From a virus: 31,966 nt of DNA. The stretch spans positions 1-31,966 of the IMG/VR virus record IMGVR_UViG_3300035183_000660. One strand, written 5' to 3'. Positions within the stretch are counted from its first letter, which is position 1, and every line of letters begins with the position of its first letter. The translations under genes and the position numbers were made by a program. The notes under the pieces were generated by a model, which made no database searches, was not told the DNA's origin, and saw only the letters and a program-made list of their open reading frames with translations. Positions 1 through 31,966 of this stretch are shown one piece after another.

Positions 1-232
1 AGCCAGGCTCGACCACGGCTTCGACCATGGCGGCCTTGATCTCGGCGATGGTCGGGAAGAACCGGGACGTGTCAATCAGCCGGTCGATGGCCAGGCAGAC
101 GGCTTCAACCGGGAGGGACGAGAGACGTTCGGCGTAGAGGACGACCGTCTCTTCCGGAATCTCGCGGTTAGGGAAGGCAAAGGCGAGTTCCCTGAGCTTG
201 GCGGCGATCTTTCGCTTGTTTCGTTCGTTCAC
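1..232 (-). CDS. Helicase loader-like replication protein (partial, C-terminus outside window)
   Basis: The reading frame starts at GTG (230-232), overlaps the stop of the upstream replication initiator by GTGA, and runs off the left edge after about 77 residues. The visible protein is helical and charged. It contains the segment LIDTSRFFPTIAEIKAA after a run of alternating charged and aliphatic residues. A short helical N-terminus followed by an 'FFPTIAEI' motif is typical of small phage proteins related to helicase loaders and the loader/inhibitor family (SPP1 G39P type), which sit beside DnaD/O-like initiators. The role of delivering a replicative helicase to an origin is inferred from this motif and the neighbour. 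The tight overlap suggests translational coupling. Confidence 0.6.
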   Translation of the reverse strand, partial: MNERNKRKIAAKLRELAFAFPNREIPEETVVLYAERLSSLPVEAVCLAIDRLIDTSRFFPTIAEIKAAMVEAVVEPG

Positions 233-1317
233 CGGACGTCCCCCTTTGTCTCGATGACGTCATCACCGCCGTCCAGGCCGAGCCGCTTCATGGCCCGCTC
301 GAAATTCGCCGCCGTCCGGGACGCGGGCGAGCCGTCCTGCCAGGGACGGAACGCGGAGTCATGGCTTGGACGGGACAGGCCACGCCCTAGGCGCTGGGTA
401 CGCTCGCTGGCCCGGCGCATCCAGTTGCGCCAGGCGGCCACCCAGTCCGTCTTGCGTTCGGTTTGCTTGGACAGGAAGTGGTCGCGGAACTTTTCGGTCT
501 CGTACTCGATCTCGTCCCTGGTCATCCCCAGCCTCGCCGCGAAGGCGATCATCTCCGGGGTCGCCGAGAAGGTGGCCGGGAGGGGGTGAGCCAGGACCTT
601 CCTTGGCCGGCTGACTGGGCTCTGGAGGACCAGGGTTTCGCTTCCGGGACCAGGGCCGCCAGCCTGAGAGGCCTCTCCCTGCTCCTGAGAAGTGACTGGC
701 TCAATGACGTGAGTTTCACCGAAATGGTTTTCCCCCACACCCCCTTTCCCACACCCTCTAAAAATAACCTCCTCGTTGTTAATAACATCTCTGTTAAGTA
801 CGTTATTAGTAGTATTACTAGTACTAGTACTATTACTATTCTTGACGTGCTCGCGTGCGTTACGCGTGCGCGTGATGCGAGCCTGGGGCTGCCCGTGGCT
901 GTCTTGGGCTTGAGGCCGTGGCTTGCCACCGGGATCATGGCGTGAATTGCTGGAAACTGCTGGGGTTTCTGGCTTTTCCTTGGCCCTGGCCAGCCGCTTG
1001 CGCTCCCTGTCGGCAAGGAGACGTCCAGTGTACTTGCCCCAGTTGTGAATCCGGACCGCCTCGCCATCACGGTCCAAAAATCCCACTGTTATCAGGGATT
1101 CCACCAGTTTCCCGGGGTTCCCATCCCACAGGCAAATGGAGGCAATCTCTTCCTCGCTGAGGGCAGAAAGATCGCCAGATTCCGCGTATTCGATGGCCCA
1201 GTACCAGAGCAAGTGCAGGTGGCCAATTGCCGCCGGGACGCTGATCTCAAGCGACCGGCAGAGCCGAAAAAGCTTGGGATGACGCGACAAACCGGTATGT
1301 GACTCAATCCACGCCAT
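229..1317 (-). CDS. Phage replication initiator / replisome organiser (O/DnaD-like)
   Basis: 362 residues. Residues 1-110 look like the winged-helix N-terminal domain of phage replisome organisers (starts MAWIESHTGLSRHPKLFRL, with an HNWGKYTGRL end). Residues 244-305 form a second helical domain with FRDHFLSKQTERKTDWVAAW, typical of the DnaT/DnaD-type C-terminal domain that contacts the helicase or ssDNA. Between them lies a low-complexity linker very rich in Asn, Ser and Thr (about 160-183), encoded by an AT-rich tract that may be the origin. The start is the ATG at 1315-1317, with GGAG seven bases upstream. Expected role: bind the phage origin and recruit the loader encoded immediately downstream. 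The domain match is recognition from memory; the exact family is uncertain. Confidence 0.75.
   Translation of the reverse strand: MAWIESHTGLSRHPKLFRLCRSLEISVPAAIGHLHLLWYWAIEYAESGDLSALSEEEIASICLWDGNPGKLVESLITVGFLDRDGEAVRIHNWGKYTGRLLADRERKRLARAKEKPETPAVSSNSRHDPGGKPRPQAQDSHGQPQARITRTRNAREHVKNSNSTSTSNTTNNVLNRDVINNEEVIFRGCGKGGVGENHFGETHVIEPVTSQEQGEASQAGGPGPGSETLVLQSPVSRPRKVLAHPLPATFSATPEMIAFAARLGMTRDEIEYETEKFRDHFLSKQTERKTDWVAAWRNWMRRASERTQRLGRGLSRPSHDSAFRPWQDGSPASRTAANFERAMKRLGLDGGDDVIETKGDVR
757..845. other. AT-rich island inside the initiator gene, candidate replication origin
   Basis: In an otherwise GC-rich region this ~90-bp tract is roughly two-thirds A+T. It contains a 14-bp perfect palindrome TAGTACTAGTACTA (819-832) and several TTATTA/TATTACTA runs. 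It is flanked on one side by two copies of CCCACACCC (about 735-757) and on the other by CGTGCG repeats (about 850-870). In lambdoid and many other phages the origin lies inside the initiator gene and encodes a low-complexity linker, exactly the arrangement seen here. Origin function is an inference. Confidence 0.45.
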
Positions 1318-1382
1318 CGCCGTCTCCGCTGTTCCTCGAAAATCTATGCAAATCTACTCATTGCCCCTGTGACGCGCTGTAG

Positions 1383-1454
1383 TGGCCTAGGAGCGACGTT
1401 TCAGGCTGCATAGTATGTTTCATCGTTTTCGCCCGTTTCGTCGCTCCTAGGCCA
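1383..1454. repeat. 16-bp perfect inverted repeat in the leader of the replication operon
   Basis: Arms TGGCCTAGGAGCGACG (1383-1398) and its exact reverse complement (1439-1454) are separated by 40 bp. Each arm contains the palindrome CCTAGG. They sit in the ~200-nt stretch between the candidate promoter at 1527-1554 and the initiator start at 1317, so the transcript could fold here. Two smaller hairpins lie just upstream: a 6-bp stem GGCCCT/AGGGCC (1460-1474) and GGTGG/CCACC (1484-1497). The gap 1318-1550 holds no gene that I can see. The repeat could be an RNA leader structure or a protein-binding site with two half-sites. Confidence 0.7.
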
Positions 1455-1526
1455 TTCTAGGCCCTCACAGGGCCATCTCCGTGGGTGGCCAGCCACCAGC
1501 CTTCGCCTCCCCTGGCCAGCGCCAGG

Positions 1527-1554
1527 ATCATGGCACGGTCTCGGTAATTGTCAA
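1527..1554 (-). promoter_or_regulatory. Candidate sigma70-type promoter for the replication operon
   Basis: On the minus strand a perfect TTGACA -35 box (1549-1554) is followed after 16 bp by CATGAT (1527-1532). The -35 box begins 2 bp downstream of the first GTCCGCGGAC palindrome, so proteins bound to that array would lie directly against RNA polymerase. Transcription would enter the initiator gene after a structured ~200-nt leader. The -10 match is only 4 of 6. Confidence 0.5.
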
Positions 1555-1802
1555 ATGTCCGCGGACTGTCCGCGGACAGTCCGCGGACTGTCCGCGGACT
1601 GTCCGCGGACACGATCGCGATTTGTCAATCCCGTGAGCATGGCGTCTCCGAGATTCCGTTGATCCTTCAAGGAATTCTGGGAATCCGCGAGGTCACCAGC
1701 TAGGCGTCCATTCACCGTGCCTGGTGGTGTACGTACACTGTGTATGTACACTGTGTACGTACACCCTGCTGTGGGCGTCCCGTGTTCCCGTGTCCATGCC
1801 AT
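1551..1802 (-). CDS. Possible small protein spanning both palindrome arrays (doubtful)
   Basis: An 83-codon open frame starts at ATG 1800-1802 with GAGG eight bases upstream, 30 bp after the stop of the preceding gene. Its start and strand fit the operon. However, its N-terminal part (TYTVYIHSVRT) and C-terminal part (RGQSADSPRTV repeated) are translations of the two palindrome arrays, and the rest shows no recognisable motif. The amino-acid repeat of 11 residues simply reflects the 11-bp DNA period. It may be a real repeat protein, or a frame kept open by chance through regulatory DNA. I favour the second reading slightly. Confidence 0.3.
   Translation of the reverse strand: MAWTREHGTPTAGCTYTVYIHSVRTPPGTVNGRLAGDLADSQNSLKDQRNLGDAMLTGLTNRDRVRGQSADSPRTVRGQSADI
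1557..1610. repeat. Array of five GTCCGCGGAC palindromes at 11-bp spacing
   Basis: Five exact copies of the 10-bp perfect palindrome GTCCGCGGAC lie at 1557-1566, 1568-1577, 1579-1588, 1590-1599 and 1601-1610, each separated by one base (T, A, T, T). The 11-bp period is close to one helical turn, so all sites face the same side of the DNA, as expected for cooperative binding by a small dimeric regulator or for replication iterons. The array ends 2 bp from a TTGACA -35 box. Confidence 0.9.
1727..1764. repeat. Array of three GTGTAYGTACAC palindromes at 13-bp spacing
   Basis: Copies at 1727-1738 (GTGTACGTACAC, perfect), 1740-1751 (GTGTATGTACAC, one mismatch) and 1753-1764 (perfect), each separated by a single T. 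The sequence is unrelated to the GTCCGCGGAC array 117 bp away, which suggests a second DNA-binding protein. Ribbon-helix-helix or small HTH proteins bind this sort of close-packed short palindrome; the actual binder is not known. Confidence 0.85.
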
Positions 1803-1831
1803 GACCGGTGCCTCGTGGCTCCCGGATAGCC

Positions 1832-2155
1832 TCAGGCATCTCGCCTGCCCATCACCGGCGCAAGCGCTGCTTCGAGCGCTGCCCGCTCATCCGGCGTCAC
1901 CTCACCGAAGCGCGCCAGGTCACAGGCAATGTCGGCAACGTACGCCGCCTCCCGCCACCGCTCGCCAAGGAACATCAGCTCCGATGCACTGACGCCATTC
2001 CGCAGGCGCGGATCGCGCAGGCGTTCAATCACCCGCCGGTAGGCGGCCAGGGTCTCCTCACATGCTTCCCGAAGGAGCATCACCGTGGCCAGCAAGACGT
2101 CTGGCGTGCTGGCATGGGCCGCAACATCACCGGCTCCTTGCCCTGGTGTTGCCAT
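1832..2155 (-). CDS. Hypothetical helical protein
   Basis: 107 residues from ATG 2153-2155, with a clear GGAGG about seven bases upstream. The protein is almost entirely predicted helix, with a long stretch of alternating Leu/Ala and charged residues (LLREACEETLAAYRRVIERL, then WREAAYVADIACDLARF). No catalytic motif, signal or membrane segment is visible. It lies between an unknown 103-residue protein and the palindrome-array region, in the same direction as the replication genes, so it is probably an early accessory protein. It may be one of the candidates for binding the nearby arrays, but there is no sequence evidence for DNA binding. Confidence 0.7.
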   Translation of the reverse strand: MATPGQGAGDVAAHASTPDVLLATVMLLREACEETLAAYRRVIERLRDPRLRNGVSASELMFLGERWREAAYVADIACDLARFGEVTPDERAALEAALAPVMGRRDA

Positions 2156-2215
2156 GTCCGCCCTCCAAAAATGGCGGGTGCACCAGCACCCGCCAGCTCC
2201 ATGGCTATCTTGACG

Positions 2216-2527
2216 CTACGCGATCTCAAGCGCCTCGTACTCGCGTGCACAGGCAGGATGCGGCTCGTACCCATTAGTCACCAGCCACGCTGCCGCAACG
2301 TCGTTCGTGACCTCGGTCCAGGATTCGCGGTCTCCCTGCCACTGCGACCACCGGTGAAGAATCCACTTCCCGCCAGCGGTCCGGTAGAGGACTTCGTGAT
2401 GCCACTGGGAACCAGTCGCCTTGCTGATCCTGTTGCGCCCGTCCCAGTAGGTGTCCTCGTCAAACCGCTCGGCCTTGTCAATGTCAAACCAGCGTCCACT
2501 TCCGTCGGTCAACACTATCCGGTTCAT
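2216..2527 (-). CDS. Hypothetical small Trp-rich protein
   Basis: 103 residues. I place the start at ATG 2525-2527 because AAAGGAGCGAGGAACG lies just upstream; an in-frame ATG at 2629 has no such site. The protein opens MNRIVLTDGSGRWFDIDKA and continues with a beta-rich, tryptophan-rich core (GSQWHHEVLYRT, GKWILHRWSQWQG) and ends with a helix AAAWLVTNGYEPH. I recognise this general pattern from small uncharacterised proteins on phages and mobile elements but know no function. It is a likely single-domain cytoplasmic early protein. Confidence 0.75.
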   Translation of the reverse strand: MNRIVLTDGSGRWFDIDKAERFDEDTYWDGRNRISKATGSQWHHEVLYRTAGGKWILHRWSQWQGDRESWTEVTNDVAAAWLVTNGYEPHPACAREYEALEIA

Positions 2528-2557
2528 CGTTCGTTCCTCGCTCCTTTGATCCTCCCG

Positions 2558-2589
2558 TGATCCATGGCCCGTGAGGATGATCCATGGCC
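2558..2589. repeat. Two direct copies of TGATCCATGGCC in the leader of the 2216-2527 gene
   Basis: Exact 12-bp copies at 2558-2569 and 2578-2589, 20 bp apart (two helical turns), each containing the palindrome CCATGG. They lie 30-60 bp upstream of the gene starting at 2527, within the 2528-2737 gap. The rest of that gap holds no supported gene and no strong promoter match apart from the palindrome at 2716-2742. Confidence 0.55.
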
Positions 2590-2715
2590 GCGGTGCATCA
2601 TCACTCAGGGCCAGGCTGGAGGCATTCATCGTCTCAGTGTTCTTGTCTGTTATGCATGCGTCCTACCGCGCCGGGCATCACCCCCTCTCTTCGCGGCCAT
2701 CATCACCAGCTCATG

Positions 2716-2742
2716 CATAACGACAGTTGAACTGTCGTTATG
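2716..2742. promoter_or_regulatory. 27-bp perfect palindrome, operator or hairpin at a stop codon
   Basis: CATAACGACAGTT (2716-2728), a single central G (2729), and the exact reverse complement (2730-2742). The right arm contains the TAA stop of the gene 2738-3100 (2738-2740). As RNA it would form a 12-bp hairpin without a following U-run, so it is a poor intrinsic terminator. As DNA it has the look of a high-affinity dimer operator, placed before the gene starting at 2527. Confidence 0.7.
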
Positions 2743-3100
2743 ACTCGGAAATGATCAGCGCGGCGTAGTAGGAGGTGCCGTCAGGGGTGAGCACATGCTG
2801 GAAGTGTGCCACCCTCGCGTTCGGCTCCTTCTCCAGCGCCTCGTTGACCTCGGCGATAAAGTTGTGCGGGCTCGCGCTTTCCAACAGTATGGCGCGTGAC
2901 GTGGTTCCGCTCACACCAGCGCTCAAAGGTACCGGCGAGGTGCGCTCAGCGATCCTGGCAGCATCCCCGTACATGGGGTTGATCCTCGCTGACATGGCCA
3001 TCACCGCGCTGTAGAGCGCCTCCACGCGCTCCGAGAGGTCGGCGATCCCGTTGTACATCGCGGCCACGCGGTCCATCAGTATGTTCCACTGCTCATTCAT
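2738..3100 (-). CDS. Hypothetical protein with N-terminal coiled coil and a small C-terminal alpha/beta domain
   Basis: 120 residues from ATG 3098-3100, with GAAAGGAAGG just upstream. Residues 1-45 form a helix with heptad-like spacing (MNEQWNILMDRVAAMYNGIA, SERVEALYSAVMAMSARI). The C-terminal ~50 residues (ILLESASPHNFIAEVNEALE, VAHFQHVLTPDGTSYYAALII) form a beta-alpha-beta-beta pattern resembling small Cse60-like domains in phages and Firmicutes; this resemblance is weak. The stop codon lies inside a 27-bp palindrome. Function unknown. Confidence 0.7.
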   Translation of the reverse strand: MNEQWNILMDRVAAMYNGIADLSERVEALYSAVMAMSARINPMYGDAARIAERTSPVPLSAGVSGTTSRAILLESASPHNFIAEVNEALEKEPNARVAHFQHVLTPDGTSYYAALIISES

Positions 3101-3190
3101 GGTTCCTTCCTTTCACGCCCGCGCTCACCGGTACCGATGAGGTGCTATCAGCGATCCGGTGCAGTGCCTGGTTGCCGATCCCCTGGTGTT
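3101..3190 (-). pseudogene. Remnant of a partial duplication of the 2738-3100 gene
   Basis: In one minus-strand frame this spacer reads LHRIADSTSSVPVSAGVKG, which matches the neighbouring gene's ARIAERTSPVPLSAGVSG at most positions. At DNA level, 3121-3163 and 2920-2961 share most bases (GGTACCG.. GAGGTGC..TCAGCGATCC). The frame lacks a start and runs into the next gene's ATG. I read it as a decayed tandem duplicate; the alternative is that it is the tail of an alternative reading frame of the 3191-3490 gene. Confidence 0.45.
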
Positions 3191-3490
3191 TTAGATGACC
3201 CCCCAGCCGTCGTTGCCCCAGCGGTTTGTCTGTTCTGTCTCCAGGACGACGACGTGCCCTCGCGGGTCCCCCTGGAATCGTGCCTTGAGGCCGTATTTTG
3301 CCAGCAGGCCAGTGATTTTTTGCTTGGACGCTCCGTACTTGCGCTGCTCTTGTTCTGTCAATTCGCGGGTGCAGTACGTTTCGGCCAGTGCTCTGATTTT
3401 CCTGGCATGCCAGGTGAAGCTGCGAATCTCGCTGTCCTGCATGCCAGCGTGTCCTAGGATATCCGCGGTTCCTGGTTCTATTCTTGCCAC
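3191..3490 (-). CDS. Hypothetical basic protein
   Basis: 99 residues. I choose GTG 3488-3490 as start because a full AAGGAGG lies six bases upstream; an ATG 19 codons further up (3547) would place the start before that site. A TTGACA/TACAAT promoter lies about 110 bp upstream. The sequence has a helical N-terminal half (WHARKIRALAETYCTRELTE), a KQKITGLLAKYGL helix and a beta-rich basic C-terminus (KARFQGDPRGHVVVLE). The alternation of basic helix and strand would suit nucleic-acid binding, but no named family is recognised. Confidence 0.7.
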   Translation of the reverse strand: MARIEPGTADILGHAGMQDSEIRSFTWHARKIRALAETYCTRELTEQEQRKYGASKQKITGLLAKYGLKARFQGDPRGHVVVLETEQTNRWGNDGWGVI

Positions 3491-3595
3491 GTTATGCCTC
3501 CTTGTTCTCCCAGAGACCGGTGATCTCGCTGCCCGCCGCGGTGACACGTTCTCCGCTGCTCATGCGTGGCACCTTCATGTTATCGTGCAGGAGGT

Positions 3596-3625
3596 ATTGT
3601 ACTACAGCGTAGCGACTTTTGTCAA
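3596..3625 (-). promoter_or_regulatory. Strong sigma70-type promoter
   Basis: Minus-strand TTGACA (3620-3625), 18-bp spacer, TACAAT (3596-3601). Both boxes are excellent matches. The -35 overlaps the stop region of the gene at 3622-3876, and the promoter faces the genes 3191-3490 and beyond, so it would give the early genes a transcript independent of the recombination genes upstream. Confidence 0.75.
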
Positions 3626-3876
3626 GCATCTGCGGCGATAAGCCGCTCTTCGACAGCCCCGCATGATAGGCAGAAAATGACCATGAACCGCTCGCGTGTC
3701 TTCAGGTCCTCAAAGGCCTGCGCGGTCTTGTTGACCTGCAAGCAGGTGTTGCACGGCTCGCGGATGGCCTTCTCTCTCGCTTCCTTCGCCGGCGTCCCGT
3801 AGACAGGATTAGCGCCGCCCCGGATCAAGTCGGACATCAGCGCCATGATGTGCTCGACAAGCCCGCCAGTCTCCAT
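3622..3876 (-). CDS. Small zinc-ribbon protein
   Basis: 84 residues from ATG 3874-3876, three bases after the stop of the intein-bearing gene, with AAGGGAAG upstream. Two CxxC knuckles are present: C42-x2-C45 (PCNTC) and C69-x2-C72 (FCLSC), 23 residues apart, which would make a treble-clef or zinc-ribbon fold. An N-terminal helix (METGGLVEHIMALMSDLIRG) precedes it. Such small zinc proteins in phage early regions often bind DNA or RNA polymerase, but nothing here identifies the partner. Confidence 0.7.
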   Translation of the reverse strand: METGGLVEHIMALMSDLIRGGANPVYGTPAKEAREKAIREPCNTCLQVNKTAQAFEDLKTRERFMVIFCLSCGAVEERLIAADA

Positions 3877-3878
3877 GG

Positions 3879-5732
3879 TTACTTCCCTTCGCTGTTGATG
3901 AACCGCTCCATGCTCCTGGATACGGCCCGGTCAATCTCATCGTTGAACACGCCAGCCTCGGCCACGATCTCGGCCGTCAGGTCAATGATGTCCGGTGTGG
4001 GGGCGTCCTCAATGATGCCAATCACCGCCGACATGTGCTTGCCGAGCGCGGCCTTCCGCACCAGTGCAGCGAATCCCTCGATGTCCTTGTTCCGGAGCAG
4101 TCCCAGCGCCTTCGTCTTGATCGCCTCGTCAGCAGCCCCACGCCGCGGCGTCAGGTCGCTCGCATCACCGCCTTGCCGGAGACGGTCAATCGCCTTGCTG
4201 GCCTCGGCCTTCGTCATGGTGCTGAAATCGTAGTCGTCCGGATCGTGTCCCTTCCGCTTCAAAAGGTCACGCAGGTAATTGATCTGCCCCTGCGTCGCGG
4301 CGTCGCCCTGCTGGCGCGGTGCCGCCTGCGCCCGTTCCTCCTGCTGATGTACCACCCGCACTGGCCGTTCAACCGGGCTGTCAACCGGTGCCTGGTACTC
4401 AGTCTCGCCTCCCCACTCGTGACCAGAGAATTGCGTGCCGAAGCCAAGCGCTGCGAGCGCCCGCCCCAGCGCCCGCGTGTTCCCGGTGATGTAGGCAGCA
4501 TCATCGGACATCGCCACGAAGGTCCCGTACTCCGTCTGCGGGCACCACACCTTTGCCTCAACGGACTCGATCGCCTTCAGGTGGCGCGTCGTCACCCGGC
4601 TCTTTCCCAGCACCAATGCCTGGCGTGTGCCAGAGATCATGCGGGGATGCACCGAGTGTCCCGTGAGCACCGCGAGCATCATCCACGTGTACCTGGCAAT
4701 CTCCAGACGGTTCGTCATCACGACTGATGATGATGACGAGTAGTACTTCGCCATCTCAAGCATCATCACGAAACGCGCTTCCGGCGATAACCGCGCAGGG
4801 AGCGACAGGAAGTCCTCTGGTTTCTTGATGCCAGCGTGGTCAAGGAGCCTGCGCACAAGCTTTGTGGGCACGAGAAACACGGCCTGTTTCCCAGCGGGAA
4901 TCACAACCCGCTTGGTCCCTGACGGGCCGGCAATCTCCCGTGGCTTCGTCGCCAGCGTGCTCCTGCTGACCACATGGGCAAACGACCGGGGGATGGTGAG
5001 AAGATCAGCGCGCCGGCTTGAGACGCGCATGACGAACGGCCCATCAAGACTGGCGGCCAGATTGGACCGGCCCAGCAAGAGCCCGAGCAGCGCGGCCTCA
5101 TCACTGGTCATGTCAATAATGTCCGTGTTGCCCTGATCATCATGCGGTGCAGCCAGGACAAGATTCTTGTTCCTGGCGATGTTCATGAACGGCTTCAATT
5201 CACGCCTGGGACATGCAGGATCGCACGACTCCACGACCCAGGAATGGTCCGGAGTGCACGCCATGTCAATCCCGGCCGCGGTGAACCGTTTGACAGGAGC
5301 GTTGTTGTAGACAACAACGCGCTGGAGCGGCGCCCAGACGGTCTTGTTGCTGTTCATGTCGTAGACGAGAATGTCTTCCCCTGGCTGGAGCTCGTGGTAA
5401 GACCGGGGTCCCGTCTTGGTAACGGCCTTGACGTTGACCGGCACGCACTCGGCCTTCTCGATGTAGTCGGTGAAATCCGAGGCGGTCTCCGAGCCCCACC
5501 CGGTAGCTGACGCGCCGTTGGGCAGGGTCACCTTGGCAGAGAAGATGGCGCGCGGCGATTCCTTGCCGCCCATCGCCTTGCCTGGACCGGCGTCAAGGTG
5601 TTCCAGGTTGGTCTCGATGATGGCATCAGGATACTCGGTCCGCAGCCAGAGGAGACGGTATTTCGTCTCCAGATAGTCCTTGCCGCTAATTTGCGTGATA
5701 TAGAGTGTTGGGTCGAACTTGCTCTCACCCAT
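3879..5732 (-). CDS. Rad52-like ssDNA-annealing protein interrupted by an intein
   Basis: 617 residues from ATG 5730-5732, with AAAAGGAGT upstream. Residues 96-418 are an intein. Joining 1-95 to 419-617 gives a 294-residue mature protein. The joined sequence reads SDFTDYIEKAE|TRALGRALAALG, a conserved helix seen in phage annealing proteins of the Rad52 superfamily (compare the DUF1071/Sak3 pattern of W..L...YPDA followed by an A-G-L helix). The N-terminal part fits: KYRLLWLRTEYPDAIIET. The C-terminal part has TQGQINYLRDLLKRKGHD...MTKAEASKAIDRL, a small helical module frequent in phage recombination and replication proteins. Expected role: annealing of single-stranded phage DNA during replication or recombination. 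Family assignment is moderate; intein assignment is strong. Confidence 0.75.
   Translation of the reverse strand: MGESKFDPTLYITQISGKDYLETKYRLLWLRTEYPDAIIETNLEHLDAGPGKAMGGKESPRAIFSAKVTLPNGASATGWGSETASDFTDYIEKAECVPVNVKAVTKTGPRSYHELQPGEDILVYDMNSNKTVWAPLQRVVVYNNAPVKRFTAAGIDMACTPDHSWVVESCDPACPRRELKPFMNIARNKNLVLAAPHDDQGNTDIIDMTSDEAALLGLLLGRSNLAASLDGPFVMRVSSRRADLLTIPRSFAHVVSRSTLATKPREIAGPSGTKRVVIPAGKQAVFLVPTKLVRRLLDHAGIKKPEDFLSLPARLSPEARFVMMLEMAKYYSSSSSVVMTNRLEIARYTWMMLAVLTGHSVHPRMISGTRQALVLGKSRVTTRHLKAIESVEAKVWCPQTEYGTFVAMSDDAAYITGNTRALGRALAALGFGTQFSGHEWGGETEYQAPVDSPVERPVRVVHQQEERAQAAPRQQGDAATQGQINYLRDLLKRKGHDPDDYDFSTMTKAEASKAIDRLRQGGDASDLTPRRGAADEAIKTKALGLLRNKDIEGFAALVRKAALGKHMSAVIGIIEDAPTPDIIDLTAEIVAEAGVFNDEIDRAVSRSMERFINSEGK
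4479..5447 (-). other. Intein (323 residues) with class 3-type Trp/Cys/Thr signature
   Basis: The insert begins with Cys96 and ends with Asn418, followed by Thr419. Block A: CVPVNV...GEDILVYD. Block B: GIDMACTPDHSWVVES with T160, H163 and W165. Block F: VWCPQTEYGTFVA with C397. Block G: AAYITGN with T416, G417 and N418. W at B:12, C at F:4 and T at G:5 is the diagnostic triplet of class 3 inteins, which splice through the block F Cys. Unusually, residue 1 is Cys, and the penultimate residue is Gly rather than His. The middle (about 205-360) resembles a LAGLIDADG endonuclease with lost acidic residues. Confidence 0.88.
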
Positions 5733-5738
5733 GTTTCA

Positions 5739-6353
5739 CTACTCCTTTTCTAAGTCCTCAAGGCGCGGCGCATCACCGATGAATTTCCACAGCCTCGGTT
5801 CCTGCGTCTTGGCCTTCTCCATCCTGGAGATGGCGGCCACGCGCTCATCGTTTTGCCCAGCACGCCGGACGAGCAAGAGCGGCAGGGTCTCGTTGGGGAG
5901 ATAGAGCGTCACCGGTGCATCAGGATCATCTGTGCCCTGCGCCATCAATGCTGCTGCCTTGAGTAAGTCACCAGCCCGCACGGTCAGGGACTTGAGTCCC
6001 TTCGATGTCCTGATAGCGCTAATGACCGCGTCGTAGTGCAGCCAGACGCGGTTGCCAGGCGCATGGATCGCACGCCCGCGCCAGGAACCCGACGGGATGT
6101 CCATGCTGAACACAACCGATCCGTCGTCATGATGCAGGTCATACACGCCGGGGAACGGCATCACGCTCTTCACTTCTTCGTGATCAAGAAAGATCGGCGC
6201 ATCCAGTGGCGTTGATCCATCAAGGACCGACCCCTTGAAGATGCGTGTCTGGCTTGCGCCCCAGATGTCATTCCCACGGATGGCAATGGACCGCTCATCG
6301 TCGCCAGCACCCTCTGACACCAGAACCAGAATCGCCCTGTCAACTTTCAGCAT
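5739..6353 (-). CDS. Hypothetical protein preceding the annealing protein
   Basis: 204 residues from ATG 6351-6353, with GAGGAGGAGAATCAGC directly upstream; more upstream in-frame starts lack such a site and give an arginine-rich leader that looks non-coding. The protein is a mixed alpha/beta sequence with strands MLKVDRAILVLVSE, GVYDLHHDDGSVVFSMDI, a helix AGDLLKAAALMAQG and strands VTLYLPNETLPLLLVRR, ending in a charged tail. No known motif. It ends 6 bp before the annealing protein start and overlaps the previous gene by 14 bp, so a role in phage recombination or replication is likely from context only. Confidence 0.75.
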   Translation of the reverse strand: MLKVDRAILVLVSEGAGDDERSIAIRGNDIWGASQTRIFKGSVLDGSTPLDAPIFLDHEEVKSVMPFPGVYDLHHDDGSVVFSMDIPSGSWRGRAIHAPGNRVWLHYDAVISAIRTSKGLKSLTVRAGDLLKAAALMAQGTDDPDAPVTLYLPNETLPLLLVRRAGQNDERVAAISRMEKAKTQEPRLWKFIGDAPRLEDLEKE

Positions 6354-6552
6354 GCTGATTCTCCTCCTCGTTGATTTTCGTCCGTTCCGCCTCGCGTTGC
6401 CTGGATTTGCCGAACATCTCCTCCTCTCCATGCAGGAAGCCGTCCATGCAGAGCGGTGCCGCGCACGTGACGCAAAGACCTTCAAGCCGCTGGAAAATCC
6501 AGATGCCGCTTGTCTCGCCGTTATGCCCTGCAACGGCTGGCTTGCCGCACAC
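6340..6552 (-). CDS. Small zinc-finger-like protein
   Basis: The first gene of the recombination operon. The promoter at 6610-6639 places the transcript start near 6603, so starts further upstream are excluded. I prefer GTG 6550-6552, with GGGAG eight bases upstream, giving 70 residues; GTG at 6577-6579 is an alternative. Conserved-looking Cys residues are C2, C27-x2-C30 (LCVTC) and C35, plus H10, compatible with one zinc site. The C-terminal half is a highly charged helix (GEEEMFGKSRQREAERTKIN). Function unknown. Confidence 0.5.
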   Translation of the reverse strand: MCGKPAVAGHNGETSGIWIFQRLEGLCVTCAAPLCMDGFLHGEEEMFGKSRQREAERTKINEEENQHAES

Positions 6553-6609
6553 GGCGCGCTCTCCCGGCTCTACCTGCACAGCTCCTGGTATACTACCACC
6601 AACGGTGAT

Positions 6610-6639
6610 ATGATAGCACACCATAGCGTCTCGTGTCAA
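6610..6639 (-). promoter_or_regulatory. Sigma70-type promoter for the recombination/early operon
   Basis: Minus-strand TTGACA (6634-6639), 18-bp spacer, TATCAT (6610-6615). It faces the genes 6552 down to about 3622. It starts between the convergent end of the lysis operon (terminator at 6804-6838) and the small zinc protein, so it begins a separate transcription unit. The overlapping plus-strand TGATATGAT (6606-6614) could serve as an extended -10 for the divergent gene at 6664, but it lacks a good -35. Confidence 0.7.
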
Positions 6640-6663
6640 TTGTGCGCGGCCAGGAGGTCGGCA

Positions 6664-6858
6664 ATGATGAAACGGATCATCTGCTGGATAAGGAAGGCCC
6701 ATGACTACGATGCCAGGACGGGGCGGTGCGCGGCCTGTGGCGTTGAGCTCACCACGTCGCTCTTGTCATCGCTCGACCTGACCGGAACCTACCTGGTCAG
6801 GAGGGAAAAGGCGACGGGGACGCCGAAGCGTCCCCGTCCACCTGCTAGACAGCGCTAG
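6664..6858 (+). CDS. Small Cys-containing protein, the only plus-strand gene
   Basis: 64 residues from ATG 6664-6666 (a second in-frame ATG follows at once), with a perfect AGGAGG at 6652-6657 six bases upstream. The sequence opens MMKRIICWIRKAHDYDARTG and carries RCAACG, so H13 and the CxxC could be half of a zinc knuckle, followed by a basic Pro/Arg-rich tail. It is divergent from the recombination operon and convergent with the lysis operon; its 3' end overlaps the lysis terminator hairpin. Small HxD...CxxCG proteins are common in high-GC phages with unknown role. The strong ribosome-binding site is the main support. Confidence 0.5.
   Translation: MMKRIICWIRKAHDYDARTGRCAACGVELTTSLLSSLDLTGTYLVRREKATGTPKRPRPPARQR
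6804..6838 (-). terminator. Intrinsic terminator with UUCG tetraloop ending the late/lysis transcript
   Basis: On the minus strand an 11-bp perfect GC-rich stem (GACGGGGACGC / GCGTCCCCGTC) closes on a TTCG loop, forming the very stable C(UUCG)G tetraloop. It is followed by GCC and TTTT. It lies 44 bp after the holin stop (6882) and inside the 3' end of the opposing plus-strand gene. It separates the lysis genes from the recombination operon. Confidence 0.8.
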
Positions 6859-6881
6859 CCAGTTTCTCCTGGCCGTGCCGC

Positions 6882-7145
6882 CTACTGCTTGGATGGCATC
6901 CTGACGTTGGCGTAGAGGCCGCTGGCGATCAGGCCGGTCACCGCTCCGCCAATGATGATCTTCCCCACGTTGCCGTCATAACCGTCAATCAGGCCACCCT
7001 TGTCCGCGAAATAGGCCGCTGGGATGCCCGTCAGGACCGATGCCAGCGGGGCGTACCGCTTCGGCATCCCCGCCAGCTTGTATGCTTCCACCAGGCCAGA
7101 GACGATCGCCGCTATCACCACCGCCGATGCCGTAATCTCTACCAT
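6882..7145 (-). CDS. Holin
   Basis: 87 residues from ATG 7143-7145, with GGGAG eight bases upstream; an in-frame ATG at 7190 has a poorer site. Two hydrophobic segments are present: about 4-21 (ITASAVVIAAIVSGLVEA), and a second region with LASVLTGIPAAYFA plus IIIGGAVTGLIASGLYANV near the C-terminus, separated by a charged loop (KGGLIDGYDGN). Size, topology and position directly after the endolysin fit a small phage holin that opens the membrane for the endolysin. It is the last gene before the terminator. Confidence 0.75.
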   Translation of the reverse strand: MVEITASAVVIAAIVSGLVEAYKLAGMPKRYAPLASVLTGIPAAYFADKGGLIDGYDGNVGKIIIGGAVTGLIASGLYANVRMPSKQ

Positions 7146-7278
7146 CGCTGCCACTCCCAAACTGTATGCCAGCACGCAGCGCGCGCTCATACCTCTCGAT
7201 CAACGGACGCCACCGGTCGCATATCTCCCGCATCCGTTTCCTGTGCTCCTCATACCGTTGACGCATTTCGTCCATCAT
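6985..7278 (-). CDS. Possible small helical protein overlapping the holin
   Basis: 97 codons starting at an ATGATG that overlaps the endolysin stop (ATGA). The first 37 residues are a convincing charged amphipathic helix (MRQRYEEHRKRMREICDRWR, then PLIERYERALRAG). From about residue 38 on, the sequence is Gly-rich and simply follows the holin gene in another frame, overlapping it by 161 bp. Either the real product carries this odd tail, or the N-terminal part belongs to a protein joined to the holin frame by a +1 shift. The coupling with the endolysin stop supports translation. Confidence 0.45.
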   Translation of the reverse strand: MMDEMRQRYEEHRKRMREICDRWRPLIERYERALRAGIQFGSGSDGRDYGIGGGDSGDRLWPGGSIQAGGDAEAVRPAGIGPDGHPSGLFRGQGWPD

Positions 7279-8348
7279 TGAAGACGTTCTGGATCACCGC
7301 CGAGCGCGCGGATGATGCGGTCGAGCGGAAACATCGGACCAGGACAGTAGGGCCTGTCAACCGAGTTGATATCACTGTGCCGGAGCTGCCCGTACCGGTG
7401 CGGCGGGATGCCATACCGGTCATTCAGGTATTTCCCGAGCTCGATGCTCGCCTTCACCTGCTCATCCGTGACACCAGAATTGCGGTCCGCCACGTGCTCA
7501 ATCGTCACGCAATAGTGATTGAGATTGATGCCCGAGGCGATAGCCCGGTTCAATGCCGGGATGTCCACCCGCGGGTTCTTCACGTCACCATTCGTCCAGG
7601 CCGCATCAAGCGTGCTGACAAACTGGTGGATCGTCCCATCCCGGTCAATCAGAAAATGGCTGGAGGCCTGGCTCGCGGGGTTCTGGAACCAGTTGATGGT
7701 GTTCTCGATCCTGAGGTCATCGGTGATATGACGCACAACGAAGACCGGACGCTCCACGAGCCTCGGGCTCCACTTGTTCCCAGTCGGGTGATAGACGATA
7801 CCAGGCGGCGGGTTCGTTCCAGGTGTCGGCTGCGGCGTCGAGACCGCCTTCACCAGTCTCGTGTACCACCCGTCAATCTTCTCGCCATAGAACTCATCTT
7901 CAGCCCACCGCCCGGCCAGATCGTGGTACGTCTTGGCAAACGGCGGGACCAGGCCAGCGACGAGCGGGGCGAACCACCGCTCATCGAGCATCAGGTAATG
8001 GATCATCTGCTGGGCGCCCTTCCAGCCCCTCAGGTAGATATTGAGATGCGTAAGCTGGGCAAGCGCCGCCTCCTCGCCAGATTTGAAGGCCTGGTAATTC
8101 CGGCCGTCTGCCGTCTTCATCCCAGCAGGATTGAGATGGCTCACCCAGAGCTCGCTCGTCCAGCCGCCCGTCTCATGCGCTGATTGTGCGGCAGCTCCAG
8201 CGGGGTCAATCCCGATCTTGGGTGCCATCTTCCAAATCGTGTCAATGTACTGGTCCACGTCAGCCAAGCGCTTGGCTGGGATTTGCCGCGCCAGCGAGCG
8301 GGCATGATCACGTGACGCCGTGGCAATGTTCCGGATCATGACAGGCAT
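7275..8348 (-). CDS. Endolysin: glucosaminidase-like domain plus N-acetylmuramoyl-L-alanine amidase
   Basis: 357 residues from ATG 8346-8348, with AAGGAGACAATCC upstream. Residues ~30-170 look like a lysozyme-superfamily glucosaminidase, with catalytic Glu candidate E59 in QSAHETGGWTS and a tail ending WYTRLVKAV. A Pro/Thr linker (170-183, TPQPTPGTNPPPG) leads to an Amidase_2 domain (~198-345): H207 (FVVRHIT), SSHFLIDRDGTIHQFV, VTIEH with E284, and HSDI...PYCPGP with H324 and C335. H207, H324 and C335 are the expected zinc ligands. It should cut both the glycan and the stem-peptide amide of host peptidoglycan. No signal peptide, so export relies on the holin encoded downstream. Its start region is duplicated at 12032-12073. 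Confidence 0.9.
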   Translation of the reverse strand: MPVMIRNIATASRDHARSLARQIPAKRLADVDQYIDTIWKMAPKIGIDPAGAAAQSAHETGGWTSELWVSHLNPAGMKTADGRNYQAFKSGEEAALAQLTHLNIYLRGWKGAQQMIHYLMLDERWFAPLVAGLVPPFAKTYHDLAGRWAEDEFYGEKIDGWYTRLVKAVSTPQPTPGTNPPPGIVYHPTGNKWSPRLVERPVFVVRHITDDLRIENTINWFQNPASQASSHFLIDRDGTIHQFVSTLDAAWTNGDVKNPRVDIPALNRAIASGINLNHYCVTIEHVADRNSGVTDEQVKASIELGKYLNDRYGIPPHRYGQLRHSDINSVDRPYCPGPMFPLDRIIRALGGDPERLQ

Positions 8349-8367
8349 GGATTGTCTCCTTGCGTTC
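8326..8367. repeat. 42-bp direct repeat, copy A (endolysin start region)
   Basis: An exact 42-bp match to 12032-12073, covering the AAGGAG ribosome-binding site and the first seven to eight codons (MPVMIRNI) of the endolysin. Weaker similarity continues some 15 bp further upstream of the gene. Same orientation in both places. Confidence 0.95.
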
Positions 8368-8406
8368 GCACGTTCTCTCTGGTGGACTGGTTGACAACCA
8401 TGGCCA

Positions 8407-8434
8407 ATGATAGCAAATCACGAATCAACCTCAA
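8407..8434 (-). promoter_or_regulatory. Candidate extended -10 promoter for the lysis genes
   Basis: Minus-strand TTGAGG (8429-8434), 16-bp spacer, TGCTATCAT giving an extended -10 (TATCAT at 8407-8412), in the only sizeable gap (8349-8488) of this part of the late operon. Transcription would start about 55 bp before the endolysin ATG. No supported gene lies in that gap. The -35 is weak, but the -10 is the same TATCAT as in the 6610-6639 promoter. Confidence 0.45.
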
Positions 8435-8488
8435 TGCTCACAGCCGTCATCCACGCGCTCGATGTGGACATGCTCAGATTCCTCATGG

Positions 8489-8794
8489 CTACGCAACACA
8501 GACCAGGACGAGCGTCCGCGTCCAGCGCACGCCGTCACTGCCGGTGAACGTGACCGAAAGCTCGTAAGCCACCGAGCGCGCCATGCCGGAAACGATGACG
8601 GTCAGGACCTGTCCGGCAAGGGAGTAAGACTCGATCAGGCTACTGACATCCTCGCCGGTGTCAAGCCGGATCATTTTCACCGTCCCCGCAGTGACAGCCT
8701 CACCGGCATCAAATTGCAGCTTTAGCCTGTCAGCAGACCCAACCTGCCGCGACGGTGGCGAGACGGAGAGGTCGGTTGCCTGCCACTTGATCAT
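8489..8794 (-). CDS. Ig-like beta-sandwich virion protein
   Basis: 101 residues from ATG 8792-8794, overlapping the stop of the repeat-fibre gene by ATGA, with AGGAGG just upstream. The sequence alternates strand and turn throughout: MIKWQATDLSVSPPS, ADRLKLQFDAGEAV, GTVKMIRLDTGEDV, LAGQVLTVIVSGM, AYELSVTFTGSDGVRWTRTL. That is the pattern of a small immunoglobulin/fibronectin-type domain, common in phage fibre accessories. Translational coupling suggests it works with the 720-residue protein, for instance as a fibre cap or attachment piece. The fold is inferred from pattern only. Confidence 0.7.
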   Translation of the reverse strand: MIKWQATDLSVSPPSRQVGSADRLKLQFDAGEAVTAGTVKMIRLDTGEDVSSLIESYSLAGQVLTVIVSGMARSVAYELSVTFTGSDGVRWTRTLVLVCVA

Positions 8795-10953
8795 GGTACC
8801 CTCCTGCTGTCATACGGACTTGATGCTGCCCGGCCAGAACCGTACACGGGCGTGGCAAGACGATTGGCGACGATTGACGCTATCGCTGGACTGCTAGAGT
8901 CATACACGGGCAGGGCAAGACGGTTGGCGGCAATGACCGACATCGCTGGACGGCCTGCATCGTACATCGCCTCATCAATTGCATCAATTCCTGCCGCCGC
9001 AGGTACGCTCAGCGATGCCCAGGTTGCAAGACCAGCCGTTACCGGAATGATCCGCGTTCCTGCAAGGACAATGCCAGCCGCTGCCGGAACAAGCCGTGTC
9101 GTCACCTGACCGATACCGGCGCTGGCGGGGACCTGGCGAGTGCCAGTTGCGCGAATGCCAGCACTGGCCGGAATGGTTCGTTCCTGGAGAAGCTGGATGC
9201 CAGCTGTGGCGGGGATAGCCCGCGTCGCCAGAACAGCTATCCCAGCCGTTGCAGGAACGTATCGTTCCTGCATAACGATGATGCCAGCAGCGGCCGGGAC
9301 GATGCGTGTGAGCGTTCCGGTGACGGCGATCCCAGCAGTTGCTGGAATGGCGCGGGCCTGGTGGACGCGAACGCCAGCAGCCGCTGGGACGATTCGCGCT
9401 TGCCAGACCTGAACGCCAGCGGTTGCCGGGACTACCCGCGCCTGAATAGACTGGATGCCAGCGGCCGCTGGGATGGTGCGCGTGTTGAGATGATCAATAC
9501 CAGCGGTTACCGGAACAGTTCGTACCTGGAGAATCCGGATGCCTGCCGCCGCCGGGACTGATCGTTCCTGGAGAACACTGACACCGGCAGTTACGGGCAC
9601 CACCCGTTCTTGAAGGATGCTAATCCCCGCGGTTGCCGGAATGGCGCGAGCCTGGTAGACACGCAGGCCAGCAGTCGCCGGGATCGCTCGTACCTGAACC
9701 GCGCGAATGCCCGCGGCTGCTGGGATCGCCAGCACGGCCAGCGCAGCGATACCAGCCGTTGCCGGTATGGAGCGATCTTGGTAGCTCTGGACGCCAGCGG
9801 TTGCTGGGATCGTGCGCACGAGCGTTTCCGCGGCGGCGATCCCAGCCGTCGCTGGAACGGATCGAGCCTGGAAGATGCTAATGCCCGCGGCTGATGGAAC
9901 GGTGCGATCTTGATAGATCTGGATACCCGCGTCAGACGGAATGGCCCGCACCTGGTGGACCCGGATACCCGCTGCCGCCGGGACAGCACGGGCTTGCAGA
10001 GTCTGGACACCAGCGGTTGCCGGGACGGTGCGCGTGTTGAGATAGGCAATGCCAGCGGTTGCCGGAATGGCGCGGAGTTGCATCACCCTGATGCCAGCCG
10101 CCGCTGGGACGGTGCGCGCCTGATGCACTTGGAGCCCGGCTGTCGCCGGAACAGTGCGCGAGCCAGCAAGAACAACACCAGCAGCAGCCGGAACAGCCCG
10201 CGCCTGGATGGCGAGAATACCCGCCGTTGCCGGAACCGTGCTGGTCTGGAAGACGCGAATGCCCGCGGTTGCCGGGATGGCTCGTGCATTCAGTAACCCG
10301 ACGCCCGCGGTTGCAGGGACGGCAAGGATATTGACCCCGGATGGGCGCAGGGCCACGGTGTAGGCGTTCCAAGCCCGCGATGCGGCACAGGTGAATGTCC
10401 GCGTCCCCGTCGCCCCGGCGGCACCAAGCGCCTGGTCGGCCATCGTGTTCGATTTGCCCGAAGCGGTATCCCACCGCTCGGTCATCCCCGATGGCGGGGC
10501 GTACGTGGCGGTGCTGGAGTTGGCCGAGGCCCCGCAGACAAGCTGGCAGCCATCGCTCAGCGTCGTAACAGATGGCGCCACGTGCGAGTTGGAGCTTGTG
10601 CCGCTACCGTCCGTTCCAGGAGTCACATCGAGCGGCGTGGTGTTGTGCACCCCGCTGTAGCAGGCAATGCCGCCGCCCCAGGCAACGGACGTCGAGAACG
10701 TCCATGAGTAGCTGGCTGGCTCGGAAGCCGCGTCAGTGACGACCTTGTAATAGCCAAACGTCTTCGGGTTGGTGACGGACGTGATCGCAAAGGCCTGGGT
10801 CCATCCCGACGGCACCGTGATCGTGCCGGGACTGCCGTTGGTGGCAAAGGCGACGAAGAGGAAGTCGCCATTCGCGAGATTGGCGGGCTTGTTGAACGTC
10901 GCCGGTGAGGCGGACCCGCTGAATTTGGTCGCGGATTTCAGGGTGATGGCCAC
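8791..10953 (-). CDS. Fibre-like virion protein with 32 tandem 14-residue repeats
   Basis: 720 residues. Residues 1-209 are a Ser/Thr/Gly-rich beta domain (FNKPANLANGDFLFVAFATN, PSGWTQAF, YYKVVTDAASEPASYSWTF, GGGIACYSGV) of a type often found in phage fibres and bacterial adhesins. Residues 210-661 are 32 tandem units with consensus R-x-[VI]-P-A-[TA]-A-G-[IV]-x-x-x-Q-x. All are 14 residues long except units 12 and 24, which are 16. A short C-terminal domain (662-720) has a second, 20-residue repeat (YDAGRPAMSVIAANRLALPV, then YDSSSPAIASIVANRLATPV). Regular Pro and Gly at fixed positions with aliphatic pairs suggest a beta-solenoid or fibrous rod. A role as receptor-binding or tail-surface fibre is inferred from its position after the tail genes. 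I know no named family for the repeat. Confidence 0.85.
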   Translation of the reverse strand: MAITLKSATKFSGSASPATFNKPANLANGDFLFVAFATNGSPGTITVPSGWTQAFAITSVTNPKTFGYYKVVTDAASEPASYSWTFSTSVAWGGGIACYSGVHNTTPLDVTPGTDGSGTSSNSHVAPSVTTLSDGCQLVCGASANSSTATYAPPSGMTERWDTASGKSNTMADQALGAAGATGTRTFTCAASRAWNAYTVALRPSGVNILAVPATAGVGLLNARAIPATAGIRVFQTSTVPATAGILAIQARAVPAAAGVVLAGSRTVPATAGLQVHQARTVPAAAGIRVMQLRAIPATAGIAYLNTRTVPATAGVQTLQARAVPAAAGIRVHQVRAIPSDAGIQIYQDRTVPSAAGISIFQARSVPATAGIAAAETLVRTIPATAGVQSYQDRSIPATAGIAALAVLAIPAAAGIRAVQVRAIPATAGLRVYQARAIPATAGISILQERVVPVTAGVSVLQERSVPAAAGIRILQVRTVPVTAGIDHLNTRTIPAAAGIQSIQARVVPATAGVQVWQARIVPAAAGVRVHQARAIPATAGIAVTGTLTRIVPAAAGIIVMQERYVPATAGIAVLATRAIPATAGIQLLQERTIPASAGIRATGTRQVPASAGIGQVTTRLVPAAAGIVLAGTRIIPVTAGLATWASLSVPAAAGIDAIDEAMYDAGRPAMSVIAANRLALPVYDSSSPAIASIVANRLATPVYGSGRAASSPYDSRRVP
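8971..10326 (-). repeat. Coding tandem repeat, 32 units of 42 bp (two of 48 bp)
   Basis: Encodes residues 210-661 of the fibre-like protein. The core VPATAG/IPAAAG is kept in nearly all units while synonymous codons and the four to five residues after AG vary, so the array is old and held by selection on the protein rather than freshly amplified. The two 16-residue units (ending AETLV and TGTLT) are 12 units apart. Confidence 0.95.
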
Positions 10954-10962
10954 GGGCGCCTC

Positions 10963-11349
10963 CTAGCCGGTGATCTCGTCAAGGTCCCGGTCGGCCAGGT
11001 AGATGCCGTCCCGCGTCAGCCAGTAGAGGGTTTTGACGTTCCGCGGCCCTGTGCGCGTCTCAATCGTCTGTTGCCACCCGGCACAGATGGCACGCAGCCA
11101 CCGCTCCCCGATCTGCTGCCCGTCCTGCCCGAAGGTGTGCACCCACAACCGCCCAAAGATCGGGCGCAGCCCAGGCCGCAACGCCACCCGCAGCAGCCAG
11201 ACCTCGTCGTCGTGGAGCGTCAGGCTGGCGATGTCGTCCCGCCCCGCGCAGACGGCGGCGAACCCGCCGCGCTCATGCACGGCAGGCTCGCCAAGTTCTG
11301 TCCCATCGGCAAACGCGAGCGTGTACGTGATCGCATTGAGGTCGAGCAT
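10963..11349 (-). CDS. Hypothetical virion protein
   Basis: 128 residues from ATG 11347-11349, with GGAGGGAGG about nine bases upstream. Beta-rich N-terminus (LNAITYTLAFADGTELGEP), a segment DDEVWLLRVALRPGLRPIFGRLWVHTFG, and a C-terminal IETRTGPRNVKTLYWLTRDGIYLADRD. No known motif. It lies 9 bp before the repeat-fibre gene and 46 bp after the previous stop. The short gap on its upstream side holds a small inverted repeat CCGGCC/GGCCGG (11371-11388). Probably part of the fibre or adsorption apparatus by position. Confidence 0.7.
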   Translation of the reverse strand: MLDLNAITYTLAFADGTELGEPAVHERGGFAAVCAGRDDIASLTLHDDEVWLLRVALRPGLRPIFGRLWVHTFGQDGQQIGERWLRAICAGWQQTIETRTGPRNVKTLYWLTRDGIYLADRDLDEITG

Positions 11350-11395
11350 GGTATTGCCTCCCTCCAGCGCCCGGCCTGGTATGGCCGGATGATGG

Positions 11396-11920
11396 CTAGC
11401 TCTCCAGGTACTGCAACTCGATGTTGGGCAGGGACACTGCCGGCCCTGGGCTGCCCGTGTAGTTGTTACCGACGCCGAATACCACGATCACGTAGTTACC
11501 GTTGCGACCGGTCGTGCCGCTACTGACCGCGGTCGCATCCCACGTCTGAAACGACGTGCTCATGGCCGTGTACCCTGACGGGACGGCGCCGTTGGTGCCG
11601 GAGTCGTCCGGCGGTTTATTACTGCTCGTAGCCTGCGTGTAAGTCGTGCCGCCGTCCTTGAAAAACAGGTACAGGCCAGTAGCTGGCGTGCTGGCCATGC
11701 GGATTTTCCTGTCGGAGATCGTGGTCGTTCCCGCCGTGTCCACGCCCAGGTGCAGCGTTTTGTAGTAGCTGTAGTTCGTCCCAGGCGACGTTGGCTTGGT
11801 GACCGGGCTGCTCCCGGCGTCGACCGCATCGGCGAGACCGAAGCCAATCCCGGCCTCGGCGTTGCTGACCGTCGGCCCTGTTCCGGTGTTGATTTTGGCC
11901 TGAACAACTGCCGCTGGCAT
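11396..11920 (-). CDS. Hypothetical beta-rich virion surface protein
   Basis: 174 residues from ATG 11918-11920, with AGAGGAGGTAATC upstream. Rich in Gly, Ser, Thr and Asn with strand-turn alternation: NAEAGIGFGLADAVDAGSS, NYSYYKTLHLGVDTAGTTTI, ATGLYLFFKDGGTTYT, NGNYVIVVFGVGNNYTGSP and a closing SLPNIELQYLES. This composition is typical of phage decoration or fibre domains. No enzyme motif. Its ribosome-binding site sits right after the stop of the 40-residue microprotein, which suggests coupling. Confidence 0.7.
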   Translation of the reverse strand: MPAAVVQAKINTGTGPTVSNAEAGIGFGLADAVDAGSSPVTKPTSPGTNYSYYKTLHLGVDTAGTTTISDRKIRMASTPATGLYLFFKDGGTTYTQATSSNKPPDDSGTNGAVPSGYTAMSTSFQTWDATAVSSGTTGRNGNYVIVVFGVGNNYTGSPGPAVSLPNIELQYLES

Positions 11921-11931
11921 GATTACCTCCT

Positions 11932-12054
11932 CTATCGCTCAAGAAGCGCGAACAACAGCTCATCAACCGCGATCTGGCCAGTGCTGATCGCGCAAGCTAG
12001 GACATCTCCGCGCTCACTAGCGATGCGGTTGATGTTCCGGATCATGACAGGCAT
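11932..12054 (-). CDS. 40-residue microprotein sharing its start with the endolysin
   Basis: ATG 12052-12054 to TAG 11932-11934. The sequence begins MPVMIRNINRIASERGDVLA and ends AVDELLFALLER; it would form two short amphipathic helices. The first eight residues and the AAGGAG ribosome-binding site are identical at DNA level to those of the endolysin (42-bp repeat). It overlaps the upstream gene by 13 bp and leads directly into the ribosome-binding site of the next gene. It may be a genuine small protein or a leader peptide for coupling. Confidence 0.6.
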   Translation of the reverse strand: MPVMIRNINRIASERGDVLACAISTGQIAVDELLFALLER

Positions 12055-12073
12055 GGATTGTCTCCTTGCGTTC
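12032..12073. repeat. 42-bp direct repeat, copy B (microprotein start region)
   Basis: Identical to 8326-8367 and in the same orientation, 3,706 bp apart. It includes a ribosome-binding site, start codon and the next seven codons. Copy B also overlaps the 3' end of the gene 12042-12281. Confidence 0.95.
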
Positions 12074-12281
12074 CCGCGTGCTCTCTGTGGGTAGTGCCGT
12101 TCACTGGTGCAGAGTGTGCGCCGCTCTTCCCGTTGGGGAATGGATCGTTGAGACGGTACACGATGTCCTTCAGGTGTTCAACGTATTTGGTGAGTTGCGC
12201 AAGCTCCGTGCGAATGTCGTCAAGCGACGGCCCTTCGATGACTTCCTTCCGCTTCCGCGGGCTTTCGATCATGATCCTCAT
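12042..12281 (-). CDS. Hypothetical small coiled-coil protein
   Basis: 79 residues from ATG 12279-12281 (GAGGTGAGGA just upstream; the ATG three codons later is also possible). A heptad-like helix occupies about 18-46 (LDDIRTELAQLTKYVEHLKD), followed by a polar, probably disordered tail (NGTTHREHAGTQGDNPCLS). The tail is encoded by the duplicated 42-bp segment read in another frame, so it may have been altered by the duplication. Function unknown. It lies four bases after a coiled-coil membrane protein and may pair with it. Confidence 0.65.
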   Translation of the reverse strand: MRIMIESPRKRKEVIEGPSLDDIRTELAQLTKYVEHLKDIVYRLNDPFPNGKSGAHSAPVNGTTHREHAGTQGDNPCLS

Positions 12282-12284
12282 TCC

Positions 12285-12539
12285 TCACCTCTGCCAATCC
12301 TCTCGGCGTTTTGGCAAGTATTCCAGCGCCTTGGTTATCTGCTGAAGTGCCTGGTTCGCCTGGCGAATACCATCAAGTGCCAGCATTGCCGTTTCCACCC
12401 TCTCTGACCGCTCGCGCTCATACAGCTCCTTCCAGTCCTCCGACCGCTTCCGCATCTCCATGTGCAGCGCCCCGTAGAGCGCGGATATCGCTGCTACCAA
12501 TGCGGCTATCAGCTCGCCTTCGCTCATTTCCGTGCTCAC
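12285..12539 (-). CDS. Small membrane-anchored coiled-coil protein
   Basis: 84 residues from GTG 12537-12539, overlapping the LuxR-type gene by GTGA. An N-terminal hydrophobic segment (about 9-26, ELIAALVAAISALYGALH) is followed by a long charged helix (MEMRKRSEDWKELYERERSE and onward to LQQITKALEYL). An N-in or N-out single-span anchor with a coiled-coil domain recalls some holin-associated or spanin-like phage proteins. It is separated from the main lysis cassette by about 4 kb, so a lysis role is only one option; a virion or injection role is another. Confidence 0.65.
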   Translation of the reverse strand: MSTEMSEGELIAALVAAISALYGALHMEMRKRSEDWKELYERERSERVETAMLALDGIRQANQALQQITKALEYLPKRREDWQR

Positions 12540-12793
12540 ACATCGTCAGCGCGTGACGCTGGCACATCTGGCTTCCAACCTATCCGCGCCTCGCGTATGC
12601 CAAGGATATAGCAGGCATGCGCGATGTTGGCCGCTCCGAGCCGCCGGTAGACGGTCTGCAGTGTGTTTTTCACCGTGTGCCTGCTGACGCCCAGTCGGAT
12701 CGCGACACCATGCAGCGTCAACCCCTCCCGGCAAGCGAGCTCAAGCATCTCCCAGCCACGTGATGACGGTTCCGTGGCGCGTGGGTGTGGCAT
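12536..12793 (-). CDS. LuxR/GerE-type HTH protein in the virion gene cluster
   Basis: 85 residues. The start is ATG 12791-12793 with AGGAGG six bases upstream; an ATG at 12811 would start before that site. Residues ~26-66 (GLTLHGVAIRLGVSRHTVKN, then TLQTVYRRLGAANIAHACYIL) match the LuxR-type C-terminal HTH, including the recognition helix SRHTVKNTL and the RLGAANIAHA dimer helix. There is no receiver or sensor domain, so this is a single-domain regulator. It likely binds DNA as a dimer. Its position between fibre genes and small coiled-coil genes is unusual; a late-gene or lysis-timing regulator is possible. Domain call is strong, target unknown. Confidence 0.85.
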   Translation of the reverse strand: MPHPRATEPSSRGWEMLELACREGLTLHGVAIRLGVSRHTVKNTLQTVYRRLGAANIAHACYILGIREARIGWKPDVPASRADDV

Positions 12794-12795
12794 CG

Positions 12796-12999
12796 TTATC
12801 CTCCTACCCATATGACCGCAGATTGCGGTCGCGCTGTTACCGGCACGTTGGGCACCAGAACCTCGACGACAACCTGGCTCACACGCGCCTGTGACGGCGG
12901 CTTGATCAGTGCCTCGGCCACAACCTGGCTCATGCGCGCCTGTGACGGCGGCTGGACCAAGGCCTCGGTTGCAAGTTGGCTAACTTGTGTCTCCGCCAT
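12796..12999 (-). CDS. Small virion-region protein of three 17-residue repeats
   Basis: 67 residues from ATG 12997-12999. After MAETQ the protein is three repeats: VSQLATEALVQPPSQAR, MSQVVAEALIKPPSQAR and a diverged VSQVVVEVLVPNVPVTAR, matching 51-bp DNA repeats between about 12869 and 12980. Similar short proteins with xSQVVVEVL repeats occur beside tail fibre genes in other phages. It ends 2 bp before the LuxR-type ATG and carries that gene's ribosome-binding site in its last codons. Function unknown. Confidence 0.75.
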   Translation of the reverse strand: MAETQVSQLATEALVQPPSQARMSQVVAEALIKPPSQARVSQVVVEVLVPNVPVTARPQSAVIWVGG

Positions 13000-13001
13000 G
13001 G

Positions 13002-14036
13002 CTACGGTCTCGATTTCACGCCAAACTCACACCCGTTCACCCGCGCTACCGTCCATGGACGGTCACCGCCAGCCGCTGGCTCCTGTGCCAGCGCACGCTG
13101 GTAGACAAGCCACGATGTCCCGAGCGTCTGATCCGGGCCTGCGGTCTCGTTGCCGTCGCTGGCCTTACAGAAGATGGCCAGCGACTTCGCGCCAGTATCG
13201 GTTTTCTGGGCGAACGCGTTGACGACGACCACGTGGATTGTCGCCGCGGAGACAGAGAGATCGGCGAATTGATAGCTGTCAATCTGATTGTCTGCTGTGC
13301 TTGTCACGTAATCCGTCGTGTTGGCCGGGCTCTCATCAACATTCTCGTAGTTACTCCCCGAAGACGGCGTGAACTGGGCATAGGTTCCCGCGCCACTCGG
13401 GTAGAGCACGTCGTACCGGACATCGCCCAGGAAGTCGTTGAGCGATGCACCGCTGTTGTCAAGGAGGTAGAAATCGGTGTACCGGAACACGTTGCTCAAG
13501 TGGTTGCGGTTATCGTGGAGTCCGACAGCGTTGGCGAAGTTGTTGGCCGTGCCGCCCCGGGTGTTCACGTTGGTTGCATCGGGGATGCCGGGAACGGCTG
13601 CACCGTTGAGACGGACAGCGTAAGCGCCAGCGGTATTGTGGATGGTGGCCTTGAATTCGATGTAATACCAGGTTGCGCTGTTCAATCCGATGGACGCCGT
13701 GGCGAGCGTCGTTCCGTTGCGCGAGACGTACAGTGTCTGCGATGCCAAGGTGAGCCTTAGGCTGATTTGCTCAGTTGACCCATCGAAGAACGTAATGATG
13801 TTGAGATCGTTACTGGTGAGGCCCGATGTGTAGAAGGCAACGCCAGCAATGAGCGTTGGACTGCTGCCAACTGTCTTGCGAAGGTAGCTTGATGCTGAGG
13901 CAAACTCTATGTATTTCCCGCCACTGAAGCGCGGGCTCGTGCTCTCAATGGACGAGTTTGATGGAACCTGTGTCCACTTCTTGGAGAGATCGCCGATTGC
14001 CAGATGATGAAAGCTATCCCCGAAGAGCCATGCCAT
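13002..14036 (-). CDS. Lectin-like (LamG/concanavalin-fold) tail protein
   Basis: 344 residues from ATG 14034-14036, one base after the preceding stop, with AAGGACGG upstream. The centre has the jelly-roll pattern of LamG/ConA-like lectins in phage fibres: RFSGGKYIEFASASSYLRKT, LIAGVAFYTSG, ISLRLTLASQTLYVSRNGTT, ATWYYIEFKATI, AYAVRLNGAAV, and later TDFYLLDNSGASLNDFLGDV. The C-terminal ~90 residues are another beta domain (SYQFADLSVSAATIHVVVVN and on). Likely virion surface protein contacting host glycans. Fold is recognised by pattern; binding target unknown. Confidence 0.75.
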   Translation of the reverse strand: MAWLFGDSFHHLAIGDLSKKWTQVPSNSSIESTSPRFSGGKYIEFASASSYLRKTVGSSPTLIAGVAFYTSGLTSNDLNIITFFDGSTEQISLRLTLASQTLYVSRNGTTLATASIGLNSATWYYIEFKATIHNTAGAYAVRLNGAAVPGIPDATNVNTRGGTANNFANAVGLHDNRNHLSNVFRYTDFYLLDNSGASLNDFLGDVRYDVLYPSGAGTYAQFTPSSGSNYENVDESPANTTDYVTSTADNQIDSYQFADLSVSAATIHVVVVNAFAQKTDTGAKSLAIFCKASDGNETAGPDQTLGTSWLVYQRALAQEPAAGGDRPWTVARVNGCEFGVKSRP

Positions 14037-14037
14037 G

Positions 14038-14661
14038 CTAAACCGTCCTTTGCAAGTGCAGTGCAACAGCCACGAGTTGCACGGTTGCCGCGCTTTCCAC
14101 AACAAACCGGAGCCAGTCCCCTTCGCTCAGGCCCGTTGTCCACGTGGTCAGGTTCGTGTCGCTATTGCTCTGTTGCGACGAGAGCGTGGGCTTCTCCGTG
14201 CCGGCAATCGAGCTAAACGAGGTTGGTGTGCCTGATGCTGCCCGCTGCACATCCACGACGATGCTGCCTGCCTGGTCGGCGTTGACGTACCAGGCGGTCA
14301 CGGTACACGCGAACGGCACCCGCACGAGCGGCTTGGGCTGCGTTGTGGCAATTGCCTGCCCGCCGCCGTCCAGCACCACTGTCAGACCTGCGGAAACATT
14401 CTGGTGCGTGTGGTCTGACCAGGACGGGGCGCCCGACACGACCGTCAGCATCTGGCCGTTGGTCCCCACCCCGAGACGCTGTGGCGTCCCGCCTGGGCCA
14501 CCAACGATCAGGTCGCCGGCCGTGGTCATGGGGTTGGTCATGCCGCCTCCGGAGTCCGACGGCGCACGAACAGTCCGGGTTTTCTTTCTGGTCAGTACCT
14601 TGACGAGCCTGGCCATGTCGCGGCTGACATCATCTTCAGTTGTGCGCCACCTGTCACTCAT
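14038..14661 (-). CDS. Tail fibre/baseplate protein with Gly-rich 'GDLIVGGPGGTPQRL' segment
   Basis: 207 residues from ATG 14659-14661. A basic helical N-terminus (VSRDMARLVKVLTRKKTRTV) leads to NPMTTAGDLIVGGPGGTPQR and GTNGQMLTVVSGAPSWSDHTH, a motif widely repeated in phage fibre proteins. The C-terminal ~115 residues are beta-rich (LVRVPFACTVTAWYVNADQA, WLRFVVESAATVQLVAVALH), as in receptor-binding heads or trimeric fibres. It follows the hub-like protein by three bases and precedes the lectin-like protein, so these three probably build the tail tip. Confidence 0.75.
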   Translation of the reverse strand: MSDRWRTTEDDVSRDMARLVKVLTRKKTRTVRAPSDSGGGMTNPMTTAGDLIVGGPGGTPQRLGVGTNGQMLTVVSGAPSWSDHTHQNVSAGLTVVLDGGGQAIATTQPKPLVRVPFACTVTAWYVNADQAGSIVVDVQRAASGTPTSFSSIAGTEKPTLSSQQSNSDTNLTTWTTGLSEGDWLRFVVESAATVQLVAVALHLQRTV

Positions 14662-14664
14662 CTG

Positions 14665-16923
14665 CTATCCCATGTCAGATGGTACGTTGATGTAGTTGGG
14701 GTTCGGCGTACAGGTCTGATAACCAACGACAAGATTCGTGATATAGACCGCAGGGCTTTGCATGTCAGTAGACCCATCGCCTGGCGAGAGTTGGATGAGT
14801 AGCCGGTGTTCCGTATGAGTGCTCGCACACGGATGGGGCGGGTCAGAGGGCTCGCCTGGCAATGGTGTCTCTGGATTCAGGTAGTCGTTGTGGGCAATAT
14901 ACCCGCCACCCATCCCAGACGAGACGATGACCCGCCCCCAGCCGCGCTGGTACGCCTCGTCAAAGGTGACGCTGAAGGGGACGGCGCCAAACCCAGGGCT
15001 CCCCATCAAGCCACCATTATTCCGGCAGAGCGCGCCGCGAGATGTATTCGGGGGGCATGTCCCGACCAGGAGAGGCCCCTCGTTTTCCGTTTTCGCGGTG
15101 ATGCCATACACTTCCTGCGGCCGGCCTGGAGCATTGACCGTGAGACCAGGGTCGGCATAGAAGGTGACACCTGCGCTTTCGCCGCCAGTTTCTAATATTA
15201 TGTCTACCTTCGCATTCTGCTTCAAAAAGTGAATGGTCCCGCTCACGGTGACCGCAAGCGGCGCGCCGAACGTGATGTCATTTGCCGGGCTCTGGAGCGT
15301 GTGATCCATCTCTGATGAGAGTGTCCACGATGCCCACGATTGGTAGATTCCGATCGCGTCCACGAGACCATTGTTCAGGCGGTAGATATGACCAGACCCG
15401 CCGTATTCACGCCAGTTCGCGAGCACCTTGCAGTTGGCAACAGAGCCGTCTGGATACGTTCTGCTGTAGGTGCGTGGCCGCCATGCCGACAAGACGCATG
15501 CATCAGCGGGCGGTGTCCCCGACGATGACGTCATCTGCGTCCCGCCCGTGTGGCACTCGTCAAGAGGCTGATCATCGGTCCCATACGAGCAATCTTCGGT
15601 CAGGCTCCCGTTGCGGTAGCACCCAATAAGCGGATCAAAGATGTTCGGCGGATTGATCAGGGGGTAATCAGAGCCGGGAATGCAGGTCGCATCTGCAAGC
15701 GGATCGCAGTGACCAAGACCAGAATTCGGCGGCGTATCCGGTGCTGGACCGCTCACCGGTCCAGGATTGGTCCCGCTATCCGTGCACGTCCCATCCTCAC
15801 GTTGCGTCCCGCAGCAGACCTCGATCTTGCTCGTCACCGTCCCGGTTGGCCCAGGGTCGCCACCAACGGCCTCAATGGTCATCAAGTCGCCTTCCCGGCT
15901 GACATTCACGACCACGTAGGTTTTCTCCGTTGCCAAATCCAGCGACTGCGCTGGGTCAAGGACTGATATCAGGTCGCCCGGTGTAATCGTGGCAATGTTC
16001 GCCGTCTCGATGCGCACCATGTCGGGGATTCGGTTATACCACCGCATCAAGCGTATCGCGATCGCCTTGGCAAGCTCCTCGGTCTGGATGAAGTCTGAGC
16101 TAAACGTCTCTGGCCCGGCCGTGAATCCCGCGCCATAGACGGGATGATCCGCGTACGCCTCGGCGATGACCTGGCGCTCGCAGTTATTGGAATCCGTCCA
16201 GCGAAGCCCCTCGACGCGCCAGTAATTCTGGATGTCATCAACCGATCCGCGGTTGCGCTCGTCGTTGTAGAAAAAGACGTTGTCCTGGCCAGCAATGAAG
16301 CGCCATTGGACGTTGTACCCGCCGTAGTGGCCACTGGAGTAATCCGCTGGGACCTTGGAATAGGGAAACCTGACGACCCGACCGTCCCCGATCTCGATGG
16401 TGGCACAACCAAAGACGCGGTCCAGCTCCGAAATCACCTCGATGGCTGGCTGGCCAACACGCCAGTAGACCGGCTTGACCTGGCCAAGCTGGTAGCCCCA
16501 GCCGCCGATATCCCCGCTCGTGTAGCTAATGCCACAGAGGTTCAACAGGTCCTTGACCGCCTGGATATCGGTCTTCCCAGTCAGGTTGTAATCCGTCCCC
16601 TGGCGCCGTTTCCTCAACTTGGCGAGCTTCCCGGTGCATGTCACCGTCTGCTTGTGCGGGAAGCCAACCGCGCTATGGATGCTGATGATTCCGGTGAACT
16701 GGCGCCGCATGTCCAGGATGCCGCCAACGGTATCGAGCCTGACCTGGTCAATCGTGACCGCCTGCCCAAGATACGTGGCCGCGTTGATCGCCGTGACAGC
16801 AAACTCCGCGACATAGGTCGCCGAGTCTTCAAGCGACTCGTTGATCTTAACCGGGTCCTCGCTCTCCAGGAGCACCGGCGTTGTCCCGGCAAGAATGCGA
16901 TGCCAGTACTTGCGGATACCCAT
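14665..16923 (-). CDS. Tail hub/baseplate protein with a cysteine-rich extension
   Basis: 752 residues from ATG 16921-16923, three bases after the previous gene. The first ~365 residues resemble phage tail hub proteins (gp27/gpD-like): FTGIISIHSAVGFPHKQTVT, WRVGQPAIEVISELDRVFGC, then RIETANIATITPGDLISVLD and TYVVVNVSREGDLMTIEAVGG, matching the two beta-barrels plus insertion. From C370-C371 onward a Pro/Gly/Cys-rich linker with about ten cysteines (to C498) leads to a C-terminal beta domain (GAPLAVTVSGTIHFLKQNAK, AVYITNLVVGY) with four more. It is expected to form the tail-tip ring after the tape measure; the extension may add binding or disulfide-stabilised parts. Hub assignment rests on gene order and partial pattern. 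Confidence 0.7.
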   Translation of the reverse strand: MGIRKYWHRILAGTTPVLLESEDPVKINESLEDSATYVAEFAVTAINAATYLGQAVTIDQVRLDTVGGILDMRRQFTGIISIHSAVGFPHKQTVTCTGKLAKLRKRRQGTDYNLTGKTDIQAVKDLLNLCGISYTSGDIGGWGYQLGQVKPVYWRVGQPAIEVISELDRVFGCATIEIGDGRVVRFPYSKVPADYSSGHYGGYNVQWRFIAGQDNVFFYNDERNRGSVDDIQNYWRVEGLRWTDSNNCERQVIAEAYADHPVYGAGFTAGPETFSSDFIQTEELAKAIAIRLMRWYNRIPDMVRIETANIATITPGDLISVLDPAQSLDLATEKTYVVVNVSREGDLMTIEAVGGDPGPTGTVTSKIEVCCGTQREDGTCTDSGTNPGPVSGPAPDTPPNSGLGHCDPLADATCIPGSDYPLINPPNIFDPLIGCYRNGSLTEDCSYGTDDQPLDECHTGGTQMTSSSGTPPADACVLSAWRPRTYSRTYPDGSVANCKVLANWREYGGSGHIYRLNNGLVDAIGIYQSWASWTLSSEMDHTLQSPANDITFGAPLAVTVSGTIHFLKQNAKVDIILETGGESAGVTFYADPGLTVNAPGRPQEVYGITAKTENEGPLLVGTCPPNTSRGALCRNNGGLMGSPGFGAVPFSVTFDEAYQRGWGRVIVSSGMGGGYIAHNDYLNPETPLPGEPSDPPHPCASTHTEHRLLIQLSPGDGSTDMQSPAVYITNLVVGYQTCTPNPNYINVPSDMG

Positions 16924-16925
16924 GG

Positions 16926-17291
16926 CTAAATCTGGCTCGTGATGATGAAGTCAAGGTCAGCCATGAACTGGTCCTTCTTCATCCCACCGTATCCTTGCAC
17001 GTTCGTCAGGCCAACCAGGACAGCCGTGTACGTCTGCTGGATACCGCCACGGACAGGCACAGTCAGCGCCCCGGGCGATCCCGCCTCGATGTGGACCGTA
17101 AAGGCGAGCGCGCCACGGCCACGCTTGACCGTGACGAAGGCGATACGCGAGCGCAAGCCCTGCAACGCGCTCTGCGAGCTCAACCACGCGGTGCACTGGT
17201 AGTGCGGGATACCATCAGCATCGTGCTCCGCCTCCGGGAACCATCCATCTTTCGGAATGACCTTGAATGGTACGCCATCGAAGCTACTCAT
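16926..17291 (-). CDS. Small tail protein between tape measure and hub (distal-tail candidate)
   Basis: 121 residues from ATG 17289-17291, overlapping the tape-measure stop by ATGA. Mostly beta: FDGVPFKVIPKDGWF, RIAFVTVKRGRGALAFTVHI, GGIQQTYTAVLVGLTNVQGY, FMADLDFIITSQI. In siphophages the gene directly after the tape measure encodes the distal tail protein that nucleates the tip; this product is shorter than typical Dit (about 200-250), so it may be a reduced version. The function is inferred from position. Confidence 0.65.
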   Translation of the reverse strand: MSSFDGVPFKVIPKDGWFPEAEHDADGIPHYQCTAWLSSQSALQGLRSRIAFVTVKRGRGALAFTVHIEAGSPGALTVPVRGGIQQTYTAVLVGLTNVQGYGGMKKDQFMADLDFIITSQI

Positions 17292-20200
17292 ACCGCACCG
17301 TCAATCTGCGCGATCAGCCGGTTGATCCCACCAGACAGCCGCTGCCACACATTATCGGTGATGATCTCCGCTGCCCGCTCAGGGCTCTCCATGCCGCTAA
17401 TCGTGTTCTGTACCGTCAACGGCATGGAGACATTGATCACCCGCTGGCCCTGTCCAGCCGATCCAGCCAGCGATGGAGCAAGGACAAGTGGCGTGGAGAA
17501 GCCTGGCTTCACCGCTGCCTCAAAGGCTCCAGCAGCCGCGTCAGCGACATCCTTCACCGACCGGGTGACGCGCATGGCTGATGATTGAATGCCGGCGGCA
17601 ATCCCTTCGACGAAGCGGACGCCGACCTCGTGGCCACGCCGTGATGGTGAGCGAATCTGCAAGGCTGCCAGGGCGCTCGTGTAGGCGAGGAAGGCCACAT
17701 ACCGCGCTGCTGCCACGACCGCACCCTGCGACGGGTTGGAAAGGATGCCACGGGCAATACCGAACCCAAAGCCGACCCCGGCCACCTCGCCATACCGCGA
17801 CGTGGACCGCGCTGCCTCACCAAGCACCGTGCGCTGCATCGTGGCGATTGCATCGGCAACCGTCTTCCCCCCGTCACCGATGCCCGCTGCCATCCCCGAT
17901 GAGAAACCAATCCCCGTGCCCAGGCCATAGGCAGGAGAGTCTTTGACAATCTGGGAGAGGACTTCGGTGGCGTGAGCCGCGAGCTGATCAAAGGCCGTGG
18001 TGGCCGGAGAAATATCGACGTTGACCGCGACCTGCTCCGGGAGTGTGAACTCCTCGGGCAGGACGAGATTTGCCGTCACGTCCACGCTGCCAACAGGCTC
18101 GCCCTGGAGCTGGTCCCGGAGCTGCTGCCGCAGCGAGGCGGCTACATCATCAACGATCGAGACATCAACTATGACATTCTTATCGTCAGGGAGGAGACCA
18201 AGGTCCTGGGCAACAGCCCGGAAGACCTCGTTCGAGGCCGAGGCAAATTCGACGAATTTCTTGGTCGCCCCAGGTGCGGCCGCGCCAAGCGCTTCAAGCT
18301 GGGCGATCATGAGCGCCGTCGAGAGCAAGACCTGCGTGTTCTGATCCTGGAGGGCGGCAATGAAGCCCTGCTGCTCCGGTGTCAGTCTCTTGTAGGCTCC
18401 ATCAAGGTTGTCATGCAACTCGACGTAGGCTGCCAGCGCGGGCAGGCTCTTGGCAATCTCGGCACGCTCGTCCAGCACGCCACCAACCGAGCGCTCCCGT
18501 AACCAGACCGCAGCGGCGAGAATCTTGTTGTATTCCTCCTGCGTGATCCGGCCAGTGGCCAGGAGCTGGTTCAGCCGGTCATATCCATCCTCTGCCTTGC
18601 CAATCGTTTCGTCAACGAGGTCAATCCGGTTCTGCCACATGGACATATCGTCCATGTTGTTCTGAACCTCGTCGTTCATCCGTTCCAGGTCACGGTCCAC
18701 CATTTCCAGCTTCGCCGCAAGGCGAAGCGCCTGCCTCTCTGCACGGTCCAGGCCGATCGGCGAATTCTTGAGCCGGCCCATGGCCAGCACAACCTTGAAG
18801 ATGGACTTCTCGGCGAGCCCGAAGTTCTGGCTCAGGGCCTTGAGCGGGTCAGAGAAATCCTTGATCACCCCAGTCGTCTCCAGGAGCTGGGGGATCGCCT
18901 CGGCCAGGCCACGGGATGCCTTGGCCGGATCATCACTCATCGCCTCGAAGGCATCATCCCACGCCTTCTGCAACTGGGCCGCGGCATCCTCACCATCCTT
19001 GACTACATCTGGGATGCCAGACTGGAGCTCCGGCAACTCATTCGGCTCGACGATGACGCCGATCTCGATGTCGTGCTTGATCTGCTCAAGCTGCTTGATC
19101 TGGTCCTCGATGATGGCGATGGCGCGCTCAGTCGAGCCAGACTCCGGCTGGCTCAACAGGGACTGGAGCCTGGCCCGTGCGGCGTCTATCGCTTTCTGCA
19201 CTTCCTCGATGGAGGTGAATGTCCGCGGAACGACAACCGTCGAGATGGTCGTCTTGACCTCGTCCGGGATCATCCCGTACCGGTCAAGGAGCGCGGCCAC
19301 CACGGGATCGGCGGCGCTGATGTCCGCGATAAACTTGGTGACCATCTCTTGCGGGAAGTTTTCAGGGTCAAGAGCATGGGCCAGCTTGAGCATGATCACC
19401 GTCATCAAGGCGGCCTGGTTCTTGGCGTCCTTGATGGCTTCAGCAGCGCCACGTGCCGCTGGGTCAAGCTCCTCATACTTCTTGACCGCGGCATCATGCT
19501 GGGCGACAAATTGCGCCAGGTCTGGCAGGCTCCTGGCAATTGCCAGCCGTTCTTCCTCGATACCAAGCTTGGCCCGCTCGTTGAGGAAGATCGCCGCTTC
19601 CTGGATGCGGTTGACCTCCTCCTGTGTCAGGCCGTACCTGGCGGCCAGCTCCTGGAGATTCTTGAAGCCGTTCCCTTGCCGGCCGACCGTGTCGTTGAGG
19701 AGGGTAATCATGCCTTCCCAGTCGTTCATTGCCGACTGGTGCTCATTGATTGCCTGGCGGGTGTCGTCAATCTTCTTCTTGAGGCTATCTACGGTCGCAG
19801 CAAGGCGGAGCGCTTCCCGCTCCGTGTCCGTCATGTCAATCTTGCCAAGCTCGGCAAGCCTGGCAGCAGTTTGGACCGCTGTCTCGCCAAGGCCGCCAAT
19901 CTGGCTCTGGATGAATGCCAGCGGGCTCGACACGTCAGGGAGGACCCCAGCAAGAGTGAGCACGCTCTGCGCGGCAGACTTGAGCGCCGACCCTAGCGCC
20001 TCCGTCCGCGACGCCGCGTCAGTGCCAAAGAACTCGGTAATCGAGACGAGCGATTGACCGACTCGGATCGCACCGTTCTCCTGCTCGCGGAATTTCTTCG
20101 TCAACTCGTCACTATTGAGCGCCATCTGATGGAGGGCCAGGGCGAACTCATCGCCGGTGATCTTCCCTGACATCAGTTGCGCGGCTAGCTCATCAACCTT

Positions 20201-22951
20201 CTTGGCAAGGAGATCGGCGTCAATCCCGGTCGTCTCGATCAGGCTAGCCAGGTCGGCCAGGACCTGCTTCTTTTCGGAGGCGTCGAGGAAGGTGTCCACT
20301 GACTCCAGCAGGTCCTTGTATCCCATGCTGGCAGTCTTCACAGCGTTGCCCTGTTCATCGAAGGCGACCGTCACCTGGCGCTCGACGTACTGGAGGTCCG
20401 CTGACTCACCGGCGGCCTCCTCGCGTTCTTTCTTCAGCTTGTCCAGAATCTCAATCAGGTTGATGACCTTCTGGCGTGTCTCTTCCAGCCGCCGCGCCTC
20501 ATCAGCGGTGATGTCCGTGCGTTTCGGGAGCTTGCTTGTGGCACGATCAAGCTCCTCGTAGGCTTGCTTCAAGTCTCGCGCTGCCTGCTCTTGCTTGCGG
20601 TGACTAAGAACGGCAATGGCGGCCACGCTGGCGAGTGCTATCGTGGCGATCCCCAGGGGTGTCATGGCCGCGCGCAAGATGAGCATCGCCCGCGATGTCG
20701 CCGTGGCCGCAGCCTGCGATGCACGCAGCCACTTGATCATCTCCCGGATGCCCAGAACCACATCACGCGTCGAAACGGCAATCCGCGTAAATGCCGCGGT
20801 CGCCACGAGCGTGGAGGCTGTCAATCCCAGCAAGATACCCACCGCGCCGTGCGTCAGGTCGTTGATGCTGATGATCATCGAGGCGAAGAATTGCAGCCCC
20901 TTCGCGGCCAGGACGATCCCTGGCGCGATGGAGGCGGCCAGGTTCTGGCCCATGACCTGGATCGCAGCCTGTGCCTGGCGCACGGGGAAGACCGTGGACT
21001 GCATCTGCCGCTTGAGCACCTCGGTGGTCCGGCCAGCACCCTCTTGCGCCTGCATGATCTTGTCGAGCTCGTCGGCAAACTGGCGCGCATCGCCAACGGC
21101 GAGAGCCATTTGACCGCGTAACGCCCGGATATTGGGAGTCAGCTTCCCTGCCGCTTCCGTGCCGAGTTCTTCGAAGATATCGGCCACGAGCCTGAGCGAT
21201 GCGGCGAGTCCTTTCTGGCGCAAGAACTCCGCCGCCGAGAGCCCAGTCCGCTTCTTGACTTGCTCGTTGAACTCCTCGTTCGCCTTGAGGAAGGAATTCA
21301 TGATGGCGTTGACCTGGGTCGTGGCCTCGGACAGGCTGTTCGACCGCTTGGTCAGAACGACGTAGGCGGCTGCCAGCTCTTCGAGGCTGACACCAAGTCC
21401 CGCGGCGAGAGAGAGGTTGTCTCCAAGCTGTGACGAGAGCTCTTCAAAGGTGAAGACGCCGGCGGTGACACCCTGGAAGAGGATGTCGGACGCCCTGGCC
21501 GCTTCATCAACAGAGGCACCGTAGGCATTGACGAAACCGATCAGTGGCTTGACCGCCGAGTTCACATCCGTGAATCCAGCAACGGCAGCGCGGACGGCGA
21601 CCTCGAGCAATTTGAAGGCGTCAGCGCCCTTGATGTCGGCCTGGACGATCGTGTTTAGGGCCTCGGCGATGTCTACAGGGGACTTGCCGAATTGAATTGC
21701 CAGGTTCTGGACGCGCTTCGAGACATCATCAAAGTTGCGGGCGATGTCCTCATCAATCGCCGCCGCCTTGGTCATGGCCTCGTTGAAGCCGAAGAGCGAC
21801 CGCGTGAAGCCAGAGACAGCGCCACCGGCGGCAAAGGCAGCGACCTGGATGGCACTGAAGGCCGCGCCAAGGCGCTGATCACGCAGTGCCTTGGCCGCTT
21901 GTGCCTCCTGCTCGATCGCCTGTTGGACGCGGCGGCTCTCGCGCTCTGCGGCCTGGATTCGGCGCTGGGTGGCGAGCTCAAACTGCCGGGCAAACCGTTC
22001 CTCTGCCGCAGCGTGTGCCCTCCTGGCATTGCGGAAGGCGGCCAGCGCTGCGTGGAACCTCGCCATGGCCTGCTCTTCACGCCTGACCGCTTTGGAAAGT
22101 TCGTCAGGCCCGGCCTCAGCCCTGGCCCGCTGGGCGGCGAACATCTGCGCCCGCGCCCTGCCCAGCTCAATGGAGGCCTTGATGACACGCTTGCCGGTGC
22201 GGTCGATGTTGTCAGCGAGCCTGGTAAATTCTGGGCCAGCCTGCTGGGCTAGGTTCTTGTAGGCGTTGAGCTGTGCGGCCAGCTTGTTCCGGAGATTGTC
22301 AATGCTTTTCTCTTGCAGGGTGTTTGCCCGCACGACTGACTGGGCAACCTGATCGGCAAACTGCTTGAACTGCGAGCGGACATTCGCCAGCTCGGCTTGC
22401 CTGCGTTGCAGGAGCTGGGTCGTGAGACCGATGTTGTGATCAATCAGCCGCAGATTGTCGAGAAGCTGCTGCATCTGCAACCGCTCGCCAGGGCCAGTCG
22501 GCAAAAAGCTTCCGGCCTTGGCTTGCAGCTTGGATGCCCTTCGTTCAAGGTCCGCCCGCTGCCTGGAAAGCTGGTTGATCTCTTTCTCAAGGTCAGCCGT
22601 GGCCTTACCGGCAATCTGTGAGGCAACAGCGAACGCATGGAGCGAATCAGATCGCCTGCGGAACGCGGTGGCGATGTCCGCCGATGCCTTCGCCGCTGCC
22701 CGTGACGCCTCTGCCTGGAACGAGACGAACCGGTCCGACCGTAGCTGGTCATTGAGCCGCTTCATCTGCTCGGCGGCTGTCCTGGCAATATCGAGGTCGG
22801 CTGTCCGCGAGGCGAGTTGTTGCTGCTTGGCGATAAATTGCGACATGGCCTTATCCGCCTGGATAAGGCCACGCTGCAAGCCACTTCCATCAATGAAGAG
22901 GAAGGCGGTGAAGGCTCCGAGATTGACTCCAGCACCAAGACCGACGGCCAT
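17288..22951 (-). CDS. Tape measure protein
   Basis: 1887 residues from ATG 22949-22951; the start overlaps the chaperone stop (TAATG). Long N-terminal coiled coil (to ~370) with Gln/Ala/Arg-rich heptads, then the conserved tape-measure core (~380-620: KSPVDIAEALNTIVQADIKG, FEELSSQLGDNLSLAAGLGV, AYVVLTKRSNSLSEATTQVN). Two hydrophobic segments are near 700-718 and 764-783, suited to membrane passage during DNA entry. Further on, two related blocks of about 200 residues occur ~360 residues apart (around 1010-1230 and 1365-1575). The C-terminus has SPSRRGHEVGVRFVEGIAAGI, a common tape-measure tail. At the usual 0.15 nm per residue, tail length would be near 280 nm. This fixes siphovirus-type (long tail) morphology. 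Confidence 0.92.
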   Translation of the reverse strand: MAVGLGAGVNLGAFTAFLFIDGSGLQRGLIQADKAMSQFIAKQQQLASRTADLDIARTAAEQMKRLNDQLRSDRFVSFQAEASRAAAKASADIATAFRRRSDSLHAFAVASQIAGKATADLEKEINQLSRQRADLERRASKLQAKAGSFLPTGPGERLQMQQLLDNLRLIDHNIGLTTQLLQRRQAELANVRSQFKQFADQVAQSVVRANTLQEKSIDNLRNKLAAQLNAYKNLAQQAGPEFTRLADNIDRTGKRVIKASIELGRARAQMFAAQRARAEAGPDELSKAVRREEQAMARFHAALAAFRNARRAHAAAEERFARQFELATQRRIQAAERESRRVQQAIEQEAQAAKALRDQRLGAAFSAIQVAAFAAGGAVSGFTRSLFGFNEAMTKAAAIDEDIARNFDDVSKRVQNLAIQFGKSPVDIAEALNTIVQADIKGADAFKLLEVAVRAAVAGFTDVNSAVKPLIGFVNAYGASVDEAARASDILFQGVTAGVFTFEELSSQLGDNLSLAAGLGVSLEELAAAYVVLTKRSNSLSEATTQVNAIMNSFLKANEEFNEQVKKRTGLSAAEFLRQKGLAASLRLVADIFEELGTEAAGKLTPNIRALRGQMALAVGDARQFADELDKIMQAQEGAGRTTEVLKRQMQSTVFPVRQAQAAIQVMGQNLAASIAPGIVLAAKGLQFFASMIISINDLTHGAVGILLGLTASTLVATAAFTRIAVSTRDVVLGIREMIKWLRASQAAATATSRAMLILRAAMTPLGIATIALASVAAIAVLSHRKQEQAARDLKQAYEELDRATSKLPKRTDITADEARRLEETRQKVINLIEILDKLKKEREEAAGESADLQYVERQVTVAFDEQGNAVKTASMGYKDLLESVDTFLDASEKKQVLADLASLIETTGIDADLLAKKVDELAAQLMSGKITGDEFALALHQMALNSDELTKKFREQENGAIRVGQSLVSITEFFGTDAASRTEALGSALKSAAQSVLTLAGVLPDVSSPLAFIQSQIGGLGETAVQTAARLAELGKIDMTDTEREALRLAATVDSLKKKIDDTRQAINEHQSAMNDWEGMITLLNDTVGRQGNGFKNLQELAARYGLTQEEVNRIQEAAIFLNERAKLGIEEERLAIARSLPDLAQFVAQHDAAVKKYEELDPAARGAAEAIKDAKNQAALMTVIMLKLAHALDPENFPQEMVTKFIADISAADPVVAALLDRYGMIPDEVKTTISTVVVPRTFTSIEEVQKAIDAARARLQSLLSQPESGSTERAIAIIEDQIKQLEQIKHDIEIGVIVEPNELPELQSGIPDVVKDGEDAAAQLQKAWDDAFEAMSDDPAKASRGLAEAIPQLLETTGVIKDFSDPLKALSQNFGLAEKSIFKVVLAMGRLKNSPIGLDRAERQALRLAAKLEMVDRDLERMNDEVQNNMDDMSMWQNRIDLVDETIGKAEDGYDRLNQLLATGRITQEEYNKILAAAVWLRERSVGGVLDERAEIAKSLPALAAYVELHDNLDGAYKRLTPEQQGFIAALQDQNTQVLLSTALMIAQLEALGAAAPGATKKFVEFASASNEVFRAVAQDLGLLPDDKNVIVDVSIVDDVAASLRQQLRDQLQGEPVGSVDVTANLVLPEEFTLPEQVAVNVDISPATTAFDQLAAHATEVLSQIVKDSPAYGLGTGIGFSSGMAAGIGDGGKTVADAIATMQRTVLGEAARSTSRYGEVAGVGFGFGIARGILSNPSQGAVVAAARYVAFLAYTSALAALQIRSPSRRGHEVGVRFVEGIAAGIQSSAMRVTRSVKDVADAAAGAFEAAVKPGFSTPLVLAPSLAGSAGQGQRVINVSMPLTVQNTISGMESPERAAEIITDNVWQRLSGGINRLIAQIDGAV

Positions 22952-23364
22952 TACGGCTTCATCCTGATGAGGGCCTGAATCACCTGATCCTGGTTCCGGT
23001 ATTTGTCCGGAATGCGGTCAGGCTCAGGCTCGACTGCATACGGGTCCATGTCGCCGGATGGTTGTGCAGCGCAGTTGTACTGTCCGCTCCCGGTTTCTTC
23101 CTCGCCATAGATCATCGCACGAATTTCAGCGGGTGTGTATCTTGGGACCTCGATGGTTGGCCGTTCGTTTCGGTACGGTGGTGCTGGCACCCGTTTGGTG
23201 GCATTGATCCTGTTGTCAATAAATGTCCCCCAGTAGTAGGCCGCCCGGTCCACCATGTACGCCAGCCACTCATCTTCTGGACCAGTGAGCCCGAAGAGAT
23301 CACTTGGCCGGCAGTGATACGCTTTCGCTAGTGACCACGCCTCCCATAATCTCGGCTTGCTCAC
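22951..23364 (-). CDS. Tail assembly chaperone, downstream (T) frame
   Basis: About 138 residues in the frame +1 to the upstream chaperone. From KPRLWEAWSLAKAYHCRPSD, followed by LFGLTGPEDEWLAYMVDRAA, the sequence has the conserved WxAWxLA..Y..RPSDLFGL pattern known from chaperone/T frames. It ends in a Pro/Asp-rich tail and overlaps the tape measure by one base (TAATG). There is no ribosome-binding site near its possible GTG (23362-23364), so it is probably made mainly as a frameshift fusion (about 302 residues over 22951-23860), as in the lambda gpG/gpGT system. Independent initiation at the GTG is the alternative. Confidence 0.75.
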   Translation of the reverse strand: MSKPRLWEAWSLAKAYHCRPSDLFGLTGPEDEWLAYMVDRAAYYWGTFIDNRINATKRVPAPPYRNERPTIEVPRYTPAEIRAMIYGEEETGSGQYNCAAQPSGDMDPYAVEPEPDRIPDKYRNQDQVIQALIRMKP

Positions 23365-23860
23365 GAAGAAAGGATTCGATGGATTCGTCAACTCCTTGCG
23401 CCCAGCGGTAGAGATAGAGCAGGTCCATTGAATCAACGATATCAACGTGGAATGGCGGCTCCACGGCCATGGCGCGGCTCTCGTCAGTGGTGAACTCTGG
23501 CTCAACGACGCATGCCAGCCAGATGCCACGCAGGACATCGTTGAACCGCTTGACGGCGCCAACGATGTCCTGCTTGATCTCTTCCTCGGCGGCCATGGCT
23601 GGATTGTCTGACTCCAGCTTGGCGATCCAGTCACTGACAGAGGCGGTAAAGGGATCGGGGACCATCTTCAGGCGCATCAGGTCAACCATCCGCGCCCTGC
23701 GGGCACGCACCGCCAGGCCGCTGGGGAGTGCCAGCTCGACGGGCTCAACGATAGCACTGAGTCGCTTCTGGGCATGCCGCGCCCACTGGCTGGCGATCGG
23801 GCTGATCGGCGCAGAGGGACGGCGCTTGCCGTCCCTCTGCTGGTCACGTTCCGCTGTCAT
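23300..23860 (-). CDS. Tail assembly chaperone, upstream (G) frame
   Basis: 186 residues from ATG 23858-23860, with TAGGAGAGCG upstream. After a polar N-terminus, VEPVELALPSGLAVRARRAR and MVDLMRLKMVPDPF are typical of chaperones that sit between major tail protein and tape measure: they open with a 'valLPSGk...' strand. The body is helical (KQDIVGAVKRFNDVLRGIWL). It should coat the tape measure during tail assembly. Its last ~22 codons overlap the T frame, where the frame change is expected. Confidence 0.8.
   Translation of the reverse strand: MTAERDQQRDGKRRPSAPISPIASQWARHAQKRLSAIVEPVELALPSGLAVRARRARMVDLMRLKMVPDPFTASVSDWIAKLESDNPAMAAEEEIKQDIVGAVKRFNDVLRGIWLACVVEPEFTTDESRAMAVEPPFHVDIVDSMDLLYLYRWAQGVDESIESFLREQAEIMGGVVTSESVSLPAK
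23366..23374 (-). other. Candidate +1 programmed frameshift site
   Basis: Minus-strand codons TCC TTT CTT in the chaperone overlap. The two frames are offset by +1 (or -2). A P-site tRNA-Phe on TTT could slip one base forward onto TTC, its preferred codon, when the rare-type CTT is in the A site. The result would read SFF VSKPRLWEAW, joining G to T just before the T-frame's conserved segment. No lambda-type GGGAAAG slippery heptamer for a -1 shift is present here. Confidence 0.4.
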
Positions 23861-23891
23861 ACGCTCTCCTACGAGCTCAGAGACTCACGCG

Positions 23892-24428
23892 CTAGCTCGT
23901 TTGAATCGGCGTGATGGTCTCGTTGAAGACGATATCGTAGAGCCGGCTCGGGCTGACCGAGTCGTCGAAGATGGCCTTGAGATCGCAGCGTGTGAGCGCG
24001 AACTCTCCCTGAGTGAAGGAATAGCTCGGCCCGTTCGTCGCCTTGACCTTGTAGGCGATGAAGTGCGTGTCGCCCCCGTCGTCGGCGTACATCTGCGCCT
24101 CAAGAATGAAGTACTGCTCGGCGTCTGTGCCACGGACCTTGTAGGTTGTGATGCGGTTGGGCGTGGTGCCGGTAGTGGTTGCTGTCCCACCGTCGAGAAT
24201 GACGAGGACGTTCGGGTTGATGCCGCCCTCTTCGATGCTCCCCTCCAGGGACTTCGCGAAGGTGTGGGTCGCCACTGTCACGTCATCGCCCTCGAGGTCA
24301 GTGGAGTTGCGCGTGACGTTCAGCTCGACGGTACGAATGCGCGGCACGTCGACGTTCTGCGCTGGTGCTGTGCCAAATGGCCTGATTTTGCAATCTCGGC
24401 ATCCGAAAGGTAGCTCACCGTATGACAT
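23892..24428 (-). CDS. Major tail (tube) protein
   Basis: 178 residues from ATG 24426-24428, with GGAGGAAGCC upstream (an ATG four codons earlier lacks that site). A compact beta-rich protein: IRTVELNVTRNSTDLEGDDV, THTFAKSLEGSIEEGGIN, AEQYFILEAQMYADDGGDTH, EFALTRCDLKAIFDDS. Strand pattern 'VEL...G.DV..A.H.F..S.E...GG' matches siphophage tube proteins. It lies immediately upstream of the chaperone pair, as expected. Two Cys near the N-terminus (CRDC, 10-13) are unusual and could form a metal site or crosslink. Confidence 0.8.
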   Translation of the reverse strand: MSYGELPFGCRDCKIRPFGTAPAQNVDVPRIRTVELNVTRNSTDLEGDDVTVATHTFAKSLEGSIEEGGINPNVLVILDGGTATTTGTTPNRITTYKVRGTDAEQYFILEAQMYADDGGDTHFIAYKVKATNGPSYSFTQGEFALTRCDLKAIFDDSVSPSRLYDIVFNETITPIQTS

Positions 24429-24648
24429 GGCTTCCTCCAAGCAACTCTCTTGGATTGCGATAGGCTACGACGTCCGTGCGGACGATCCCTCCCGTAGCCA
24501 AATCAAACGTATGGAACGTGACCGTGCCGCTGGGACCGCGGCAAAACTTTCCACGGCACCGCACACGGAAGTTTCCCGTGGCGTTGGTGGCGACTCCCCA
24601 CTTTTGTGACGGGCACTGGAGGAGCACGCCGTGCCTACCTTCGTCCAT
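24415..24648 (-). CDS. Small zinc-ribbon-like protein
   Basis: 77 residues from ATG 24646-24648, overlapping the previous gene by 14 bp and the next by 14 bp. The pattern is C12-P...GNFRVRC31-x4-C36-R...TFHTFDLATG. This resembles short phage proteins in which a C-terminal 'HRFDxxTG' follows a 'VKCRSxxC' motif; these are common beside tail genes in high-GC phages and are distantly like the Com zinc-binding regulator. Only three Cys and one His (H46) are available for metal binding. Function unknown; possibly translation control of the downstream tail gene. Confidence 0.65.
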   Translation of the reverse strand: MDEGRHGVLLQCPSQKWGVATNATGNFRVRCRGKFCRGPSGTVTFHTFDLATGGIVRTDVVAYRNPRELLGGSHVIR

Positions 24649-25000
24649 AATACAGCACTTTCCCGCCTGGTGCTTTCGGCTTGATGACCGGGTCATTCCG
24701 TACATCAGGCCACTGTTCCGGCGGCATCATGGTCACGTCTTTGAACTCGTGCGGGCAGGCTTGCATGATGATCATCGCATCATGGTCCTCAACCTCCGCC
24801 ACGAAGCCGTTCGCGTTGCACCAGATGTAGGACCGGGAGAGCCCATCGGACGGTCCAAGGATGCGCTGGGTATCGCCTGGATGATTCGGTGGAAGGCTCA
24901 CGGGAAACTTGCGGCGGTTCTCATAGCTCCAGTTGGCGACGCGCCATCCATCAGGCTGTAACACGGGCGGGTCACCAACCCATTTCAACATCCGGCTCAC
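24635..25000 (-). CDS. Hypothetical protein upstream of the major tail protein
   Basis: 121 residues from GTG 24998-25000, with AAGGAGG six bases upstream; an in-frame GTG at 25042 lacks a site. Contains VLQPDGWRVANWSYENRRKF, PVSLPPNHPGDTQRILGPSD and MIIMQACPHEFKDVTMMPPE. No recognised domain. Placed between the tail terminator and the zinc-ribbon protein. It may be a small adaptor or an accessory gene unrelated to the structure. Confidence 0.65.
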   Translation of the reverse strand: MSRMLKWVGDPPVLQPDGWRVANWSYENRRKFPVSLPPNHPGDTQRILGPSDGLSRSYIWCNANGFVAEVEDHDAMIIMQACPHEFKDVTMMPPEQWPDVRNDPVIKPKAPGGKVLYYGRR

Positions 25001-25034
25001 GGTGATCCTCCTTGACTGCTGTGCACTCTCATCG

Positions 25035-25057
25035 AGGGACACGGGGCTCGTGTCCCT
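25035..25057 (-). repeat. Intergenic 9-bp hairpin after the tail terminator gene
   Basis: AGGGACACG (25035-25043) and CGTGTCCCT (25049-25057) with a 5-nt loop, overlapping the TAG stop of the gene at 25056-25568. No U-tract follows on the minus strand, so it is more likely an mRNA processing or stability hairpin than a full terminator. Confidence 0.55.
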
Positions 25058-25568
25058 AGACCTCGGGCACGGTATGCCTGGCGATCAAGTCGAACGAGAG
25101 GATATCGAAGACCGCCTCGCTGAATTGCTCTGACTCGGCCAGCCCGGTCCGGCCCTGAAACACCAGGAACCCCGTGCTGGTGGCGGTGAGGCCGAGTGTC
25201 CAGCCGCTGGCCAAGAAGTCAAGCAACTCGTAGATGCGCTTGAAGGCGTTCTCAATCGCGTCCTTACCGCTCTGGGTGGCAGTCGCGTAGAGGTAGATGC
25301 GGATAATCTGGCGGTAGGCACCGTGGATGGCAGTGACGGCCTGGTGACGCTGCTCGCCTCCATCAAGGACCACTGCCGATGGCTTGATGATCTTGCCCCG
25401 CGAGCTGGCGTAGAAGGCTTCTGGCGTCTCGCCGGGCGGCTCGCGCTTCAGCCTCCTGGTCCAGACACCGCCTTTGAGAATGCCGGTATAGGACTCGCCC
25501 GAGAGTGTTCCGGTCAGGATGGGATCATTCCGGAGCCGGGATGCAATTGTATCCACGGCCTGTGTCAT
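25056..25568 (-). CDS. Tail terminator / neck protein
   Basis: 170 residues from ATG 25566-25568, overlapping the upstream stop by ATGA. Alpha/beta with an N-terminal helix (MTQAVDTIASRLRNDPILT), strand IIKPSAVVLDGGE, a strand YRQIIRIYLYATATQSG and a long helix KDAIENAFKRIYELLDFLAS, then FLVFQGRTGLAESEQFSEAV and FDILSFDLIARH. Size and the 'ENAFKRIYELLD' helix fit tail-terminator proteins (gpU-like) that cap the tube and join it to the head. Position between the gp10-like protein and the major tail protein agrees. Confidence 0.7.
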   Translation of the reverse strand: MTQAVDTIASRLRNDPILTGTLSGESYTGILKGGVWTRRLKREPPGETPEAFYASSRGKIIKPSAVVLDGGEQRHQAVTAIHGAYRQIIRIYLYATATQSGKDAIENAFKRIYELLDFLASGWTLGLTATSTGFLVFQGRTGLAESEQFSEAVFDILSFDLIARHTVPEV

Positions 25569-26068
25569 TGGCTGCCTCCACGCCTCTTATAGCCAACGAC
25601 GGCTGCCCCACGGGAGAGATGCCGGAACTCGTCGGCAAAGTCCCTCATGGTTGGCTGCAAGACGGCATAGGGACCGTGAAATTCCGACTCCAGGATACCG
25701 CCGTAGGTGATGACGCGGCCCTTCGCTGTCACCATAATCGTCTCTGGCGAGTGCCCGAGCGTGATGAGGATGCTGTTCTCCAGCCTGAATACGTTCGCGG
25801 TGATGTTATCCCGCGCCGTCAGCGAGGATGGATAGCGGGCAGATGGGTGCTCTTCCGGATGATCTATCCACTCCGCGTTCTCCTTGGCCGTCTCCTCGAG
25901 CTCGGGGACGAGATTGACCGCCAGGTCAAAGACGCCATCAATCACCGCCTGGCGTACCCTGCGGATGTTCTCGATTGTGTTCTTGACCGCCGGGTCAATC
26001 TCAACGCCGAAAGAGAGGAACCCCTCGCGGCTGCGCTTGATACGTGCCCGGCGTGTTTTGAATGCCAC
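25565..26068 (-). CDS. HK97 gp10-like head-tail protein
   Basis: 167 residues from GTG 26066-26068, two bases after the upstream TAG, with GGAGAG upstream. An earlier in-frame ATG (26215) would overlap the neighbour by 145 bp and adds an implausible leader. The core AVIDGVFDLAVNLVPELEET, ARDNITANVFRLENSILITL, TYGGILESEFHGPYAVLQPT and MRDFADEFRHLSR matches the HK97 gp10 family (YaxxxExG..P..P.L pattern), which works at the head-tail junction or early tail assembly. Confidence 0.75.
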   Translation of the reverse strand: MAFKTRRARIKRSREGFLSFGVEIDPAVKNTIENIRRVRQAVIDGVFDLAVNLVPELEETAKENAEWIDHPEEHPSARYPSSLTARDNITANVFRLENSILITLGHSPETIMVTAKGRVITYGGILESEFHGPYAVLQPTMRDFADEFRHLSRGAAVVGYKRRGGSQ

Positions 26069-26070
26069 GG

Positions 26071-26715
26071 CTACTCTCCAGAGATGTCCATCGAGAACTT
26101 TGCCTCGATGTGCTGCGGCTGGAGCGGGTAGACCTCCCTGATGGTGCAGGCATAGCCTTCCAGCGTGAACCGGTCGCCAACCTTTGGATTGAATGTCAGG
26201 TCGCCAATCAGCCACCCGCCCTTGAGGCGCGAGGAGGCCGCTGGCGAGAAGCGTACTGGCGGTTCCTGTGGCTGGTTGCGGTCGTAAACGACCTGGACGG
26301 TGTGTGCGCCAGCGGTCTCCCAGTCATCAGTGACCGGGTTATACCGCCAGAGGGTGATGGTCACCATCGGTGTCGTGTTCTTGGGCCTGGTCGCCCAGAC
26401 GCGGGTGGCCGTTGCCCACGTGTCGTGCTTCATGACCTCGCCAGCGATCAGGATGAGCTCGCCGCCGCGGGCGGTGATGGTATCACCAATCGCGACATCC
26501 GTGGTCTTGGGCATGGTCAGCCCAAACTCGGATGTTGCCCGCATGTTGGCGTCCTGGGGATCGCCAGGCTCGGAAAAGAGGCGCCCAGAATGAATGCGGC
26601 ACGGGACATCGGTTGCTACCACCGTGCCGTGCCGTGAGATCGTGCAGGTTTCGCTGAACTCACGCTCCTGGATGGTGGTTAGCCTGCCAACCAGATAGGC
26701 CATCCTGGCTGTCAC
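26071..26715 (-). CDS. Head-tail adaptor / head-closure protein
   Basis: 214 residues from GTG 26713-26715 (GTGA overlap with the upstream stop; ATG at 26703 is also possible). Beta-rich: FSETCTISRHGTVVATDVPC, VAIGDTITARGGELILIAGE, PMVTITLWRYNPVTDDWETA, HTVQVVYDRNQPQE, and RFTLEGYACTIREVYPLQPQ. This combination of small beta-barrels near connector and gp10-like genes fits a head-closure (stopper) protein. It probably binds the connector ring and the tail terminator. Family match is by position and pattern. Confidence 0.6.
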   Translation of the reverse strand: MTARMAYLVGRLTTIQEREFSETCTISRHGTVVATDVPCRIHSGRLFSEPGDPQDANMRATSEFGLTMPKTTDVAIGDTITARGGELILIAGEVMKHDTWATATRVWATRPKNTTPMVTITLWRYNPVTDDWETAGAHTVQVVYDRNQPQEPPVRFSPAASSRLKGGWLIGDLTFNPKVGDRFTLEGYACTIREVYPLQPQHIEAKFSMDISGE

Positions 26716-27164
26716 GTGACCGTCTCCTGGTCATCTGGCGGCTCAAGGAAGCCAAGATCGAACACGTGGCCGCGCATGCGGTCATGGATGGACTCGTAGC
26801 CGCAGATCGCTGCCATGCGCCAAGCCTCGTCGCGGAGCGCGCCGAGCTGCTTGAAGAGCTGGGAGAATTTGGTGCTCGTCAGTGGCGCATCAACGCTGGT
26901 ATCCACGAGCGCCGCGGCACCCGTGATGACCAGATCGTAGGTGACCGCGCGCAGCAAGGCCGTGAAGCACTCATCCTCGCTATCACTGGTCGTGATGGAC
27001 GTGTAGGGCGGAGGCATGCCGTGCGCCCGGCCATAGATGGCGAAGGCGCGGTCAAGTGCTGGCGCGTACCCGGTGCTGGTATCGTCCGTGGTACGCTCCA
27101 CGTGCTGCATGAGGGTGTTGAAGCCGTTTGCTTGCAGCCAGGACAGGGCTTCCGTCCTGTTCAC
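26712..27164 (-). CDS. Head-tail connector protein (gp6/gp15-like)
   Basis: 150 residues from GTG 27162-27164. Predominantly helical with conserved-looking RTEALSWLQANGFNTLMQHV, YAPALDRAFAIYGRA, ECFTALLRAVTYDLVITGAA and LFKQLGALRDEAWRMAAICG. A small helical protein directly after the capsid genes and before the closure protein is the usual place of the connector ring that binds the portal. Function inferred from position, length and helicity. Confidence 0.6.
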   Translation of the reverse strand: MNRTEALSWLQANGFNTLMQHVERTTDDTSTGYAPALDRAFAIYGRAHGMPPPYTSITTSDSEDECFTALLRAVTYDLVITGAAALVDTSVDAPLTSTKFSQLFKQLGALRDEAWRMAAICGYESIHDRMRGHVFDLGFLEPPDDQETVT

Positions 27165-27176
27165 GTCTCACCATCC

Positions 27177-27506
27177 TTAGCGCAGGAAGGACGCATCTGG
27201 CGGTGTGTAGCGCCGTTCGATCACGTCTCCCGTCTCGGGATTGATCTTGTCACCGTAGGCGTTCACCCATTCTCCATTGACCAGGTACCGCCCGCCGGGT
27301 ATCGTGCTGCTTGTGCCAAGGCTCCGTGCCTCTTCGAGGACCGCTGCATATTGCCGTGCACGGAGCGCATCGGTGTCAATCAGGGCGATCTCCTGCGGTG
27401 ACAGTGGTGAGACCATGGGCGCGGCCTGCTCGTCAGCGCTCCCAGCTTCGTTTCCCAGCGGTTCGGTGTTCACCTGGTCGCCGGCTGCCCGGCGTGTTGT
27501 GCGCAT
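27177..27506 (-). CDS. Hypothetical protein downstream of the major capsid protein
   Basis: 109 residues from ATG 27504-27506, with AAGAAGGAGAACTACCC upstream. A disordered N-terminal third (RRAAGDQVNTEPLGNEAGSA) leads to LSPQEIALIDTDALRARQYA and a C-terminal GGRYLVNGEWVNAYGDKINP, ending near SFLR. No recognised family. It is separated from the capsid gene by a hairpin at 27531-27556 that may lower its expression. Probably a head accessory. Confidence 0.65.
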   Translation of the reverse strand: MRTTRRAAGDQVNTEPLGNEAGSADEQAAPMVSPLSPQEIALIDTDALRARQYAAVLEEARSLGTSSTIPGGRYLVNGEWVNAYGDKINPETGDVIERRYTPPDASFLR

Positions 27507-27530
27507 GGGTAGTTCTCCTTCTTGGATGAG

Positions 27531-27556
27531 GGCGGGCGGTCAGGTGACCGCCCGCC
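27531..27556 (-). terminator. 12-bp GC-rich hairpin after the major capsid gene (partial terminator or processing site)
   Basis: GGCGGGCGGTCA (27531-27542) and TGACCGCCCGCC (27545-27556) are exact reverse complements separated by two bases, 7 bp after the capsid stop. On the minus strand it is followed by CTCATCC, not a U-run, so read-through to the next head genes is expected. Such hairpins can protect an abundant capsid mRNA or attenuate downstream genes. Confidence 0.65.
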
Positions 27557-27562
27557 ACGCGA

Positions 27563-28657
27563 TTAGAACGACGGGGCAACGTAGGACGTGCCGCCAGCGT
27601 AGAGGATGGCGGCGGAGAGGCGTCCCCAGACGGAGACGCCGAACTCGCGCTCCATCGTCTGCGCCCTCAGCGGATACGCCTCGTTCTCCGCGACCATCCT
27701 TAGGTCGCCATAGCCAGCAAGTGGCCTGCGGCGGATTTTGAGGACGCGGGGCATCGAGCTATTGACCAGGAGGGCAACGATATAGTTGTTGGGAATCCAG
27801 GGCTTGACCCAGACACGCACGAAGCCATCCCAGATACCGATGATCTTGTCATCAATCTGGTAGGCGGCCAGCTTGCGGCCGCGGTCGGCGATGTCGTCGG
27901 TGCTCCCTGGTCCTGGCTCAACGAGTGGCGCCTGGAGCGGCACGAAGTTTGCCGTGAAGCCGCGGATGGTGGCTTCCTGGTTGCGGTTGATGAGGAGGAT
28001 CACTTCACCGCCGCCAACGCCGTGCTCCACGACGTTGTTCACCAGGGCGGTGATATCAGATGCAGCGAGCGCGGCTCCAGCCCGGCCAACCAGGTGGGTA
28101 TGGGTCGCTCCATTGAAGGTGTCGCCGAACGGTCCTGGCGGGATGGGCGTACCATCCGCGTTTTGCAGGGCCTTGATCGGGATCGTCTGGTTGGTCATCA
28201 GGCGGTCAACGAACGTGGTGTTCGTTGCCCGGAAGAGGGCGATGGATGCCTGGCGCTTGAGGTTCTTGATGTCGGCGGCGGTCGCTGCGCGGAGCTGGGC
28301 GGCGAGGTCGGCGACGCTCCGTGTCTCCAGGTACTTCCTGGTCCAGCCGAGGCTGTACTGGTAGAGGCGGAGCGGATAGCCGATATCGTAGCCCTTGAAG
28401 TCGGACTTCTTGACGTCGGCCATGCCGAACTCGTCCACCTCGACCATGTCGCCGTCCGCTGGGTCGGCGCCGATGCGGTCAATGTGGCGCGTGGTGCGCT
28501 CTGCGAGCAGGCCCAGCATATCGCGGGTCATCTCGTTGTGCGCGTTGAGAAGGGCTTCGACCTGGCTATAGAACAGGTCCTCGCCGTAGGTAAAGACGTT
28601 ATCGGCGTCAATCGCGGATAACGTATCAAGCAGGGAGAGGGTGCCGTACCGGTTCAT
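27563..28657 (-). CDS. Major capsid protein (HK97 fold)
   Basis: 364 residues from ATG 28655-28657. Pattern of an HK97-fold capsid protein of the scaffold-using type: N-terminal helical region (SQVEALLNAHNEMTRDMLGL), VADLAAQLRAATAADIKNLK, a central ITALVNNVVEHGVGGGEVIL, the FVRVWVKPWIPNNYIVALLV strand, and a closing RMVAENEAYPLRAQTMEREF (G..V...A). It follows the scaffold and decoration genes in the normal order. No maturation protease gene is visible between portal and capsid. Assembles the icosahedral head. Confidence 0.85.
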   Translation of the reverse strand: MNRYGTLSLLDTLSAIDADNVFTYGEDLFYSQVEALLNAHNEMTRDMLGLLAERTTRHIDRIGADPADGDMVEVDEFGMADVKKSDFKGYDIGYPLRLYQYSLGWTRKYLETRSVADLAAQLRAATAADIKNLKRQASIALFRATNTTFVDRLMTNQTIPIKALQNADGTPIPPGPFGDTFNGATHTHLVGRAGAALAASDITALVNNVVEHGVGGGEVILLINRNQEATIRGFTANFVPLQAPLVEPGPGSTDDIADRGRKLAAYQIDDKIIGIWDGFVRVWVKPWIPNNYIVALLVNSSMPRVLKIRRRPLAGYGDLRMVAENEAYPLRAQTMEREFGVSVWGRLSAAILYAGGTSYVAPSF

Positions 28658-28672
28658 TGCTCACACACTCCT

Positions 28673-29095
28673 CTACGGCACCGTGCTGCCGAGCATAATA
28701 CGCCCGTCACCGATGGCAATGGCGATTGGCGCGGTGCCTCCTGTCGAGGCCGCATCAGCCAGGCCGCCGGGAACGGTGCCGCTGAGATAGAGCGCGGTGC
28801 CAGCAGCGACATCGGTTCCGCTGACTTGTGGCTTATACCCGAACATGATGCCGGAATTGACGCGGGCGACGGTGACGGCCTCTCCGGTCTTGGCAGCACC
28901 GGTGGCAAAGCCAATCACCTTGGCAGCGGCATTCGCGGCAGCGCCGGTTGCCTTCCAAATCTTCCCATCGTTCTTCAGGTAGACGGCGTCGCCCGCGGCG
29001 ATGTCCTCACCGGCAAGCAGGCCAACGATGAGATCGGGCGGCCTGGGCACCGGTGTGGAGAGGCTGGGGGTGACGCCCTTGCTGACTTCAGCCAT
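28673..29095 (-). CDS. Capsid decoration protein (DUF2190-like)
   Basis: 140 residues from ATG 29093-29095, with AGGAGG upstream. The centre LLAGEDIAAGDAVYLKNDGK, AAAKVIGFATGAAKTGEAVT and VSGTDVAAGTALYLSGTVPG has the beta-barrel pattern 'GE.I.AGD.V.l.' of capsid-stabilising proteins. A Pro-rich N-terminus (STPVPRPPDL) could anchor it to the capsid. Located directly before the major capsid gene. Expected to sit on the outside of the head as trimers or spikes. Confidence 0.75.
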   Translation of the reverse strand: MAEVSKGVTPSLSTPVPRPPDLIVGLLAGEDIAAGDAVYLKNDGKIWKATGAAANAAAKVIGFATGAAKTGEAVTVARVNSGIMFGYKPQVSGTDVAAGTALYLSGTVPGGLADAASTGGTAPIAIAIGDGRIMLGSTVP

Positions 29096-29110
29096 GGTGG
29101 TCTGAGCCTC

Positions 29111-29803
<693 letters not shown>

Positions 29804-29866
29804 GGTGGCTACTCCTTCCGGTCCTGTTCATCTTCCACGAATGATCCGCTCGTGTCGCGTGATTCC

Positions 29867-29895
29867 ATGCTACGCGCCGTTGCATGCGTTGTCAA
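29867..29895 (-). promoter_or_regulatory. Sigma70-type promoter upstream of the scaffold/capsid genes
   Basis: Minus-strand TTGACA (29890-29895), optimal 17-bp spacer, TAGCAT (29867-29872, 4 of 6). It lies in the 88-bp gap before the scaffold GTG, the only real gap in the head module, so scaffold, decoration and capsid can be transcribed apart from portal. Confidence 0.65.
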
Positions 29896-30173
29896 ACCGG
29901 TACCCCGTTCTTCCTTTTAATATTGTCCACCTCCCGGGCGAGCCGGCTGATATCGGCCAGGCCGCAGGTGTCCCCAGTGGCTGTCCTGAGCGCTGCGATG
30001 ATGATCTGGCGTTCTGGCGGTTCGCCGTCACCGTTCATCGCCGCCACGGTACCGCGGTCCTCTGGCGTGACCGTCCCGGCAATGATGCGGCGGGCAATGG
30101 CCGCCTCATCACCGGTGATGCCAGGCTGGGAGAGGGCGATGATGGCCGCGAGTGCGCGGAGACCCCCGGTCAT
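29892..30173 (-). CDS. Hypothetical small head-module protein
   Basis: 93 residues from ATG 30171-30173 (TAATG with the upstream stop; GGGAGG just upstream). Helical, with ALAAIIALSQPGITGDEAAI, RRIIAGTVTPEDRGTVAAMN and RLAREVDNIKRKNGVPV. No known motif. Its stop region overlaps the -35 box of the scaffold promoter. Possibly a portal-associated accessory. Confidence 0.65.
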   Translation of the reverse strand: MTGGLRALAAIIALSQPGITGDEAAIARRIIAGTVTPEDRGTVAAMNGDGEPPERQIIIAALRTATGDTCGLADISRLAREVDNIKRKNGVPV

Positions 30174-30526
30174 TATCCCTCCCAATCAGCTCCCCAGATG
30201 GGGAGATCGGGGAAGAGATGGCGCGCCTGGTTGAGATCGAGTTGTTCGGCGATGCCGTCCTTGTCCTCGATGATGACCGAGTCTGGCTGCCTGGCGCTGT
30301 TTAGGCGGACGCGCAGCCACGCGCCGTCTGGGAGGGCAAACCGCAGGTAGCTTGGACCGTCCGCCTCGAGGACATGCCTGGTCTTCGTGGCGGCCTGCTG
30401 CCGCAGTTCCTGCTGGTTCTTGAGCATGGCGATGGTGACGAGGGCGGCAAGCTGGCCACGGATGGCCGCGAGCTGTTCATTGATGTGCGATAGAAGCTCA
30501 ATGATGGCCTCGTGATCGCCGCTCAC
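30173..30526 (-). CDS. Hypothetical protein with N-terminal coiled coil
   Basis: 117 residues from GTG 30524-30526, overlapping the portal stop by GTGA. Residues 1-45 are helical with heptad character (HEAIIELLSHINEQLAAIRG, QLAALVTIAMLKNQQELRQQ). The C-terminal half is a small beta domain (YLRFALPDGAWLRVRLNSAR, PDSVIIEDKDGIAEQLDLNQ). No family recognised. Coupled to portal translation, so likely a head morphogenesis or portal accessory protein. Confidence 0.65.
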   Translation of the reverse strand: MSGDHEAIIELLSHINEQLAAIRGQLAALVTIAMLKNQQELRQQAATKTRHVLEADGPSYLRFALPDGAWLRVRLNSARQPDSVIIEDKDGIAEQLDLNQARHLFPDLPIWGADWEG

Positions 30527-31966
30527 CGTCCGCGCCTCCTATTCTGCACGGGCTGGCCGTGCTGTGGGCCGTCTGGCGGAGCGCCTGGCCGCCCTGGGAT
30601 GGCCTTGAGGAGGTTCAGGCGCTCTTCGAGTGACGGTTCCTGGCCGTTCTGAGCTGGCGCCCTGTGCTGGTTGTCCTCTGCTTGTGCCTGCCCAGCCCGC
30701 TGTCCGCGCTCGCGAATCCACCTGTCCACGACGTCGGGCGGGTAGCCCGCTTCGATGGCCAGCTCCCGGTCCGGGATGATCGGGATGGCAGTCTTCTTCA
30801 TGATGAAGGTCTGGAAGCGCTCGCTGAGCGCTTCGGCGACGACCGAGCGCGGCAGGATATCGAAGTTGAGCGCGCCTTCCTCATAGCTGTCGAGGCCGAA
30901 CATGGCGAATTTTTGTTGCTGCCTGGTCTGCCTGGCCCAGCCGCCAGCGCCCTCATTGACGCGGAAGCCGGCAATGGCGATGGACATTTGGAGGAGCTTG
31001 ATCAGTTGCTGGTCGTACCCCGCGGCGACGGCCCGTGTTTTGCGGTCCACGTCGCCGAGTGCGCGGAGCGCTCCTGCGCCCGTCAACTGGGTCATCTGCC
31101 GGAGCTGGCGGTAGAGCTGGATTTCGGGGACTTTAGCTTCGAGATTGGCGATGAGGCGGTCAACGATCTCGGCCGCGTCGCTGGCTGGCATGCTCATGGT
31201 GTGGACGCCCGCCCCCTGGGGGCCTTCGAGGATTTTCTGTGTCTCCCGCTCGGAGACGTCTGGGTTGTCCTCCTCGGTTGGCCCGCGGCGGACGATGCCC
31301 GTGATGCTCTTGAGCGCCGAGCCGAGTGTACCGCCGGTTGCCCCGCTGACGAGGATGGGAGATTCGAGGATCGTGTGGGCCTTATCGAGCCAGTGGCTGA
31401 GGAGTTGATTGATCTCGTCGAGTTGCTGGAGGATGGCGAAGGCCGCGGGCTCGCCGCGTTCTCCGAGCAAGTGGTGATGGCGGAACCAGACGGCGGGGAC
31501 GAAGCCGTAGGGATTGGGAATCTGGCCACGTGGCGGTGTGGCTGGCTCTCCGGCGATGATGACGCTGTGGAGCGCTCCCTGGCCAGTTGGTTCTGGAGGC
31601 GCGGAGAAGTCGAACGGCTCGCCGTCCTTGAGGGTGACGAACTTCTCCTTGTCCACGGTCCGGGTATAGAGGAAGGAGCGGCGTTCCTGGCGGTCATAGG
31701 CGGTGTATTCGATGGTATAGGATTTGACGTTCCCCATGCCATCGAGGCTGATATCACGCACGTAGGCTGGCCAGACGAGGGAGAGGCCGATTTTGCCCCG
31801 CTCTGGGTCGTCAATGATTTCTACCAGGAGCTCGCCTGTCGCCGCGGTGTAGCGCGGGATGATGGTCATGAGGGTTTGGAAGTTCCACCACTGCCAGAGC
31901 TGGCCGATGGCGGCCTTGAGCTCATCGCTGGTATCCGGTGCGAGCGGGACGGCCATGGGGATGCCA
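30523..31966 (-). CDS. Portal protein (N-terminus cut by the window edge)
   Basis: The frame stays open to the right edge (GIP precedes the first in-window Met at 31956), so at least the ~60-100 N-terminal residues typical of portals are missing. Visible: DELKAAIGQLWQWWNFQTLM, TGELLVEIIDDPERGKIGLS, QIPNPYGFVPAVWFRHHHLL, ILQQLDEINQLLSHWLDKAH, ETQKILEGPQGAGVHTMSMP, LRQMTQLTGAGALRALGDVD and a Gln/Arg/Pro-rich C-terminus. These are portal stem, wing and crown patterns of the SPP1 gp6-like family ('N..G..P.V.f.h...ge.G....'). It is the dodecameric channel for DNA packaging. Confidence 0.85.
   Translation of the reverse strand, partial: GIPMAVPLAPDTSDELKAAIGQLWQWWNFQTLMTIIPRYTAATGELLVEIIDDPERGKIGLSLVWPAYVRDISLDGMGNVKSYTIEYTAYDRQERRSFLYTRTVDKEKFVTLKDGEPFDFSAPPEPTGQGALHSVIIAGEPATPPRGQIPNPYGFVPAVWFRHHHLLGERGEPAAFAILQQLDEINQLLSHWLDKAHTILESPILVSGATGGTLGSALKSITGIVRRGPTEEDNPDVSERETQKILEGPQGAGVHTMSMPASDAAEIVDRLIANLEAKVPEIQLYRQLRQMTQLTGAGALRALGDVDRKTRAVAAGYDQQLIKLLQMSIAIAGFRVNEGAGGWARQTRQQQKFAMFGLDSYEEGALNFDILPRSVVAEALSERFQTFIMKKTAIPIIPDRELAIEAGYPPDVVDRWIRERGQRAGQAQAEDNQHRAPAQNGQEPSLEERLNLLKAIPGRPGAPPDGPQHGQPVQNRRRGR

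Follow-up and report, generated by a model that had tools for sequence, protein, structure and literature searches.

An intein with an N-terminal cysteine and a Trp-Cys-Thr triplet in a phage annealing protein, and the lineage that shares its make-up

Introduction

Class 3 inteins are defined by the absence of an N-terminal Cys together with a Cys at position F:4 (PMC7891396), and they are monophyletic; class 1 inteins that carry Cys F:4, in contrast, are polyphyletic (PMC3196547). A virus record of 31,966 bases (IMG/VR IMGVR_UViG_3300035183_000660), the whole of which is called here the window, contains an annealing protein gene interrupted by an insert that carries the Trp-Cys-Thr (WCT) triplet of class 3 and nevertheless begins with Cys. 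A preliminary description had taken it for a class 3 intein, perhaps of dual mechanism or transitional. The locus thus raises the question of whether such a combination is an exception, and which of the two cysteines would initiate splicing. Here we describe by computation the anatomy of the insert, its lineage, the empty site in homologous proteins, the loss of the catalytic acids of its endonuclease and the fold of the extein, and we weigh the routes by which the intein might splice.

Results

The interrupted gene and its product

The gene is a minus-strand open reading frame (3879-5732) whose translation (3882-5732) gives 617 amino acids without a stop, and it is phage-borne, since genes for replication initiation, endolysin, tape measure and major head protein lie elsewhere in the window. 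No nucleotide relative of bases 1-25000 of the record was found among 50,697 phage records. The sequence flanking the junction is ...DYIEKAE↓TRALGRALAALG... (the arrow marks the insertion point) and, as the insert comprises residues 96-418 of the 617, the spliced product would have 294 amino acids (Table 1). The joined flanks match proteins of Thermus phages P23-45, P74-26, TSP4 and G20c (about 40% identity, E down to 1e-13), in which the site is uninterrupted and reads EKAE↓TKAIGRAL; the insertion is in frame. An artefact of assembly or annotation is ruled out by the open frame, the correct empty site and the similar GC content of intein and extein (0.60 and 0.63).

In the model of the P23-45 homologue, gp48, residues ~20-110 are well predicted (overall pLDDT 72.7) and adopt the beta-beta-beta-alpha core of Rad52/Sak-like proteins. 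Its best match is human RAD52 (Z 9.9, rmsd 2.9, 90 residues aligned), the comparison with phage 80alpha Sak gives Z 7.3, and the matches among viral models include annealing proteins/SSAP, ERF and SAK3. The assignment of the extein as a Rad52-fold single-strand annealing protein of the P23-45 gp48 type is well supported at the level of this predicted fold, and a phage annealing protein is also what the preliminary description had named. The insertion point falls inside a predicted helix of gp48 (residues 88-103, at T94), so that the conserved helix is split at KAE↓T, as had also been described. In PHROGs the host protein belongs to phrog_27776, of unknown function, which appears to be a family of Rad52-fold annealing proteins. 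Within window 3879-4300 (minus strand) the C-extein has a weak DUF3072-like segment (residues 478-520, E 7e-4, below the cut-off) and a long tail that is not common to the Thermus homologues.

Table 1. Features of the interrupted annealing protein gene, in window positions
Feature	Positions	Strand	Basis
N-extein, residues 1-95, ending ...DYIEKAE	5448..5732	minus	homologous to Thermus phage P23-45 gp48
Intein, 323 aa, residues 96-418	4479..5447	minus	alignment of relatives, model, structure matches
Block A, CVPVNVKAVTKTG, Cys1 = C96	5409..5447	minus	alignment with relatives; Cys1 in 119/119 tabulated
Block B core TPDHSW: Thr B:7 = T160, His B:10 = H163, Trp B:12 = W165	5238..5255	minus	alignment
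First LAGLIDADG motif, DEAALLGLLLGRSN, catalytic Asp-Gly of relatives replaced	5061..5102	minus	alignment; model helix 115-127
Second LAGLIDADG motif, ARFVMMLEMAKYYSSS, catalytic Asp-Gly of relatives lost	4731..4778	minus	alignment; model helix 222-232
Block F, VWCPQTEYGTFVAM, Cys F:4 = C397	4509..4550	minus	alignment with relatives
Block G end ITGN: Thr G:5 = T416, Gly G:6 = G417, Asn G:7 = N418; T419 = +1	4479..4490	minus	alignment
C-extein, residues 419-617 and stop, starting TRALGRALAALGFGTQF	3879..4478	minus	ORF translation, comparison with homologues

Splice residues and fold

Residues 96-418 are a genuine intein. Blocks A, B, F and G, the N-terminal nucleophile, His B:10, the C-terminal Asn, a Thr at +1 and a HINT fold are all present. 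The AlphaFold2 model, obtained with a 22-sequence alignment, is a confident intein fold (pLDDT 85, pTM 0.86), whose residues 1-323 match crystal structures of inteins and endonucleases (TliVMA, Z 19.5). Translation, the alignment of relatives, fold and structure matches agree with the extent given in the preliminary description. Alignments to many relatives, and to authentic class 3 inteins, were used to check the block positions. Against class 3, W165, C397 and T416 occupy the columns of that class's Trp, Cys and Thr, with C397 at F:4 in V395-W396-C397 and block G reading I415-T416-G417-N418, which bears out their assignment to B:12, F:4 and G:5; Cys at residue 1 (C96), Gly at the penultimate position (G417) and Thr at +1 (T419) are likewise read from translation and alignment. 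Block A of the window intein has Pro at position 14, a position that is Trp in nearly all relatives.

Among PDB sequences the closest is that of the AceL NrdHF intein (E 1.4e-4), whose mechanism has been shown to be class 3 (PMC7891396). When the splicing domains are compared by fold, AceL NrdHF gives Z 17.8 and the class 1 inteins Ssp DnaB and Npu DnaB give 16.6 and 16.5, values so nearly alike that the comparison cannot separate the two classes. From its complement of residues the intein is probably competent for splicing, and splicing probably occurs.

A lineage with Cys1 and Cys F:4

Scanning IMG/VR with a single protein, either the intein or the joined extein, found no close relatives; these were recovered by an alignment-based query. 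Searches with tblastn against phage and plasmid records revealed inteins of the same make-up in DNA polymerase, terminase, portal protein, tape measure protein, gp55 and a plasmid protein of unstated function. The alignment-based scan, which requires WCP at block F but imposes nothing on residue 1, gave 49 viral and 41 genomic loci. Since the N-terminal alignment was too variable for scanning, a degenerate DNA pattern was used for the second scan, and the N-terminal pattern CVP-x5-LT-x2-GWK alone, which requires Cys1 and leaves F:4 free, gave 53 loci. Both scans pooled yielded 119 distinct inteins.

Cys1 and the Trp-Cys pair at F:3-F:4 are found in every one of the 119, Thr B:7 in 115, Thr G:5 in 117 and Gly G:6 in 115. 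Position B:12 is Trp in 73 and V, F, L, I or H, mostly Val or Phe, in the other 46, and the +1 residue is Thr (53), Ser (45), Cys (20) or Ala (1). The second scan contributes 46 distinct members, 41 of them with a readable C-terminal block (the remaining five extend past the end of the locus); Cys F:4 is present in all 41 and Trp B:12 in 36. The signature of the lineage is CVP...LTxxGW, TxxHxW, VWCPxT...GT(F/W) and TGN. The only copy without Cys1 obtained from the scan conditioned on F:4, in Nocardia cyriacigeorgica (L081:3501-3710), has also lost the C-terminal splice motif and is probably a decayed intein. Among the 22 members of alignment A3, the window included, the Pfam intein model PF14890 detects one, and the NCBIfam N-terminal model TIGR01445 also detects one of the 22.

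Cys1, WCT and Gly G:6 are thus the ordinary state of the lineage to which the window intein belongs, a make-up common to more than 100 relatives, and the idea of a unique transitional form is ruled out. The same residues at the same positions in so many relatives place the triplet beyond chance, and a chance origin is discarded as well. By sequence comparison the lineage is large, mainly phage and under-annotated, with the window intein as one more member.

In one phosphoesterase-like phage protein two inteins of the lineage lie in tandem (L026:3048-3824 and L026:3888-4571). Chromosomal copies (L063, L065-L073, L075, L077-L080, L082-L090, L092, L094, L095) come mostly from Chromatiaceae, besides one Peregrinibacteria MAG and one Woesearchaeota MAG. 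These are all located at the same site, G(T/C/G)Q↓TPF, of a protein that looks like an anaerobic ribonucleotide reductase, and have Val or Ile at B:12.

Other inteins at the same site

A Fimbriimonadales MAG (SKYB14, L062) holds the nearest relative of the window intein, with 42% identity in the splicing domain and a support of 95/93 for their pairing in the tree. It interrupts a homologous extein at KAE↓T; unlike the window intein it has 181 amino acids and no recognisable endonuclease. In a Rubrobacteraceae MAG (L061) a relative interrupts a more distant extein at MAE↓T, and in three further loci (L013, L014, L023) relatives are inserted two residues upstream in similar proteins. The KAE↓T site of the annealing protein is, on these sequence comparisons, a repeated target.

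Relationship to class 3 inteins

The authentic class 3 panel was composed of mycobacterial DnaB and ten phage records. These inteins have Trp B:12, Cys F:4 and Thr G:5 in common with the window intein, but they lack Cys1 (one starts with Ser) and Thr B:7, and end in THN. The window intein, with a Cys at residue 1 as class 1 inteins have Cys, Ser or Thr there, differs from them at B:7 (Thr), F:3 (Trp), F:5 (Pro) and G:6 (Gly). In trees built from 94 alignment columns after removal of the trait columns, class 3 forms a single clade that excludes the window intein (99/97; 98/90 with the broader panel). Forcing it into class 3 costs 28 to 31 log units, with an AU p of 0.03 for the narrow class 3 panel and 0.105 for the broad one, so that the exclusion is weak by the AU test though good by support values. 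The membership of class 3 proposed in the preliminary description is not supported by these trees and residues, and its view of a transitional exception gives way to that of an ordinary lineage member. A search for a sister relation of the lineage to class 3, over three groups and 94 columns, could show none. The panel member beginning with Ser (ELK↓SLACS...THN↓T) resides in gp217 of Mycobacterium phage Littleton, a Bixzunavirus, annotated as an HNH endonuclease (L195:1054-2817).

Cys F:4 is the second commonest residue at its position among inteins (PMC4031507) and, given also the polyphyly of the class 1 inteins that have it (PMC3196547), it is not diagnostic by itself. The Thr of TxxH is generally missing from class 3 (PMC6195587), and a penultimate Gly has already been seen in class 1 inteins of mycobacteriophages (PMC5050341).

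The homing endonuclease

In most relatives both LAGLIDADG motifs end in DG or another acidic residue. The window intein has GRSN and AKYY where the DG of the relatives stands, neither motif being closed by an acidic residue. With both catalytic acids missing, the endonuclease probably no longer cuts DNA and homing is probably dead. Loss of the endonuclease with retention of the splice residues would fit a late stage of the homing cycle.

Discussion

The splicing route

We propose that the window intein probably splices by a Cys1-initiated route of the class 1 type, with Cys F:4 in place of the usual Asp. In the most likely order of steps, Thr B:7 and His B:10 would activate Cys1 to give the N-terminal thioester, the N-extein would pass to Thr419 at +1, and Asn418 would cyclise; Cys F:4, occupying the position of the catalytic Asp of most class 1 inteins, would assist, and Trp B:12 would pack the core. 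The route is favoured because Cys1 and Thr B:7, both absent from authentic class 3 inteins, are retained in all and nearly all members, while B:12 varies in 46 of the 119, even though three class 3 inteins failed to splice when Trp B:12 was mutated (PMC5222942). The open host frame, the complete set of splice residues and the class 3 clade that excludes the window intein are in agreement. On the other side stand the invariance of Cys F:4, the full triplet in most of the members chosen by their N-terminus, the class 3 AceL NrdHF intein as nearest PDB sequence, the weak AU exclusion and the small number of columns. Variation would be expected of a residue that only stands in for Asp, and the invariant Cys F:4 may therefore be a nucleophile; its conservation indicates that this residue matters too, whether as acid/base, relay nucleophile or initiator.

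Were C397 the initiator, it would attack the N-terminal junction directly and hand the N-extein to the +1 Thr, leaving Cys1 as a dispensable remnant. Such class 3 chemistry would account for the alignment of W165, C397 and T416 with the class 3 triplet, for the invariance of the C397 position and for the similarity to AceL NrdHF, and the class 3 clade does include a member with Ser1 (the Littleton gp217 intein). We consider it unlikely, as Cys1 is never lost where the C-terminus is intact, which is unexpected for a dispensable residue, Thr B:7 is kept, Trp B:12 is free to vary, and the trees place the window intein outside the class 3 clade.

Dual use of both cysteines appears less probable still. 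In such a serial relay Cys1 would form a linear thioester, pass the N-extein to Cys F:4 by transthioesterification and the +1 residue would receive it last; loss of Cys1 would then give class 3. The relay would explain why both cysteines are invariant and Thr G:5 nearly so across the 119 members, and transfer from Cys F:4 to +1 has a precedent in class 3 (PMC5222942); the conservation may equally reflect structural packing, and the trees gave no sister relation between the lineage and class 3. The more general proposal, that the lineage as a whole splices through three nucleophiles in turn (Cys1, then Cys F:4, then +1), by a mechanism intermediate between those of classes 1 and 3, and that it is the phage stock whose loss of Cys1 gave rise to class 3, is a speculation to which we give slightly less credit than to the relay in the window intein itself.

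That the intein no longer splices, the annealing protein being inactive or not needed, is very improbable: the loss of both endonuclease catalytic acids, the Pro at position 14 of block A and the fairly long branch of the window intein in the tree would fit, but the frame is open, all catalytic splice residues are present and the extein motif is intact.

Significance of the lineage

Taken singly the window intein is ordinary, and its value lies in its lineage. More than 100 diverse, mainly phage inteins retain Cys1, Cys F:4 and Thr G:5, with Gly replacing the penultimate His, and the intein models of Pfam and NCBIfam miss almost all of them. They constitute a natural panel for the role of Cys F:4 alongside Cys1, and for how class 3 could have lost its first nucleophile.

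Comparison with known systems

Inteins that mix WCT with Cys1 or Ser1 were reportedly tested by Tori and Perler in 2011, the examples being Catera Gp206, Nocardioides JS614 TOPRIM and Tfu2914, which are said to combine motifs of classes 1 and 3 as the window intein does; the mixture itself would hence be already known. The Bixzunavirus group, whose class 3 intein starts with Ser and ends in THN, is presumably that of Catera itself. The DNA polymerase inteins of phi92-like phages, such as the annotated one of Escherichia phage PaulScherrer, share with the window intein Cys1, HxW, VWCPQTE, TGN and the penultimate Gly, but they have 245 amino acids, Cys at +1 and a different host protein. Class 1 inteins with Cys F:4 resemble it in Cys1, TxxH and Cys F:4, whereas in typical class 1 inteins G:6 is His and G:5 has no conserved Thr. 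The class 3 inteins of mycobacterial DnaB and of phage RecB, TerL and helicase share, besides the triplet, Ser or Thr at +1; they differ in having no Cys1, a residue other than Thr at B:7, CI or CV instead of WCP at block F, and THN instead of TGN.
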